Shown: in pieces, positions 1 through 64,000 of the stretch
Numbering within the stretch: position 1 is the first letter of the stretch
Layout: the number at the start of each line of letters is the position of its first letter
DNA from: Chitinophaga pinensis
GTDB lineage: Bacteria; Bacteroidota; Bacteroidia; UBA4408
Assembly: GCA_945861665.1 (NCBI GenBank)
Contig: CAMAVS010000011.1
Span: 1-64,000 of the forward strand
Direction of reading: 5' to 3'
Length of the DNA: 64,000 nucleotides
Notes under the pieces: model-generated
Seen by the model: only the letters and a program-made list of their open reading frames with translations
Told to the model about the DNA's origin: nothing
Databases searched by the model: none
Program-made: the position numbers and the translations under genes

Positions 1-181
1 TATTTTCCAATTCTTTAATTCTTGATTTTAATTGTTTTACTGTCCAATTTTGAATTATAATCAAACTGAAAAGTCCAATTGACAAAATTAGGCTACCATA
101 AGATAAATGCATCACTTTCATAATAGCACCTATCATAACAATTAAAGTACCTAATCCTAATAATATATCTTCTTTTTTCAT
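1..181 (-). CDS. Small membrane protein with GldL-like N-terminus (partial)
   Basis: The reading frame opens at an ATG complementing 179-181 and runs off the left edge, so only about 60 residues are visible. It begins MKKEDILLGLGTLIVMIGAI and shows two hydrophobic segments (about residues 6-22 and 29-46) joined by a short KVMHLSYG linker, then a charged stretch rich in Lys and Glu that looks like the start of a coiled coil. The first segment, the K-M-H linker and the glycine-rich second segment resemble the N-terminal membrane hairpin of GldL, the type IX secretion motor protein; that link is inference from pattern. It lies left of the first palindromic element and would be the content of a further cassette in the array. 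The true length and C-terminus are not visible. Confidence 0.55.
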   Translation of the reverse strand, partial: MKKEDILLGLGTLIVMIGAIMKVMHLSYGSLILSIGLFSLIIIQNWTVKQLKSRIKELEN

Positions 182-238
182 ATTGTTTACTTATTTAATT
201 TTCAATTATTTAATGAGTATGGACTTCCATAATGGCAT

Positions 239-366
239 ATAACGTTTTCGGGCTTGGCGAAGGTGGCGATTTTTACCACAAATATTGATGCGGAGAACCA
301 ATGTTTGATTAACCACAAATGTGTCTGCGGAGCACTGAACCGCCACTTTTGCCAAACCCGTGTTAT
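239..366. repeat. 128-bp palindromic element, copy 1 (attC-like)
   Basis: The element starts ATAAC, then a GTTTT spacer, then CGGGCTTGGCGAAGGTGGC, and ends with the imperfect complement GCCACTTTTGCCAAACCCG, one T, and GTTAT. It is nearly identical over its whole 128 bp to the element at 10328-10455. The outer five bases pair perfectly, the 19-bp inner arms pair with few mismatches, and the spacer between them is asymmetric (5 nt against 1 nt). That layout resembles the R box, unpaired central spacer and L box of integron attC sites. This is inference from structure; no integrase is in view. The ORFs called across it on both strands are artefacts of the palindrome. Confidence 0.8.
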
Positions 367-514
367 AGCCAGTGGTTCTTGTCCACCGTCCTTGCAAACC
401 ATTGTCAGTATTGAGTTTCTGTGTCATTGTGTGTCAGCTGTGCGTTGCGTTTTTTATTTTTTTGAAGCGTTAGAAATTTTTAAAAACAATTTTTCTTTTG
501 GGTTGGAAGGGTGA

Positions 515-570
515 AAGCTCTTTTACAATTTTTGGTTAAGCGTTGGTTTGTGCGAATTGTAAATGTGCTT
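515..570. repeat. CTCTTTT/AAATGTG hairpin, copy A
   Basis: Arms AAGCTCTTTTACAATT (515-530) and AATTGTAAATGTGCTT (555-570) pair over 16 bp except for two T-T mismatches inside the invariant core. The same core with the same two mismatches occurs at 8160, 10518 and (inverted topology) 13635, while the flanking stem bases differ and covary. The hairpin overlaps the stop codon of the leftward gene at 569, so it could act in 3-prime end formation. Confidence 0.7.
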
Positions 571-1297
571 AAACCTGTGCGTTGATTTTTTGATAATGTT
601 TATTTACAATTTTAAACCAGTCTTTAAATGTCATGCTTTTATATTTGCCTTTGTAAAATTGAGTGCAAACTTCAACTGCCTCTAAAACTTTATTTTTTTT
701 CAGTAGTGGTTTTATTTCAAGAATTAGGGATTTGTCAGTAATGTCAAGCAGTCTATCAGTAATATATTCTGTCAAAGGTTCGCTTACAATGTTTGTTTTT
801 TCATCTTCATTTTCCCCTCTTACTTCTTTAAAAAGAGCTGGGATGTTGTCAAAGAAACTTGTCAAACTAACTCGTTTAAAAATGATAATTTTTTCGCCAT
901 TTGATAGATAACCAGACTTAAATTCATTCGGTTTAACTTTTGTTTGTAATGATTCACGTGAGTATAAAGAAACATTACTCTTTGCGTTCAATCGCTGTTT
1001 AACGTGCTTTGGATTCCAGCAAACCACAGTGTCGTTGTCAACATCATATCCTAGTATGATAAAAGGTATATCTGCTTTAAATATTTTTGAGAAGTGGTCG
1101 CTGTATGGTAACTGAACACGTGTAACATCAGGTGAGTTTTTAAAATATGCAGGTGATAGATTTTTTAGAAATATGAAAAATCGTTTTGTTCCTATTTTAA
1201 TTAGAAATGGATTCCCGTCTTCGTAACTAAAATTCACCAAATCACTCAAGGTTTCAATAAATTTTATCTTTAGTTCTTTTGCTAATATTTTTCTCAT
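569..1297 (-). CDS. Uncharacterised last gene of the restriction-modification operon
   Basis: A 242-residue protein I do not recognise with confidence. The N-terminal 120 residues look like a mixed alpha/beta domain with the phrases RFFIFLKNLSP, PFIILGYDVDNDTVVCW and NVSLYSRESLQ. The C-terminal half is helical and charged. The middle phrase, a folded segment followed by W-N and N-V-S-L-Y-S, is reminiscent of recognition or nuclease domains of restriction enzymes, but no catalytic motif can be named from the sequence. It starts 8 bases after the PD-(D/E)XK gene, so it is almost certainly co-transcribed with the methyltransferase operon and probably supplies target recognition or cleavage. Its stop codon lies inside hairpin A. 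Confidence 0.75.
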   Translation of the reverse strand: MRKILAKELKIKFIETLSDLVNFSYEDGNPFLIKIGTKRFFIFLKNLSPAYFKNSPDVTRVQLPYSDHFSKIFKADIPFIILGYDVDNDTVVCWNPKHVKQRLNAKSNVSLYSRESLQTKVKPNEFKSGYLSNGEKIIIFKRVSLTSFFDNIPALFKEVRGENEDEKTNIVSEPLTEYITDRLLDITDKSLILEIKPLLKKNKVLEAVEVCTQFYKGKYKSMTFKDWFKIVNKHYQKINAQV

Positions 1298-1305
1298 ATC
1301 AATAA

Positions 1306-2292
1306 TTACATTTTGAAAAGTGAACTATGAAGAAGCGATTTATTCTTACAAGATTTCACGTCTAGAATATCTGTTAGGTCACAATCAAATCTAACGTTTG
1401 TTATTTGTGTCGGAATACTTACAGAATTAATTGTAGGAACAATTTCACTGTAATAGTATTTTATAGAATCAACAGCAAGTTGATAGTCATAGAATACATC
1501 AAATGATTTCTCAAAATCTTTCCCTAAAGTTTGAGCAATTATTTCATTTATGCGAAAACACAATTCTTTATCCTTTATCCTTGTTTCGATTAATTCAATC
1601 AATCCAAAAATATTTTTGCCAACTCCAGTTTCTACAGCAAAAATAGATGCAATAATTAAATTTGAATTTTCATTTGGATTAAGTTGTTCAATTGAAAAGT
1701 TATGAATTCTTCTGCTTTTTGAAGTGCTTTTTATTTCTAACTTGTCTGAACCATCATTAAAATCAAATTTATCACTTTTAGAGCTATGCCATGCTTGAAT
1801 TAAATAATCGGGGTTTCTTGATTGTTCAATTACTAAAAGTTCAGCCCACAAGCCCTGTATAGTTTTAACTGGTGGATTTGAGAATTTGCTAAACAAGTTT
1901 ATAAGTGTATCCACTTCAATTTTCAAATCTTTTAGCAGAGGTTTATCCGATAGCTTTTTTATAATTAGATAAACTATTTCTAAAAAATATTCTTGTAATT
2001 CAATGGAGTCGGTTTTTAGCGAAATTATACTGTATACATCTTCCTCAATTTTATTTTTAGCGGTTTTCAGTAGGCACTTTCGGTTGAATTGAACTGATAT
2101 AAATTCAAGGTTGCTGTCTATTGATTTCACATTTGCTGAATCTGCACATTTAATAAAAAACATTGGTTGCTCGTTTTGAGAAATACCAATCTTATGATTT
2201 TTGATTAATGGCAACGAACCAACTTTAAAACTGTCGCCATTAACTGACGATTGTTTTTTAAGTTCTAGGAATATTTTAAAAATTGAGTCCAT
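1306..2292 (-). CDS. PD-(D/E)XK motif protein, DUF4420 family
   Basis: I start the gene at the Met of MDSIFKIF (328 residues), one base after the stop of the Z1 gene, not at the longer ORF start at 2325, which overlaps that gene by 32 bases. The core after about residue 150 reads GLWAELLVIEQS, then DKFDF, then LEIKSTSK. This gives the Glu, Asp and E-x-K residues of a PD-(D/E)XK nuclease fold, as in the DUF4420 proteins of predicted restriction operons. It is probably the nuclease that works with the Z1 helicase and the GHKL ATPase. Catalytic activity is inferred from the conserved residues. Confidence 0.82.
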   Translation of the reverse strand: MDSIFKIFLELKKQSSVNGDSFKVGSLPLIKNHKIGISQNEQPMFFIKCADSANVKSIDSNLEFISVQFNRKCLLKTAKNKIEEDVYSIISLKTDSIELQEYFLEIVYLIIKKLSDKPLLKDLKIEVDTLINLFSKFSNPPVKTIQGLWAELLVIEQSRNPDYLIQAWHSSKSDKFDFNDGSDKLEIKSTSKSRRIHNFSIEQLNPNENSNLIIASIFAVETGVGKNIFGLIELIETRIKDKELCFRINEIIAQTLGKDFEKSFDVFYDYQLAVDSIKYYYSEIVPTINSVSIPTQITNVRFDCDLTDILDVKSCKNKSLLHSSLFKM

Positions 2293-2293
2293 T

Positions 2294-4465
2294 TTACTTT
2301 TTGATACCAACAAATGAATGAGCAAAATCTTCGGGGTAATAAATACCTAAAGTGTATAATACTTGACCGCCCCATTTAACAGAAAGTGTATCACCTTTGA
2401 TTCTTATTTTATGAATTTGTATACAAAGCGAATCCTCAAACTTGATTCCCTTATCTCCAGGATATACTTCAAACCCTTTTGGGTCTGGACCTGAAAAAAT
2501 ATTGTTTATCTTCAAATTTCCTTTGTCATCTATCAAACTTCTATTTCTACCTTCTGCTACGCCAAAACTCATTTCAAACACGTAGGCTTCTTTTATACCT
2601 TTATTGTCAGCTAAGTATCTTAAATACTGAATAGTTGAGGATTTACGCAAAGCATCAGGCATATTGGCTATTTTGAAATCCTTTAAAAATTCGATTACTT
2701 TTCTTATTTCAAGTTTTACATATCTATGATTTCGGTCGTTTGTTCTATAATCTTTGAAATTTTTAAATGATTGTGAATTCAGAAATTCAGAAACAAAAGA
2801 ATAGTTTTCTTGAATGTGTTGCAAAGCATTTAATTGCCTCCAACCGTTCATTTTTTGTTTTATCAATTCCGATGATAAAATGTTATTTCTCGTTGGATTC
2901 ATTGCACTACTTAAAACTAACAACTGCTCAAGTTGTGCAAGTGTATTTTCTTTCAGCATAGTTCGCATGATTTCCTCATGCTCTACATACTCTCTATATT
3001 CAATAATAGAATCATTTGGAAGAAAAACTCTACAACTTTCAAGATAGTTTAGTTTGTAACCAAAAAACCTACATCGTTGTTGTATTGTGTCTGCATTTGA
3101 TTTGCCTATGCTATATCGAGGCATATATGAAACAGACAATCCTTCTACTGTATAGCCTCTATTTAGCATGTCAGCACCAACTAAAATATGAGATGATGCG
3201 TTGCTCCAATCAATTTCTCTTGAACCTTGTATTACCAGTTCCATGTTTGTATCAAGTATTGCTTGCAATACTTCTTGAATCACTAAATCAAAACTTGGAG
3301 GATTGTCAATTCTTCTAACTGCTTCAATATAATTTTCTTTAAATTCTTTCACTAGCTCAATTTTACTTGGGTCAGTATCAGTTAGATTTAGCCTTTCCGC
3401 CCAAACCCCAATTAGTTTTTTAACCCAATCATAAAATTGCTTACTTGCATCTTGCTCCCTATCTGCATGAATCATCATCGAAAGAAAATTTTCTTTCCCT
3501 TCGATGTTCACAGTAATTGCAACACCCATTAAAAACAATTGTAAAGCATCTATTAAACTTTGAGGACATTCTGCAAGTTGATTATGTTTATGATGATATA
3601 CTTCTGTATCAGGAATTGTAATTATTAGGTCTGTGTTATCCTCAAAAAATGTTTTACCACCAGTGTAAGACTTCCCAGGAGTTAATACCACATGAAATTT
3701 TGGGGAAAGTAAATCCATAATGTTTATCAATAATGGACCTTGAGGTGTTGCCGTATATTGAATATATGAATGATTTGAAAGCGATGCTCTTAAATTAAGA
3801 ATACTTGAATATGTCGAACTAAATTCATCATCTTCCCAATCTTCTGTTTTGCTATTCTTTCTTGCATAAGTATTTAAACTTGCTTGGTCAGCTTCATCAT
3901 CAATTATTAAAACACCATTGTTTCCTAATTCTTCACTTACTTCAGCTGTTTTGAATATTTTGGTTAGTTCTTCAATGTGCTTGTAATGCTTTAATACAGT
4001 TATCAGAATAGCTGGCTTATGATTTAACCTTAATGCACTTTGGATTTTACCATGAACATTATCAATAACGGATGGGCTTTGGTAAACTTTAAAAAATCTT
4101 GCATTGTCGCCATCTGTATGAAGGTCTTTTTTCAAACGTTTTGTCGTTTGCTCTAGCAAATTCACCTTTATTCCTGCAAAATAAATTACAATGCGGAAAC
4201 CATTGTCAAGAGCTAATGCAGTTAATGTTGTAAATGACATTGTCTTACCACTTTGAACATACCCAATAGCAATACCTGTTGTACTACCGATTGTGTTTAC
4301 AGGGTTAACGCATTGCGAAAGAATTTCTGTTGTTTCATTTATCAGATTATCTCTTTCGTCAGAATCCAGTTTTGTTAAACGGCTTATCAAATCTCTTGTT
4401 CTCGAACCTTCTGCAATTTGAAAGTTTGAAACAGTGGGTTGGATTATTCTAATTGTTTCACTCAT
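2294..4465 (-). CDS. Z1-domain superfamily II helicase/ATPase
   Basis: A 723-residue protein carrying all the helicase motifs of the Z1 family: Walker A in GYVQSGKTMSF (about residue 68-78), Walker B as IIDDEAD (about 185-192), motif III as YTATPQG, motif V in ADMLNRGYTVEG and motif VI in QQRCRFFGY. The Z1 domain fills the C-terminal half. These proteins occur in restriction-modification operons next to GHKL ATPases and DUF4420 nucleases, where they are thought to translocate along or remodel DNA. The gene begins three bases after the stop of the GHKL ATPase gene and ends one base before the DUF4420 gene, which indicates translational coupling. No truncation is seen. Confidence 0.92.
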   Translation of the reverse strand: MSETIRIIQPTVSNFQIAEGSRTRDLISRLTKLDSDERDNLINETTEILSQCVNPVNTIGSTTGIAIGYVQSGKTMSFTTLTALALDNGFRIVIYFAGIKVNLLEQTTKRLKKDLHTDGDNARFFKVYQSPSVIDNVHGKIQSALRLNHKPAILITVLKHYKHIEELTKIFKTAEVSEELGNNGVLIIDDEADQASLNTYARKNSKTEDWEDDEFSSTYSSILNLRASLSNHSYIQYTATPQGPLLINIMDLLSPKFHVVLTPGKSYTGGKTFFEDNTDLIITIPDTEVYHHKHNQLAECPQSLIDALQLFLMGVAITVNIEGKENFLSMMIHADREQDASKQFYDWVKKLIGVWAERLNLTDTDPSKIELVKEFKENYIEAVRRIDNPPSFDLVIQEVLQAILDTNMELVIQGSREIDWSNASSHILVGADMLNRGYTVEGLSVSYMPRYSIGKSNADTIQQRCRFFGYKLNYLESCRVFLPNDSIIEYREYVEHEEIMRTMLKENTLAQLEQLLVLSSAMNPTRNNILSSELIKQKMNGWRQLNALQHIQENYSFVSEFLNSQSFKNFKDYRTNDRNHRYVKLEIRKVIEFLKDFKIANMPDALRKSSTIQYLRYLADNKGIKEAYVFEMSFGVAEGRNRSLIDDKGNLKINNIFSGPDPKGFEVYPGDKGIKFEDSLCIQIHKIRIKGDTLSVKWGGQVLYTLGIYYPEDFAHSFVGIKK

Positions 4466-4468
4466 AGC

Positions 4469-6004
4469 TTAAATATTTCTTAGAAAATGATTAAAATTAA
4501 TTCTAACATTTCCAGCATGTTTGGTGCCTTGTGAAGGTGACTTTAATTCTGCTAAAACTAACGAACGAATGATAGAAATAATGGGCTGATAATCTTGCTC
4601 CTTTTTGAATTGCTCAAAACGCATAAAAAATGGATGGGCAAGATTTATTTTGTAGAGTATTTTTTTAGTAAATAATTCATCATCTTCTTGCTCCATAGAA
4701 TAGAGTATAGGCAAATTGGGCTCGGTAATAAGTTCTAATTTAAGTTTAAACTTTTCATTATCAAAATCAAAAAAATCCTCATACGAATCAATTGCCACAG
4801 ATTTTTTTAATATTCTTTCATTTTGCGTTGCTATTTCTTTACTAACGATTTCTTTGAGTGATGTTTCGACATTTTCTTTTAAATTAGATTCTTTTGTTAG
4901 CTTTCTTAAATTATTTATAATTTTTTTTGCAACCTGTTTATTATTCTCTTGTGTCTTTGGTTTTATATATTTTTCTGCCTGTGTGTACAGATCAAAATTC
5001 TTGAAAGAAATTTCTGATTGTAAAGCTTCCATTAGAGCATCCAAATCTTCCTGCTCTTGAAAACTGCCTTTATTGAAACTTACCGAAAATCCTTCTAATT
5101 CTAACTCACCAAAAATCCTTTTGTGTCTTGGAGAGCCGACTTGTCCACAAAGGACTTTTGGTTTATACTTTTCATCGTGACTCCCCTCAATAACTCTTCC
5201 TCTTCGAAATAACGACAATCCATTCACTTCACTTGTACTCATTGTATTTAAAATCCCAATGAAGCCATTTACCTTATAAATTCCTGAAGAGAAATTTATT
5301 TCTTTTTTCCAAAGAATTGATTTACCGTTTGGGTTATTATAGACAGGCGCATTTAAAATTTCCGGCTCGTCATAAACTAATTCTTCATTATTAATAAACA
5401 ACTTCATTTCTCCTTTTCTAATAAACTTCCGATATATGCTTGCTAAATGCTTCTTGATTTTATCTAATTGGTGATTTGAGGGTGCGTTTTTGGTAAGTTT
5501 TGAAAGAGTCAAAACTGTATAATGCTCATTAACATCAACTGTTTTACTTTTTATTGGCAATTCTTCTAGCTTATTTTCCTTTACATCCTTTAAATCAAAA
5601 TTGACAAATCTTTCAATATTTTCTCCTAGAGCCTTTGTTCTTAAACTCCAGGATTTTGATAGCCAATTTGAAGAAGTCTTTAAACCCATTCCAAACTCAT
5701 TTAATCCGCTAACATCTGAATGTGTATTTGCTACTTCTAGGGCACGTACAATATTTACAGAATCTATTCCAGCTGCATTATCTGAAATTATAATCAGATC
5801 GTTCTCTTTATCAAGAGTAATTCGAACTTCTAACGTATATTTTCCGTGATGCGTTTTTTTAAGCAAAGATTTATTGCTGTGATAACTTTGCCAAGCATTA
5901 TCAACGTACTCACCAATAACATTCCAAATTTTATTGCTAAAATTTTCAAATTGCCCATAAAAATCGGGTTTGAATTTGATAGATACTTTATTAATTTTTT
6001 CCAT
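4469..6004 (-). CDS. MORC/MutL-like GHKL ATPase of a restriction-modification system
   Basis: A 511-residue protein with a Bergerat-fold ATPase at the N-terminus: the N box around EYVDNAWQS (Glu and Asn for Mg-ATP), the G1 box SDNAAGID (about residue 75-82) and the G2 box NEFGMGLKTSS (about 101-111). An S5-like transducer region follows (including ARG-like FRRGRVIEG), then a Lys/Glu-rich C-terminus likely to form coiled coil. The family is the prokaryotic relative of eukaryotic MORC ATPases found with cytosine methyltransferases, Z1 helicases and PD-(D/E)XK nucleases. It probably acts as an ATP-gated DNA clamp. It lies between the methyltransferase (7-base gap) and Z1 (3-base gap). The ATP-binding motifs look intact. 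Confidence 0.9.
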   Translation of the reverse strand: MEKINKVSIKFKPDFYGQFENFSNKIWNVIGEYVDNAWQSYHSNKSLLKKTHHGKYTLEVRITLDKENDLIIISDNAAGIDSVNIVRALEVANTHSDVSGLNEFGMGLKTSSNWLSKSWSLRTKALGENIERFVNFDLKDVKENKLEELPIKSKTVDVNEHYTVLTLSKLTKNAPSNHQLDKIKKHLASIYRKFIRKGEMKLFINNEELVYDEPEILNAPVYNNPNGKSILWKKEINFSSGIYKVNGFIGILNTMSTSEVNGLSLFRRGRVIEGSHDEKYKPKVLCGQVGSPRHKRIFGELELEGFSVSFNKGSFQEQEDLDALMEALQSEISFKNFDLYTQAEKYIKPKTQENNKQVAKKIINNLRKLTKESNLKENVETSLKEIVSKEIATQNERILKKSVAIDSYEDFFDFDNEKFKLKLELITEPNLPILYSMEQEDDELFTKKILYKINLAHPFFMRFEQFKKEQDYQPIISIIRSLVLAELKSPSQGTKHAGNVRINFNHFLRNI

Positions 6005-6011
6005 TATAATT

Positions 6012-7316
6012 CTATTTCAGTAAATTTTTAGCTATATTTTTTACAACACAAACATTTACAGCATTTCCAAATGCACGGAAGGCCTTTGCCGTAGTGCTTG
6101 GCAATTCTTTGAGTTCCTCCATACACTGTAGTTTTGAAGCCTCTCTTGGCGTCATATATCTGCCGAGCCAAGGAAAAATTGGAATTTGAGTTGATGTTAA
6201 AACTAAGGCAGGAGAAAAATCAGGTATCTTTACTCTAATACCCGAAGGCCTAAATTGTAAAATCTTGTCATTAATTACCAAAGGGATTTTATTACCACAA
6301 TTCCATTCAAATTTTTGGTGACTGTTTTCAAAATCAAGAATTTTTGGAATCCAATTGTCTAGCCATTTTTTATGTTTCAAATAAAATTCTCTGTTAGCTC
6401 TGATGTAATATTTTTTCCAGTGAGGAAATTCTTTCTGGTCAATCTGAGAATAGATTGGCAAGCATTCAAGCACTTCATCAAAGGAATGTCCTTTGATTTT
6501 TTTACCGAACTTTCCTTTGTGTTTTTTTAATTCATCTATTGAAAGTTTGATTGGGGCTTTATTTTCGTAAGGATAAGTTGCTCCAAACTCCATTGCCCAA
6601 ATTGGAAATCTCGGCACTTCTTCGCTTTTAAGATTGTCTAAAAACTCTTGCCAAACTTTAAGGTGATTTAAAGAATCGGGTTTTATTCCAGTATATTCTT
6701 TTGGTTTTTTTTCAATAATTGATTTTATTGAAAGTGTTCCTTTAAAATCACCTTCTGGCAATTCATAATTTTTTAAACCTCCTTTAGATTTTAATCGGCA
6801 CACAATGTATATTCTTGAACGATGTTGAGGAACACCGAACTTATGAGGTGAAATAACTTTTTCCTTTACTTCATATTTTATAGAAAGTTTATCAAAAATA
6901 TACTGCCAAGTGTTACCCTCGTCATGCCCTTTGAGATTTGGAACATTTTCTAAAAAAATGAACTCGGGTTTGTGTAAATCTGCAATTTCCATTATACGAT
7001 TAAAGAAGTTTCCATTATTTAAATCCTCTAGCCCGTTTTGTTTACCAGCTTTAGAAAATGGTTGACAAGGAAACCCAGCACATATTATGTCGTGTTTAGG
7101 AATGTCTTTAACTTCTACAGCATTTATATCTCCAGTACACTGGATACCATGATTAATTTTATATAACTTCCTTAGGTCATCATTTATCTCACTTGCAAAA
7201 ACACATTTGTGGCCTAAACTATGCAATGCAATATGGAAACCACCAAGACCTGCGAATAAATCTATAAATGTTAGGCTTCTTTCTTTTTTAATTTCCATTT
7301 CTCTTTTTCTGCTCAC
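6012..7316 (-). CDS. DNA (cytosine-5-)-methyltransferase
   Basis: A 434-residue C5 methyltransferase with the family motifs in order: motif I FIDLFAGLGG (about residue 17-26) for S-adenosylmethionine, motif IV GFPCQPFSKAG with the catalytic Cys near residue 84, motif VI FLENVPN, motif VIII QHRSRIYIV, motif IX near RYMTPREASKLQ, and motif X FGNAVNV. The variable target-recognition region lies between motifs VIII and IX (about 195-350). It would protect host DNA from the co-encoded nuclease and also define the recognition site, which cannot be read from the sequence. An alternative Met six codons in is possible. It follows the controller gene by 36 bases. Confidence 0.95.
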   Translation of the reverse strand: MSRKREMEIKKERSLTFIDLFAGLGGFHIALHSLGHKCVFASEINDDLRKLYKINHGIQCTGDINAVEVKDIPKHDIICAGFPCQPFSKAGKQNGLEDLNNGNFFNRIMEIADLHKPEFIFLENVPNLKGHDEGNTWQYIFDKLSIKYEVKEKVISPHKFGVPQHRSRIYIVCRLKSKGGLKNYELPEGDFKGTLSIKSIIEKKPKEYTGIKPDSLNHLKVWQEFLDNLKSEEVPRFPIWAMEFGATYPYENKAPIKLSIDELKKHKGKFGKKIKGHSFDEVLECLPIYSQIDQKEFPHWKKYYIRANREFYLKHKKWLDNWIPKILDFENSHQKFEWNCGNKIPLVINDKILQFRPSGIRVKIPDFSPALVLTSTQIPIFPWLGRYMTPREASKLQCMEELKELPSTTAKAFRAFGNAVNVCVVKNIAKNLLK

Positions 7317-7352
7317 TTTTATTTTCTTGTATTGATAAAACTATTTTGTGAT

Positions 7353-7592
7353 TCATCTTTCTATTACCTTAAATTCATAATCCAAAAAAATTGAAAACCG
7401 AACTAAGTAATCAACTGTAATTCCAAATTTTCCATTTTCAATTTTTGAAATGGTAGAACGGTTTATGTCCATTTTTTCTGCCAGCTGTTCTTGGCTGTAT
7501 CCTCTTTTCTCACGAACAATTCTAATCTTGTCACCAAGTTTTAGTCGGTAATCTTTAATTTGTTCTTCTGTTGCTGATAATTCTGCTTTCAT
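7353..7592 (-). CDS. XRE-family helix-turn-helix controller protein
   Basis: A 79-residue Cro/CI-type regulator. The helix-turn-helix covers about residues 22-60, with RVIREKRG-type helix 1 (here RIVREKRGYSQEQLAEKMDI) and the recognition helix in NRSTISKIENG. Position and size fit a C-protein controlling a restriction-modification operon, delaying nuclease expression until the genome is methylated. It sits 11 bases downstream of the 132-residue gene and 36 upstream of the methyltransferase. Autoregulation is inferred from the family; I did not find a clear palindromic C-box. Confidence 0.88.
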   Translation of the reverse strand: MKAELSATEEQIKDYRLKLGDKIRIVREKRGYSQEQLAEKMDINRSTISKIENGKFGITVDYLVRFSIFLDYEFKVIER

Positions 7593-7603
7593 AGAATTGC
7601 TTG

Positions 7604-8002
7604 TTAATTCACAAAAAGAGTTCCTGTGTGTTCTTTACCGTTTTCGTCTTCAATTGTCAGATAAACATTTGTTTCAACTCCTTTAACCCCTTTGGTCAAG
7701 TCAAGCATAATTTTCTGTTCACTTACTTTTACAACTTTTCCAGTTGCTTGTGAATAGTCCGCTTTGTTGATAGTTACATTGTGTCCAACAAGGTCAGCAG
7801 TGTCAACCTCTACAACTTCGAGGTCGTCTAATTTTACTGTGTTAATGGGAGGGAAGGAAAGTCCTGTATTTAATGCTTTGATGTCAGCCCTTGGTCTTTC
7901 ATCGTCTTCGATAATTTCTAAAACAACGTAAAGTTGGTTGGGGTTTTCGTCTGGTAGCGGTGTATGAAACTTTGCTACTTGTCCAATTTTGTTTGGTCTC
8001 AT
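7604..8002 (-). CDS. Small uncharacterised protein leading the restriction-modification operon
   Basis: A 132-residue acidic protein without signal peptide or membrane segment, beginning MRPNKIGQVAKFHTPLPDEN. The first 40 residues (AKFHTPLPDENPNQLYVVLEI) read as a small beta-barrel carrying the phrase QLYVVLEIIEDD. The rest is predicted all-beta, including a NVYLTIEDENG strand pair near the end. I do not recognise the family. It is the first gene of the leftward operon, 11 bases before the XRE controller, which suggests a regulatory or immunity role, but that is context only. Upstream lie hairpin B and the cassette end. Confidence 0.7.
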   Translation of the reverse strand: MRPNKIGQVAKFHTPLPDENPNQLYVVLEIIEDDERPRADIKALNTGLSFPPINTVKLDDLEVVEVDTADLVGHNVTINKADYSQATGKVVKVSEQKIMLDLTKGVKGVETNVYLTIEDENGKEHTGTLFVN

Positions 8003-8159
8003 TTGTCTATGTGCAGAATTTATAGCGTTGCCCCCGCTGTTAAATTATTTAGTGCGTCAAAGATATAAATTTCACTTTTAAAAGGTGCAATATATTGAAC
8101 ATATTTTTCAACATGTTATTCTTGTCAAGTTTATTATCGTTATAGGTGCGTTGGCTAAA

Positions 8160-8226
8160 AAGTGGCTCTTTTGGTTTTGCCGAAGGGCTTGCTTTGTGTG
8201 TCGGGGCAAAACCAAATGTGCCACTT
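8160..8226. repeat. CTCTTTT/AAATGTG hairpin, copy B
   Basis: Two 22-bp arms (8160-8181 and 8205-8226) pair at 20 positions. The two mismatches are the T-T pairs within the invariant core CTCTTTT opposite AAATGTG, as in copies A and C. The rest of the stem (AAGTGG outside, GGTTTTGCC inside) differs from the other copies yet still pairs. It lies between the cassette end and the first gene of the restriction operon. The stretch 8003-8432 holds no credible gene; the two ORFs called there are shadows of the palindrome. Confidence 0.72.
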
Positions 8227-8432
8227 GTGCGGCTGGCTAAAATTGTTTTTAAAGAAGTGCGGTGGGAAAAAAAATAAAAAACATTGGGTCGGCTTGAGTG
8301 TCGGAGTACTCGCTTTCCAATTTCAATATGGTCTGTATGTTTTTGGTCACCTGTCAAAATGGTTTGTCTTTGTTTTAATGTTTAAATTTTAGTCGGTTTG
8401 TCGTCTTTGGAACGGTCGTCCTACCATTGGCT

Positions 8433-8506
8433 ATAACGGTTTGCGTGTAGGCGATGTTGCCTTGTGTTGCGCCTGCGGCAAGGCAATATTGCTTACACGC
8501 TGTTAT
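8433..8506. repeat. 74-bp palindromic element, copy 2 (attC-like)
   Basis: It begins ATAAC, then a GGTTT spacer and GCGTGTAGGCGATGTTGCC, with a short GC-rich loop. It ends with the complementary arm GGCAATATTGCTTACACGC, one T, and GTTAT. The stem sequence and length are unrelated to the 128-bp copies, yet the outer ATAAC/GTTAT pair and the 5-nt against 1-nt asymmetric spacer are the same. Conservation of layout but not of sequence is typical of attC sites. It separates the restriction operon from the DUF262 gene. Confidence 0.78.
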
Positions 8507-10332
8507 GTGATGTGGTTCTTGTCAATTCTGTCTTATCAATTGATTTTCCTTTAAATAATTTATGAATTGGTTTGTAATTTCTTCTGTTCTTTTTGTTATA
8601 TCCTGTTCTGTAAAATCAGTATTATTTGAAGCTAAATTTACAAGCTCTGATATAATTGTACCTGTTTTTTGTTGTCCTTTGTCATTGGTAAATCCTTCAT
8701 AATACTTTATTTTATCAATAAAACGGTAATCAGCCGCTCTAATATTTATTTTATCCTCTAATAGTACTTTATTACCTAAGGCCTCTAAATTTTTAGTGTT
8801 TACTAAAGTTTTGTCGTTCTCTTGACGCTTTCGAGCAAAAATATGTTCAATATCAAAATTTGTGTTTATTGTTGGGATGATTTGAATGTCATTATTAAAT
8901 GCCCACCAAGTTAACATTGATCTTGTTATTGGTCTTCCATTCTTAAATTCAAAGTTATTTATTGCAATCCTTAATGTATTTTCTTCAAATTTATGTTCAT
9001 CAAAATTCACTTCTTTATCCGTAACTACATTAATCATCTCTGCATATACAGGTGTTCGTAGTGCATTTACACCTGGATTGATAAAAGAAAATCCCCAAAC
9101 AAAACCTATTATTTTATTTAAAAAATCATCAAGTTTATTTTCTTCTAATTGGTCACTCCCATTTTTGTTATGTAAAAAATACACTGATAAAAAATAAGTC
9201 CACATTCCATTTGGAGCGTAATTTAAAATAAATAACTTTCTTAAAATGTTCGGTTGAAATCGTTCGGAATTTTGATTGTAAATATCATTCCAAAAATCTA
9301 CTAATATTTTAAGATTAGTTAAAGTTTCATCTTGTTTAAGGATTGCATATTTTCCTTTTTCATAAAATTTACGAAGTGCTTCTGTTGTACTAGATTTAAT
9401 TCCTTGTTTTGATCGTATAAAATACATATACCTAGTGAATAGCTCATCCATCGGAATTCCATTTAAAGGTCTAAAAATCTTTCCCGAGATTTCTTCAAGT
9501 TCTTTCCATTTTTCAATAAAATCATCTTTTTGATTTTTTGTACTGTAATACTTGTAAAACTGTGCTTTGAAAATATCGGCATCTGATAATGGCAGTCCTC
9601 TATTATTTAAAGTTGAAAAAATTCTTAAAGCCGTATCTTGAGATTCTGCTTCAATAGGCAAAAGAATACAGTTCCCAAGAATTCTAGCAGGTAAGTATGC
9701 AAAGTAAGACGGGAACTCACTCAAAAAATCATCAATTTTTTGTTGAAAAAATATGTAATTTCTCGCATAATTACTTTTTTGATCTTTACTTACAAAACCC
9801 GTTTTCAAAATATCAAGGAATTCATCTTTGTCATTATCGGTAGCTACTTCTGAATCTATTTTTAGTACATTGAGATCTGCTTTGCCAAATTCATCCGTTT
9901 TCCATAAACATTGTGCAATTCTATCACGTGTGCTTTTAGAATTGTCATCTTGCATATTATTAAATTTTGCATAAAATGCTCGTAATAACAACATTAAAGT
10001 TGTCAAACGTTGCTGTCCATCAATTACTTCTTTTTTATTATTTTCATTTTCAAAAGTTACTATCGAACCTAAAAAGTATTCTTCGTTTTTTTCAAATTTT
10101 TCGTAATTGTTATCAGGAAAAGCAAATGCAAAAATGTCGTCCCAAAGCGTTTGGCACTGGCTTTCTTCCCAAGCATAAGGTCTTTGATAATCTGGTATTA
10201 GAAAATCCGATTTCTTGTCGGAAAAAAGCAACATGATAGTTTTTTGGTCAACATTAAGTTTAGACATATTTTTTAATTTTTATTTAATGGTCAAATTTTT
10301 ACTGTGAGTTTCGTTATACCATAACACATAAC
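8502..10332 (-). mobile_element. Putative cassette 2: GmrSD-like gene
   Basis: The left end reads GTTATGTGATGTGG (8502-8515) and the right end, on the other strand, GTTATGTGTTATGG (10319-10332), a 12/14 match not shared with the neighbouring modules. It encloses a single leftward gene with 15 bases of 3-prime and about 50 bases of 5-prime flank. This compact single-gene layout is the closest to a conventional integron cassette in the window. Confidence 0.52.
8522..10267 (-). CDS. DUF262/DUF1524 protein, GmrSD-like type IV restriction enzyme
   Basis: A 581-residue protein. The N-terminal DUF262 domain shows IPDYQRPYAWEESQ (about residue 24-37) and DGQQRLTTLMLLLRAF (about 82-97), the ParB-like nucleotide-binding signature of GmrS. 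The C-terminal DUF1524 domain has an HNH-type nuclease signature: FDIEHIFARKRQ (about 463), then NLEALGN and LL followed by KINIRA. Such fused GmrSD proteins cleave modified phage DNA in an NTP-dependent way or act in other defence systems. It is the only gene of its module and lies directly against the palindromic element at 8433-8506. Both domains look complete. The modification it recognises cannot be predicted. Confidence 0.88.
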   Translation of the reverse strand: MSKLNVDQKTIMLLFSDKKSDFLIPDYQRPYAWEESQCQTLWDDIFAFAFPDNNYEKFEKNEEYFLGSIVTFENENNKKEVIDGQQRLTTLMLLLRAFYAKFNNMQDDNSKSTRDRIAQCLWKTDEFGKADLNVLKIDSEVATDNDKDEFLDILKTGFVSKDQKSNYARNYIFFQQKIDDFLSEFPSYFAYLPARILGNCILLPIEAESQDTALRIFSTLNNRGLPLSDADIFKAQFYKYYSTKNQKDDFIEKWKELEEISGKIFRPLNGIPMDELFTRYMYFIRSKQGIKSSTTEALRKFYEKGKYAILKQDETLTNLKILVDFWNDIYNQNSERFQPNILRKLFILNYAPNGMWTYFLSVYFLHNKNGSDQLEENKLDDFLNKIIGFVWGFSFINPGVNALRTPVYAEMINVVTDKEVNFDEHKFEENTLRIAINNFEFKNGRPITRSMLTWWAFNNDIQIIPTINTNFDIEHIFARKRQENDKTLVNTKNLEALGNKVLLEDKINIRAADYRFIDKIKYYEGFTNDKGQQKTGTIISELVNLASNNTDFTEQDITKRTEEITNQFINYLKENQLIRQN

Positions 10333-10455
10333 GGTTTCGGGCTTGGCGAAGGTGGCAATTTTTACCACAAATGTTGATGCGGAGAACCAAACTTTGATTA
10401 ACCACAAATGTGTCTGCGGAGCACTGAGCCGCCACTTTTGCCAAACCCGTGTTAT
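10328..10455. repeat. 128-bp palindromic element, copy 3 (attC-like)
   Basis: Same length and nearly the same sequence as 239-366, with only a handful of substitutions, mostly in the loop. It starts ATAAC GGTTT CGGGCTTGG and ends CCAAACCCG T GTTAT. The bases immediately outside differ from copy 1 (GCG here, AGC there), as expected if they belong to the neighbouring module. The 65 bases to the right, up to hairpin C, hold no gene; the 189-residue leftward ORF across it is spurious. Confidence 0.8.
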
Positions 10456-10517
10456 GCGTTCGCCCTTCTTTCTCGGTCATTGTTTGTGTGTCCATTGTCG
10501 TGTTGTTGTGCGTTGGC

Positions 10518-10582
10518 TTGGTAGCTCTTTTGCATTTTTTTGTTTGGCTCTTGCGTTGGCAAAAATGCAAATGTGCTACCAA
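10518..10582. repeat. CTCTTTT/AAATGTG hairpin, copy C
   Basis: Arms of 22 bp (10518-10539, 10561-10582) pair at 20 positions, with the same two T-T mismatches in the CTCTTTT/AAATGTG core as in copies A and B. The flanks TTGGTAG and GCATTTTT are different from the other copies but complementary to their own partners. It lies 10 bases beyond the stop codon of the leftward HNH gene, so a transcript-end function is possible. Confidence 0.72.
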
Positions 10583-10592
10583 ATGCGTTGGC

Positions 10593-11414
10593 TTATATGT
10601 CGTCAATATATTCGTTTCCAAGTTCAATAAGTTTAGTTCTGTATTTGTCAAGAAACCGTTTAATTCGTTTTCGCATTCCTGGTTTTGAAAAGTTTGCTTT
10701 ATGCACATCGTCTTTTTGACTATGGCACAAAATGCAAAGACATTGTAAGTTGTTTCTACGCATATTAGCAAGCTCCCAAGCAACAATGTGGTCTGTGTGA
10801 ATAAACTCTCTGTCTTTGCGGCTTTCCAGCATATCTCCACCAAAACCACAATTTTCGCAAGTGTAGTTTTGTTCCTGTCTATATTCTTTGCTGATTTTAT
10901 CCCAATCTAGCGGTCTATTAAACATATCAAGTTCTATGTCCCTTGTTGTGTCTTCAATCTCTTGCTGGTCAAGTAAACTAAAAAAGCCTTCTGTGTCGTT
11001 ATAATTTTCAATGTCAGATTGCTGTTGGCATCTTGAACAAAGTTCAATAGATACTTGGTCGAACTTTGCTCCTGTTTGAGCATCAGTTAGGTCAACAAGA
11101 TTTGAGTTGTGCCAATAGTAACGATTTTCAAATTTTCCTTTAGCTCTTTGTTCTTGAATTGTTTCGCAATTGGTAATATGAAATTTTGGGAACTTGTTTC
11201 CGTAATTCACAATAAAGGGTTGCTTGATATACATATAGCCTTTGTATTCTTTACCGTCAATTGTCAAATAAATTCCGTCATCTCTAAAGTCAATGTTGCC
11301 TGCTCGTTCCTCTTGAGTTAAGTCACGCCTGATTACACGAAATCCACTTTCTGTGGCTTCGGGAAATCCAAGCTGTGTCAGCCGTTGTGCAAGATTATCA
11401 AAAGTGTAGAGCAT
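10593..11414 (-). CDS. HNH endonuclease, ZorE-like
   Basis: A 273-residue protein. The C-terminal domain (about residues 183-250) carries a zinc-ribbon HNH nuclease: CENCG, then HTDHIVAWE with the catalytic His-Asp-His-type motif, then NLQCLCILCHSQKDD. An additional CSRC pair lies near residue 126. The N-terminal half (MLYTFDNLAQRLTQLGFP) is unlike common HNH families and may contact partner proteins or DNA. It overlaps the ZorB gene by one base (TAATG), third in the operon, which is where type II Zorya systems carry the HNH protein ZorE. Equating it with ZorE rests on gene order and domain, not on direct alignment. Confidence 0.8.
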   Translation of the reverse strand: MLYTFDNLAQRLTQLGFPEATESGFRVIRRDLTQEERAGNIDFRDDGIYLTIDGKEYKGYMYIKQPFIVNYGNKFPKFHITNCETIQEQRAKGKFENRYYWHNSNLVDLTDAQTGAKFDQVSIELCSRCQQQSDIENYNDTEGFFSLLDQQEIEDTTRDIELDMFNRPLDWDKISKEYRQEQNYTCENCGFGGDMLESRKDREFIHTDHIVAWELANMRRNNLQCLCILCHSQKDDVHKANFSKPGMRKRIKRFLDKYRTKLIELGNEYIDDI

Positions 11415-12145
11415 TATTTATTTTGCATTTGTTGAATTACCTTTTCTACTAAAAGTTCGCTTGTTGTCACAATTCTAAATTCCACTCGTCTTGAATATTC
11501 AAAGTTTATATCCTTTCCTGTTTTGTAACTGTATTTTTTTTCATTATCCAATGTTCTGCCATAAGAAAGTCCAGTTGCAGTAACACTAAATCTAATCCAT
11601 TTTTTATCTGTGGCAGGAAGTTGATTATAATATGTGCTTCGTATTATATTGTCCATCACAGACAAGGAACGGTCTTGAGACAATTGAAGATTTTCAATGT
11701 AACCAACGTTTTCGTTTTGATAACCAGTTGGAGTTCTTGCCGAAGGGTCTGAATGTCCTTCTATTCTAATTTCAGCAATTTTGTTTTGGTATTTTGCTTG
11801 CCTTAGAACATTAAAATATTTTGGAATAAACTCATTTAATATTTGCTCAAACAAAGGTCGAATGTTGGCTTTGTCTGGTTCAAACAAAACATTTGGATTA
11901 GTAAATCTAATTGACAAATCTTGGTCAAGTGCTAAATTCCATCGCTGAAAATCATTCTTGAATGTTTCTTTAAGTTCGTTGTATAGATTTTCTTTTGTCT
12001 GTTTGTATTCTTCAAATATTTTATCTTGCTGTTGCTGTTTGTATTGAACAAGTCCCATATATGCTAGTGAAATAAATAAGAAGATAACCATCAAAACGGT
12101 CATCAAATCTGCATAGGGTATCCAAAAACTATCTTTCTTACTCAT
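11414..12145 (-). CDS. zorB: ZorB-like MotB/OmpA-family protein
   Basis: A 243-residue inner-membrane protein. One membrane helix lies at about residues 9-29, preceded by IPYAD with an Asp at residue 13 in the position of the proton-binding Asp of MotB and ZorB. A periplasmic linker (about 35-75) follows, then an OmpA/MotB peptidoglycan-binding domain with IRIEGHSDPSARTPTG and a final RRVEFRIVT strand. With ZorA it should form a 5:2 proton-driven motor anchored to the cell wall that senses phage attack. TAATG overlaps on both sides tie it translationally to ZorA and to the HNH gene. Confidence 0.85.
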   Translation of the reverse strand: MSKKDSFWIPYADLMTVLMVIFLFISLAYMGLVQYKQQQQDKIFEEYKQTKENLYNELKETFKNDFQRWNLALDQDLSIRFTNPNVLFEPDKANIRPLFEQILNEFIPKYFNVLRQAKYQNKIAEIRIEGHSDPSARTPTGYQNENVGYIENLQLSQDRSLSVMDNIIRSTYYNQLPATDKKWIRFSVTATGLSYGRTLDNEKKYSYKTGKDINFEYSRRVEFRIVTTSELLVEKVIQQMQNK

Positions 12146-13596
12146 TACTTGCGGTTAGTTGGGACAAATCTTTGAATACACTGGTCAAGGTTCGCAAGAG
12201 TATCATTTAACCTCTCGTAGAATTCAGAGTTTATATTTTCCAAATCTCCACCTAATCGGGTGCTTGTTTCCTTTACAATAGAAACTGCTTTATTCATTTC
12301 CTTACGATATTTATCCCAAACATCACCGTTGAAATCTCTGAACTCTTCTAACTTGGTAATAAGAATTTGTGCGGCTTCCTTAAAGTTCTTTTCTGTCTTA
12401 ACCCATTCGTTTAGTTTTGATGTTGTTTCATCAAAACTTTCTGTTGTGCTTTCAAGCGTTTCAATCGTCTTGGTAAGTTTGTTTGTTATCTCTTGAAACT
12501 TACCGTCTTCAATCATTACACGCTTTAGCTCGGCAACCAGTTGACTCAACTTGCTATCATCGTCTGTAAGTGATTTTGTATTGTCTGCAACTTGTTGCAG
12601 CGTTGTCGCTGAAATGGTAAACATTTCAGTTGTCTTTTGAAACTGCTCTGTGAGTTTTTGAACTTGTTCCTTGTTTTGCTTTTGCCAGTCATTCAAACTT
12701 TTTACGCTGTTATTCAACTCTGCAAAATTTTCTTTTACTAATCGGTTTATCAATTCACTCATTTGCTCATTGAATTGTTCCGTTGCCTTTTTCATTACTT
12801 CAACAAGTGCTTCTGTATTGTTCTTGCGAAGCAATTCAGAAAACTCATCAAATTTCTTTGAAGTGAGTTTGTTGTTCTCACTCATTGCTTTTATTATTTC
12901 ATCGGTATTCTTGTTGGCTTTCTCTGATGTTGCTTTTTGTTCTTCTCTTAAATTTTTGAATTGTTCTGTCAATTCAATTCTACTGTTGTTTGATGTTGTG
13001 TTTATTTGAGTTAGTCCTTCTGTCGTTGTTTTTTGATTTTCGTTTGCTGTTTTTTGAAGATTGATTACTTCCTTTTCAAGAGTTGAAAGTTTTGAAGAAA
13101 CTTTAGTTTCTAAATCTGTTCCGAATGATTTAATAAGCTTTTCAATCTGTTTCTGATTGTCATTCTTTAATTCTTTTACTTCAAATGTCAGTGCTGCAAT
13201 TGCAGAAAGTTCGTCTGTTTGCTTTACTGGTCTGTTTGGGTCATCGTCAATTTGCTTCTGAATGATTGCGTTTATTTTTTGAAAAACGATTAGCCCAATA
13301 ATTCCTGCCATTGTCGCAAAGAAAGCAAGTCGCAAGCCTTGTAAAAGAGTAGGAAGGCTTTCTTGTATTTTTTCTGTGTCAAACCCAGAAAGTCCAAATG
13401 TTATACCTAAAGCGGTGCAAAAGATACCAAGTGTTGGAAACACAGGCGGAATACTTTCAAAGATGTAGCTATTGTTCCAAAAACTTTTTTTGTCTGCCGT
13501 TGCGGTAGTCTGGTAATGCTTGAATTTCCAAATGAATATAATGCTGAAAACTGTCCACAGTCCAAAAATTATTGTCGCTATTAATAGTTCGTTCAT
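12145..13596 (-). CDS. zorA: ZorA-like MotA/ExbB motor protein with long coiled-coil tail
   Basis: A 483-residue protein. Membrane helices are seen at about residues 4-24, 56-76 (FPTLGIFCTALGITFGLSG) and 88-110 (LRLAFFATMAGIIGLIVF), the MotA/TolQ/ExbB channel core. The remaining 350 residues are hydrophilic and rich in Lys, Glu, Thr and Asn with heptad character, matching the long cytoplasmic tail of ZorA that relays the signal to effectors. It is the first gene of the operon, overlapping ZorB by one base. Hairpin D and the array end lie upstream. The tail length is typical for Zorya and longer than in MotA or ExbB, which favours Zorya over a nutrient-uptake motor. Confidence 0.85.
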   Translation of the reverse strand: MNELLIATIIFGLWTVFSIIFIWKFKHYQTTATADKKSFWNNSYIFESIPPVFPTLGIFCTALGITFGLSGFDTEKIQESLPTLLQGLRLAFFATMAGIIGLIVFQKINAIIQKQIDDDPNRPVKQTDELSAIAALTFEVKELKNDNQKQIEKLIKSFGTDLETKVSSKLSTLEKEVINLQKTANENQKTTTEGLTQINTTSNNSRIELTEQFKNLREEQKATSEKANKNTDEIIKAMSENNKLTSKKFDEFSELLRKNNTEALVEVMKKATEQFNEQMSELINRLVKENFAELNNSVKSLNDWQKQNKEQVQKLTEQFQKTTEMFTISATTLQQVADNTKSLTDDDSKLSQLVAELKRVMIEDGKFQEITNKLTKTIETLESTTESFDETTSKLNEWVKTEKNFKEAAQILITKLEEFRDFNGDVWDKYRKEMNKAVSIVKETSTRLGGDLENINSEFYERLNDTLANLDQCIQRFVPTNRK

Positions 13597-13634
13597 ATGT
13601 CAGTGTCTGTTTGTGATTGTTGTGGTGCGGTCGG

Positions 13635-13700
13635 GCAAAAGCAAATGTGGTGCAACTGTGTTTCGGCTTGTGGGTGGCGTTGCATCTCTTTTGATTTTGC
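13635..13700. repeat. CTCTTTT/AAATGTG hairpin, copy D (inverted topology)
   Basis: Arms 13635-13656 and 13679-13700 pair at 18 of 22 positions (one further G-A difference is a possible G-U pair). The core is the same as in copies A to C, but here AAATGTG lies in the left arm and CTCTTTT in the right, so the loop is on the opposite side of the core. It lies about 40 bases upstream of the ZorA start in the stretch 13597-13787, which contains no credible gene. Confidence 0.62.
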
Positions 13701-13787
13701 TGAAGCGTTGGCTTTTCTGTTCATTTTTTTGTCGTTTAATGTTAGCGCTGTCGGTCGCCATAGGGTGACGCATAACTCATTTATAGG

Positions 13788-13851
13788 GGAAGTTTTTCTT
13801 CTAAAAACTTCCTCAATATCTCCAATTTGGACGTATTGAGGAAGTTTTTTT
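13788..13851. terminator. Bidirectional terminator with two competing hairpins
   Basis: AAAAACTTCCTCAATA (13803-13818) and its perfect 16-bp complement (13834-13849) form a long stem with T runs on both strands. In addition, GGAAGTTTTT at 13788-13797 can pair perfectly with the left arm at 13803-13812, so the two stems exclude each other. It lies 3-prime to the leftward ElaA-like gene and marks the boundary between the defence array and the core genome. Confidence 0.85.
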
Positions 13852-13895
13852 GTTTATTTGTTTCCCTTTATGTTTATATTGTTTCCTGTTTAATT

Positions 13896-14351
13896 CTAAA
13901 GTTTAACCCCCGAAAACAGCATTTGTATATGCGGAATATCGTCTTCAAAATATTCATCTCCCTGGCATACAAAACCAAAGTCTTCGTAAAATTTAATCAA
14001 GTAACATTGTGCTGATATGCATACCGCAACTTCCCCCCATTTTTCTTTTATAAATAACATTGTTTTACTCATTAATTCTTTACCAATACCGAGGTTTCGT
14101 GCCTTACTTGTGGTTAATACACGCCCAATAGAAATTTCATTATAGGAAACCCCCGGAGGCAGTATTCTGGCGTATGCAACCAATTCGTTTTTATCATTGT
14201 GTGCTTGTAGGTGGTAGGCTTTCAAATCTTTTCCATCGGCATCCTGGTAATGGCAGTTTTGTTCCATTACAAAAGTGGAAATGCGTACTGTAAATATATC
14301 GTACAGCTCTGTTGTGCTAAGTTCTTTAAAATGTTTAATGCTCCAGTACAC
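13896..14351 (-). CDS. GNAT-family acetyltransferase, ElaA-like
   Basis: A 151-residue protein of the ElaA branch of GCN5-related N-acetyltransferases. It begins WSIKHFKELSTTELYDIFTV, followed by the ElaA signature FVMEQNCHYQDADG (about residue 27-40). The acetyl-CoA loop is in GRVLTTSKARNLGIGKELM (about 94-112), and the C-terminal QCYLIKFYEDFGFV strand is present. Length and motifs are complete. The acceptor substrate of this family is unknown. The gene is followed by the strong terminator at 13803-13851. Confidence 0.87.
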   Translation of the reverse strand: MYWSIKHFKELSTTELYDIFTVRISTFVMEQNCHYQDADGKDLKAYHLQAHNDKNELVAYARILPPGVSYNEISIGRVLTTSKARNLGIGKELMSKTMLFIKEKWGEVAVCISAQCYLIKFYEDFGFVCQGDEYFEDDIPHIQMLFSGVKL

Positions 14352-14406
14352 TCTTTGATTTTAAAATTTAGTATGTTACTTGCTTAACACAAAGGTATTC
14401 AACTTT

Positions 14407-14518
14407 TTATATAAAAAAAGTCAGTATTGCACCTAAGGAATTGACTATAAAGTCATACACATCGGCACTGCGCTTCTTAAAAATTATCCCTTTGAATGAG
14501 CTCCAGTGTCTCTACCAT
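14407..14518 (-). pseudogene. VanZ-like gene remnant
   Basis: Two pieces of a VanZ-like C-terminus lie in different frames: METLELIQ (VanZ E-x-x-x-Q type) and then KKRSADVYDFIVNSLGAILT, ending at a TAA. Removing one T from the TTTTT run between them would restore a single frame with the family's usual spacing. No longer upstream frame is present, so most of the gene is lost. A VanZ-family gene after gcvH and sprA is, from memory, a common Bacteroidota arrangement, which supports the reading. This remnant explains part of the 342-base gap 14352-14693. Confidence 0.5.
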
Positions 14519-14603
14519 AAACAATAGTAACAAGTGTAAAAATAAATATAAAATAGGGTGATGTACACCTATTTATTGAAACTGAGCATTTCTAAAAATG
14601 AAA

Positions 14604-14635
14604 TATGCGGAATACCCGACAGGATATTCCGCATA
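14604..14635. terminator. Perfect 11-bp stem-loop after gcvH
   Basis: TATGCGGAATA and TATTCCGCATA pair perfectly around a 10-base loop, 58 bases beyond the leftward gcvH stop. There is no strong T run, so it is at best a weak terminator or an mRNA-stabilising end. Confidence 0.5.
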
Positions 14636-14693
14636 CAACAATAATAATAAGTGCCCACAAAAATGCGGGAACAAAATACTTTTTAAAGTAAAA

Positions 14694-15074
14694 TTAGTGT
14701 CCTGTTAATTCCTTGTAAGTCCCAGCCGACAGCAATGCACTTACTTCTGCTGCATTTGTCAACTCAATTTTAATCATCCAGCCATCACCGTAAGGGTCGT
14801 TGTTTACTTTATCGGGATTGCCTTCCAGGCCCTTGTTAACTTCCACCACTTTACCAGATACAGGCATAAAAAGGTCCGAAACAGTTTTTACCGCCTCAAC
14901 GGTACCAAAAATTTCTTCGTGAGCAAGAGTTTCGCCTTCGGTCTCTATTTCAACATACACAATATCACCTAATTCGCTTTGTGCAAATTCAGTAATTCCT
15001 ACAGTTGCAATGTTACCGTCTATTTTTATCCACTCGTGGTCTTTTGTGTATTTTAAATTTTCAGGAAAATTCAT
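14694..15074 (-). CDS. gcvH: Glycine cleavage system H protein
   Basis: A 126-residue lipoyl carrier protein that shuttles the aminomethyl group between the P, T and L proteins of glycine cleavage in the cytoplasm. The lipoylation site is Lys63 in [11 protein letters not shown], and the sequence opens with the family pattern [12 protein letters not shown]. Length is typical. It follows sprA by 72 bases and has its own TAnnTTTG box at 15100-15107. The P and T protein genes are not in the window. Confidence 0.97.
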
Positions 15075-15099
15075 AATTCTGTTTTTTTTAATTGTGTCG

Positions 15100-15107
15100 C
15101 AAATATA
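15100..15107 (-). promoter_or_regulatory. Minus-7 box upstream of gcvH
   Basis: Read leftward the sequence is TATATTTG, matching the Bacteroidota TAnnTTTG consensus, 25 bases before the gcvH ATG. A clear minus-33 TTG was not established. Confidence 0.5.
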
Positions 15108-15146
15108 AATGAATCTTTACTCTTTTATTCAATTTTTAGAAACAAT

Positions 15147-18100
15147 TTATTGAATAGTAAAGCGGATACTAACTCCCGAGCTGGTATTGGATGTTTTAAA
15201 GGAAGTTGAAATTTCAGGTTTCGTAATTACTCTATCGTAAAATATACGAATGTTAAGCCGTTCGCTTACTATATAATCGGCCGTAAATTTCAATGTAATA
15301 ACCGTTTGCCCTGCTGTTACTTGGTTAATTTCAGTTACTACTTGACGAAGCAACGTGTTGTTTTTTCTAATCGATACATCCGCTCTGCAATTCAAATCGC
15401 TCTTTAATTGTTTCTTAGTTCCTTGAATTGTAAAAGGTATAGTAACATCTTTAAATCGATAGCCAAGCCCCGTTATTATCTCATTGCCCTTTACTTCTGT
15501 TATCTGGGTATTTGCCATTGAAAGTGAAATGTTTCTATCGCGCTTTAACTCCACTTTAGCAAGTAAACTGTTTTGCAAGGTCATGTCAAATCCAAGCAAA
15601 GGACTAAACTGTTCTGATATAGTTGCCACATTTATTTGTCGTTTTGCAATAAAATTGTTCGATATGTCTCTCGCTAAGTCCGCTCCATTTTCGTCCTGCA
15701 AATAATTTAAGTTAGTAGTGTATGAGCCAATATTAAAGGATGAACGGTAAGCATGCGTAACCGAAATGGTTTTAAAATATTTTTTGAACAAAGCATATTT
15801 ATTTAATCCATCGTAGGATACGCGCCAATTGGGTTTTGGAATTAGTTTAAAGGCATCAATAGTTCCTGCATTTGCCGAACCATTGCTATAAGCATCTACA
15901 AAAGAAAGCAATAATACATCCTGTGCCGTTGAGTTGTAGCCATCACTAAATTCGTCAAAAACCGACAGTGAGTGTGCATTTTGTTCGCCCAATTTTTTAG
16001 AATACTTTTCACGTTTTGCCAAGAAATTTTTAAATACCTGTGATGAGTGATCGCCCTTATCATCCTTTACGAAAGATGTTCCCAAGGCTATAATCGAAAC
16101 GCTAAAGCTTCCTGTTTCGGTTTTACTTTGCCCATAGTAGCTATCCGTTAGTGGGTCGTACTTATATATTTCCTGATTGTTGCGTGTTTTTGTTCTTGTT
16201 CCTGTTAGTTCAATTTTTAAATCTTTGAAGGGTTCTAAGCTTGCTTTCGCGTTGATATTTTCATTAAATGTGCGTGTAAATGGAGTATTCACATATTCCG
16301 ATTTTGATAACCACCCATTTTTACCCGCCTGTTCGGCAAAACCGGCACTCTGTTTTCCGAATACAAATTCGTAACCTGGAGCATACAGGAAATCAGAGTT
16401 ATTGTGTACATTTCTTCCATCCGATATTCCAAATAGCGTAGTTTTTGGTAAGTAGCCCGGTAATATTGTTCCATTGGTAACGGAGTAGCTTCCCGAAATA
16501 GATTTAACGGTCATGATAAACTTAGCAATGCCAGCTAAAAATTTACTGTCACTGGGTTTTGTTTTGACAGTATCTTTTGGTATTTTTTGTTTTTTATCCT
16601 TTTCGTTTTCTAACTTTTTGGGGTCTTTTTCATCTTTCTTATCACCCTTTTTTACAACTGATTTTACGGGTGCTTTTGGCTTGGGTGAGTTTACTTTTTT
16701 AAAGTACGGAATTTTGTTGTAAAGTGTTACCATATTCAATTGAGGATTCAATTGTTTTTGATTGGAGTTTGAAATATTGTTACCTATAATTTCAGACCCC
16801 AATGGTGCTGCCGTCCAATCATAGCCGGCCGAATATTTTGCTGTAAGGGTTACCCAATTTAAAAGCGGGAATTTATTGATAGGCACATTCCACGTAGTAT
16901 TTGTACGATGATTGTAAGTCGTAGTTCTACCAAACTTTTTAGCATTGTCTATTAGCACCGATTTTATTTTGTTGATGGAATCACGCTCATTATCTATTTC
17001 TTTGTCGTAGCTGCGGAATGCCTTGCCCTCTAACTCATCCAAGGAAGCATTGTTACTTGCCGTGAAGTCAATGGATAATGCTTTTGTTATATCGTATTTA
17101 AAATCATACACCCTGTTATTTACAAATGTTTTATTGTAAGTGGGTAAAATAAGTATTTCAGCACCATCAGTAGTATTACGTGTTTTTACTTCGTTGTAAT
17201 TTCTATCCACATCCGTTCGGAAGGATAGACGGGAAGGGCCAGTATTGTAATTAATATCACGAATCAATTGTAAATACGGGGAACTTAGTTTTTTCGATTT
17301 TGAAAAAGGTTTTATGTTTTTGGGATTGGCATTAAAATTATAGGCAAGGGCCCCTTTATAATTTTTTAATCGGTTGTATTCCGTATTTATATTTCTCTTG
17401 TACACTTCATTAAATGCGTAGGATACCGACAAATTCTCAACATCGTAAAAATGTGATTTGCCCGATCCCTTTTTTTCTTTTTTTACGTTCGTAAAATTGA
17501 TACCTTTTCTGCGTGTATAATCCTTAATGATTTTAGATAAGGAGTCTCTCTCCTGTTCCATATATGTTGGATAATTATCCAAGGTGGCTTTGGTTGTAAT
17601 ATCCGGATCGAGTGGATTGTATTTTGGAGCAATCCAACCTTCGGAATAACCTGCATACATCGGAATATTTAAGCCCACTTTTTCAGGAATAAATTTACCC
17701 AAACGTATGTTCGATGAAAGATCATAATTGTAGGTATTATCCAAAGCTCGTTCATTCAACTTTTGTTCGATACTGCCGAAGCCCTGTGTTTTAATTCCCG
17801 ATGCAAGTGTAATATCAGCGAAGTCGGCAAGCTTGGCTTGTACACGACCAAGGGCTGCCCATCCGCCTTTTTCTTCAAAACCTTCCAAGCTTAATTCGTT
17901 TACCCATATTTGCGCACATTTTGCAGCACCATCATCTTTAAAGTCGGTTGCGGCAATACGTTTTGGATTTCGAATACCAATCATAATTGTTTTTACGGCA
18001 CTTAAATTCGGATTACCTACAACGGTTATCAGGTGAGCACCGTTGTCGAATGTGGTAACATATGGTGTTATTAAATTGATGCCTTGTATTTTATTAATAA

Positions 18101-21100
18101 TGTCTTGATTGCGCTTTAGTTTTGCATCTTGCAAATCGGAGAAGGTAATGTCCATGTTGTTCACAGGGCTTTGCCAAATATCTTCGCGCGAAGTGGAGCC
18201 ATTAGGAGTAACTGACAAGGTATATTCGTACTCGTAATAATTCTGGTCGAAGTCGGTTCCTAATCGAACAAACATTTTTATGTCTCCTGTGTTAAGTGCC
18301 TCTTTACCTGCTGCTTCAGCGTGTGCAAACATTTTTAAGTGTTTGTAGTTACGCATATCTAACGAAACATTTTTATAAGTAGCTCTTCCATCACCGTCTT
18401 GTAAATTACAAACACTTAAGGATAAGGATTGCTCGTTTAACAATGCTTGTGAAGTAGTTTGTAAATTTCTTTGTCTGTCAATACCAGGAGGAAGCACATA
18501 GTTGAATGGTTTTTTTGAACTGTTTTCTTCTACGTTTACTGCAGCAATATTAAAAGTTGTTTGGTAAGCATTATCGTCCTGAATGTATTCTCCGGGATAC
18601 AACAAAGAGTAATTGTATTTTCTCCAATCGCCACGGATAAGCTCTAATCGTGCAAAACGACATACAATCGGTTGGTCGAATCCTTTAAAGAACATACGCA
18701 TAAATCGCATTGAGCGCAAATCAACATCACCAACAATTCTTTCAGGCGAACGAATAGGAATTTTGAATTGGTACCATTTTATATTTCTTGTACCGTTGGG
18801 CGTTACTGCTTGCGCTTCTACCACATCGGTAATGTAGTTTTGTCCAAGTACCATACTTCCGGGAGCAAGATTGATGTGATATTGAAAATAATTTTCAGAT
18901 TGTGTAAGGTTGTTGTCTCTATTTATATCTTCGGTATTTGGTGTAGTGTTTGAACTTGTTGGATAGCCATCGGGTTGCTCGGTGGTAGAGTTTCCTTCCA
19001 ATCCATTGTATTCACTGTAACGAGTTAAAACAGGAGCACTGGCATTGTCCCAATTTGAGCTTCTGAAATACTTGTAATCATCAGCTGATGGATCGGCTTT
19101 TGCATTTGTTGTTGCGATTGAATTTGTTCCGAAAGCAGCTTCAACAGAACTAATGTAGTTTGCAAAAAATGTTGCTTCATCTGTATTGCTATAACCGTCT
19201 AATCCCACATCTTGTTTTTGTCTCTTTTCAGCGTCATTATCAAATGCATTTACCATTGGTTGAGTTAACGGCACAAGCCCCCAATTGGTATTTGTAAGCA
19301 CGTTTGTGTCGTAAGGTTTAGCAAAAGGCAATCCATTTTCAAACGATTTTCTGGAATCTTTTAATACATCTTCTGAGATGTCACCGATGTTAAAATATAA
19401 GTCACCCTTTGTGTTGGCTGCTGTAAGGTTATCATCGTTAAATGGGTCCATCATCCAAAACTGGATATAGTCCACATTGGATGCTTCGAAATCGGTGGTC
19501 TCTAATCTTCGGATAACACCTCCCCAAGTGGAAGTAGGATTTGTTAATTTTCCGTCAGCAGCCAATCCTGTTACATTAAAATTATAAGGGCCTCTTTCAT
19601 CGGGATAAAATGCAAAGTCGAGTATGGGTAAATTTGTAACAATGGCATTTGGATTTTGCCTGTTTGGAAAAATTTCTTTTTCCAATACCTCTCTTACAAA
19701 ATGATTTGATTGCGCAACCTTATCACTTTTAATGTGATCGGGTGTTAGGTTGTTGTTTCTAAAAAACAAAGGGTCAATAATGTACCAAGCTAATTTTGAA
19801 CGATTGTATCCGTAAGCTAAGTTGTTGGTTAAATTTCCTTCTGGGAATAAGTCGATCTGACCTTGAGGTACACTTGCCAGTGTCCACGATTGCTGCTGTT
19901 TTAAATCAATGGCAGACTGGCTACCTTCAAAATCATCGATGTACGAAATACCTTCTTTTCCTATTGCACGGGCGTGTCCGGGAAATAATCTGGCAACCTC
20001 ACCGGCAACTGTTAATGTGGACATTTCCTTTGTGTTAATCAAGGGGATTCTATCAATCAACTTAGTAAGAAATGGGGCTTCTGTTCTATAGGTTCCATCT
20101 AAGCCAACAATAGTATTTGATATGGGCTCATCGCCAATGTTTACTTTTTGTGTAAGGGGCCTTTCTGTTAAATTCATAAAAGTACCACCCAGTGTAAAAT
20201 CTTTGGAAAATTGATAGTCTAAATGTGTTCCAATAAGCGATTTGGTTTGGAAGGCAAATAATGCGTTGCTCTCCAACGATATTTTTATGGGTTTTCCTGA
20301 CTCCAAAATACCTTGATTTATAATTTTTACACGACCAAGTGCATAGTCAACTGTATAATCGACATTTTCAGTAAGTGGTGCACCACCAGCAGTAACTTTT
20401 ACCGACCCCTGGGGTATATTAACAGCATTTAATGGAATTTCAGAACCGGATGAAGAACTATAGCTACCACGCATTTTAAAACGATTTTTGGCAGGAATTT
20501 GCTGTGCCGCTGTTTTGGTTGAGTCGTATAATTCCTGAAACACATATTTATTTGCAAGCTGTTGTTCACCCTCAGAGAAATGATTTCGTAAGTGACTACC
20601 AAAAGGCTCTAGTACAGGAAAATATAATTTTCCATTCTTTAAATTGATAGGAATTATATCTCCTTGAATAACATCTAAGACTCCATCAGCGCCTTGATTT
20701 CCCTGCCTATTTAGTCTGTCTAATTTAAAAACTTGAAGTAATATTTTTCCGTTGATGGCGCCTTCAGAAATATAATTCACATCAACTCCTCTCTCAATGT
20801 TTGCGTGTAAAACATTTAGTTGTAAATCTTTTTCATTGATGTTGTAACCTCCAACACTGTATACGTTTTTCATCATCAAATCCCAAATCGGTAACTTAAT
20901 ACGCACACTGGTTGCTTTTAGCATTTTAAGAAAAAGCGCCTTTGGTGCAGCAACGCCATCGTTTGAAAACTCTCCTGCTTGATAGGTTTTTCCATCAACA
21001 GTATATTGGTAGGCAACAGAAAGTACAGCGCTGCTGCTTAAGGTTGAATTGAGCGAGATAAAACCTAAGCGTGGGTGAAAGGTGTATTCAGATTCTGATA

Positions 21101-22490
21101 ATTTTCTGGCGTTCTCAATTACTTCATAATCTTGTACGGGTGCAAAATTAATACCCGGTGTATTGTATATAGATAAGGTATTGATGGCATTAAAAAAGCC
21201 GCGATCGGGAAGTAAGGTATTCATGTGCGTATATAAATCATTCGAACCCTTATTGTCTGGATATCCTTTTGAATCATTTGCTGCTGCAGGGTCGTTAATA
21301 AAACCTTGTGCAAACCACGATTGATTTGGGAAATTGGAAGGAGAGTTGGTTCGTTTTGATTCACCTAAATCCGCAAAAGCAACAATGTTTCGTGTATTGT
21401 CGGTCACACCATTTTCGTTTGTTACCCATACCTCAACGCGTGCAATGTTAATTTTAGAACTTAAAATAGGAGCAGTGGACAGGGCTTTTTCGTAACTGTC
21501 TCTGAAGTATTGTGAAAGAAAAAAGTGTCGGTTCGATTCATAATTATCACCCAACACTTCAAACTTAGTAACCTGAGCTCCACCGCTAACTTCCACCTCA
21601 CTCTTTTTTCCTTTTTGTTGTGAGAAAATTGTTGTTGCTGTTAATCTTCCAAATTGCAATTTAGTTTTTATACCGAACAAGCTTTGGCTACCTGTAATTA
21701 AACTTCCATTCAGTGGTAAGCTAACATTTCCCGCTTCTATTTTTTTAATGATTTCATCCTCGAATCCTGTGTATTCTAATTTTGTTTGATTTTCCCAATC
21801 AAACGCAGCTTCGGTATTATAGTTGAGTGTAAGTTTTAATTTTTCGCCAATTTTCCCAATCATGTTAATTTGAATTTTTTGGTCGAAGTTAAAGGTGCTT
21901 ACTTTTCGTTGTTTTTCCGTTAACGCAGGATTTTCATTTCGCGATGTGTTTACACCAAAAATTAGTTCAGCCGAACCTTGTGGGCGAATATCAACGGTGT
22001 TGCCTCCAAAAATCCTATCGAACGCATCGCCTGCTACGTGTATGGGCGGTATAAGATTGTTTTTAGGATTGTTAACATTTTCAGCATCTTGACGTTTTTT
22101 CCAATTGTCTTTCAATGCTTTTTTCATATCGTAGTCCAGGTATTCCTCCATAGTCATATAGGAAGGATTGCGATAATTTATATCGCCCATTTTTTGTTTA
22201 AAAATGTATTGGCCGGTTTTTGGGTCGTACTCTAATTCATCTTTAATATTGGTAGGGTTGTTTCCGTAAAGTCCGCCCACGTGACCTTTGTCTGAAGGGT
22301 CCCAGGAGTCGTCTTTAAATGGGTAAGGAAGTTTTGTGTCTTTTGTTTTTCCTGTGTCACCAGGAAGCGTTTTTGCCGGACTTACAACGTAACGATGGTA
22401 ACGATTTACCATTGCACTCGAATTCCATATAATCAATGACAGTGTGCTAACAAAAAAGTAAAAAGGTATGCTGCTGCGCTCTATCTTCAC
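15147..22490 (-). CDS. sprA: SprA, type IX secretion outer-membrane translocon
   Basis: A 2,447-residue protein, close to the length of known SprA (about 2,400). It begins with a hydrophobic export signal (FYFFVSTLSLIIWNSS). Repeated SprA-type blocks follow, such as GITFAPVQDYEVIENARKL-like and SYIDDFEGSQSAIDLKQQQ, WYIIDPLFF, and YPGEYIQDD regions, then a long series of amphipathic strands ending in GVSIRFTIQ. SprA forms the giant beta-barrel through which type IX cargo crosses the outer membrane, and in gliding species it carries the adhesin SprB. A Lys/Pro-rich loop (about residues 1920-1980) is probably a species-specific extracellular or plug insertion. It begins 13 bases after ruvA. The many secreted proteins with sorting tails in this window are its likely clients. 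Confidence 0.96.
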   Translation of the reverse strand: MKIERSSIPFYFFVSTLSLIIWNSSAMVNRYHRYVVSPAKTLPGDTGKTKDTKLPYPFKDDSWDPSDKGHVGGLYGNNPTNIKDELEYDPKTGQYIFKQKMGDINYRNPSYMTMEEYLDYDMKKALKDNWKKRQDAENVNNPKNNLIPPIHVAGDAFDRIFGGNTVDIRPQGSAELIFGVNTSRNENPALTEKQRKVSTFNFDQKIQINMIGKIGEKLKLTLNYNTEAAFDWENQTKLEYTGFEDEIIKKIEAGNVSLPLNGSLITGSQSLFGIKTKLQFGRLTATTIFSQQKGKKSEVEVSGGAQVTKFEVLGDNYESNRHFFLSQYFRDSYEKALSTAPILSSKINIARVEVWVTNENGVTDNTRNIVAFADLGESKRTNSPSNFPNQSWFAQGFINDPAAANDSKGYPDNKGSNDLYTHMNTLLPDRGFFNAINTLSIYNTPGINFAPVQDYEVIENARKLSESEYTFHPRLGFISLNSTLSSSAVLSVAYQYTVDGKTYQAGEFSNDGVAAPKALFLKMLKATSVRIKLPIWDLMMKNVYSVGGYNINEKDLQLNVLHANIERGVDVNYISEGAINGKILLQVFKLDRLNRQGNQGADGVLDVIQGDIIPINLKNGKLYFPVLEPFGSHLRNHFSEGEQQLANKYVFQELYDSTKTAAQQIPAKNRFKMRGSYSSSSGSEIPLNAVNIPQGSVKVTAGGAPLTENVDYTVDYALGRVKIINQGILESGKPIKISLESNALFAFQTKSLIGTHLDYQFSKDFTLGGTFMNLTERPLTQKVNIGDEPISNTIVGLDGTYRTEAPFLTKLIDRIPLINTKEMSTLTVAGEVARLFPGHARAIGKEGISYIDDFEGSQSAIDLKQQQSWTLASVPQGQIDLFPEGNLTNNLAYGYNRSKLAWYIIDPLFFRNNNLTPDHIKSDKVAQSNHFVREVLEKEIFPNRQNPNAIVTNLPILDFAFYPDERGPYNFNVTGLAADGKLTNPTSTWGGVIRRLETTDFEASNVDYIQFWMMDPFNDDNLTAANTKGDLYFNIGDISEDVLKDSRKSFENGLPFAKPYDTNVLTNTNWGLVPLTQPMVNAFDNDAEKRQKQDVGLDGYSNTDEATFFANYISSVEAAFGTNSIATTNAKADPSADDYKYFRSSNWDNASAPVLTRYSEYNGLEGNSTTEQPDGYPTSSNTTPNTEDINRDNNLTQSENYFQYHINLAPGSMVLGQNYITDVVEAQAVTPNGTRNIKWYQFKIPIRSPERIVGDVDLRSMRFMRMFFKGFDQPIVCRFARLELIRGDWRKYNYSLLYPGEYIQDDNAYQTTFNIAAVNVEENSSKKPFNYVLPPGIDRQRNLQTTSQALLNEQSLSLSVCNLQDGDGRATYKNVSLDMRNYKHLKMFAHAEAAGKEALNTGDIKMFVRLGTDFDQNYYEYEYTLSVTPNGSTSREDIWQSPVNNMDITFSDLQDAKLKRNQDIINKIQGINLITPYVTTFDNGAHLITVVGNPNLSAVKTIMIGIRNPKRIAATDFKDDGAAKCAQIWVNELSLEGFEEKGGWAALGRVQAKLADFADITLASGIKTQGFGSIEQKLNERALDNTYNYDLSSNIRLGKFIPEKVGLNIPMYAGYSEGWIAPKYNPLDPDITTKATLDNYPTYMEQERDSLSKIIKDYTRRKGINFTNVKKEKKGSGKSHFYDVENLSVSYAFNEVYKRNINTEYNRLKNYKGALAYNFNANPKNIKPFSKSKKLSSPYLQLIRDINYNTGPSRLSFRTDVDRNYNEVKTRNTTDGAEILILPTYNKTFVNNRVYDFKYDITKALSIDFTASNNASLDELEGKAFRSYDKEIDNERDSINKIKSVLIDNAKKFGRTTTYNHRTNTTWNVPINKFPLLNWVTLTAKYSAGYDWTAAPLGSEIIGNNISNSNQKQLNPQLNMVTLYNKIPYFKKVNSPKPKAPVKSVVKKGDKKDEKDPKKLENEKDKKQKIPKDTVKTKPSDSKFLAGIAKFIMTVKSISGSYSVTNGTILPGYLPKTTLFGISDGRNVHNNSDFLYAPGYEFVFGKQSAGFAEQAGKNGWLSKSEYVNTPFTRTFNENINAKASLEPFKDLKIELTGTRTKTRNNQEIYKYDPLTDSYYGQSKTETGSFSVSIIALGTSFVKDDKGDHSSQVFKNFLAKREKYSKKLGEQNAHSLSVFDEFSDGYNSTAQDVLLLSFVDAYSNGSANAGTIDAFKLIPKPNWRVSYDGLNKYALFKKYFKTISVTHAYRSSFNIGSYTTNLNYLQDENGADLARDISNNFIAKRQINVATISEQFSPLLGFDMTLQNSLLAKVELKRDRNISLSMANTQITEVKGNEIITGLGYRFKDVTIPFTIQGTKKQLKSDLNCRADVSIRKNNTLLRQVVTEINQVTAGQTVITLKFTADYIVSERLNIRIFYDRVITKPEISTSFKTSNTSSGVSIRFTIQ

Positions 22491-22503
22491 TGTATAATTG
22501 TCA

Positions 22504-23097
22504 CTACAAATTTTTCAATGTTTGTTTTATAGCTTGCTCTACTGATAATTCGGAAGTTGCCGCTCGAATTACTTTATCCAATGATTTTTCAGCTAAATTT
22601 TTGGCAAAGCCTAGCATTACCAAAGCAGATAACGCTTCTTCTCGAATTGTATTGTGTGGCATCATCGAAAATGTGCTCGCAGTGTCTTCTTTTCCTACTT
22701 TATCTTTCAAATCAACAATAATTCGCTGTGCTGTTTTGTCGCCAATTCCTTTTACGGAGCGCAATGCTGCTACATTCCCTGCTAATATGGTTTGTTGTAA
22801 TTCCGATGGAGCAAAAGAAGAAAGAAACATACGTGCTGTGTTTCCTCCTACGCCCGAAACGGAAATTAAATGTCGGAAAAAAGTGCGCTCACTTTCTTCC
22901 GAAAAACCGTACATGGTTTGTGTATAATCCATTGTGTTTACCAAGGTGTGGCTATATAATTTACATTTATCACCTGGGGCACCCAGTTTAGAAAATGTGT
23001 TTAATGAAATATTTAGCATATACCCAACGCCCGAACAGTCTATTACTGCATAAGTAGGTGTTTTTTCAGCTAAGCGACCTTCAATGTGTGTTATCAT
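22504..23097 (-). CDS. ruvA: Holliday junction branch migration protein RuvA
   Basis: A 197-residue protein starting at MITHIEGRLAEK; the longer ORF start at 23148 would run into maeB and lacks support. The OB-fold (residues 1-62), helix-hairpin-helix domain (LISVSGVGGNTARMFLSSF and LRSVKGIGDKTAQRIIVDL, about 70-130) and C-terminal RuvB-binding domain (EEALSALVMLGFAKN) are all present. It binds the four-way junction as a tetramer and directs RuvB. Its ATG lies one base after the maeB stop, and sprA follows within 13 bases. Confidence 0.96.
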   Translation of the reverse strand: MITHIEGRLAEKTPTYAVIDCSGVGYMLNISLNTFSKLGAPGDKCKLYSHTLVNTMDYTQTMYGFSEESERTFFRHLISVSGVGGNTARMFLSSFAPSELQQTILAGNVAALRSVKGIGDKTAQRIIVDLKDKVGKEDTASTFSMMPHNTIREEALSALVMLGFAKNLAEKSLDKVIRAATSELSVEQAIKQTLKNL

Positions 23098-23098
23098 A

Positions 23099-25390
23099 TT
23101 ATATATCTTCTCCGGCAGATTGTTTAACTTGCGCATCCACAACTGCAATGGTAACCATATTCACAATTTCTCTAACCGAACTTCCCAACTGAACAATATG
23201 TACCGATTTTCTTAATCCTAGTAAAACTGGCCCAATAGCTTCAGTACTTCCCATTTCTTGCAGCATTTTATAGGCTATATTGCCGGATGAAAGATTCGGG
23301 AAAATAAGTGTATTTGCTGGAGCCTTTGCCAATTCACTGAACGGAAATTGCTCCTTTGTCATTTCACTGTTGAGCGCAAAATTTGCTTGTATTTCACCAT
23401 CTACAATCAATTCAGGGTGTTCTTCGTGCAGTATACTTACTGCTTCGCGAACTTTGTTTGATTCCTCGCTGTTTACTGAACCAAAGTTGGAGTAGGAGAG
23501 CAGTGCTATTCTTGGAATAATGTTCAATTGTTGCACAGCAGTGGCCGTTAGCAACGTTATATCTACTAAGTCTTGGGCAGTTGGATTAATGGTTACAGTA
23601 GTATCGGCAATAAAGTACGGACCTTTTTTATTCACCATAATATACATTCCTGCTACTCGATTAACCCCCTTTTGAGTGCCAATTATTTGTAAGGCAGGAC
23701 GAATGGTATCTGGATATTTTCTGGTTACTCCCGATATTAATGCATCCGCTTCACCTGTTTCCACCATCATTGCACCAAAGTAGTTACGTTCACGCATAGC
23801 TTTGCGAGCCTCAGGTAAGGTGCATCCTTTGCGTTTACGTTTTTTGAAAAACAAATCACCGTATTCATTTCTTTTCACATCTTGCTCTTTGTTTCGCGGA
23901 TCTATAATTACAGTATCGCCTAGGTCGATATTGTTTTGAAGCATTAAAGCATTTATTTTTTCCTTATTACCCAATAACACAGGTATTGCAATTCCTTCAT
24001 CACGCACTTGTTGAGCAGCTTTTAGAATTTTGTGATTATCGGCTTCAGCAAAAACCACTTTCATTAATTTTTGTTTTGCACGAATAGTGATGTAACGCAT
24101 TAACTTACTGTCAAGTCCTAAGCGGTTCATCAATTCGGTTTTATATCCTTCCCAATCGGTAATTTTTAATCGTGCAATGCCCGAATCGATGGCGGCCTTT
24201 GCAACTGCTGGAGCTACCGTATAAATTAAACGAGGATCAATGGGTTTTGGAATAATATAATCTCTTCCAAAAGCCATACTTTTTTCGTTATAAGCCAATG
24301 TAACAGCCTCTGGAACAGGTTCTTTTGCAAGTTCAGCAATAGCTTTTACTGCTGCCAGTTTCATTGCCTCGTTAATTCCACTTGCGCGAACATCTAATGC
24401 CCCTCTAAATATAAATGGAAAACCAAGTACATTGTTTACTTGGTTTGGAAAGTCGGAACGACCAGTCGCTAAAATGATGTCTTTTCGTGCAGCTATTGCT
24501 TCGTGATAAGTAATTTCAGGGTCAGGGTTAGCAAGAGCAAAAACAATGGGATCTTTTGCCATTGATTGAATCATAGCTTTGTTTACCACATTTCCTTTCG
24601 ATAAACCCAGAAAAACATCGGCTCCTTTGAAGGCATCTTTCAATGTTTTAATATTTTTAATCTTCGTTGCAAAATACTTTTTTTGGTCATCTAAGTCTTT
24701 TCTGTCTACTGAAATTACGCCCTTGGAATCGAGCATAATGATGTTTTCTTTTTTAGCACCCAAGGCGAGGTAAAGCTTTGTACAAGATATTGCTGAGGCC
24801 CCAGCACCGTTTACGACTATCTTTATTTTGTTTATTTTTTTATTGACTAATTCCAGGGCATTTAACAAACCGGCAGCCGAAATAATGGCTGTTCCGTGCT
24901 GATCATCGTGCATCAGTGGAATGTCTAATTCCTCTTTTAATCTCCGTTCTATTTCAAAACACTCAGGAGCTTTTATATCTTCTAGATTAATACCACCAAA
25001 AGTGGGTGCAATAGCTTTTACAGTGTTAACAAACGAGTCAACATCCACCGCATCTACCTCAATGTCAAACACATCTATATCGGCAAATATTTTAAACAAC
25101 AATCCTTTTCCTTCCATAACGGGCTTAGATGCCAGTGGGCCAATATTGCCTAAGCCAAGCACTGCAGTTCCGTTGGATATAACAGCTACTAAATTTCCTT
25201 TTGCAGTATATTTATAAGCATCATCCGGATTTTTTTCTATTTCAAGGCAAGGTTCGGCAACCCCTGGAGAATAAGCTAATGAAAGGTCTCGTTGGGAGTT
25301 ATATGGTTTGGTTGGTATTACCTCAATTTTCCCCGGTCTGCCTTGTGAATGATAATCAAGCGCATCTTGTTTTTTTATTTTTGTAGCCAT
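23099..25390 (-). CDS. maeB: NADP-dependent malic enzyme with phosphotransacetylase-like domain
   Basis: A 763-residue two-domain enzyme that decarboxylates malate to pyruvate with reduction of NADP. The malic enzyme part (about 1-430) shows [39 protein letters not shown] and the Rossmann motif [12 protein letters not shown]. The C-terminal part (about 440-760) is the phosphotransacetylase-like domain ([37 protein letters not shown]), which in MaeB usually has a regulatory role in response to acetyl-CoA. Length and order are typical. It is divergent from cobB and the first gene of the leftward maeB-ruvA-sprA run. Confidence 0.96.
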
Positions 25391-25511
25391 CTATTTATTT
25401 GTTTTCTAAATATTTTCTAAATAACTTGAACTTGCGAAGTTAATAAATTATGAAAAATATTGCATATTTTAATTTAGGACAGGTACTTTTATCAAAAAAT
25501 AGCAAATTAGG

Positions 25512-26201
25512 GTGAAAAATGTAGTGGTATTTACAGGTGCAGGAATAAGTGCTGAGAGTGGTATTAAAACTTTTCGCGATAGTGGCGGACAATGGGATGA
25601 ATATGATTTAAATAACGTTGCTACTCCCGAAGCTTGGGAAAGAAATCCAATTTTGGTGCTCGATTTTTACAATGCGCGTAGAAAGCAAGTAATGAAGGCC
25701 AAACCAAATTCTGCACATAAAGCGCTTGTTGAGCTAGAGCAAAAATTTAATGTGCAAATAATTACCCAAAATGTGGATGATTTGCACGAAAGGGCCGGTT
25801 CAAAAAATGTGTTGCATTTACACGGTGAAATAATGAAGGCTCAAAGTACAGCCGACCCATCGCTTGTTCATACACTGCAAAATTCGAGCCTTTTGCATGG
25901 TGATAAATGTAAAAATGGATCGCAATTGCGACCACACATTGTTTGGTTTGGGGAGCTCGTTCCGAATATGGAATTGGCTTATTTATTAGTAGAAAATGCC
26001 GATATATTAATTGTTACAGGAACTTCGTTAAATGTTTATCCTGCTGCTGGCTTGCTTGAGTACGCACCAAAAAAATCGGCTAAATACATTATAGACCCAA
26101 ATGATGTGAGCCTTGTTATAGAGGAAGGATTTACCTATATTAAAAAAAATGCAGGAAATGGATTGCCTGAATTATGTCAAAAATTGCTGAATGAAAAATA
26201 G
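25512..26201 (+). CDS. cobB: Sir2-family NAD-dependent deacylase
   Basis: A 229-residue sirtuin starting at GTG. The NAD-binding motif GAGISAESGIKTFRD (residues 9-23), TQNVDDLHERAG and the catalytic His in LHLHGE are present. FYNARR gives the Tyr-x-x-Arg pair of class III sirtuins, which accept succinyl or malonyl lysine, so desuccinylase activity is likely. The zinc site is degenerate: the usual first Cys pair is absent (KAQSTADPSLV in its place) and only one Cys (DKCKNGSQ) remains before LRPHIVWFGE. The same shortened zinc region is, from memory, common in Bacteroidota. It overlaps the next gene by 11 bases. Confidence 0.93.
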   Translation: MKNVVVFTGAGISAESGIKTFRDSGGQWDEYDLNNVATPEAWERNPILVLDFYNARRKQVMKAKPNSAHKALVELEQKFNVQIITQNVDDLHERAGSKNVLHLHGEIMKAQSTADPSLVHTLQNSSLLHGDKCKNGSQLRPHIVWFGELVPNMELAYLLVENADILIVTGTSLNVYPAAGLLEYAPKKSAKYIIDPNDVSLVIEEGFTYIKKNAGNGLPELCQKLLNEK

Positions 26202-26541
26202 CCTTATCGTTGCTTTAGTTGCCTTGGCAGTATTTTATTCTTGTTCTAAAAAGCAAGGAGAAAGTCCTTATTCTATTATCAGCAAAGATACAATGGCACT
26301 TGTTATTACGGATTTACACATTGTTGATGCCGCAATTTCATTGAATAGTTTTGATATGAGTGCCACAGATTTTGATAAACAGAAGTTATATGCACAAGTT
26401 TTTAAACAACACAAAGTAACTAAGGCTAAATTTAATAAAAGCTTCAAATGTTATTCAGAAAACCTGGCGGAAATAAATGAAATTTATAAGGAAGTAATTA
26501 TTGCATTGAGTAAAAAGCAGGCAGAGGTAAGCAAACAATAA
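26191..26541 (+). CDS. DUF4296-like lipoprotein
   Basis: A 116-residue protein with a lipoprotein signal: a hydrophobic stretch followed by VFYSCSKK, where Cys18 would be lipidated. The remainder matches the DUF4296 layout: MALVITDLHIVDAAI, then YAQVFKQHKVTKAKFNKSFKCYSEN, ending in a helical tail. It is probably anchored in the outer membrane facing the periplasm. Function is unknown. It overlaps cobB by 11 bases and ends one base before the convergent nadD. Confidence 0.82.
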   Translation: MKNSLIVALVALAVFYSCSKKQGESPYSIISKDTMALVITDLHIVDAAISLNSFDMSATDFDKQKLYAQVFKQHKVTKAKFNKSFKCYSENLAEINEIYKEVIIALSKKQAEVSKQ

Positions 26542-26542
26542 A

Positions 26543-27118
26543 TCACTTTTTGTAAAAATTCATTTCGCTCAGGTATTCATATACGGATTCTGGCATAAAA
26601 TAGCGCACCTCCTTTTTGTTTTTTATTGCATCGCGAATAAACGAGGAAGTTATTTCAACTAGAGGGGCATTTATTAATTTAATATTTTTATGGTTTCGTA
26701 ATGCGCCACCATCATAGCCCGGGCGCGGATAAACATACAATTGATAATGTTCCAAAATATGTTCGTAATTTTTCCATTTGTGAAAGGATTGTAAATTATC
26801 TGAACCCATAATGAGTGAAAAAACATTTTTAGGAAATTTTTCTTGCAAGTGTGCTAATGTGTTAACAGTATAAGAAGGTTGTGTTAGTTTAAATTCAATG
26901 TTACTGGCTTTCATTTTATTATTGATCCCAATAGCTAATTTTACAAGTTCTAATCTGTGATTATTCGCCAATAACGATGATTTTTCTTTTAGTGGATTAT
27001 GTGGCGAAACAATGAACCAAAGACTCTCTAAATCTGTAAACGAAAGCATATAATTTGCCAACAACATATGCCCATTGTGTATAGGATTAAATGAGCCGAA
27101 AAAGAGTCCTGTTTTCAT
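26543..27118 (-). CDS. nadD: Nicotinate-nucleotide adenylyltransferase
   Basis: A 191-residue nucleotidyltransferase that makes deamido-NAD from nicotinate mononucleotide and ATP. The class signature GSFNPIHNGHMLLANYML is at residues 8-25 and the C-terminal ISSS-type motif appears as EITSSFIRDAIKN (about 154-166). It starts four bases after the stop of the leftward permease gene, so the two are probably co-transcribed. Length and motifs are complete. Confidence 0.94.
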   Translation of the reverse strand: MKTGLFFGSFNPIHNGHMLLANYMLSFTDLESLWFIVSPHNPLKEKSSLLANNHRLELVKLAIGINNKMKASNIEFKLTQPSYTVNTLAHLQEKFPKNVFSLIMGSDNLQSFHKWKNYEHILEHYQLYVYPRPGYDGGALRNHKNIKLINAPLVEITSSFIRDAIKNKKEVRYFMPESVYEYLSEMNFYKK

Positions 27119-27122
27119 TTCA

Positions 27123-28367
27123 TTAGGTCGTTAAGCGTATGGAGAATTCTTTTTTTATTAGTTTCGTTACTGAATACCAGGAGGATAAAAAACCCACTAT
27201 TGTAACGGCAAAAATTACGTTTATAAAATCGATTAACTTTAGTTTTATTGGATAGTAATCTACCACAAAAGATCCGCTTCCTTGCAATTTAATTATTCCG
27301 AATTTGTCTTGTAAATAACAAATTAAATAACCCAATAGTAGTCCTATTACAGCTCCAATAAATGAAATAAGCAAACCTTCCGTTAAAAAAAGTTTGCGAA
27401 TGCTCGATCTATTTGCACCCATACTGCGCAGTATTGAAATATCTTTTTGTTTTTCAATAATAAGCATTGTAAGCGAACCAATTACGTTAAAGGTTGCAAT
27501 CACCAATATAAAAGCCAGAATAAAAAACACAGCCCACTTTTCAGTACGCATTATTTTGTAAATTGTTTCGTGTTGCTCATATCTGTTTTGAATTTTGAAA
27601 TCAGAACCTAATAGATTAGCAATTTGTTCTTTGGTTTGCTCACCGTTAACCGAATTATTTAAACCAATTTCAATGGAACTTGCTTGTGTAGTATAATTCA
27701 ATAAGTCTCGAACAAAGGATAATGGCACAAGCACATACTTGGCATCAAAGTCCTGTTGTATTGCAAATACAGAGGATGGGGAAAGTGATTTAAAACGAAA
27801 AGCATCGTCCATATTAACTGTATTCAATGTGATACCTCGCTTAGGAATGTATACCATTAAAGGGCTAAAAAAATCATTAGTGTTGACTCCCAAATTATTC
27901 GCTATTCCTTGTCCAACAATAGCATACGGTATACTGTCTTTCACAAGTATAGCATCCCCTTCGGTTAGCATAGTATCAATACCACTGTTATTGATAAATT
28001 GTTGATCTGTTCCTTTTATTGTTGCAATGCACTGTTTATCGTTGTATTTAAGCAAAGCATTTTCTTCAATTATTTCAGAATAATAATGAAGTTCTGGCAT
28101 TTTTCTAATTTCATTAAAAACAGCCTTTGAAGCATCAAATGTTTTCCCCTTTACAGCCATTATTTTTAAATCAGAATCAAATGAATTAAGTAAAGAGCCT
28201 GCAAGGTGTTCAAAGCCGTTAAAAACAGAAAGTACTACAATAAGAGCCATTGTTCCAACGCAAACACCAATGGCAGAAATGATGGAAATGATGTTAATAG
28301 CATTGTGCGACTTTTTAGAAAAAAGATAACGATTGGCAATAAATAAAGTAAAATCGGGTTTAAACAC
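27123..28367 (-). CDS. FtsX/LolC-E family ABC transporter permease
   Basis: A 414-residue membrane protein with one N-terminal helix (about 21-45, NIISIISAIGVCVGTMALIVV), a large periplasmic MacB-like domain (about 50-265) and three C-terminal helices (about 283-303, 330-355, 380-400). The topology and FIANRYLFSKKSHNAINIIS opening match LolC/LolE lipoprotein-release permeases. It probably extracts lipoproteins from the inner membrane with a LolD ATPase encoded elsewhere. It lies in a leftward run with nadD downstream and the methyltransferase 32 bases upstream. Confidence 0.88.
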   Translation of the reverse strand: MFKPDFTLFIANRYLFSKKSHNAINIISIISAIGVCVGTMALIVVLSVFNGFEHLAGSLLNSFDSDLKIMAVKGKTFDASKAVFNEIRKMPELHYYSEIIEENALLKYNDKQCIATIKGTDQQFINNSGIDTMLTEGDAILVKDSIPYAIVGQGIANNLGVNTNDFFSPLMVYIPKRGITLNTVNMDDAFRFKSLSPSSVFAIQQDFDAKYVLVPLSFVRDLLNYTTQASSIEIGLNNSVNGEQTKEQIANLLGSDFKIQNRYEQHETIYKIMRTEKWAVFFILAFILVIATFNVIGSLTMLIIEKQKDISILRSMGANRSSIRKLFLTEGLLISFIGAVIGLLLGYLICYLQDKFGIIKLQGSGSFVVDYYPIKLKLIDFINVIFAVTIVGFLSSWYSVTKLIKKEFSIRLTT

Positions 28368-28399
28368 GTAAAAAAATTAGTGCCTTAAATATACAAAAA

Positions 28400-29203
28400 C
28401 TATTTAAATGCTTTTACTATTAATCCTGTTCCTGTTTTGTGAACAGAGTATGTATCTATATAATTCAGTACAAATGCAAAAGGGTAAACTGCTAAATAGT
28501 AAAATGGTAAAATCACAAAAAACAATTTGCTTGCGCCCAACATTAAAATCGGATATTTCATCGAAAGCTTCCATGATATTTTACCCGGTGTTCCATACGA
28601 ATACAATACCTCTATTTTTGAAAACCCAGTTGATTTCAATTTATCTTCAATTTCTTTTACATTATAACCATCTCGAACGTGCTCCTCAATAAATGATGTT
28701 TCACCATCACTGTGAACGTCTGATCCCCCTTGGTCAGAAGGAGTTGAAATAAGTAACATCCCACCTTTCTTAAGAGATGAATGAAAATTTTGAAATACTT
28801 GAATGTCTTCTAAAATATGTTCCATTACATCCACTGAAAGAATTAAATTGTAAGTGTCTGGCTTGTTGTATTTTACCAAATCGGCAACAGTGAATTCCAC
28901 ATTGGGTTTACCGATCCTTTTAAAAAATCGGGTACAATCATCCACTTGTTCTTGCTTTACATCAACCGCTAAAATAGAGGAGTTGGGTACTTTCTTTGAC
29001 ATATAAAAGGAGTATTGCCCAAAACCCATACCTGCGTCCAAAATGGTTGTCTTGCCAACATTGTTTTTCATCCAAGCCCTTAGTTCACGTTGAATGTGCC
29101 AAGTTCTTAGGAGTAATAAATCCAACAAGTTGTAAAATAATTTTCTTAAAAAAGCGCTATTGAAAACACCTCCCAGCGTACGTTTTATAGGGTCGTAATG
29201 CAT
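28400..29203 (-). CDS. Class I SAM-dependent methyltransferase
   Basis: A 267-residue methyltransferase. The SAM-binding motif I is ILDAGMGFGQYSFYM (about residue 53-67), the motif II acidic residue is in AVDVKQEQVDD, and LSVDVMEHILEDIQVF is the usual UbiE/Bud23-type post-motif. An amphipathic or membrane-associated C-terminal segment (about 220-255, FFVILPFYYLAVYPFAFVL) suggests membrane attachment, so a lipid or quinone-like substrate is possible but unproven. It starts one base before the rbfA stop, so it is coupled to it. Confidence 0.85.
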   Translation of the reverse strand: MHYDPIKRTLGGVFNSAFLRKLFYNLLDLLLLRTWHIQRELRAWMKNNVGKTTILDAGMGFGQYSFYMSKKVPNSSILAVDVKQEQVDDCTRFFKRIGKPNVEFTVADLVKYNKPDTYNLILSVDVMEHILEDIQVFQNFHSSLKKGGMLLISTPSDQGGSDVHSDGETSFIEEHVRDGYNVKEIEDKLKSTGFSKIEVLYSYGTPGKISWKLSMKYPILMLGASKLFFVILPFYYLAVYPFAFVLNYIDTYSVHKTGTGLIVKAFK

Positions 29204-29542
29204 TTATTTTTTTAGTAATTCATCAATTTTATGAGCGTAATCTATTGAGTCGTCAATATAATAAGCAAATTCAGGTATAATGCGAACTTGTTGTTTTATA
29301 TTGTCACCCACTTTTTTTCTTATTTCTTTTGAAACAGATTTTACTTTGTTGAATATTTCTTCTTTGTTGTCTTTTCCAAAAATATTCAAATATACTTTTG
29401 CGAACGATAAATCTGCACTAACACGAACAACTGTTACCGAAATAAATGCCTTCGAAAATAAAGCAGTGCTTTCTCGAAGGAAGATGTCTCCTAATTCTTT
29501 TTGTAACAAGCGAGCTACTTTTTTCTGACGAGTACTTTCCAT
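29204..29542 (-). CDS. rbfA: Ribosome-binding factor A
   Basis: A 112-residue KH-fold factor needed for maturation of the 30S 5-prime domain. I start it at MESTRQKKVARLLQKELGDI; the ORF track's start 96 bases upstream lacks family similarity and would precede the promoter box at 29549-29556. The C-terminal half shows VTVVRVSADLSFAKVYLNIF, the family core. It is first in a leftward run with the methyltransferase. Confidence 0.93.
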   Translation of the reverse strand: MESTRQKKVARLLQKELGDIFLRESTALFSKAFISVTVVRVSADLSFAKVYLNIFGKDNKEEIFNKVKSVSKEIRKKVGDNIKQQVRIIPEFAYYIDDSIDYAHKIDELLKK

Positions 29543-29548
29543 ACTGTG

Positions 29549-29556
29549 CAAAGGTA
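29549..29556 (-). promoter_or_regulatory. Minus-7 box directly before rbfA
   Basis: Read leftward, TACCTTTG matches TAnnTTTG only six bases before the rbfA ATG. A start site at the usual distance would fall on or next to the ATG, so the mRNA may be leaderless or nearly so. The box also excludes the longer ORF start. Confidence 0.5.
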
Positions 29557-29614
29557 TAAATAAATTTAGGGAAATTATACATTCTCCAATCGACCTTTTT
29601 AGGATAAATTTTCT

Positions 29615-29622
29615 TACATTTG
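29615..29622 (+). promoter_or_regulatory. Minus-7 box for the tandem secreted-protein genes
   Basis: TACATTTG matches TAnnTTTG and precedes the signal-peptide frame at 29642 by 20 bases, supporting transcription from here although no ATG follows. Confidence 0.5.
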
Positions 29623-29641
29623 TTCTAATAACATTCATAAA

Positions 29642-30535
29642 ATAAAAACACTATATTCCCTTTTTATAAGCTTAGTTGCGATTACAACTGTTAGTGGACA
29701 ATCTGTTCCAAACGGTAGTTTTGAATTTTGGGGTGCCGGAGAACCTATTAATTGGGTTACGGCAAACCTTGTTTCGGCTAATTCAACCACTAAAAGTCAG
29801 GTTGCTTGTTTTGACTCATTTGCAGTGAAAATGGAAACAAAAGCTTTAGCATTTAATCCTTTTCCGGGCATTATTCCTGATACTGTTCCGGGTATGGCAA
29901 TATTGTCGGCAAACCAAAATATTTCGCAACGATCAGGTATTCCTTATGTAGCTCGACCTGCCACATTTACATTTTACTATAAATATGAACCGGTAGATAA
30001 CGATACAGGTTTTGCTTATGTGAGATTATCAAAATGGAATCCTAATACTATGCACTCTGATAGTGTTGGTGAAGGAGGAGTTTTTTTAAATGCTGCACCT
30101 AACTACACAATGGGAGTATCGCCTATTTTTTATTATTCGGCAAACATACCCGATTCATTAACTATTATTTTAGCCTCTAGTAGAGGGGCAACTTTTGGCG
30201 GTTATCCAGCTGTACCGGGAAGTGTTTTATATGCTGATAATGTTTCATTAACAGGTGGCACCGTTGGAATAAGGGATGCATTTGCGGGTAATATGATGTA
30301 TGCATTTCCAAACCCAGCTATAGATAAAATATCTTTTGTAACGAATTCAATGGACTTGAACAATAAAACATTGGTAATCTTTGATATAATTGGAAATAAG
30401 GTAGAAGAGAGGCTTTTTAATTCTACTCACCTGGACTTAAATATAAGTAATTACTCACAAGGCATTTATTTTTATCAATTAGTAAATAATTCAAATACCA
30501 TTACGGCCAATGGAAAGTTTAATATCGTAAAATAA
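29642..30535 (+). CDS. Type IX secreted protein without a standard start codon
   Basis: The ORF track begins at an internal GTG (29825), but the open frame continues upstream through a complete signal peptide, KTLYSLFISLVAITTVSGQ, and a mature start QSVPNGSFEFWG. This parallels the next gene (FAQQQVINPSFDTWG). No in-frame ATG, GTG or TTG precedes the signal peptide: the expected Met codon is ATA at 29642, with ATT at 29633 as the only other near-start. The mature part is an unknown beta-rich domain. The C-terminus is a type IX sorting domain (FPNPAIDKISF to GIYFYQLVN). Either a rare start codon is used or the gene has lost its start. Six bases separate it from its tandem paralogue. Confidence 0.75.
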   Translation: MKTLYSLFISLVAITTVSGQSVPNGSFEFWGAGEPINWVTANLVSANSTTKSQVACFDSFAVKMETKALAFNPFPGIIPDTVPGMAILSANQNISQRSGIPYVARPATFTFYYKYEPVDNDTGFAYVRLSKWNPNTMHSDSVGEGGVFLNAAPNYTMGVSPIFYYSANIPDSLTIILASSRGATFGGYPAVPGSVLYADNVSLTGGTVGIRDAFAGNMMYAFPNPAIDKISFVTNSMDLNNKTLVIFDIIGNKVEERLFNSTHLDLNISNYSQGIYFYQLVNNSNTITANGKFNIVK

Positions 30536-30541
30536 TCAAAT

Positions 30542-31462
30542 ATGAAAAAATCACTTATCTTGTTTTCTCTAATTGTTGTTGTAGCAGCAAGTTCTTTTGC
30601 TCAACAACAAGTAATAAACCCCTCTTTTGATACGTGGGGTAATTACGGACCATTAGCACCACAAATTGAAGACCCAACAGGATGGGTAAGCTTTAATGTG
30701 TTAAATTCGTTTACGCAAACCGCAATTTCTGTTACAAAAGCAAGCCCTTCACATACAGGAGCATTTGCTGCAAAAATTACAACTGTTGTTGTTAGTCCAC
30801 CTCAAAACAATGTGCCGGACACAATTGGTATACTGGCAACAGGAGTTATTATTTTACAACCCTTGCCGCCTACCATAAAGTATGGTACACCTTTTACATC
30901 TCGCCCGGGCTCAATGAGTTTTTATGCAACCTATGCTCCTATGCCAGGAGACACTGGTTTTGCTTGGGTATTAATTACCAGAAAAAATCCGAATACACAA
31001 ATGAGAGATACTGTGGGGTCAGGTTTTTTACCCATAAATGCAACTGTCAATTTTACTCAATTTAATGTTCCTATAACATATGTGGGAGCTTGGGTAATGC
31101 CCGATAGCGCTCTCGTTTATTTTTCCTCTAGTAAATTGGTTCACCCTAAAGATAGCAGTGTGCTTGTTGTGGATGATGTTTCTTTTGGTGTGCCAAATAC
31201 CATAGAAGAAAGCAGTGTGTATGCTAAAATACCCGCGTTTCCAAATCCGGCAAACAATGTTGTAAATATCAATACGGATAAAAATGCTGCCAGCATAAAT
31301 ATTTATGATGTCACAGGAAGAATGGTTGGAACTTTTGTTGCTGAGAATAAAAAAACTTCACAGATTTCAACCTCTGCTTTCGATCAAGGCATATATATAT
31401 ATAGGGTATTAGATAAATCAAATATGCTGCTGTATACCGGAAAGTTTTCGGTTGGTAAATAA
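30542..31462 (+). CDS. Type IX secreted protein, tandem paralogue
   Basis: A 306-residue secreted protein. The signal peptide is LILFSLIVVVAASSFA, followed by QQQVINPSFDTWGNYG. The mature domain shares layout with the preceding gene: W-V-S-F near residue 48, a RPGSMSFYATYAPMPGDTG block that matches RPATFTFYYKYEPVDNDTG there, and a NPNTQMRDT block. A type IX sorting tail closes it (FPNPANNVVNI to GIYIYRVLDKS, GKFSVGK). The domain resembles carbohydrate-binding or PCMD-type beta sandwiches, but I cannot name it. It arose with its neighbour by tandem duplication and is probably displayed on or released from the cell surface. Confidence 0.85.
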   Translation: MKKSLILFSLIVVVAASSFAQQQVINPSFDTWGNYGPLAPQIEDPTGWVSFNVLNSFTQTAISVTKASPSHTGAFAAKITTVVVSPPQNNVPDTIGILATGVIILQPLPPTIKYGTPFTSRPGSMSFYATYAPMPGDTGFAWVLITRKNPNTQMRDTVGSGFLPINATVNFTQFNVPITYVGAWVMPDSALVYFSSSKLVHPKDSSVLVVDDVSFGVPNTIEESSVYAKIPAFPNPANNVVNINTDKNAASINIYDVTGRMVGTFVAENKKTSQISTSAFDQGIYIYRVLDKSNMLLYTGKFSVGK

Positions 31463-31500
31463 AACAAGGGGTTAAAAATATATCTAAAAAAGTTACTTGC

Positions 31501-34344
31501 TTAGTGTGCTTGTAACCAATTTTTACCTTCGCCCATTCCTACTTCAATTGGAACCTTCATTTGAATGGCATTTTTCATTTTGTCTTCAATGATAGGTTTA
31601 ATAATGTGCAACTCATCTTTGTGTGCATCAAATACCAATTCATCATGTACTTGTAATAACATTTTTGATTTAAAATTCTGTCTTGTAAATTCAGCGTGAA
31701 TATTTATCATTGCAATTTTTATCATATCAGCAGCCGATCCTTGTATGGGTGCATTAATGGCATTACGTTCTGCAAATCCTCTAACCACGGCATTGGCAGC
31801 ATTGATATCGCGCAAGTAGCGCCTTCGACCCATAATTGTTTCTACATAACCTTTCTCTCTCGCACGGTCAATGCTATCATTCATATACGTTTTAATTCCA
31901 GGATACTTTGCAAAGTAATTGTCGATAATTGTAGTAGCTTCTTTGCGCGGAATATTTAATCGTTCCGATAATCCAAATGCTGAAATACCATAAATAATAC
32001 CAAAATTTACCATCTTAGCATTTCTGCGCATATCCGATGTCACTTCTTCTAATCTCACATCATATACTTTAGCAGCTGTTGCAGCATGGATATCTAGTCC
32101 CGAATGAAATGCCTCTATCATCGCTTCATCGTCACTCAATGCGGCTATAATTCGCAACTCAATTTGTGAATAATCGGCAGATAACAGCATATAATCTTCA
32201 TTTCTTGCAACAAACGATTTCCTTACTTCGCGCCCTTTTGTACTGCGAATTGGAATATTTTGTAAATTGGGATTATCGGAACTAAGTCGACCTGTAACTG
32301 CCACAACTTGGTTATACGATGTATGTATACGGCCCGTATTTTTATTAACAAGCAAGGGTAATGTATCTACATAGGTGTTTTTTAATTTCTGCAATTCACG
32401 GTACTCAAGTATTTTATTTACTATGGGGTGCTTACCTTCTAATTTTATCAATACATCTTCACCCGTAGCATATTGTCCGGTCTTCGTTTTTTTGGGTTTC
32501 TCAACAATTTTTAAATATTCGAATAATACTTCACCTACTTGTTTGGGTGATGAAACATTAAATTGAGTTCCTGCAAACTTTTGGATTTGTTCATCAATTA
32601 TACTAATTTCTTTTTCCAATTCGGCCGAATATTCGGTTAGTGCTTGTATGTCCAAGGTTATTCCCTCTGCTTCCATTGCAGCCAAAACAGGGACTAGAGG
32701 CATTTCTATTTTTTCAAATAGCGCTACATTTTCAGATTCTGAAAGCATAGGAACAAACTTGTTGTGCAATTGCAAGGTAACGTCTGCATCTTCGGCAGCG
32801 TATTCTACCAATTTTTCAATGGCAACATCGCGCATACTGCCTTGAGTGTTATTTGTACGACTCTTTTTTCCGATAAGTGATTCAATTGAAACGGGAGAAT
32901 AACCCAAGTAAGTTTCTGCAAGCACATTCATATTGTGCCGCATATCTGGTTGTATTAAAAAATGTGCAATCATTGTGTCAAATAATGTTCCTTTTAATTG
33001 AACTCCGTAATGATTTAAAACACTTATGTCGTATTTTATATTTTGACCAATTTTTTCAATGGATGAATTTTCGAGTATGGGTTTAAATTCATTTATTAAT
33101 TGGGTTGCTTCATCCTGATTTTCAGGAATAGGTACGTAATAAGCTTCAAAAGGAGTAAAGGCAAATGACAGTCCAACCAACTCAGCTGTATGCGCGTTCA
33201 ATCCTGTTGTTTCGGTATCAAAACTGAATTTTTTCAGGGTCAATAAATCTCCAATTAGCCTATTCCTTTTTTCAATCGTATCTATCAAATGATAGTTGTG
33301 GGGAATGTCGTTAATTGTTTTGTAATGTATAATAATGGCTTCTTGTGCTTCTCCAGCATTTTTTTCAGCATCTGCAACCGAAAACATATCCATTTGTGCT
33401 GTTCCTGTTCTTTTTACTTTTGCAATCGGTTCTGCAGTATCTTTTTTACTAGTTGCAGCATTTTTTCCTAATATTTGTTCTGCTAATCTTCTAAATTCAA
33501 GTTCGTTGAATAGTTCAAAAAGTGCTTCTTTATTAATTTCTCCAATCAGTGTTTTCTCTTCTTCAAATTCAACAGGAACATCGCAAATAATTGTAGCAAG
33601 TTGTTTTGACAATATTGCCATATTCTTATTGTTCTCAACTTTCTCTTTCAGTTTCCCCTTTAACTTATCAGTATTAGCAAGTATATTTTCGATGTTATCA
33701 AAATCTTTTAGTAACTTAACTGCAGTTACTTCACCAACGCCCGGTATGCCGGGTATATTGTCTACTTTGTCTCCCATTAGTCCAAGCATATCAATAACTT
33801 GATCGATACGTTTTATGTCCCACCTTTTACACACCTCAGCAATGCCCATAATTTCTACTCCGTTACCCAAGCGAGCAGGTTTATATATAAAAATGTTCTC
33901 CGAAACCAGTTGCCCAAAGTCTTTATCGGGAGTCATCATATAGGTTGTATAACCCTGTTTTTCTGCTTTTTTTGCCAATGTTCCAATTACATCATCTGCT
34001 TCGTAACCATCAATACCAATTACTGGAATGTTAAAGCCTTCTATAATTTTAATGATATATGGAATCGATTTTCTTAAATCATCTGGCATTTCTTCACGGG
34101 TCGCTTTGTAGGCTGTAAAATCAATATGCCGTTGTGTTGGAGCTGCTGTATCGAATACTACAGCAATGTGGCTTGGTTTTTCTTTTTTGAGTACATCCAG
34201 TAAAGTATTGGTAAAACCTAACATTGCCGATGTGTTAAGTCCTTTTGAATTTATCCTATGGTTGTTGCTAAATGCAAAATAAGCCCTGTAAATTAATGCA
34301 AAGGCGTCAAGTAAAAAAAGCTTTTTATCATTGTTAGGTTCCAT
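31501..34344 (-). CDS. polA: DNA polymerase I
   Basis: A 947-residue three-domain enzyme. The 5-to-3 exonuclease (about 1-290) shows LLDAFALIYRAYFA, GYEADDVIGTLAKKA and GIPGVGEVTAVKLL. The 3-to-5 proofreading domain (about 355-540) keeps the DxE motif in FSFDTETTGLNAH, so proofreading is probably active. The polymerase domain has motif A LLSADYSQIELRI, motif B RRNAKMVNFGIIYGIS and motif C LLQVHDELVFD. It acts in Okazaki fragment maturation and repair. All active-site residues I can check are present. Confidence 0.97.
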   Translation of the reverse strand: MEPNNDKKLFLLDAFALIYRAYFAFSNNHRINSKGLNTSAMLGFTNTLLDVLKKEKPSHIAVVFDTAAPTQRHIDFTAYKATREEMPDDLRKSIPYIIKIIEGFNIPVIGIDGYEADDVIGTLAKKAEKQGYTTYMMTPDKDFGQLVSENIFIYKPARLGNGVEIMGIAEVCKRWDIKRIDQVIDMLGLMGDKVDNIPGIPGVGEVTAVKLLKDFDNIENILANTDKLKGKLKEKVENNKNMAILSKQLATIICDVPVEFEEEKTLIGEINKEALFELFNELEFRRLAEQILGKNAATSKKDTAEPIAKVKRTGTAQMDMFSVADAEKNAGEAQEAIIIHYKTINDIPHNYHLIDTIEKRNRLIGDLLTLKKFSFDTETTGLNAHTAELVGLSFAFTPFEAYYVPIPENQDEATQLINEFKPILENSSIEKIGQNIKYDISVLNHYGVQLKGTLFDTMIAHFLIQPDMRHNMNVLAETYLGYSPVSIESLIGKKSRTNNTQGSMRDVAIEKLVEYAAEDADVTLQLHNKFVPMLSESENVALFEKIEMPLVPVLAAMEAEGITLDIQALTEYSAELEKEISIIDEQIQKFAGTQFNVSSPKQVGEVLFEYLKIVEKPKKTKTGQYATGEDVLIKLEGKHPIVNKILEYRELQKLKNTYVDTLPLLVNKNTGRIHTSYNQVVAVTGRLSSDNPNLQNIPIRSTKGREVRKSFVARNEDYMLLSADYSQIELRIIAALSDDEAMIEAFHSGLDIHAATAAKVYDVRLEEVTSDMRRNAKMVNFGIIYGISAFGLSERLNIPRKEATTIIDNYFAKYPGIKTYMNDSIDRAREKGYVETIMGRRRYLRDINAANAVVRGFAERNAINAPIQGSAADMIKIAMINIHAEFTRQNFKSKMLLQVHDELVFDAHKDELHIIKPIIEDKMKNAIQMKVPIEVGMGEGKNWLQAH

Positions 34345-34380
34345 TTTGCGAATTTAGATAAAATAAAACAGTTTACCTTT

Positions 34381-34578
34381 CTATCTTTCTTTTATACGTC
34401 TATTTAAAAGAATTGAGGAATATGAACCGATCAATATTGCTTTTTTTCTTTGCCAACCCCTCTCTACTTTTTGTCTTTTTAATATGCCATTTGTCAGCTT
34501 TTTTTCAAATGTCTTCTTCACATCCATAGGAATGTCAATTGATGGAGATGTAATTATTTTAATTTTCAAATCCGCCAT
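34381..34578 (-). CDS. Small basic protein, doubtful
   Basis: A 65-residue Lys/Arg/Ile-rich frame (MADLKIKIITSPSIDIPMDV) between polA and the SiaC-like remnant. No signal peptide, membrane segment or recognised domain. It could be a small gene, a decayed fragment or chance; I cannot separate these. Confidence 0.3.
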   Translation of the reverse strand: MADLKIKIITSPSIDIPMDVKKTFEKKLTNGILKRQKVERGWQRKKAILIGSYSSILLNRRIKER

Positions 34579-34624
34579 TCTTTAGTTTATTTTTTTACCT
34601 TTAGGAGAATTTATCAGCTACCCC

Positions 34625-34759
34625 ATGAATCCATTGGTTATTGAAGCAACAGAAGACCAGCCAACTGTTGTGTTTGATGCAAAACAAAATACGTTTGAAT
34701 TGTTGGGGAGATTTTTTAGAGTTTTTTTTGATATTCCTTTTAGATTTATTGAATACTAA
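34625..34759 (+). pseudogene. Truncated SiaC/DUF1987-like gene
   Basis: A 44-residue frame too short for the ORF track: MNPLVIEATEDQPTVVFD, then FELLGR and a final FFDIPFRFIEY. The opening and the F-E-x-x-G-R element match the start of SiaC (DUF1987) proteins, which continue G-R-S-x-P-E and run to about 120 residues. Here the central Ser-Pro-Glu region, which carries the phosphorylated residue, is missing. A TACCTTTA box (34596-34603) lies 20 bases upstream. The M20 gene begins two bases after the stop. Confidence 0.5.
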
Positions 34760-34761
34760 AA

Positions 34762-35979
34762 ATGAAAATGCCATCTGCCTTACAATCTGTCAAGACTAAA
34801 ATACAAGCCCTTGCGATTGAAAACTTAAAGGAAGTTATACACATAAGGAGGCATTTACACCAACATCCCGAATTATCTTTTCAGGAAATAAAAACATCAC
34901 AATATATAGCTCAAAAATTAAAAGAGTACGGTATCGAATTTAAAATTGGATACGTTAAAACAGGAATTGTAGCTATTATCAAAGGTAAGAATCCATCAAA
35001 AAATATAATCGCCTTACGAGCCGATATGGATGCATTACCCATTACAGAAGAAAACAATGTGCCTTATTGTTCAAAAAACAAAGGCTCAATGCATGCATGT
35101 GGACACGATGTGCACAGTGCTTCTTTGCTAGGAACGGCAAAAATATTACACAAGTTACGCAATGAATTTGAAGGAACAGTGAAGCTGATGTTTCAGCCTG
35201 GCGAAGAAGTATTGCCGGGCGGTGCATCCTTAATGATACAGGAAGGGGCACTTAAAAACCCTGCCCCAAAAAGCATATATGCTCAGCACGTTTTTCCTTC
35301 GATGGAAGCTGGTAAGGTAGGCTTCAAAAAGGGAATGTATATGGCATCAACCGATGAGTTGTATTTAACTGTGGTAGGCAAAGGTGGTCACGCTGCTATG
35401 CCTGCGGAATATATAAATCCTATTTTAATTGCCTCTGAAATACTGTTAGCATTGAATACAAAATTTATGATTCCTAAAAAGAAGGGAACAGCTATTCCAA
35501 CTGTATTGGCATTTGGAAAAGTAAATGCCAATGGTGCAACCAACGTAATTCCAGAAAAAATATTTATAGAAGGAACGTTTAGGACTATGGATGAAAAATG
35601 GAGAAAAGTAGCGCATATTAAAATGAAAAAAATAGCAAGAGAAATTGCTGTAAAAAGAGGAGGGAAGTGCATTTTTGAAGTTCGAAAAGGCTACCCTTAC
35701 TTAGTAAATGATGAATTGCTAACTACACGAAGCATTGGCTATGCAATTGATTATTTAGGAAAAAATAATGTCGAGGAATTGCCTCTCAGAATGACTGCCG
35801 AAGATTTTGCTTACTACAGTCAAGTTATGCCCGCTTGTTTTTATAGACTGGGAACAGCAAACAAAAACAAAGGAATTACGTCCGGTGTACACACTCCAAC
35901 TTTTGATATTGATGAAAATGCATTGCTGGTAAGCAGTGGATTAATGGCGTGGATGGCAATAAATGAATTATCTGCCTAA
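34762..35979 (+). CDS. M20 family amidohydrolase/carboxypeptidase
   Basis: A 405-residue metallohydrolase that removes acyl groups from amino acids or small peptides. Metal ligands are visible in MHACGHDVHSA (about residue 110-120), FQPGEEVLPGG (Glu-Glu pair) and the later AQHVFPSMEAG His. The opening IRRHLHQHPELSFQEIKTS and RADMDALPI are typical of the N-acyl-L-amino acid amidohydrolase branch. The dimerisation lid domain is in the middle (about 190-310). There is no signal peptide, so it is cytoplasmic. The exact substrate is not predictable. It probably shares a promoter with the SiaC-like remnant. Confidence 0.92.
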   Translation: MKMPSALQSVKTKIQALAIENLKEVIHIRRHLHQHPELSFQEIKTSQYIAQKLKEYGIEFKIGYVKTGIVAIIKGKNPSKNIIALRADMDALPITEENNVPYCSKNKGSMHACGHDVHSASLLGTAKILHKLRNEFEGTVKLMFQPGEEVLPGGASLMIQEGALKNPAPKSIYAQHVFPSMEAGKVGFKKGMYMASTDELYLTVVGKGGHAAMPAEYINPILIASEILLALNTKFMIPKKKGTAIPTVLAFGKVNANGATNVIPEKIFIEGTFRTMDEKWRKVAHIKMKKIAREIAVKRGGKCIFEVRKGYPYLVNDELLTTRSIGYAIDYLGKNNVEELPLRMTAEDFAYYSQVMPACFYRLGTANKNKGITSGVHTPTFDIDENALLVSSGLMAWMAINELSA

Positions 35980-35983
35980 GTTT

Positions 35984-36649
35984 TTAATCGGTAGCTTTAT
36001 TTAAAAAATCATTTAAAGGCTTAATGGCCTTAAAAACATCAATACATTGTTGTAAAAAATCGGGGGCGCAAATTTGTTTGTCGCTGAAAGACTTTGATAC
36101 AATAAAACTTTTCAATTTTAGTGTTTCAATTTCCAGATGGTCTTTTGCATAACCTTTCGGAGCAGTTTTTAGTTTGTCAGAATCGTCTAGTTTTCTAAAA
36201 TGATTAACGAAACTTTTATTGTAAACAATGGTTTTAAATGCTAAGGGATTGTAGTCAATTTCCTGACGTATGGCCGATAAAATATCAGTAGGTGGCATAT
36301 ATATACCGCCTGCAATAAAAGATTTTTCGGGTTCAAGGTGAAGATAATACCCACCTGTAAATAATTTTTTTCCTCCTTTACTTACACCTGCGCCAATATT
36401 CGTTTTGTAGGGTGATTTGTCGTTCGAAAATCGCACATCACGATTTATTCTAAACATGCATTCCTTTGCACCAATATCGACTATGGTTTTATCAAATTTT
36501 TTAATCCCTTGTATTAATTCTTCAATAAATAATGCAAACTCATTTTTTGTTTTTTCATATACTCTTTTATTGTTCAAAAACCAGTTGCGGTTATTGTTTT
36601 CTTTCAGCGTTTTTAAAAAATGAAACAAGCTTGGATTGAGTTGAGCCAT
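35984..36649 (-). CDS. DUF2461 protein
   Basis: A 221-residue protein of the DUF2461 (TIGR02453) family. It shows LFHFLKTLKENNNRNWFLNNK at the start, FRINRDVRFSNDKSPYKTNI in the middle and GGYYLHLEPEKSFIAGGIYMP after it, all family hallmarks. Cytoplasmic, function unknown. It is convergent with the M20 gene (four bases between). The 169 bases upstream to the polyprenyl synthase hold nothing I can identify. Confidence 0.9.
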   Translation of the reverse strand: MAQLNPSLFHFLKTLKENNNRNWFLNNKRVYEKTKNEFALFIEELIQGIKKFDKTIVDIGAKECMFRINRDVRFSNDKSPYKTNIGAGVSKGGKKLFTGGYYLHLEPEKSFIAGGIYMPPTDILSAIRQEIDYNPLAFKTIVYNKSFVNHFRKLDDSDKLKTAPKGYAKDHLEIETLKLKSFIVSKSFSDKQICAPDFLQQCIDVFKAIKPLNDFLNKATD

Positions 36650-36818
36650 ATATTGATATATTTCTAGTGATACTCCTTTTGGTAAATGTAATAAATAATT
36701 AAAAATAGATATATGAAAAAGTTAACACTCCGTTGCTCATTAATGGCTTGTAATTAAATAATATACCTGTTCTTTTTAATGAGTAAAGTCATGTCTTTCT
36801 TTGGAAATGAGCAAGATT

Positions 36819-37802
36819 TTATTCTTCCCTTCCTAACAAAGAGCGGCTTATGGATAAAATTTCTATTTTGCGTTCCTCATTTACTGGAACTTTATCAAAA
36901 TGGGAAAATGCCAGCGCATAATATTTTTCAAATTCCTTTTTTGCTAATTCGCGTATGTTTAAATAGTTGTATATTTCTGTAACAGCCTGCACCTTTTCTA
37001 TGGCGTCAAATTGAGGGGCAAAAATCCAATTTGCCAACTCTTCTTTTTTATACCTATCCGCAATTTGAAAGGCTTTAAGCAAAAGGTATGTTTTTTTATT
37101 TAAAATTATATCGCCACCAATTTGTTTCCCAAATTTATCAGGACTTCCATAAACATCCAAAATATCGTCTTGCAATTGAAATGCAATTCCCAAATTTTTC
37201 CCAAAAAGGTACATATTCTCAGCATCTTCTGGCAGTGCACCACCCAGTATGGCACCTATTTTTAAACTGGCAGCTACCAATACTGCTGTTTTAAGTGTTA
37301 TCATTTGAATGTATTGAGGGATCGAAACGTTGTCTGTCGTTTCAAAATTCATATCCAATTGCTGTCCTTCGCAAACTTCTATTGCTGTTTTATGATATAC
37401 TTCAAGCACCTCCCGTAATTTGTTATCATCACATTGCGTCATCAATTCGCTTGCTTTTACAAACATAGTATCACCAGACAGCATGGCAATATTATTATTC
37501 CATTTACTGTGAACAGTAGGATTTCCTCTTCGCAAAGGAGCATTGTCCATTATATCATCGTGTAACAAAGTAAAGTTGTGAAATATTTCTATGCCTACTG
37601 CAGCATTTACTGCGACATCTATATTTTCATCGAATAAATTACAGCTAGCCAACAACATAATCGGACGAATTCTTTTGCCTCCCATAGCTAAGGAATAACG
37701 TATAGGCCCATATAGCTCTTGCGGTTTTTTTGTTAATGAAAGTGCATTAATTGCTTGTTCTACTTTTTGGTGAAGTGCCTTAATTGAAAACGGTTTGTTC
37801 AT
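36819..37802 (-). CDS. Polyprenyl (trans-isoprenyl) diphosphate synthase
   Basis: A 327-residue all-helical enzyme that condenses isopentenyl diphosphate with allylic diphosphates. The first Asp-rich motif is LLHDDIMDNAPLRRG (about residue 80-95) and the second LQDDILDVYG (about 210-219). GGKRIRPIM supplies the substrate-binding Lys-Arg. Product length (farnesyl, geranylgeranyl or longer) cannot be set from these motifs with certainty. Likely roles are quinone side chains, carotenoids or cell-wall lipid carriers. Confidence 0.93.
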   Translation of the reverse strand: MNKPFSIKALHQKVEQAINALSLTKKPQELYGPIRYSLAMGGKRIRPIMLLASCNLFDENIDVAVNAAVGIEIFHNFTLLHDDIMDNAPLRRGNPTVHSKWNNNIAMLSGDTMFVKASELMTQCDDNKLREVLEVYHKTAIEVCEGQQLDMNFETTDNVSIPQYIQMITLKTAVLVAASLKIGAILGGALPEDAENMYLFGKNLGIAFQLQDDILDVYGSPDKFGKQIGGDIILNKKTYLLLKAFQIADRYKKEELANWIFAPQFDAIEKVQAVTEIYNYLNIRELAKKEFEKYYALAFSHFDKVPVNEERKIEILSISRSLLGREE

Positions 37803-37864
37803 TTTCCAAAAATAATTAAAAAAGTATGGATATTAATGGAATCGTAAGATTATATACAATTGCT

Positions 37865-37872
37865 TAACTTTG
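37865..37872 (+). promoter_or_regulatory. Minus-7 box of the ExbB-ExbD-TonB operon
   Basis: TAACTTTG fits TAnnTTTG, about 107 bases before the exbB ATG, leaving a long 5-prime leader without an ORF. It is the only clear box between the divergent polyprenyl synthase gene and exbB. Confidence 0.55.
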
Positions 37873-37978
37873 TACAATAAAATTAACAATAAGGTGTTTT
37901 TTATGTTAGTAATTTTCACTAAACTTGCCACTTTTAAAACCTAAAAAATTAATTAATAACCAAATAAAACCAATCACA

Positions 37979-38779
37979 ATGAGTAAATCAAACAATTCAG
38001 GCATTAAAGCAGCGTTTGCATCACTTGCAATACCTATTTGCTTACTGATGGCTTATTTAATCTATATTTTCCTTTTGGGAAATGGAGCTAATTTTGAAGG
38101 CAGAAACTCCGAAAATCATCCGATTAATGTACTTGGAACAATTCATAAAGGAGGTATTGCTATTGTTCCTATTTTGATAGCAGTACTTCTCATTATCGTA
38201 ACTTTTTGTATCGAACGCGCAATGACTATTTCAAAAGCAAAAGGAAATGGTCAAGTTGAAGCATTTATTCAAAAGGTTAGAAAAATGTTGGCAAACGATC
38301 AATTAGATGAGGCTATTGCAGAATGTGACCGTCAAAGAGGTTCCGCTGCAAATGTTATTAAATCTGGTCTTGAGAAATACAAGATGGTGGAGAACGATAA
38401 CACAATGGACAAAGAAAGTAAAATTGTTGCTATACAAAAAGAATTGGAAGAAGCTACTTCACTAGAATTGCCAATGTTATCTAAAAACTTAGTGATTATT
38501 TCAACTTGCGCATCCATTGCAACCTTATTGGGTTTGATTGGAACAGTATTAGGTATGATTAAAGCCTTCTCGGCTTTAGCTCAAGCAGGCGCACCTGATG
38601 CTACAGCTCTTGCAACCGGTATTTCTGAAGCACTTATCAATACAGCTTTTGGTATTACTGGTTCGGCAATAGCAATTATTATGTATAACTATTTTTCTAC
38701 TAAAATAGATGCATTAACATATAGTATCGATGAGGCAGGATTTACAATCGTACAAACATTTGCTTCAAAGAACAAGTAA
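37979..38779 (+). CDS. exbB: MotA/TolQ/ExbB proton channel protein
   Basis: A 266-residue inner-membrane protein; I use the ATG of MSKSNNSGIKAAFA, not the upstream TTG start. Helices at about 13-35 and 57-80 (GGIAIVPILIAVLLIIVTF) are followed by a cytoplasmic loop. The conserved channel helices then appear as LSKNLVIISTCASIATLLGLIGTVLGMIKAF and EALINTAFGITGSAIAIIMYNYF. It uses the proton gradient with ExbD to energise TonB for outer-membrane uptake. It is first in the rightward operon. Confidence 0.94.
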   Translation: MSKSNNSGIKAAFASLAIPICLLMAYLIYIFLLGNGANFEGRNSENHPINVLGTIHKGGIAIVPILIAVLLIIVTFCIERAMTISKAKGNGQVEAFIQKVRKMLANDQLDEAIAECDRQRGSAANVIKSGLEKYKMVENDNTMDKESKIVAIQKELEEATSLELPMLSKNLVIISTCASIATLLGLIGTVLGMIKAFSALAQAGAPDATALATGISEALINTAFGITGSAIAIIMYNYFSTKIDALTYSIDEAGFTIVQTFASKNK

Positions 38780-38879
38780 TCAGTCATTTAGGACGTGTTT
38801 TATTTCTTTTATGGAATTTAATAATTAGTAGCATCTACTATACAAATAGAAAAGGTATAAACATTATAAAAAATATACA

Positions 38880-39512
38880 ATGCCAAAATTGAAAATGCCG
38901 AGAAGCAGCCCTTCTCTTGATATGACACCGATGGTGGATTTGGCGTTCCTCTTGGTAACTTTCTTTATGCTTACTACGCAGTTTCGTGCAGACGAACCTG
39001 TGATTGTGGATATGCCTTCATCTATTGCCGAAATAAAAATACCGGAAATTGATGTGATGACTATTACCGTTGATGATAAAGGACAAGTTTTCTTTAACAT
39101 TGATGGTAAAGAAACACGTGCGAAGGTACTTGCTAAAATGGGCGAAAAGTATAAGGTAAATTTTACTCCCGATGAAATAAAGCGTTTTTCTATCATTACT
39201 TCTTTCGGTATGCCAATAACAGAACTTAAAAATTATTTGCCCAAAAAGGAGTTGGAGCGTAAGGCTTTATATGATGTAATACAAATCGCAGGAAAAAAGG
39301 GAATACCATACGATTCATTAAACAATCAATTATCGGATTGGATTTTGCAAAGCCGTTATGCCAATCCAAAATTTAGGATTGCTATTAAAGGTGATGGTAA
39401 TTCTCCTTATCCTACAGTAAAAAAGGTAATTGAAATATTGCAAAAAAACAAAGTGAATAAGTTTAACCTAATTACAGGTATGGAAACAGGTGCTGCCCCT
39501 GCAGCCAAATAA
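38880..39512 (+). CDS. exbD: ExbD/TolR family protein (first copy)
   Basis: A 210-residue protein with one membrane helix near the N-terminus. SLDMTPMVDLAFLLVTFFM carries the proton-relay Asp. The periplasmic domain is longer than in E. coli ExbD (141 residues), with an extra segment (about 90-150) and a final KKVIEILQKNKVNKFNLIT element typical of ExbD. It lies 100 bases after exbB and 32 before the second copy. Two unequal ExbD copies after ExbB are usual in Bacteroidota. Confidence 0.93.
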   Translation: MPKLKMPRSSPSLDMTPMVDLAFLLVTFFMLTTQFRADEPVIVDMPSSIAEIKIPEIDVMTITVDDKGQVFFNIDGKETRAKVLAKMGEKYKVNFTPDEIKRFSIITSFGMPITELKNYLPKKELERKALYDVIQIAGKKGIPYDSLNNQLSDWILQSRYANPKFRIAIKGDGNSPYPTVKKVIEILQKNKVNKFNLITGMETGAAPAAK

Positions 39513-39544
39513 AAAAATTATAACAACAGTATAAAAAACATACA

Positions 39545-40180
39545 ATGTCAGATGTAGATACAGGCGGTGGTGACGACCACGGCAAAAAAGGTAAAAAGCG
39601 GGCTAAAAAAAATTCTACTAAAATAGATATGACACCAATGGTTGATTTGGCGTTCCTATTACTCACATTCTTTATGCTTACCACTACTTTCAGTAAGCCC
39701 AATGCAATGGAAATTAATATGCCATTGAAAGACCCTACCATTACTCCTCCAAAAATTGCTGAGTCTACAGTTATGACAATTATTTTAAGTGATAAGAACA
39801 AGATATATTATTATTATGGCATAACAGATCCTAAAGTAGAGCAAACCAATTTTGGTCCGGATGGAATACGCAAGGTATTGTTGAAAAGAAATAAAACTGT
39901 GATTGATGCGGTAGAAAAAATCAGAAAAGAGTTTGAACCTAAAATAGAAGCTGCAACTGAAGAGAAGGACGAAAAGGCGATTGAAAAGGAAATGAAAGTA
40001 GCGATGAACAAAGTAAAAGGTGATAAAAATTCGACTATGGTGTTGATAAAAACAGACGATATGGCGAAGTACAAGAATGTGGTAGATATATTGGACGAGA
40101 TGTCAATTTGTACTGTGGGTAAATATGCTTTAGTAGATATTACGCCTGTAGAAATAGAAATGATTAAGAACTTAAAATAA
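39545..40180 (+). CDS. exbD: ExbD/TolR family protein (second copy)
   Basis: A 211-residue paralogue of the preceding protein. A basic N-terminus (KKGKKRAKKNSTK) precedes the membrane helix KIDMTPMVDLAFLLLTFFM with the conserved Asp. The periplasmic part contains a highly charged helical insert (about 115-165, EKIRKEFEPKIEAATEEKDE) and the ExbD-like KNVVDILDEMSICTVGKYAL end. It probably forms a mixed channel with ExbB and the first ExbD. Five bases separate it from tonB. Confidence 0.93.
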   Translation: MSDVDTGGGDDHGKKGKKRAKKNSTKIDMTPMVDLAFLLLTFFMLTTTFSKPNAMEINMPLKDPTITPPKIAESTVMTIILSDKNKIYYYYGITDPKVEQTNFGPDGIRKVLLKRNKTVIDAVEKIRKEFEPKIEAATEEKDEKAIEKEMKVAMNKVKGDKNSTMVLIKTDDMAKYKNVVDILDEMSICTVGKYALVDITPVEIEMIKNLK

Positions 40181-40185
40181 TAAAA

Positions 40186-41010
40186 ATGGCTAACAACATT
40201 CTATCCCAAGATTGGAACAACGTTGTTTACGAGGGTCGTAACGACATTGTTTTTGCCGAAAAAAACAAAGAGTACGGTGCCTACTTTATTCGCAAGGAAT
40301 ACAACCGAAGCGTAATGATGGCATTAATTTTCTCCATTGCTTTTTTTCTGGTGTGTTTGAGTATACCTGTGGTTTCTTCTTGGATAAGTTCAATGGTTCC
40401 CGATGTTGAAAAACCGGTAGAAGTAGAGGTGAATTTATCAGAACCTCCTCCTTTAAATGAGGACGAACCACCACCGCCACCTGTTGAGCCTCCACCACCT
40501 GTTCAGGAGTCTATTAAGTTTGTGCCACCTGAGCCAGTTCCTGATGAGGAAGCGACAGACGAAATTCCTCCTACTCAAGAAGATTTGAAGGAATCTAATC
40601 CCGGTACAACCACACAAGATGGGCAAGAAGGAGTAGTTGATTTACCGCTAGGAAACGGTGATGAATCGGTAGGAAATGAACCAGAAGAAATATTTATAAA
40701 TGTAGAGGAGATGCCTCAATTTCCAGGAGGTGGAGAAGAGGCATTGTTCCGATATTTAGGCGTGCATATAAAATATCCGGCAATGGAGAAAGATAATGGT
40801 ATTTCCGGTACAGTATGGGTAGATTTTGTTATTAATAAAGAAGGAAAGGCGACCGATGTTAAAATAAAAAGAGGTGTAAAAGGTGGGGCTGCCTTGGAAA
40901 AAGAAGCATTACGCGTAATACAGGGTATGCCAACTTGGAGTGCAGGAAAACAAAATGGCCGTGCTGTAAGTGTTTCACATATTATACCTGTAAAGTTTGT
41001 ATTGAAATAA
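40186..41010 (+). CDS. tonB: TonB energy transducer
   Basis: A 274-residue protein. A cytoplasmic N-terminus (FAEKNKEYGAYFIRKEYNRS) of the Bacteroidota type is followed by one membrane helix (about 46-66) and a Pro/Glu-rich spacer (EPPPLNEDEPPPPPVEPPPP) that crosses the periplasm. A C-terminal TonB domain follows (about 180-274; EMPQFPGGGEEALFRYLGVH, YPAMEKDNGISGTVWVDFVI, IIPVKFVLK). It transmits motor force from ExbB/ExbD to TonB-dependent outer-membrane receptors, which are not encoded in this window. Confidence 0.96.
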   Translation: MANNILSQDWNNVVYEGRNDIVFAEKNKEYGAYFIRKEYNRSVMMALIFSIAFFLVCLSIPVVSSWISSMVPDVEKPVEVEVNLSEPPPLNEDEPPPPPVEPPPPVQESIKFVPPEPVPDEEATDEIPPTQEDLKESNPGTTTQDGQEGVVDLPLGNGDESVGNEPEEIFINVEEMPQFPGGGEEALFRYLGVHIKYPAMEKDNGISGTVWVDFVINKEGKATDVKIKRGVKGGAALEKEALRVIQGMPTWSAGKQNGRAVSVSHIIPVKFVLK

Positions 41011-41029
41011 TTTTAAGTTTTACTCAAAA

Positions 41030-41260
41030 ATGGAAGATAAAAACAAAACACTTCGAAACGTAGTATATTACTTTGGTTGGGCTATGGTTGGTTTATATAT
41101 TGTGTTTGGATTAATCCTTGCTTTTACCAATATTCTTGTTGAGGTAATTCCTAACAACCGAATTATTATTGGTGTAGCCATTGTATTATACGGTATTTTT
41201 AGGCTGTATTTTACTATGCGCCTAAAAAGAGCCAAAGAAAAAGCGAATGATATTAATTGA
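41030..41260 (+). CDS. Small two-helix membrane protein in the TonB operon
   Basis: A 76-residue protein with helices at about 13-35 (FGWAMVGLYIVFGLILAF) and 44-63, and a basic C-terminus ending KRAKEKANDIN. No named domain. It lies 19 bases after tonB and overlaps the PstS-like frame's upstream start. Similar small proteins occur at this place in other Bacteroidota TonB operons (from memory), so a role in the motor or its assembly is plausible. Confidence 0.8.
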   Translation: MEDKNKTLRNVVYYFGWAMVGLYIVFGLILAFTNILVEVIPNNRIIIGVAIVLYGIFRLYFTMRLKRAKEKANDIN

Positions 41261-41268
41261 GTTTGAGA

Positions 41269-42228
41269 ATGTATAATGTAAATAATACAACACCTGTAAT
41301 AGCTTTTATAATTGCTGTTACAGGTTTTTCTTTTTTGTTTAGTTCTTGCAATCAAGGTGGTGGGCAACATTATGATGATACTCCTACTGCAGGTACTATT
41401 TCAATTAGTTCAGATGAATCATATAAATTATTAATCGATTCTCAACTGTATACTTTTCAATCGCTGTATGACAGGGCGCATATTACCGTAAATTATTGCA
41501 GCGAATCCCAGGCAATAAAAGATCTTATCAATGATTCCGTAAGGCTTATTGTTATAAGTCGTGAATTAAAGGAGGATGAAACTGATTACTTTAAAAAAAT
41601 AGTAATAACACCCCGCATTACTAAAATAGCCATTGAGGCAATTGCTATTATTGTAAACAATGAGAATATTGACACGGCATTCTCTGTTCAACATATCAAA
41701 GCAATGTTGGAAGGTCAAATAACCAATTGGAAACAGCTTAACCCCCTTTCTGAACTAGGTGAAATGCAATTGGTTTTCGATAATGAGAATTCAGGAAATG
41801 CCCGACTAATAAAAGAAAGATTGTTGGAAGGAAGACCTTTTCCGAAAAACTGCTTTGCGGTAAAGTCAAACCCCGAAGTAATTGAGTATGTAAATAAAAA
41901 CAAGAATGTAATAGGAATAATAAGTGTTTCGTGGATTAGTGACCGTGACGACCCCAAGGTGGAAAATTTCCTGAAAAAGGTGAAAGTGGTCGACTTATCG
42001 CAAGATAGCACGGCAAGTTCCGAAGAACATTATAAACCCTACCAAGCCTACATAGCACAAGGTGTTTATCCGCTTTGTAGAAATATATATACCATAAGTC
42101 GTGAGGCACGTGCCGGACTTGGCACAGGCTTTGTATCGTTTGTTGCAGGCGATAAAGGTCAGCGTATTTTCCTTAAATCTGGATTAGTACCCGCCACTAT
42201 GCCTGTAAGAATTATAAAAGTGAATTAA
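41269..42228 (+). CDS. PstS-like phosphate-binding lipoprotein
   Basis: A 319-residue substrate-binding protein. I use the ATG of MYNVNNTTPVIAF, because the TTG at 41257 sits on the previous stop. A signal peptide ends at the lipobox FLFSSC, so the protein is lipidated. The body has the PBP-like fold of PstS (SDESYKLLIDSQLYTFQSLY; IVISRELKEDE; GQITNWKQLNPLSELG). No PstCAB genes follow. In this operon such proteins may serve sensing rather than ATP-driven uptake, which is inference. Confidence 0.86.
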   Translation: MYNVNNTTPVIAFIIAVTGFSFLFSSCNQGGGQHYDDTPTAGTISISSDESYKLLIDSQLYTFQSLYDRAHITVNYCSESQAIKDLINDSVRLIVISRELKEDETDYFKKIVITPRITKIAIEAIAIIVNNENIDTAFSVQHIKAMLEGQITNWKQLNPLSELGEMQLVFDNENSGNARLIKERLLEGRPFPKNCFAVKSNPEVIEYVNKNKNVIGIISVSWISDRDDPKVENFLKKVKVVDLSQDSTASSEEHYKPYQAYIAQGVYPLCRNIYTISREARAGLGTGFVSFVAGDKGQRIFLKSGLVPATMPVRIIKVN

Positions 42229-42252
42229 TCGCTGAATTTTTCTTTTCTTTTT

Positions 42253-42260
42253 TAACTTTG
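42253..42260 (+). promoter_or_regulatory. Minus-7 box upstream of the TPR gene
   Basis: TAACTTTG matches TAnnTTTG, 16 bases before the ATG at 42277, suggesting the TPR gene can also be transcribed on its own. Confidence 0.5.
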
Positions 42261-42276
42261 AAACTTTATATACTAT

Positions 42277-43854
42277 ATGAAAACGTGTAAATTTATTTTA
42301 GCTCTTGTTTTTACATCGATAAGTTTGTCGCAAGCACAAACACTTAAAGAAGCCATTAAGCTATCCGATAATGAACAATTCGAAAGTGCAGGCAAGGCAT
42401 TTGAAGCATTGGTGCAGCAGCAACCAACGAATGGTGACAACTATTTTTATTGGGGAGAAAATTATTTTAATTCAGAAAAATCTGCAGAAGCCCTTAAAAT
42501 GTATACAAAGGGAATAGAGGTGATGGCTAGTAATCCGCTTAATTATATAGGTCTTGGAAAATGTCAGGCATTTGAGGAGAAGGAAACAGAAGCCAAAGTT
42601 AATATAGATAAAGCCTTAGCATTAGGAGTAGGTAAGAACATTTTGGTATTACTGAAAGTTGCAGAAACATATACTCTAACACCACAAAAGAATTTATTGC
42701 AAGCAATGCAATTATTGGATGCAGCAATGAAATTGGATCCTAAAAATACAGAGATTTACCTGTTGAAAGGTGATGTATACCAAGAAATGGGAGAGGGAAG
42801 TAAAGCGATTGAGTTGTATAAAAAAACGGCTGAAATGGATAAGTCTTCATTAAAGGCTTTACTAAGAATTGGTAAATTGTATGGAAGAGCGAAAAACTAT
42901 CCGTTGGCATTTGATTTTTATTCTCAAGCAGCAAAAGTAGATTCAACTTTTGCTCCTGCTTACAGAGAACAAGGGGAGTTACTTTACTTATCAAAACAAT
43001 ATGATAAAGCAAAATTAAAGTACAAGCGTTATCTTGATTTATGTGGCAGTAACAATTTAAGCGCGCGTATGCGTTATGGCTCATTCTTGTATTTAAGCAA
43101 GGAGTACCCTGCTGCTATTACAGAAATTACTGAAGTGCAAAAATTGGATTCATCCAACAACATTATGAACAGAATACTGGCTTATTCTTATTATGAAAAA
43201 GGTGATTATGTGAATGGAACAATGAGTATCACTAAATTTTTTAGTCGCGCTAACAATGAGGGAACAAAAGTATTGGCCTCCGATTTTGAGTACAGTGGAA
43301 AATTGCTTTCTAAAACAGGAAAGGACTCTTTGGCAATAATCGAATTTTATAAAGCGATGGAGTTTGATACCACAAAAACAGAATTGTATGGAGAGATAGG
43401 TGCGATATATTTGAAACAAAAGAAAAATACAGAAGCCATAAGCGCTTTTGAAAAAAAGGTAGCTGCTAAAAAATTTGTAACAGCTAACGACTATTATAAC
43501 ATAGGTAAGGCAGCTTACTTTATGAAAGATTATATGAAAGCAGATACTTCTTTTGGGATGGTAATAAGTTTACAATCTAAAATAACAAACGGCTATATAT
43601 GGCGAGCTAAAACACAAACACAGCTCGACCCTGAATCGACAAAAGGTTTGGCAAAGCCTTGGTATGAAAAGTTTTTGGAAATGAGTCCCGATCCTGTAAA
43701 AAACAAAGTCGATATAATTGAAGCGAACGCTTATTTAGGGTATTATTTTTACATCAAGAAGGATAACGCCAACTCTAAAATATACTGGTTAAAGGTAAAG
43801 GAGATTGATCCCAATAATGAAAAAGCAAAAAAGGCACTGGATGCAATTAAATAA
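42277..43854 (+). CDS. Tetratricopeptide repeat protein
   Basis: A 525-residue exported protein: signal peptide ILALVFTSISLSQA, then about 12 TPR-type helical hairpins across the whole length (for example YLLKGDVYQEMGEGSKAIEL, AYREQGELLYLSKQYDKAKL, AYLGYYFYIKKDNANSKIYW). It lies 48 bases after the PstS-like gene, the usual last gene of this operon type. It probably works as a periplasmic or outer-membrane-associated scaffold for the TonB system; the partner is unknown. Confidence 0.9.
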   Translation: MKTCKFILALVFTSISLSQAQTLKEAIKLSDNEQFESAGKAFEALVQQQPTNGDNYFYWGENYFNSEKSAEALKMYTKGIEVMASNPLNYIGLGKCQAFEEKETEAKVNIDKALALGVGKNILVLLKVAETYTLTPQKNLLQAMQLLDAAMKLDPKNTEIYLLKGDVYQEMGEGSKAIELYKKTAEMDKSSLKALLRIGKLYGRAKNYPLAFDFYSQAAKVDSTFAPAYREQGELLYLSKQYDKAKLKYKRYLDLCGSNNLSARMRYGSFLYLSKEYPAAITEITEVQKLDSSNNIMNRILAYSYYEKGDYVNGTMSITKFFSRANNEGTKVLASDFEYSGKLLSKTGKDSLAIIEFYKAMEFDTTKTELYGEIGAIYLKQKKNTEAISAFEKKVAAKKFVTANDYYNIGKAAYFMKDYMKADTSFGMVISLQSKITNGYIWRAKTQTQLDPESTKGLAKPWYEKFLEMSPDPVKNKVDIIEANAYLGYYFYIKKDNANSKIYWLKVKEIDPNNEKAKKALDAIK

Positions 43855-43904
43855 AAATAATTCACTAACAGAATCTATAAAAAGTTGCTGTTCGTTTTAA
43901 TACT

Positions 43905-45995
43905 ATGCGTATGAAAAATAGGTACTATCTTTTATTGGTGTTGTTTTTGTTTTGTATGAGTACAGTTAAGGCTCAATTGAATAATCCGGTGAAATGGAAA
44001 TTTACTGCAAAAAAGCTAAGTGACTGCGAATACGAATTAGTTCTTGATGCAGTAATCGAAGATCATTGGCATTTATATTCACAGAAAAAAACAATTGAGG
44101 ATGGCCCTAACCCGGCTTCTTTTCGTTTTGATGTTGCTGCTGGATATGAATTGCTTGGCTCTACAAAAGAAGGGAAAGCGATAAAAGTATTTGATAAGAT
44201 GTTTGAAGGCGAAGTACTTTACTTTGAAAAAAAGGCAAGTTTCAAACAAAAAATAAAATTAAAAACAGATAAGAAACTAGTTATTAAGGGAGAGCTCGAG
44301 TATCAAGCTTGTACAGATGAAAAATGCATATTTCCGCCACTAACACCATTTGAATTTATTGTAATGGGAACTGCTGAGTGTATTGACGAATCAGTATCGC
44401 AAGAATTTGTTGATACATCAGAAGCAAGCTTGTCGTTAGCGAATATTGTTGATACAAGTGCTGCCGTTTTACAGAATGCAGTTATAGAAAACACACAGAT
44501 TGTAGCTCAAAAAAAGGAAAGTTCTAATGAAAACAGAACGTGGTGGGCAATTTTTATAGCAGGTTTCTTAGGAGGTTTAGCAGCATTACTTACTCCTTGC
44601 GTGTTTCCAATGATACCGATGACGGTTAGCTTTTTTACCAAAAGTAGCAAAACAAAAGCAAAAGGGATTAGCAATGCAATTATTTATGGGGTAGCCATTA
44701 TTGCTTTATATGTTGCCTTAGGATTGGGCGTGACAATGATTTTTGGTTCGGATGCACTCAATGCTTTTTCCACTAATATTTATTTTAATTTATTTTTCTT
44801 TTTACTCCTTGTTATTTTTGCCATATCCTTTTTAGGAGCATTTGAAATAGTACTGCCTGCTGCGTTTGTAAATAAAATTGATTCGCAATCTGATAGAGGT
44901 GGGCTTATAGGCATTTTCTTTATGGCATTTACATTATCTTTAGTTTCTTTTTCTTGTACCGGTCCTATCATCGGAACATTATTGGTGGATGCAGCTGTAA
45001 ATGGAGGGGTTAAAGGTCCATTTTGGGGTATGTTAGGTTTCTCTTCAGCACTTGCTTTGCCGTTTGGACTGTTTGCAGCATTTCCGGGTTGGCTTAACTC
45101 GTTGCCTAAATCAGGTGGTTGGTTAAATTCCATAAAGGTTGTACTAGGCTTTTTAGAGTTGGCCTTGGCACTTAAGTTTGCTTCTAATGCCGACTTGGTT
45201 ATTCAAGCGGGTATACTAACGAGAGAAGTTTTCTTGGTACTTTGGATTGTTATTTTTGGGTTGATGGGTATTTATTTAATGGGTTGGATAAAATTTTCTC
45301 ACGACAGTGATTTGTTATTTTTATCTGTGCCTCGTTTATTTTTTGCAATACTTACATTTGCTTTTACTATTTATATGATACCTGGATTATGGGGCGCGCC
45401 TTTAAAACTAATTAGTGGATTTCCTCCACCAGATTTTTATAGCGAATCGCCAAGCGGATTTGGAGGGTCAAGAGTAACGACTGAAGTTGTGGTTAATAAG
45501 GCTTCATCTGCTTCTGATATGGGGAATCATAAAAAAGAGCATTGCCCGAATAACTTACCTTGTTTTCACGATTATGATGAGGCACTTGCCTACGCAAAAA
45601 AAGTTGGTAAACCATTAATGATAGATTTTACTGGGTGGGCTTGTGTAAATTGTCGTAAAATGGAGTCGCAAGTTTGGACGGACTCAGAAGTTGATAAACG
45701 CTTGAGAAATGATGTGGTACTTGTTTCTCTATATGTGGATGATAAAAATCAATTACCACTGGATCAACAAACGGTAAAAAAAATGGGTGATAGAGATTTT
45801 AAAATAAAAACCATCGGAAACAAATGGAGTTTTTTGCAAGCCGATAAATTTAAAACAAATACACAGCCACAGTACATATTACTTGACCATAATGAGCGAT
45901 TATTGTCGGAACCAACTAACTATGATCCCGACATTGAGAATTATATTAAATGGTTGGATGCAGGAAAATCGGAGTTTTTAAAAAGAAAAAAATAA
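43905..45995 (+). CDS. dsbD: DsbD-type thiol:disulfide interchange protein
   Basis: A 696-residue protein with all three DsbD modules. After the signal peptide (LLLVLFLFCMSTVKA) comes the periplasmic alpha domain (about 25-150) with YQACTDEKCIFPP, whose Cys pair exchanges thiols. The eight-helix CcdA-like membrane domain (about 210-500) has LLTPCVFPMIPMTVSFF and SFSCTGPIIGTLL, and the C-terminal thioredoxin domain has TGWACVNCRKME. It moves electrons from cytoplasmic thioredoxin to periplasmic proteins, including cytochrome maturation and possibly the secreted copper proteins nearby. An alternative Met lies two codons in. Confidence 0.95.
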   Translation: MRMKNRYYLLLVLFLFCMSTVKAQLNNPVKWKFTAKKLSDCEYELVLDAVIEDHWHLYSQKKTIEDGPNPASFRFDVAAGYELLGSTKEGKAIKVFDKMFEGEVLYFEKKASFKQKIKLKTDKKLVIKGELEYQACTDEKCIFPPLTPFEFIVMGTAECIDESVSQEFVDTSEASLSLANIVDTSAAVLQNAVIENTQIVAQKKESSNENRTWWAIFIAGFLGGLAALLTPCVFPMIPMTVSFFTKSSKTKAKGISNAIIYGVAIIALYVALGLGVTMIFGSDALNAFSTNIYFNLFFFLLLVIFAISFLGAFEIVLPAAFVNKIDSQSDRGGLIGIFFMAFTLSLVSFSCTGPIIGTLLVDAAVNGGVKGPFWGMLGFSSALALPFGLFAAFPGWLNSLPKSGGWLNSIKVVLGFLELALALKFASNADLVIQAGILTREVFLVLWIVIFGLMGIYLMGWIKFSHDSDLLFLSVPRLFFAILTFAFTIYMIPGLWGAPLKLISGFPPPDFYSESPSGFGGSRVTTEVVVNKASSASDMGNHKKEHCPNNLPCFHDYDEALAYAKKVGKPLMIDFTGWACVNCRKMESQVWTDSEVDKRLRNDVVLVSLYVDDKNQLPLDQQTVKKMGDRDFKIKTIGNKWSFLQADKFKTNTQPQYILLDHNERLLSEPTNYDPDIENYIKWLDAGKSEFLKRKK

Positions 45996-46028
45996 TATTT
46001 TTTATTCTGAAACAGTAAATCTTTACAT

Positions 46029-46036
46029 TAAATTTG
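46029..46036 (+). promoter_or_regulatory. Minus-7 box upstream of the DUF4271 gene
   Basis: TAAATTTG matches TAnnTTTG, 19 bases before the ATG at 46056. Confidence 0.5.
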
Positions 46037-46055
46037 TGACTGTGATTTATTTTCA

Positions 46056-47156
46056 ATGAGTAAACCTATCTTATATTCTTTGATTTCTCCTCAAGATACT
46101 GGTTTTGTCTCACCAAAAATATCCTTACCCAACGCACCGAATATTCCGATTTTATTGTTTTCTCCTCCTGAAAAACAGCTGTATCAGATAGACATAAAGC
46201 AGCAGGAAAGCGATACAGCAATCTTAAAAAAGGCGAAGAAGAAAAAATATGAAACAGTCAAAAAAGATCAACAAAAGCTGCTAAAAGATGAAAGGGTGGG
46301 TGTAGCAGTTGTAAAAAGCGAGTCGCCAAAAGAGTTTTTTGTTAAAGATAGTTTAGTTGTAAACGAACCGTTTAAACAGGATGTTGTAAAGTCCACAAAA
46401 ATATTCACGGAGTCAATTTCTTTAAAGACAAAAGATACCTTAAACGAGAGTTTATTCAATGGGCACTTACTTCATTGTTCAAAAATTCAACCTATCATAA
46501 AGACCGTTGAAAACAAAGATTGGACTTTAGTAATAATACTTAGTACCTTAGTTCTATTCGGTATTATAAATACATTATACAATAAGAGATTACGATTGCT
46601 TTTTAATGCAATAACCAATATTCGTTATGTTAATCAAATCATACGCGAAGAAAATGCACTATCACAAAGAGCATCTATATTCCTATCCATTTTATTTATA
46701 TTATCCTTCACCCTATTTGCATTTAAACTGCATAACTACTATCAATTAAATCTTATTAAAAAAAGCGGATTTTTAGGGTATTTTATCTTATTGTGGTATA
46801 TGTTCCTATTCTATTTTTTAAAGATAATTATTCATCGCATACTTGGGGTAATATTCAAAATTGAGAAAGAAACGAATGAGTATATATTTAATTTATTTTT
46901 GTTTAATCAATTTATAGGCTTGGCGTTTATTCCGATTATAGTTTGCCTTGTTTTTTATCCAATGACTTCCCCTGGCAATATTTATTTTTTCGGATTCTGT
47001 TTATTGATACTTAGTTTTTTATACAGAACAGCAAGAGGAATAAGGGTTGCGGGAGGGAATAGTGGTATTGCAAAATCATATTTATTTATGTATCTTTGCA
47101 CCTTGGAAATTTTACCGTTGTTAGTGATTACTAGAGTATTGATAAATAAAATGTAA
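46056..47156 (+). CDS. DUF4271 membrane protein
   Basis: A 366-residue protein. The first 150 residues are hydrophilic and Lys-rich without a signal peptide. A first helix lies at about 154-172 (LVIILSTLVLFGIINTLY). The DUF4271-like core follows with six or so helices (about 208-365), including the charged loop between KIIIHRILGVIFKI and EYIFNLFLFNQFIGL. The family is Bacteroidota-specific and usually precedes hemD, as here (38 bases). Function is unknown, but the constant linkage to tetrapyrrole synthesis is suggestive. Confidence 0.85.
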   Translation: MSKPILYSLISPQDTGFVSPKISLPNAPNIPILLFSPPEKQLYQIDIKQQESDTAILKKAKKKKYETVKKDQQKLLKDERVGVAVVKSESPKEFFVKDSLVVNEPFKQDVVKSTKIFTESISLKTKDTLNESLFNGHLLHCSKIQPIIKTVENKDWTLVIILSTLVLFGIINTLYNKRLRLLFNAITNIRYVNQIIREENALSQRASIFLSILFILSFTLFAFKLHNYYQLNLIKKSGFLGYFILLWYMFLFYFLKIIIHRILGVIFKIEKETNEYIFNLFLFNQFIGLAFIPIIVCLVFYPMTSPGNIYFFGFCLLILSFLYRTARGIRVAGGNSGIAKSYLFMYLCTLEILPLLVITRVLINKM

Positions 47157-47194
47157 TTTTTTCCTTGCTCATTTTTTAGTTAAAATAATCAGCC

Positions 47195-47944
47195 TTGAAA
47201 GTAAAAAGTATACTTGTTTCTCAACCCAAGCCGGAAAGTGATAAATCACCTTATTTGGATTTGGCGAAGAAGTGTAATATCAAGATTGATTTTCGTCCCT
47301 TTATTCACATTGAAGGAGTAACGGGTATTGATTTTCGCAAAGAAAGAATTGCGATACTGGACCATACGGCAATAATATTAACAAGTCGCAATGCTGTAGA
47401 TCATTTTTTTAGAATGTGCGTAGAAATGCGCGTTACTGTTCCTGAGAATATGAAATATTTCTGTATTTCAGAATCAACTGCATACTATCTTCAGAAGTAT
47501 GTTCAATACCGAAAAAGAAAAATATTTCACGGAAAACAAACATTCACCGACCTTGTTGATATTTTAAAAAAACACAAAGGCGAAATTTTTTTGTTGCCTT
47601 GTTCCGATAGATACAAGGAAGAAATTCCCGATGTATTAGACGAATTAAAACTGAATTATACAAAAGCCATTATGTACAAAACCGTTTGCAGCGATCTTTC
47701 CGATTTAGCAAATGTAAATTTTGATATACTCGTGTTTTTTAGTCCTTCAGGTATAAAATCATTGTTCCAAAATTTCCCAAAATTTAAGCAAAACAAAACA
47801 CGCATCGCTGCTTTTGGTCCTACAACTGCTAAGGCTGTTAAAGAGGCTGGTTTGAATTTAGATATTCATGCCCCTACGACAAAATTCCCTTCTATGACGA
47901 TGGCATTAGAAGATTATATTATAAAAATTAATAAGGTAAAGTAA
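47195..47944 (+). CDS. hemD: Uroporphyrinogen-III synthase
   Basis: A 249-residue protein starting at TTG (47195), in frame with a typical first strand KVKSILVSQPKPE. HemD proteins share little sequence, but the two-domain layout is seen: AIILTSRNAVDHFF in the first domain, and the conserved late phrases ILVFFSPSGIKSLF and RIAAFGPTTAKAVKEAGL. It closes the linear tetrapyrrole with inversion of ring D, feeding heme synthesis. The next gene, convergent with it, makes heme A. Confidence 0.9.
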   Translation: MKVKSILVSQPKPESDKSPYLDLAKKCNIKIDFRPFIHIEGVTGIDFRKERIAILDHTAIILTSRNAVDHFFRMCVEMRVTVPENMKYFCISESTAYYLQKYVQYRKRKIFHGKQTFTDLVDILKKHKGEIFLLPCSDRYKEEIPDVLDELKLNYTKAIMYKTVCSDLSDLANVNFDILVFFSPSGIKSLFQNFPKFKQNKTRIAAFGPTTAKAVKEAGLNLDIHAPTTKFPSMTMALEDYIIKINKVK

Positions 47945-48973
47945 TTAGTTTTTTCGAATGCTGTGTAATAGATAAATTACACTTGAAAACAGTAAAAATG
48001 CTCCCGTTTGATGCAATATTCCTAATACAACCGGTACCGAGTAAAGCAAAGTAAACAATCCTAAAAGGAATTGGAAAAGTACAATTATTGGTAAGAAAGC
48101 AATTGCTTGTTGTTGTCTTTCTGTAAGAGCTATTTTTTTTCCTTTATACCAAACAATAAATACCAATACAACAATAGCATAGGCTAAGTAACGATGTATA
48201 AACTGAACACCTGCCAACCCTTCAACAAAATTTCCCCAAAAAGGATTTAATGCAGTAACGCTTTCAGGAATCCACTCTGTTCCCATCTTCGGAAAAGTAT
48301 TATACACCAAACCCGCATTTAGTCCTGCTACAAAAGCACCATAAATAATTTGCAATACAACTGCAGCAAAAAGCCATTTTGAGATTTTAGAAAGCGAATT
48401 TCCTGTTTTACTAACTATGTTTTGTTCTTTAGCATAAATTAGATTAAGTACCACCCAAAATATATATCCAAAAACAGCAAAGGCTGTTATTAAATGTGCT
48501 GCAAGCCTATAATGACTGACATCAGGGTTTTTAACTAGTCCGCTTTTTACCATAAACCAACCTAAAAAGCCTTGCAGACCTCCCAATATAAAAATTAAAA
48601 CCATGTCTTTTGTCACTTTTTTATCCAGTTTTTTCTTGATTAAAAAATAGATAAAAGGAATTAGGAATACTAGTCCAATAATTCTACCCAACAATCGATG
48701 AAGGTATTCCCACCAAAAAATAGACTTAAATTCAGAAAGTGAGTAGTGATTGTTAACTATTTTAAATTCTGGACTTTGTTGATATTTTTCAAAAGTAAGC
48801 TGCCATTGTTCTTCATTTAAAGGAGGCAAAGTGCCCATAATAACTTTCCATTCGGTGATAGATAAGCCCGAATGTGTTAATCGTGTTATTCCACCTACAA
48901 GTACCATTACGTATACTAATAAACAGCCGGTAAGCAACCAAATTATAACGGGTTTTTGTGAAGAAGGGTGCAT
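47945..48973 (-). CDS. ctaA: Heme A synthase (COX15/CtaA family)
   Basis: A 342-residue membrane protein starting at MHPSSQKPVIIWLLTG; the ORF's upstream Met lies within the promoter box at 48992-48999. About eight helices are seen. The conserved heme ligands are in GGITRLTHSGLSITEWK with the following EYLHRLLGR (His), SHYRLAAHLITAF (His), FIHRYLAYAIV (His) and VVLGILHQTGAFLL (His). It converts the C8 methyl of heme O to formyl for cytochrome c oxidase. Its stop adjoins that of hemD. Confidence 0.95.
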   Translation of the reverse strand: MHPSSQKPVIIWLLTGCLLVYVMVLVGGITRLTHSGLSITEWKVIMGTLPPLNEEQWQLTFEKYQQSPEFKIVNNHYSLSEFKSIFWWEYLHRLLGRIIGLVFLIPFIYFLIKKKLDKKVTKDMVLIFILGGLQGFLGWFMVKSGLVKNPDVSHYRLAAHLITAFAVFGYIFWVVLNLIYAKEQNIVSKTGNSLSKISKWLFAAVVLQIIYGAFVAGLNAGLVYNTFPKMGTEWIPESVTALNPFWGNFVEGLAGVQFIHRYLAYAIVVLVFIVWYKGKKIALTERQQQAIAFLPIIVLFQFLLGLFTLLYSVPVVLGILHQTGAFLLFSSVIYLLHSIRKN

Positions 48974-48991
48974 TTTAATTAAATAACGATA

Positions 48992-48999
48992 CAAATGTA
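48992..48999 (-). promoter_or_regulatory. Minus-7 box upstream of the heme A synthase gene
   Basis: Read leftward, TACATTTG matches TAnnTTTG and lies 18 bases before the chosen ATG at 48973, which fixes the start. Confidence 0.55.
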
Positions 49000-49066
49000 T
49001 AAATGTTTATTTGGTGAAATCATATGTGAAAGAAAAAAAGTAACTTTATCAAAATAAATTTTTACT

Positions 49067-49948
49067 ATGAAACGCTTGGATGTTTTAAAAACTTACAAAA
49101 TATACATTGATGGTCAATTTCCTAGAACAGAGTCGGGGAGGTATTATACTTTAAATGATACCAAAGGCAATATGCTTGTAAATATCTGTTTATCATCAAA
49201 AAAAGATTTTAAAAACGCAGTTGTTGCTGCTCGTAATGCATTTTCCGGTTGGAGTAATCGCTCTGCATTAAACCGAAGTCAAATATTATATCGTATTGCA
49301 GAGATGCTTGAAAGTAGAAGAGCACAATTTATGGAAGAATTGATAAGGCAAGGGTATAGCAAAACGAATGCAAATAAAGAATTAGAGTTGTCAATTGATA
49401 GAATCGTTTATTATGCTGGTTGGTGCGATAAATATCAACAAATATATAGCAGTGTTAATCCGGTAGCTTCCTCGCATTTTAATTTTTCTGTACCCGAGCC
49501 GATGGGTTTGGTAAGTGTAATTTCCTCTGAGGAAAGTTCCTTGCTTGGATTGGTTTCTACACTGATACCAGTTATTGCAGGAGGAAATACCTGTGTTTTA
49601 CTTGCATCAGAATCGCTGCCACTATGTGCAGTAACATTTGCAGAAGTTCTCAACTCGTCAGATGTACCCAAAGGAGTTGTAAATATATTGACAGGTAAAA
49701 GAAGCGAATTAATGACACCTTTTGCATCACATATGGATGTAAATGCCATTGTTTATTGTGGAGCCATTCCAAATGAAATAAAACTTATTAAAAGTGAGGC
49801 CTCAAAAAATGTAAAAAGAGTATTTGTTTACGATGTTGATTTTTATAGCCAAGAAGAGCAAACCCCCTATTACATTAATAATCTTCAAGAAATAAAAACA
49901 ACCTGGCATCCAATAGAAAATATAGGAAGCGGAAAAGCAGGTTATTAA
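49067..49948 (+). CDS. Half-length aldehyde dehydrogenase-like protein
   Basis: A 293-residue protein covering only the NAD-binding part of an aldehyde dehydrogenase (full enzymes are about 480-500). It shows KIYIDGQFPRTESGRYYTL at the start, the Arg/Ala-rich AARNAFSGWSNRSALNRSQILYRIAEMLE region, PEPMGLVSVISSEE near residue 144, and IAGGNTCVLLASES. The catalytic domain with the Cys nucleophile (G-Q-x-C) and the usual Glu is absent. The protein ends in its own stop after TTWHPIENIGSGKAGY, which has no counterpart in normal enzymes, so it may be an evolved non-catalytic form rather than a broken gene. No second half is present downstream. Confidence 0.85.
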   Translation: MKRLDVLKTYKIYIDGQFPRTESGRYYTLNDTKGNMLVNICLSSKKDFKNAVVAARNAFSGWSNRSALNRSQILYRIAEMLESRRAQFMEELIRQGYSKTNANKELELSIDRIVYYAGWCDKYQQIYSSVNPVASSHFNFSVPEPMGLVSVISSEESSLLGLVSTLIPVIAGGNTCVLLASESLPLCAVTFAEVLNSSDVPKGVVNILTGKRSELMTPFASHMDVNAIVYCGAIPNEIKLIKSEASKNVKRVFVYDVDFYSQEEQTPYYINNLQEIKTTWHPIENIGSGKAGY

Positions 49949-50011
49949 GCATTTGATTTTAGAGAAAATATACTTACTTTTACAGTAGCTTAATCTTAAA
50001 AACTAAATATT

Positions 50012-50665
50012 ATGAAAAAAATCTTTACTACATTATTATTCTCATTTGTAATATTTTCAATGGCTAACGCTGCTTTTGAAATAAAACGAACTGTTTTTGT
50101 TGGTCAAAATGCACAAGGTGCAGCAGCCAATGCATTTAATTCAAATAATCTAGTTTGTTTTGTTGGAGATACCATTGAGTTTAAATGGTTTTCAGGTTCT
50201 CAGCATTTTGTAGGTGCTCTAGCAGGTCCTTGGCCGTTACAAGAAGTGTTAGTTTTGACGGGCTTTACATTTACTGCACAAACTGCAACTTATTTGTTTG
50301 TAATACCTACGGCAGGAACCTATAGCTATACTTGTTTTACTCACCCCAATATGATAGGATCATTCAATGCCATTGTGAATCCGGCAAGTGTGCAAGTAAC
50401 ACCATATTTTTCAGTTGATTTAAAATCGTATCCAAATCCTACTAAGGAAAACTTAAATGTAACATTCAATTCAAACAGTTCAACAAAAGGACAGTTTAAG
50501 GTGTATGATATTCAAGGGAAAGCTGTAATTAAGGAAGAAATTGAAATAATTCCAGGTGCAAATATCTATTCATTGTCTGTTGCTACCTTAAACAGTGGTT
50601 TGTACTTTATGGAAGTGTACCAAGATGGTAAGAAGATAGGGGTTAAAAAGTTCGCGAAGAACTAA
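50012..50665 (+). CDS. Secreted blue-copper (plastocyanin-like) protein with type IX tail
   Basis: A 217-residue exported protein. The signal peptide TLLFSFVIFSMANA is followed by a cupredoxin domain (about 22-127). Type 1 copper ligands fit GSQHF (His), then YTCFTHPNMIG, giving Cys, His and Met with C-x-x-H-x-x-M spacing. A type IX sorting tail follows (SYPNPTKENLNVTFN to GLYFMEVYQDGKKIGVKKF). It probably carries electrons or copper at the cell surface. It has its own strong terminator at 50685-50716. Confidence 0.88.
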   Translation: MKKIFTTLLFSFVIFSMANAAFEIKRTVFVGQNAQGAAANAFNSNNLVCFVGDTIEFKWFSGSQHFVGALAGPWPLQEVLVLTGFTFTAQTATYLFVIPTAGTYSYTCFTHPNMIGSFNAIVNPASVQVTPYFSVDLKSYPNPTKENLNVTFNSNSSTKGQFKVYDIQGKAVIKEEIEIIPGANIYSLSVATLNSGLYFMEVYQDGKKIGVKKFAKN

Positions 50666-50684
50666 TTTATACTCTGATTATTTT

Positions 50685-50716
50685 AAAAAGGATGGCAAAT
50701 TTGCCATCCTTTTTTA
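50685..50716. terminator. Perfect 15-bp palindrome terminator
   Basis: AAAAAGGATGGCAAA and TTTGCCATCCTTTTT pair perfectly without loop bases other than the tip, with a T run on each strand, 20 bases after the cupredoxin stop. Confidence 0.88.
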
Positions 50717-51025
50717 TGAAATAACTTTGTTACAATCTTCAATATCTTTGAAAAATTAAAAGCTACCGAAACAGAGATCGCAAATCGCAACGACTTCGTT
50801 CTAAAGACGAAAAAATAATTCAACAAGTGGAGGAGATAAATTCAAATGGTGATGAGGTTTTAAAAAAATTACAAATAGCACAAAATTTAGTGTTGCTGTT
50901 CAAAAAGTGAAAAATGTAATGCAAGCACAAATATTTGCTATTACAATTGAGAATGAAGGAGGAAGTAAAACGCCCATCTTGTCTATTTTACACGTAATAG
51001 GAAATGTCATAAGAACTACAAAGCT
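50717..51025. other. Gap with no intact gene, coding-like traces
   Basis: No ORF of 60 codons. A plus-strand frame from about 50764 reads RNRDRKSQRLRSKDEKIIQQ and continues as a Lys/Glu-rich helix to a stop near 50910. A second open stretch follows. They look like pieces of a helical or coiled-coil protein but match nothing I know, and no start codon or promoter supports them. Confidence 0.4.
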
Positions 51026-51442
51026 CTACTTTGTAAGAATAGAAGTGCACGTGTCTGTGCTTGCGCCATCGTTTACATAATAAGTAAGATTAATTTTACT
51101 AGAACTTGATACTATTCCAGTCCCATTTACAGTGTTACTTCCTGAAAAAATTTGTTGTGTAATTGTAATTGTGCTCGTACTTAAAGTGATGAATATCGAT
51201 TTATTAAAACCGTAATTGTAAAAATTATCTATCAGTATTTGCGTATCATCTGTAGTATTCTTTTTAATATTTACATTAAAGGTTGTTTGCCCATTTATTT
51301 TGCTGTTCTCAGCACATACCCAACTCCCGATATATTTATCTCGAGGGTCAATTGGGGTAGATTCTTCATCTTTTGTACACGCTGTAAGAGTAAGTACAAT
51401 TATAAATAGTGAATATTTTAAGGGTTTTGTATATTGATTCAT
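51026..51442 (-). CDS. Small lipoprotein of unknown function
   Basis: A 138-residue protein, started here at MNQYTKPLKYSLF. The signal peptide ends in a lipobox (VLTLTAC), so the Cys at about residue 21 is lipidated. An acidic tether (TKDEESTPIDP) is followed by GSWVCAENSKINGQ and regular beta strands, resembling lipocalin-like or META-type lipoproteins (DKYIGSW). Two further Cys (SWVC and TDTC) could form a disulfide. It lies 50 bases after the leftward hutU stop. Confidence 0.75.
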   Translation of the reverse strand: MNQYTKPLKYSLFIIVLTLTACTKDEESTPIDPRDKYIGSWVCAENSKINGQTTFNVNIKKNTTDDTQILIDNFYNYGFNKSIFITLSTSTITITQQIFSGSNTVNGTGIVSSSSKINLTYYVNDGASTDTCTSILTK

Positions 51443-51492
51443 GTTTTTTATATATGTATTTCTTATTCGCAATTTTTATGCCATTCCTTGAT

Positions 51493-53499
51493 TTAAAAAA
51501 TATTGTCAATGATTGTTTCGTCTACGCTATTCGGCAAGGTGATTTTTAAATCCGGTGTACGTTCCATTTCGCGTTTTATGGCAAACAGTGCTTCCTCGTT
51601 TCTAGCCCAGCTTCTGCGAGCAATTCCGTTATTTACATCCCAAAATAACATCGACTTCAAGCGTCTGTCACTGTCTTCACTGCCATCTAACACCATCCCA
51701 AAACCCCCGTTTATCACTTCGCCCCATCCAACTCCACCTCCGTTGTGCAAAGAAATCCAAGTTGCTCCTCGGAATGAATCTCCAACAAAATTTTGTACTG
51801 CCATATCGGCTGTAAAGCTCGATCCATCATAAATATTCGATGTTTCACGATAAGGTGAATCTGTTCCGGATACATCATGATGGTCGCGGCCAAGCACTAC
51901 AGGTGAAGAAATTGTCCCTGATTTAATGGCATTGTTAAATACCTCTGCTATTTTTATACGTGCTTCTGAATCTGCATATAAAATCCGTGCTTGCGAACCA
52001 ACCACAAGATTGTTTTGCATTGCATCTTTTATCCAAAGTATATTATCATTTAGCTGTTGCTTAATTTCATTGGGTGCAGTTTCATACATTTTTTCTAATA
52101 CTTCGAGTGCTATTTTGTCTGTGATAGCAAGGTCTTTCGGATTACAAGAGGTGCACACCCATCGGAAGGGTCCAAAACCATAATCGAAACACATCGGACC
52201 TAAAATATCTTGAACATAAGATTTGTATATAAATGTTCCATCTTTATTTACAATTTCAGCTCCTGCACGAGATGCTTCCAGCAAAAAAGCATTTCCATAA
52301 TCAAAGAAATACATCCCATTTATTGCTAATGTATTCACTGCATTTACATGACGAATCAATGTTTTTTGAACTTCCACTTTAAATTGCTCCGGCATTTTTG
52401 CCATCATTTCATTGGACTGTTCAAGGGAATAACCGGCAGGGTAATAACCTCCCGACCAAGGATTGTGTAAGGATGATTGGTCGGTACCAATATCTACTTT
52501 GATTTTTTCTTCCACTAGTCTTTCCCATAAATCCACAACATTTCCTTGGTATGCTATAGAAACAGCTTCTTTTGATGCTTGAGCTTTTTTTATTCGTACT
52601 ATCAATGCTGTTAAATCATCGTATACTTCATCAACCCATCCTTGTGAATGTCGCGTTTTTGTTGCTTTTGGATTTATTTCAGCAACCACTGTAATTAATC
52701 CTGCAATTTTTCCTGCTTTGGGTTGTGCGCCACTCATCCCACCAAGACCACAGGTAACAAATAACTTTCCTTTTCTATCTTCTTCGGAATGAGAAATTTT
52801 ACGTGCTGCATTCATCACTGTTATGGTTGTTCCGTGCACAATTCCTTGCGGACCAATGTACATGTATGACCCTGCTGTCATTTGTCCGTATTGCGTTACA
52901 CCCAAAGCATTAAATTTTTCCAAATCATCGGGTTTGCTGTAGTTTGGTATCATCATACCGTTTGTGATTACTACACGTGGAGCATCTTTATGCGATGGAA
53001 ATAAGCCCATTGGGTGACCGGAATACATAACCAATGTTTGTTCATTGCTCATCTCCGCTAAATATTTTACGGTTAATAGGTATTGTGCCCAATTTTGAAA
53101 AACTGAACCATTACCACCGTATGTAATAAGTTCGTGAGGATGTTGTGCAACTTCATCGTCTAAGTTGTTTTGCAACATTAATATGATTGCAGCAGCTTGA
53201 GTTGATTTAAACGGATAATCGTTTATTGGTCGTGCGTATATTTTATAATTGGGACGAAAACGATACATATAAATTCTACCGTATTCCTTTAATTCTTGTG
53301 CAAATTCTTTAGATAAAATGGGATGGTGTTTTTTGTCGAAATAACGTAGGGCATTTCTGATGGCTAGTTTTTTTTCCGTTACACTTAAAATGTCTTTTCT
53401 TTTAGGAGCGTGATTGGTATTCGTATCGTAAGACTTAATAAGCGGTAACTCGTTTGGAATACCTTGTAAAATTTGTTTTTTAAATTCTTCGTTGGTCAT
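51493..53499 (-). CDS. hutU: Urocanate hydratase
   Basis: A 668-residue enzyme of histidine degradation that hydrates urocanate to imidazolonepropionate using bound NAD. Recognisable family stretches are TYGGNGSVFQNWAQYLLTVK, YSGHPMGLFPSHKDAPRVV, MTAGSYMYIGPQGIVHGTT and CGLGGMSGAQPKAGKIAG. DQSSLHNPWSGGYYPAGYS and GDSFRGATWISLHNGGGVGW follow. It is longer than the 556-residue E. coli protein type, as usual in this phylum. No other hut genes are in view. It follows the DUF5522 gene by seven bases. Confidence 0.96.
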   Translation of the reverse strand: MTNEEFKKQILQGIPNELPLIKSYDTNTNHAPKRKDILSVTEKKLAIRNALRYFDKKHHPILSKEFAQELKEYGRIYMYRFRPNYKIYARPINDYPFKSTQAAAIILMLQNNLDDEVAQHPHELITYGGNGSVFQNWAQYLLTVKYLAEMSNEQTLVMYSGHPMGLFPSHKDAPRVVITNGMMIPNYSKPDDLEKFNALGVTQYGQMTAGSYMYIGPQGIVHGTTITVMNAARKISHSEEDRKGKLFVTCGLGGMSGAQPKAGKIAGLITVVAEINPKATKTRHSQGWVDEVYDDLTALIVRIKKAQASKEAVSIAYQGNVVDLWERLVEEKIKVDIGTDQSSLHNPWSGGYYPAGYSLEQSNEMMAKMPEQFKVEVQKTLIRHVNAVNTLAINGMYFFDYGNAFLLEASRAGAEIVNKDGTFIYKSYVQDILGPMCFDYGFGPFRWVCTSCNPKDLAITDKIALEVLEKMYETAPNEIKQQLNDNILWIKDAMQNNLVVGSQARILYADSEARIKIAEVFNNAIKSGTISSPVVLGRDHHDVSGTDSPYRETSNIYDGSSFTADMAVQNFVGDSFRGATWISLHNGGGVGWGEVINGGFGMVLDGSEDSDRRLKSMLFWDVNNGIARRSWARNEEALFAIKREMERTPDLKITLPNSVDETIIDNIF

Positions 53500-53506
53500 A
53501 TTGAAT

Positions 53507-54586
<1,080 letters not shown>

Positions 54587-55084
54587 TCAAATAGAAATTA
54601 TTCTGGTGGTGAAAACGCCTTTCGAATTTATAACTTTAATAAAATAAGTTCCTTTTGGATATTTGCTGATATCTAGTTGAGCTGGAGATATGGTTTTAAT
54701 TTCTCTCTTTAGTACTACTTCACCGAGTGTATTTGTTATCTCTACATTTGCATTTTGTACTCCTGTAATTGTAAAAGTCCCATTGTTTGGATTTGGATAA
54801 ACAGAGATTTTAAATTTTGATTCATCTTCTTGAACAGCAAAAAAACCACTAATCACAACAGGTGGGTATTCCGTTCCGTAAGTAGAATCAGTATTCATAC
54901 TCTTATAATGCACAATGATGCTATCTGTAATTTGTGAAGTAGGAGTTAGCATTACTCCGTAACGTTCTCCTGGCATTAGAACCAAAGTATCGGAGTTAAT
55001 ACTGGTTGGTAAAGGTTTGCCATCAGAATCAATTATTTGCGCTTGCAATGAAGACGGGAAAATTACTTGATTATTAAAAAAGCC
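54587..55084 (-). pseudogene. C-terminal fragment of a secreted multicopper oxidase-like protein with type IX tail
   Basis: The open frame starts just after an in-frame TAA (55085-55087) and has no ATG; only a TTG at 55048 could serve. FNNQVIFPSSLQAQIIDSDG, then DTLVLMPGERYGVMLTPTSQ matches the end of the second cupredoxin domain of multicopper oxidases (compare LLSPGERAEILLDLQ in the intact oxidase at 57450). It then jumps directly to a complete sorting tail (VYPNPNNGTFTITG to GTYFIKVINSKG). The first domain, the copper-binding third domain and the signal peptide are missing. It is probably a remnant of a duplicated oxidase. Confidence 0.6.
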
Positions 55085-55140
55085 TTAATATTGCACATAA
55101 AACACATCTATTTTAACCATTGATAATAAACTCGGAAACC

Positions 55141-56595
55141 ATGAAGAATAAATTATTAATTATCTTATTAAGTGTCAGTTTTTTCGCCACGGCACAAACT
55201 GGTATTACTTGGTCACCAGCTGTTAGTGTTTCAAATATGAATATGTACAGCAATCTTCATCCTCGTATTATGTTGGATGGAAGTGGTGAGCCTATGGTAC
55301 TGTGGAGTAAATCCAGTACAAAAAAGGTAGCTTTTTCGCGTTGGAGCGGGAATACATTTACGACACCTGTGTATTTGAATCCTTCACCGATAGATATTTT
55401 TACATCTTCTTGGGCAGGACCAGATTTTGCTTCCAAAGGAGATACCGTTTATGTGGTTTTTAAAAGAGAGCCTGAAATTTATGATACCAATTATATTTAT
55501 ATAGTTCGTTCTTTTGATGGAGGAGCAAATTTTTCTGCACCCATTCGTGTAGATATGATTGGGAATAAAATATCTCGGTTTCCTACAATTACCGTAGACA
55601 ATATAGGGAACCCTATTGTGGCTTTTATGAAAATTGATGCAAATTTTATGAATCCAAAGTGGGTAGTTGTAAAGTCTACTGATTATGGAAGCACCTTTTC
55701 AATGGATGTATTGGCAAGTGGTTATTCCGGAGGAAATGGCGATATATGTGATTGTTGCCCCGGTGCCATCGTTGCTTCTGGTAATAACGTTGCTATGCTT
55801 TACCGTGATAACCTGAATAATATGCGTGATATTTGGGCGGGTGTTTCAACAAATGGCGCAACTTCATTTCCAAGTGGAATGAATATCGATCAAAATAACT
55901 GGATGGTGAATGCATGTCCTTCAACTGGTCCTGATGGAATTATAGTGGGTGATACGCTTTATTCAGTTCTGATGAATCAAGCAAACGGTCCGGCTTTGGT
56001 ATATTCCGGCAAAGCATCTCTATCTGCAATGCAAGGAGGTTTAGCTCTTAATATTACAGGTGTGCTTCCTGGCATTATACAACAAAATTTTCCACGTATT
56101 GCGAATAATGGTTATGTAGCAGCTGAAGTATGGAAGCAGGTTGTAACTGGAGGAGATGCACAGATAGCATTAAAATTTTCAACCAATATTCAAAATGGAT
56201 TTATAGCAGGTTTTGATACCGTTGCTAGTAGTATGGCGAACGACATTGAAAATGCAGATGTAGCAATTGGCTATGGTGCTGTTCACGTTGTATGGCAAGA
56301 TAATAGCTCAGGTACAGTTAAATATTCGAAAGGGACTTTTATTCCTTCTGGGATTAGTAATGATTTGGGTAAGAAAACCATTTCGGTTTATCCTAACCCT
56401 TTCGAAAATGAAATAAACATTAAACTTAATTCTACCAATGATTTTTCAGTAGAAATTTTAAATACTTTAGGTGAAAATGTATTTTATGCGCATGGTCAAA
56501 GTAAAGTGAATACTTCAAAATTGGCAAATGGGATTTATTTTATAAGAGTGAAACAGGATAATGACTTGTTTATGCAAAAAATTATTAAACAATAG
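55141..56595 (+). CDS. Secreted BNR-repeat (sialidase-fold) protein with CDCCP motif and type IX tail
   Basis: A 484-residue exported protein, started at MKNKLLIILLSVSFFATA (signal peptide). The body is a beta-propeller of the sialidase/BNR type with Asp-box-like repeats (SFDGGANFSAP, STDYGSTFSMD, STNGATSFPSG). No catalytic sialidase set (Arg triad) is apparent. A GDICDCCPGAIVAS segment (about residue 205-218) has three Cys in a row that could bind metal. A sorting tail ends it (VYPNPFENEINIKLN to GIYFIRVKQDN). Flanked by copper proteins, it may bind copper; this is inference. Confidence 0.82.
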   Translation: MKNKLLIILLSVSFFATAQTGITWSPAVSVSNMNMYSNLHPRIMLDGSGEPMVLWSKSSTKKVAFSRWSGNTFTTPVYLNPSPIDIFTSSWAGPDFASKGDTVYVVFKREPEIYDTNYIYIVRSFDGGANFSAPIRVDMIGNKISRFPTITVDNIGNPIVAFMKIDANFMNPKWVVVKSTDYGSTFSMDVLASGYSGGNGDICDCCPGAIVASGNNVAMLYRDNLNNMRDIWAGVSTNGATSFPSGMNIDQNNWMVNACPSTGPDGIIVGDTLYSVLMNQANGPALVYSGKASLSAMQGGLALNITGVLPGIIQQNFPRIANNGYVAAEVWKQVVTGGDAQIALKFSTNIQNGFIAGFDTVASSMANDIENADVAIGYGAVHVVWQDNSSGTVKYSKGTFIPSGISNDLGKKTISVYPNPFENEINIKLNSTNDFSVEILNTLGENVFYAHGQSKVNTSKLANGIYFIRVKQDNDLFMQKIIKQ

Positions 56596-56639
56596 TGTAA
56601 GGTTGAAAAGGAATTTTAAATTTATAATTAACATTTTTG

Positions 56640-56647
56640 TAACTTTG
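56640..56647 (+). promoter_or_regulatory. Minus-7 box upstream of the thioredoxin-like gene
   Basis: TAACTTTG matches TAnnTTTG, 18 bases before the ATG at 56666, and confirms the later start over the ORF track's 56561. Confidence 0.55.
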
Positions 56648-56665
56648 AACACAAATAAATCAAAA

Positions 56666-57448
56666 ATGAAAAAATCTTTACTAATTATCGCTTTGATGTT
56701 TACAGTTGTGATTTCCAAAGCACAAAATGTAATGCAATTAAACGGAGCCGACTGTAATGGAAATATGCACGATTTGTATGCAGATTTAAATGCAGGAAAA
56801 GCTGTAATACTGCACTTTTTTATGCCAAATTGTGGCTCTTGTCCGCCACCTGCACAAAAAATTCAGACAATGGCAAACAGAATATTATTAGCACATCCTG
56901 GCAAAATTACTGCCTATGCAATGCCTTACAATAATACTACAACTTGTGCAGCTACTGCATCTTGGGTTTCTTCAAATGGTCTTTCATTATATATGCCATA
57001 TGATAGTGGTGCAACACAAGTAGCCAATTACGGAGGATTTGGTATGCCAACCATAGTTTTATTGGGAGGAACAAATCATCGTGTGATGTTTTCTACTCAA
57101 AGTTTTTCAACAAGCGATACGCTTATTATGAGAGATTCAATCTTAAACTTGTTATATGGTCCTGCAGGAATAAGTAAGGAGCAGAATTTTGTTTCAAATG
57201 TTTCTGTATATCCAAACCCCGCAAACGACAAAGTACAATTGGAATTAAATATTATTCAGTCTTCATATATAAAAATTGAAGTGGTAAATTTGTTAGGAGA
57301 GGTAGTTGCAAATGTATACGAAAGTAAAATTGGAGAAGGTGTTTTAAGAAAGGAAATTCCAACAACAGCATTAAGTAACGGTACGTATTTTATACGTGTG
57401 AATGATGGAAATAAGTCACAAAACCATAAGTTTACAGTAATACATTAA
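56666..57448 (+). CDS. Secreted thioredoxin/TlpA-like protein with type IX tail
   Basis: A 260-residue exported protein: signal peptide LLIIALMFTVVISKA, then a thioredoxin fold (about 20-165) with the active site MPNCGSCPPPAQK. VILHFFMPNC before it is the typical strand. FGMPTIVLLGGTN carries the cis-Pro. A sorting tail closes it (VYPNPANDKVQLELN to GTYFIRVNDGNKS). It could reduce disulfides or hand over metal for the oxidase that follows one base later. The pair with the oxidase suggests a common job. Confidence 0.88.
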   Translation: MKKSLLIIALMFTVVISKAQNVMQLNGADCNGNMHDLYADLNAGKAVILHFFMPNCGSCPPPAQKIQTMANRILLAHPGKITAYAMPYNNTTTCAATASWVSSNGLSLYMPYDSGATQVANYGGFGMPTIVLLGGTNHRVMFSTQSFSTSDTLIMRDSILNLLYGPAGISKEQNFVSNVSVYPNPANDKVQLELNIIQSSYIKIEVVNLLGEVVANVYESKIGEGVLRKEIPTTALSNGTYFIRVNDGNKSQNHKFTVIH

Positions 57449-57449
57449 T

Positions 57450-59198
57450 TTGAAAGTGAAGCAGGCTTTTAGTTGTAAAATAATAATAGGAGTGGCATTT
57501 ATATTTATCGTTGCCACTTCTTTTGTGTATTCGCAAAATCCACTTTTTATTCCACCTACTCTTACTGGATTAAATTTCAATTTGGATATTCAAAACGGAA
57601 TAACACAATTCTATCCGGGAATAAACACACCTACCTATGGTATTAATGGTGCCTTACTTGCACCAACTTTGATTGTAAATAAAGGGGATGTTGTAACTTT
57701 GAATGTAACAAATAATTTAGTGGGATTTGGCAATTCAACTACCATACATTGGCATGGTTTGCACGTGCCAGCAATGGACGATGGTGGGCCACATCAGGTA
57801 ATTCCTCAAGGGAGTACTTGGAGCCCGAATTTTCAAATATTGAATAATGCAGGTACATTTTGGTATCATCCACACGGTGATAATAAAACCGATTTGCACG
57901 TTTCGAAAGGAATTGCAGGAATGATTATTGTGAAAGACCCAACTGAGGCCGCACTTACTTTACCTCGAACTTATGGAGTGGATGATTTTCCGATTATAGT
58001 CCAATCAAAAGCATTTGATGTGTTAAATCAAATTGCAATTTCTACGGAGGAAGATACTGCAATATGTGTGAATGGAACTATGTTTCCTTATTTAGATGCA
58101 CCATCACAAGTAATTCGTTTGCGACTACTAAATGGATCGTCTACAAGATCATATAATTTTGGATTCACAGCAAACAAGTCCTTTAAAATGATTGCCACTG
58201 ATGCGGGGCTATTGGACAGCGCTATTACACTTACCCGAATTTTATTGAGTCCGGGTGAAAGAGCTGAAATACTGCTCGATTTACAAGGAATGCAAGGGCA
58301 AACAATTTTTTTAAACAGTTTTAGTTCGGAGCTGCAAAACGGGATATATGGTGCTGCAACTGTTATAGGTATGATGGGAGGAACAATTCCTGATTACAAT
58401 TTAAACCCTTTGAATGGTGCCGATTTTGGAATACTTAAAATTAATGTTGTTGCTCAATTTGCAAATCCTATTCTTACTTTACCAACAACATTAATTACGA
58501 ATGCTCCTTGGGGAGCTTATACTGTTTCTCGAAATTTTGTCCTTCGCCCAGATACGATGATGAATGCTCAAGCGCAAGTAGAAGGTCCATTCAATATCAA
58601 TGGATTTCATTTTGATATGAATGTTGTAAATGATACTGTTCATCTAAATGATATTGAAAAATGGCGGGTAACCAACAATACGGGCATTGCACATCCGTTC
58701 CATATCCACGATATGCATTTTTATTTATTGAATAAAAATGGAGCTGCAGTTCCTAAAAGTGAGATGGGAAAAAAAGATGTTGTATTGGTACTGCCGAATC
58801 AATATGTTGAGTTTGTTACCAAGTTTGAAGATTTTGCAAATGATACAGTCCCTTATATGTATCACTGCCACTTACTTCATCACGAGGACGATGGTATGAT
58901 GGGTTCCTTTATTGTGATTGATACAACATTATCGGCTATTTCAAAAAATAGTTGGGAAGGAAATATTACATTGTTCCCTAATCCTTCATCATCAACAATT
59001 ACATTACAATCAGCTATTGATTTTAAAAATGCAGAAATAAAAATAATAAATGTTTTCGGACAGGTTGTTTTAATTGAAAATATAAGCATTTCTTTAAATT
59101 CTGTAAAAGTCGACTTAACAGAACTTAATAGTGGAATTTATGTGTTTCTTTTAAAAGAGAACAATAAATTGTTTACTCAAAAATTTATTAAGCAATAA
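57450..59198 (+). CDS. Secreted multicopper oxidase with type IX tail
   Basis: A 582-residue exported enzyme with a complete set of copper motifs: TTIHWHGLHVPAMDDGG and TFWYHPHGDNKTDLH in domain 1, HPFHIHDMHFYLL in domain 3, and MYHCHLLHHEDDGMMGSF with the Cys-His pathway and axial Met. Domain 2 shows LLSPGERAEILLDLQG. A type IX sorting tail follows (LFPNPSSSTITLQS to GIYVFLLKENNK). Start is TTG at 57450 or GTG at 57456, just before the signal peptide. It is of the CueO/bilirubin-oxidase type and may oxidise Cu(I) or phenols outside the cell. It begins one base after the thioredoxin-like gene. Confidence 0.92.
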   Translation: MKVKQAFSCKIIIGVAFIFIVATSFVYSQNPLFIPPTLTGLNFNLDIQNGITQFYPGINTPTYGINGALLAPTLIVNKGDVVTLNVTNNLVGFGNSTTIHWHGLHVPAMDDGGPHQVIPQGSTWSPNFQILNNAGTFWYHPHGDNKTDLHVSKGIAGMIIVKDPTEAALTLPRTYGVDDFPIIVQSKAFDVLNQIAISTEEDTAICVNGTMFPYLDAPSQVIRLRLLNGSSTRSYNFGFTANKSFKMIATDAGLLDSAITLTRILLSPGERAEILLDLQGMQGQTIFLNSFSSELQNGIYGAATVIGMMGGTIPDYNLNPLNGADFGILKINVVAQFANPILTLPTTLITNAPWGAYTVSRNFVLRPDTMMNAQAQVEGPFNINGFHFDMNVVNDTVHLNDIEKWRVTNNTGIAHPFHIHDMHFYLLNKNGAAVPKSEMGKKDVVLVLPNQYVEFVTKFEDFANDTVPYMYHCHLLHHEDDGMMGSFIVIDTTLSAISKNSWEGNITLFPNPSSSTITLQSAIDFKNAEIKIINVFGQVVLIENISISLNSVKVDLTELNSGIYVFLLKENNKLFTQKFIKQ

Positions 59199-59234
59199 AA
59201 TTTTCAAACATTTATTGTTCAAAATAATAGATAT

Positions 59235-59309
59235 ATGATAAAGAAGATTGGTCTTGCTTTTTTAAGTATACTATCGTCAATTTTTATAAAGAAGGGTTGT
59301 TGTAAATAG
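59235..59309 (+). CDS. Micro-ORF with terminal Cys pair
   Basis: A 24-residue frame, MIKKIGLAFLSILSSIFIKK then GCCK, 36 bases after the oxidase stop and convergent with the AraC-type regulator. It is a single hydrophobic helix with basic ends and a Cys-Cys pair. The start region has no clear box. It may be chance, but the Cys pair beside a copper cluster is notable. Confidence 0.3.
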   Translation: MIKKIGLAFLSILSSIFIKKGCCK

Positions 59310-59320
59310 TTTTAAGTTCG

Positions 59321-59896
59321 TTATAATATATTTAACGGCTTTCGAGTTTTAATATCCAGTTTTTTGTATTCGCCCATTGATAGGCCGGTTATGGATTTAA
59401 ATTGATTCGAAAGGTGTTGAGGGTTTTTATATCCAAGTAAGTATGCTATTTCAGCGAAAGAATTTTCGTTGTATTCAATTAATTCTTTTGCTCTCTCAAT
59501 ACGTTGCAGAATGGCATACTTCTCAATCGTAATTTTTGTGTTTTTTGAAAAAATAGTACTTACTTGATTGTATGATTTTGCTGTTATATCAGTAATATAT
59601 TTTGAAAGGGAAAAATTCGCATTATTTGTTTTGTTTTGGTAAATAAGCTGAGTGATGGCATTCTTAATTTTTTCAACCATTTTTTCTTCATTGCTCAATA
59701 ATATTTGAAAACCGTTTTTATACAATGAATTTTCAATCGATTCAACTGATATACTCTTATTGGAAACAAAAGTAGCATTTCCTAAATTTACAGATACTAC
59801 ATTTGCTCCGAGTGCTTTTAACACATCGTTCACTACTTTAATACAGCGATCACAAACCATATTTTTTATTTGTATGGTAGTGGTTTCAATTGTCAT
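59321..59896 (-). CDS. AraC-family regulator fused to a heavy-metal-associated domain
   Basis: A 191-residue protein. The N-terminus (about 1-65) has the ferredoxin-like fold of copper chaperones: IQIKNMVCDRCIKVVNDVLK with the metal-binding C-x-x-C. The strands VSVNLGNATFV and VESIENSLYKNGFQ complete the fold. The C-terminus (about 105-185) is an AraC DNA-binding domain (IERAKELIEYNENSFAEIAY; YKNPQHLSNQFKSITGLS). It probably senses copper or a related metal directly and controls the adjacent oxidase cluster. It is shorter than classic AraC proteins because the sugar-binding domain is replaced. Confidence 0.88.
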   Translation of the reverse strand: MTIETTTIQIKNMVCDRCIKVVNDVLKALGANVVSVNLGNATFVSNKSISVESIENSLYKNGFQILLSNEEKMVEKIKNAITQLIYQNKTNNANFSLSKYITDITAKSYNQVSTIFSKNTKITIEKYAILQRIERAKELIEYNENSFAEIAYLLGYKNPQHLSNQFKSITGLSMGEYKKLDIKTRKPLNIL

Positions 59897-59924
59897 TTTA
59901 GTTTATTTAAGTATTTTGTAAATA

Positions 59925-59932
59925 TATATTTG
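59925..59932 (+). promoter_or_regulatory. Minus-7 box between the AraC regulator and the flavoprotein
   Basis: TATATTTG matches TAnnTTTG, about 47 bases before the ATG at 59980, within the 83-base divergent gap. Confidence 0.45.
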
Positions 59933-59979
59933 TAGTGCCTAATCAAATATAATTAGAAAATACATATACTTACAACAAA

Positions 59980-61212
59980 ATGGAGCAAAAAGGAAATGAG
60001 TTGAAAATAGTGGTACTTGGTGGTGGAGCAGCGGGCTTTTTCGCTGCTGTTAATGCCGCTTCTATTCACAAAAATGTCAAAGTAGTTTTACTTGAAAAAA
60101 GCAACAAGCTTCTTAGCAAAGTAAGAGTTTCGGGTGGTGGAAGGTGTAATGTTACGCACGCATGTTTTGATAATAATGTATTGGTTAAAAATTATCCTCG
60201 CGGTGAAAGGGAATTAAAAAGTGCCTTTAGTCGTTTTTCTGTAAAGAATACTATTGAGTGGTTTGAGAGCAGGGGAGTTAATTTAAAAGTAGGGGCTGAT
60301 GGAAGAATGTTTCCGATTAGTGATAATTCTGAATCGATAATTGCTTGTTTGTTAGAAGAGGCTAAAAAATATGGAGTGGAAATTAAAATGGGTACCGAAG
60401 TGATTCGAATTGAAAAGCTTGATATTGGTTTTAATTTATACTTAAGAGAAGGAAATAAGCTTGAAACAAATAAATTAATAATTGCAACTGGTGGTAGTCC
60501 AAAGGAGGAAAGTTATAATTGGTTAAAACAGTTGGGGCACACTATCGAAAAACCTGTTCCTTCCTTGTTTACTTTTAATATTCCAAATGAAGAAATAACA
60601 AAGCTGATGGGTCTTTCAGTATCCAATGTGAAAGTAAAAATTGTTGGAACAAAATTAGAACAAGAAGGTCCGTTTCTAATAACACATTGGGGTTTTAGCG
60701 GCCCTGCAATTTTAAAATTATCAGCTTGGGGAGCACGTACGTTGAATGAATTGAATTATGATTTTCAATTGGCTATAAATTGGCTCCCAATTTATACTCA
60801 AAATGAGTTTAAAGAAAAATTGTTGAACAATAAAAAAGAGTTGGGAAATAAGTTAGTCATAAATTCAAAACCAACGGAAATTCCTGCACGCCTATGGGGT
60901 TATTTTTTAAATAAGGTTCAGATTAGCGAAAGCAGTCGTTGGGCAGATCTTTCAAATGCTAAATTGAGCTTGTTGTTAAATTGCTTACAACAAGATGTCT
61001 ATACAGTAAAAGGTAAAACGACTTTTAAGGAAGAATTTGTTACCTGCGGTGGAATTAATTTAAATGAAGTAGATTTTAAAACAATGCAAAGTAAAATAGT
61101 CCCCAACTTATTTTTTGCAGGTGAAGTATTGGATATAGATGGTATAACTGGAGGCTTTAATTTTCAAAATGCTTGGACAACGGCTTGGATTGCCGCCAAT
61201 GCAGTTTGCTAA
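59980..61212 (+). CDS. BaiN/HI0933-family FAD-dependent oxidoreductase
   Basis: A 410-residue flavoprotein. The FAD dinucleotide motif is VVLGGGAAGFFAAVNAA (residues 11-27), followed by KLLSKVRVSGGGRCNVTHA. The signature ends appear as ATGGSPKEESYNWLKQLGH and GEVLDIDGITGGFNFQNAWT. Length and motifs are complete. The family includes the bile-acid enzyme BaiN, but most members have no known substrate. It is divergent from the AraC regulator; a link to copper is not shown. Confidence 0.93.
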   Translation: MEQKGNELKIVVLGGGAAGFFAAVNAASIHKNVKVVLLEKSNKLLSKVRVSGGGRCNVTHACFDNNVLVKNYPRGERELKSAFSRFSVKNTIEWFESRGVNLKVGADGRMFPISDNSESIIACLLEEAKKYGVEIKMGTEVIRIEKLDIGFNLYLREGNKLETNKLIIATGGSPKEESYNWLKQLGHTIEKPVPSLFTFNIPNEEITKLMGLSVSNVKVKIVGTKLEQEGPFLITHWGFSGPAILKLSAWGARTLNELNYDFQLAINWLPIYTQNEFKEKLLNNKKELGNKLVINSKPTEIPARLWGYFLNKVQISESSRWADLSNAKLSLLLNCLQQDVYTVKGKTTFKEEFVTCGGINLNEVDFKTMQSKIVPNLFFAGEVLDIDGITGGFNFQNAWTTAWIAANAVC

Positions 61213-61233
61213 AACCAAAAAGAAACTAATTAG

Positions 61234-63321
61234 TTATTTATTGATAACCAATTTAGTATTCAATTCTTGATGATCTACCTTAAGTTTTACAAGGTAAATT
61301 CCCGAATTAAATGATTCTGTTGATACATTAAAAGTTTGTAACCCGGCTTGTAATATGCCATTGTGCAAACTTTTTATTTCTTTTCCAAGCATATCGTATA
61401 CAGCTAAACTAACATTTTCTTCCTTTAATAAATTAAAGGAGATGCTCGTGTTTTCTGTTGCCGGATTTGGCATTAAAGAAAAATGTAGTTTGGTTGAAAG
61501 TTCATCAATACCCGTTGGATTCCAGATATTAATATCGTCCAAGTAAATATTATTACCTCCCTGATTTGTAAACTTAAACATAATCCGTACATTATTATTT
61601 CCTGCATATCCTGATAATGGAATATAGTCTTCACGCCATTCAAAAATACCCGATGGTACAAATGCAAAATCTTGGGCAATACTTGTAGCAAGTGTATTTC
61701 CGCTGCGTGTACTTTTTAAGGTCCAGGTTTTTCCGCAATTGGCGCTTACATATATTTGTAATTTATTTTGAGTAGAAAGGGAGCTTGTTTTTTGTACATA
61801 AGCAACTTTCCAATACAATATAGGATTCGGTATGGTTGTAAAATTATAAGAAGGACTTATAAGCATATCTGTTGAATTTAAATCACCAACCATATTGTCC
61901 AATTTTGCACAAGCTGCTCCGTTATAATAAGCAGATGTAGTTTGTTTCCAAGTATTGTTGTCTGCTGTTTCATCATTTACAAGCCAATTACTATTTGGAA
62001 TTGCACCACTTTCAAATGGTTCATAATAATGCCAGTCGCTGAACATTGCTGCAGCTGAGCTCACAAATACCAAACTGTTTTTTGTTTCTGTTGCAGTTCC
62101 TGCAGCGTTTGTAACTGTTAAGCTTACATTGTGCAATCCTGCAGTATTATATTGTACTGTTTGGCTCTGTAAGTTCGAAGTCGCGGGCGTTCCTCCTTGA
62201 AATGCCCAGCTCCAAGTAGCCGGAAGTCCGTTATACGAACCATCTACAAAATTAATAGAGTTGCCTGCACAAATGTAAAGTAATTCTTGCGGTGCGAAAT
62301 CTGCAACAGGTGCACACAAAATAGGTGGAATACCATTTGTTCCAGTAGCAGCTAAATTCCCTGCCGAAATAATATTAGTTCTAACAACATTAAACACAAA
62401 ATCCATTTGAGCTTTTTGTCCTATTGTAAACATATTTTGACAAGCACCGTCACTATAGTCCATATAGTTGGTAAACATTTCACCATTCACACCAGCTCCG
62501 CAAACATTATTTGGATTATGAGGAAAAGCAGGACATCCATTATTGGCTCCATAATGAATTGGAGTATCGTTAATATTGTCATTGCCACACTGAGCATCTC
62601 CCCATATATGTCGCAAACCAAGCCAATGACCCACTTCGTGTGTAAGGGTTCGGCCTTTATAATTGAATGGGTCGGGACCTATACAGCCTACCACATCTGA
62701 ACGTAGCATCACACCATCTGTTGCTGCAGGACCAAATCCAGGAAATTGTGCATACCCTAGTATTGTCCCAGCCCCACCTTGACTATCAATAAACTTTACT
62801 ACCCAAATATTTAAATATTTATTGCTAGGCCAATAACTCAATGCTTTAGAATCATCATTTCCAAGATTAGTTTCTTGCGAAAAAACACGCACAATACCAT
62901 CCGTACAATTTCCATTTGGGTCCAACTGAGCTAGACGAAATTCCACATTGCAATCTGCAGATAATTGCTTAAATGGGGATGGTGTATTTATTGTGTCTGC
63001 ATTCAGTCGTCTGTAATCCTTATTCAATGAATCAATCTGATTTCTAATCCAAGATGCCGGAATATTTTCTGAACCACCTTCGTGAATAATATGAAAAACT
63101 ACAGGTATTATACGAGCAGCCATTTGGACTTGCAAATCAGGCTTAGGTTTAGGTAAACTCTCAAGCCACTCATTAAAATGATCTTTTCGATATTGTAGAG
63201 AAGGGTTTTTATCTATTAGTTTTTGCATCATCTCATTCGTGTAACAAGGTATAACTTGTTGCGCTTTTGTTACAGTAACAAAAAGTGACAATACTAAACT
63301 GAAGGCAATTATTTTTTTCAT
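61234..63321 (-). CDS. Secreted M43 (pappalysin-type) metalloprotease with PKD domain and type IX tail
   Basis: A 695-residue exported protease. After the signal peptide (IIAFSLVLSLFVTVTKA) comes a propeptide-like region, then an M43 catalytic domain (about 65-325) with zinc motif HEVGHWLGLRHIWG and Met-turn FTNYMDYSDGAC. A PKD domain follows (about 338-420, TWSWAFQGGTPATS), then a beta-sandwich (about 430-600, possibly MAM-like, CGKTWTLKSTRSG). The sorting tail is SLMPNPATENTSISFN to GIYLVKLKVDH. It probably degrades extracellular proteins. Zinc ligands are intact. Confidence 0.92.
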   Translation of the reverse strand: MKKIIAFSLVLSLFVTVTKAQQVIPCYTNEMMQKLIDKNPSLQYRKDHFNEWLESLPKPKPDLQVQMAARIIPVVFHIIHEGGSENIPASWIRNQIDSLNKDYRRLNADTINTPSPFKQLSADCNVEFRLAQLDPNGNCTDGIVRVFSQETNLGNDDSKALSYWPSNKYLNIWVVKFIDSQGGAGTILGYAQFPGFGPAATDGVMLRSDVVGCIGPDPFNYKGRTLTHEVGHWLGLRHIWGDAQCGNDNINDTPIHYGANNGCPAFPHNPNNVCGAGVNGEMFTNYMDYSDGACQNMFTIGQKAQMDFVFNVVRTNIISAGNLAATGTNGIPPILCAPVADFAPQELLYICAGNSINFVDGSYNGLPATWSWAFQGGTPATSNLQSQTVQYNTAGLHNVSLTVTNAAGTATETKNSLVFVSSAAAMFSDWHYYEPFESGAIPNSNWLVNDETADNNTWKQTTSAYYNGAACAKLDNMVGDLNSTDMLISPSYNFTTIPNPILYWKVAYVQKTSSLSTQNKLQIYVSANCGKTWTLKSTRSGNTLATSIAQDFAFVPSGIFEWREDYIPLSGYAGNNNVRIMFKFTNQGGNNIYLDDINIWNPTGIDELSTKLHFSLMPNPATENTSISFNLLKEENVSLAVYDMLGKEIKSLHNGILQAGLQTFNVSTESFNSGIYLVKLKVDHQELNTKLVINK

Positions 63322-63376
63322 ATCAAGTGATTAACTCCAATAAATTTACAATAAAAAATCAGTAACACAAAATTCT

Positions 63377-64000
63377 TTAGCTCAATGCTTGTTTAAGGTC
63401 TTCCAATAAGTCATCAATGTGTTCAATGCCAACACTAAAACGTAGCAACGAATCAACTACACCAACCCTCTCTCTTTCCTCTTTTGGTATCGATGCGTGT
63501 GTCATTGTTGCGGGGTGATTCACTAAGGATTCTACTCCACCCAATGATTCTGCCAAAGAGAATACTTGAAAATTAGATGCGATGCGGAATGTTTCTTCCT
63601 TATCTCCTTTTATCACTACAGAAACCATTCCTCCAAAATCGTGCATTTGTTTTTTTGCAATTTCGTGATTGGGGTGATCAATAAATCCTGGCCAATATAT
63701 TTTTTCAATTTTGGGATGTGATTTTAAATATTCGGCAACTTTTCTGCCATTGTAACAATGTCGTTCCATACGTATGTGCAATGTTTTTAAGCCACGAATT
63801 ACTAAAAAGCTGTCCATTGGTCCAGGTGTTGCACCGCAAGAATTATGTATAAAAGCAAGCTGCTCGTATAAACTATCGCTATTCAAACACAAGGCTCCCA
63901 TAATTACATCGCTGTGTCCACCCAAGTATTTTGTTACTGAGTGCATAATAATATCTGCTCCAAGTGCAAGTGGATTTTGTAAAAAGGGTGATGCAAAAGT
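63377..64000 (-). CDS. Cys/Met metabolism PLP enzyme, cystathionine gamma-synthase/lyase type (partial)
   Basis: The frame is open to the right edge, so 207 residues of the C-terminal part are visible; the ORF track's Met is internal. NPLALGADIIMHSVTKYLGG carries the PLP Lys in SVTKYLGGHSD. GPMDSFLVIRGLKTLHIRM and FSLAESLGGVESLVNHPATM follow, the family end with RFSVGIEHIDDLLEDL. It acts in transsulfuration. Synthase and lyase cannot be separated from this part. Confidence 0.92.
   Translation of the reverse strand, partial: TFASPFLQNPLALGADIIMHSVTKYLGGHSDVIMGALCLNSDSLYEQLAFIHNSCGATPGPMDSFLVIRGLKTLHIRMERHCYNGRKVAEYLKSHPKIEKIYWPGFIDHPNHEIAKKQMHDFGGMVSVVIKGDKEETFRIASNFQVFSLAESLGGVESLVNHPATMTHASIPKEERERVGVVDSLLRFSVGIEHIDDLLEDLKQALS

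Follow-up and report, generated by a model that had tools for sequence, protein, structure and literature searches.

Positions 55141–59198 of the 64,000-nucleotide stretch of DNA analysed here (the window), together with the regulatory gene at 59321–59896, probably constitute a copper-tolerance module of Bacteroidota whose effector proteins, judging from their sequences, would be sent outward through the type IX secretion system (T9SS). All the open reading frames listed for this cluster in a preliminary description were found at the coordinates given there, and gene starts were refined. The forward strand encodes a CDCCP-bearing protein predicted to fold as a sialidase-like six-bladed β-propeller (55141–56595), a CGSC thioredoxin-like protein (TRX, 56666–57448, ATG at 56666) and a three-domain multicopper oxidase (MCO, 57450–59198, with a TTG start), each ending in a T9SS tail. 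Since the three genes are co-directional, with gaps of 70 bp between the propeller and TRX genes and of 1 bp between the TRX stop and the MCO start, they probably form one operon, with the propeller as its first gene and the intergenic region at 55049–55140 (forward strand) as its presumed promoter. The HMA-AraC regulator gene (59321–59896), which encodes an N-terminal MVCDRC heavy-metal domain and a C-terminal AraC helix-turn-helix, lies on the opposite strand and converges on this operon.

The MCO retained all four copper motifs (HWHG, WYHPH, HPFHIH and HCHLLHHEDDGM) and was the sole PF07732 oxidase of the genome. It is a CueO-like protein that matched 105 solved chains at E values below 1e-10, and it shares with CueO, the periplasmic cuprous oxidase of E. 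coli, the three-domain architecture and the full set of copper motifs, CueO providing both the nearest solved structures and the best NCBIfam model. However, the score against the curated NCBIfam CueO model was 322 bits, below the cut-off of 525, and that against TIGR01480 was 104, the cut-off being 479. The Cu(I) substrate site of CueO, D439/M441, ahead of HPFHIH, was replaced by T and I in the window protein (TGIAHPFHIH), its relatives presenting TxVA or TxIA, and the Met-rich segment was missing. Because these Cu(I) substrate residues are lacking, the sequence of the MCO gives no backing to a CueO-type cuprous oxidase activity. The window enzyme also differs from CueO in its T9SS tail and in its partners and regulator, CueR, the regulator of CueO, being of the MerR type. 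As to the Tat export to the periplasm that characterises CueO, what was seen in the MCO was a Sec-type signal peptide along with that tail.

The TRX presented a cis-Pro motif, GMPT, in which the Met was invariant and the Pro nearly so among 17 relatives, and both cysteines of the CxxC, as well as the further C73, were invariant in the same set; the Pfam Thioredoxin_2 score was 16.3, below the cut-off of 27. In one locus (L130, 5726–6508) the TRX gene was split by a frame break, due to either decay or an assembly error, as was the propeller gene in L147 (8938–10397).

Except for its tail, the propeller matched nothing in Pfam above cut-off (BNR 16.2 versus 27; BNR_2 13.6 versus 31.4). The AlphaFold model (pLDDT 91, pTM 0.83) matched sialidase folds in Foldseek at 10–13% identity, so that the predicted fold is that of the sialidase (BNR/Asp-box) propellers, from which the window protein is set apart by this low identity, its copper neighbourhood and an invariant CDCC + C pattern. 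The cysteines C203, C205 and C206 of CDCC and a fourth one, C259, were kept in 36 of 36 relatives. In the numbering of alignment A4, C184/186/187 precede the strand 190–194 and C240 precedes the strand 246–250; from their position in the loops of the model, the four cysteines would lie in equivalent loops ahead of consecutive inner strands of adjacent blades, which makes a four-cysteine metal site, or disulfides, plausible. Relatives of the propeller devoid of the tail retained CxCC, and some of them were found beside copper genes (L103–L105, with Csp-type and CopA genes), HMA-AraC adjoining the untailed propeller in L104 and L105. Untailed CxCC propellers were also observed directly adjoining TonB-dependent receptors (L100, L102, L106 and L036), suggesting that such pairs may be a copper uptake variant.

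T9SS type A tails scored above curated cut-offs in the propeller, the TRX, the MCO, an oxidase remnant at 54587–55048 and a cupredoxin at 50012–50665 (44.9–53 bits versus 27 for Pfam; 43–53 bits versus 23 for TIGR04183). Tails alone are not rare in this genome, which contained 119 TIGR04183 matches, and simple arithmetic from this number, assuming about 2,150 genes, indicated that random placement would bring four tailed genes together only about 0.02 times per genome. The T9SS translocon gene SprA was encoded in the window itself (15150–22265, 2615 bits). The propeller, the TRX and the MCO are therefore predicted to be sent via T9SS to the cell surface or the medium.

Two other tailed proteins that the preliminary description had counted in the copper system did not withstand closer analysis. 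The oxidase fragment (54587–55048, reverse strand) corresponds to a 3′ end with its T9SS tail; it lacks its own start and breaks off at the upstream region of the propeller. Its best match was not the neighbouring MCO but a 394-aa oxidase from the copper island of one Crocinitomicaceae genome (L152; 40% identity over 60 aa, E = 2e-10). A working oxidase was therefore rejected for this region, which by its sequence is probably a decayed, non-functional remnant of a second, different oxidase. Similarly, the blue-copper protein lying 4 kb to the left is a cupredoxin with amicyanin-like C-x2-H-x2-M ligands, separated from the cluster by unrelated genes; in the comparison of 73 propeller loci described below, it was seen beside the propeller in no other locus, and its membership was rejected for this lack of co-occurrence.

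The regulator required evidence from its relatives, since the HMA part of the window protein alone fell below the Pfam cut-off (15.9 versus 24.8 bits). The HMA domain was matched in 4 of 4 relatives (best E = 7e-4), in hhalign the window protein matched an HMA domain encoded by its own genome (E = 7e-5), and MxCxxC was invariant in the family. HMA-AraC proteins were present in 205 of 395 genomes of the class. When 20 of their neighbourhoods were taken, all 18 that were readable had copper genes within five genes, counting CopA/HMBD, Cus, HMA-MauE, MCO and Csp. The window member is thus like other HMA-AraC regulators of Bacteroidota in its MxCxxC domain, helix-turn-helix and nearby copper genes, and unlike them in having exported proteins as neighbours. 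No operator common to the operon promoter (55049–55140) and the regulator promoter was found above shuffled controls, and no characterised HMA-AraC member was found in the open-licence literature searched. Because the regulator is convergent in the window, its link to the operon is drawn from other genomes.

In short, the preliminary reading of the individual proteins was upheld for the sorting tails of all four proteins that it had listed, the completeness of the oxidase, the CGSC thioredoxin-like protein with its CxxC and cis-Pro motif, and the AraC regulator with a copper-chaperone domain; the CDCCP motif of the so-called BNR protein proved genuine, and the predicted fold of this protein is that of BNR propellers, the Pfam profile being below cut-off.

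The proposed link to copper was supported when 73 different propeller loci, drawn from across Bacteroidota, were set against 20 control stretches of these genomes. A related MCO was found within 3 kb in 22 of the 73 loci (Fisher p = 0.002), a TRX relative within 9 kb in 32 (p = 6e-5) and the tailed family P228 in 15 (p = 0.019), and none of them occurred in any of the 20 controls. Among the recurrent neighbours were Cus efflux, CopA (a label that here also covers small HMBD lipoproteins, one seed having an HMBD domain), metal-binding lipoproteins, HMA-MauE and an HMA-AraC regulator of the same family as that of the window. The reciprocal search centred on the MCO, which used trimmed seeds, revealed in 37 readable loci a TRX near 15, mostly directly adjacent and the most constant partner of the oxidase, HMA-AraC near 5 and a copper gene near 10. 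Complete islands were recognized in L074, L121, L153, L147 and L126, that of L074 reading TRX-P228-MCO-propeller-HMBD-HMA-AraC-HMA-MauE-CusA-CusC-CusB. L224 and L267 present TRX-MCO-HMA-AraC-HMA-MauE with Cus genes, which is the order of the window minus the propeller, but with the regulator gene of the window on the opposite strand. Far above chance from the propeller, the MCO and the regulator as starting points, the conservation of the gene set, and its recurrence beside Cus efflux, CopA, HMBD and HMA genes in many families, bear out the copper-handling assignment. As this gene set recurs beside copper genes across Bacteroidota and in 0 of 20 controls, the link of the cluster to copper, as read from sequence, is convincing and well supported.

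This conservation is far from rigid. In 34 of the 73 propeller loci, about half, neither a recognised copper gene nor P228 lay within 9 kb, and the trees of the three genes (propeller, TRX and MCO) were incongruent (Mantel r of 0.19 with p = 0.08, 0.28 with p = 0.11, and –0.11), so that strict co-inheritance was not supported and the module appears to have been assembled and exchanged piecewise. The propeller was not found in the window organism's own family, a member of which (G004) has the TRX-P228-MCO set. P228, absent from the window, is an Ig-like family whose members carry the tail and invariant cysteines of the CDNxxC type and were observed beside the MCO and the propeller (L140, 6520–7215; L121, 6528–7223; and others); it showed no Pfam domain besides the tail, and its predicted fold, of moderate confidence, was an Ig-like sandwich with no informative match. 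Small secreted Cys-rich proteins of the HYC/HWC...CC type head many such operons (for example, L074_14, L121_7, L126_15 and L153_4) and were near 12 of the 37 MCO loci. Tailed CxxCH proteins, Reeler-like or cytochrome-like, were also seen inside copper islands (L121, 5690–6526 and 10395–11984; L147, 10312–12165).

The window genome (G000; 2,494,644 bases, 99.8% complete) yielded no P-type ATPase of any kind (PF00122), a family found in 19 of the 21 genomes of the same search and missing only from G000 and G001, of the same family. If this absence is real, a larger share of the copper defence of this organism could fall to the exported oxidase. Contig C2 of this genome encodes a CusA-type pump with an additional domain fused to it, and a second metal locus was observed on contig C5 (L099, 7452–10632), with a His-rich propeller-like protein, HMA-MauE, a secreted HMA protein and an outer-membrane-like protein.

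The usual accounts of bacterial copper defence place sensing in the cytoplasm and oxidation in the periplasm, along with efflux, and E. coli confines this defence to the compartment enclosed by its outer membrane. In the module proposed here, excess cytoplasmic copper(I) would bind the MxCxxC of HMA-AraC and switch the operon on. Outside the outer membrane, the MCO would oxidise Cu(I), or a Cu(I)-making reductant, to the less toxic Cu(II), a role suggested by its family and its neighbours. The CDCCP propeller may bind copper via its four invariant cysteines, either sequestering it or handing it to the oxidase, and the TRX may maintain the appropriate redox state of the propeller thiols or of the copper sites. 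That the suspected system is extracellular rather than of the CueO type was thus sustained in part: the predicted location and the absence of the CueO Cu(I) residues from the MCO speak for it, whereas several islands hold a second oxidase of the PcoA/CopA type. Oxidases of this type resemble the MCO in occupying copper-resistance islands that pair an oxidase with Cus efflux, but they are Met-rich, have 706–851 aa and are devoid of a T9SS-type C-terminus. They share islands with relatives of the MCO in L077, L117, L126 and L127, and therefore the exported system probably complements, and does not replace, the cell-internal copper defence in genomes with this second oxidase.

Among the other explanations, the one that survives best, even if unlikely, is that the exported MCO is a laccase-like enzyme acting on organics such as phenols or catechols, the TRX and the propeller serving to load copper or to assist folding, in which case the regulation would reflect cofactor supply and not detoxification. 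The missing CueO Cu(I) residues and Met-rich segment, the stability of the TRX–MCO partnership and the separate Met-rich PcoA-type oxidase of several islands would all fit such an enzyme. Nevertheless, genes for copper efflux and copper binding (Cus/CopA/HMBD/HMA) recur beside the MCO, and no aromatic catabolism genes were found among the neighbours examined. It is distinctly improbable that the propeller and the oxidase capture external copper for uptake, that is, for acquisition and not defence: the untailed CxCC propellers beside TonB-dependent receptors would agree with this, but the tailed propellers are accompanied by efflux genes, and the window cluster contains no TonB receptor. Slightly less credible still is a surface redox chain, in which the oxidase, the TRX and CxxCH/Reeler-like tailed proteins would conduct electrons outside the cell, copper being the redox metal, for tailed CxxCH proteins share operons with the copper genes in L121 and L147 but are absent from the window and were noticed in few loci. 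Finally, that unrelated T9SS cargo genes came to adjoin by chance, conceivable in a genome as cargo-rich as this one, is highly improbable and was rejected by the controls and the conservation, since the same gene families are found side by side in further families of the phylum, against 0 of 20 controls.

With copper tolerance as the preferred reading, the window would present a copper module built around an oxidase, transferred to the exterior of the cell and equipped with new partner families, both mechanism and location being deduced from sequence. The open-licence literature searched yielded no account of copper oxidases exported by T9SS, nor of a cluster of this kind. It is tentatively proposed, with rather less assurance than the tolerance function itself, that these genes represent an undescribed form of extracellular copper handling in Bacteroidota, comprising a T9SS-exported oxidase, an exported family of Cu(I)-binding four-cysteine propellers, a thiol-redox protein, P228 and an HMA-AraC sensor, and present in the window in an organism without a P-type copper ATPase. 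If true, such an exported module would carry copper chemistry past the outer membrane, with the possibility of protecting neighbouring cells or acting on the surroundings, and it would assign a function to propellers and tail-bearing proteins that now have no family or function. Moreover, HMA-AraC, which roughly one in two of the sampled genomes of the class carries, would be a main copper regulator of the group.
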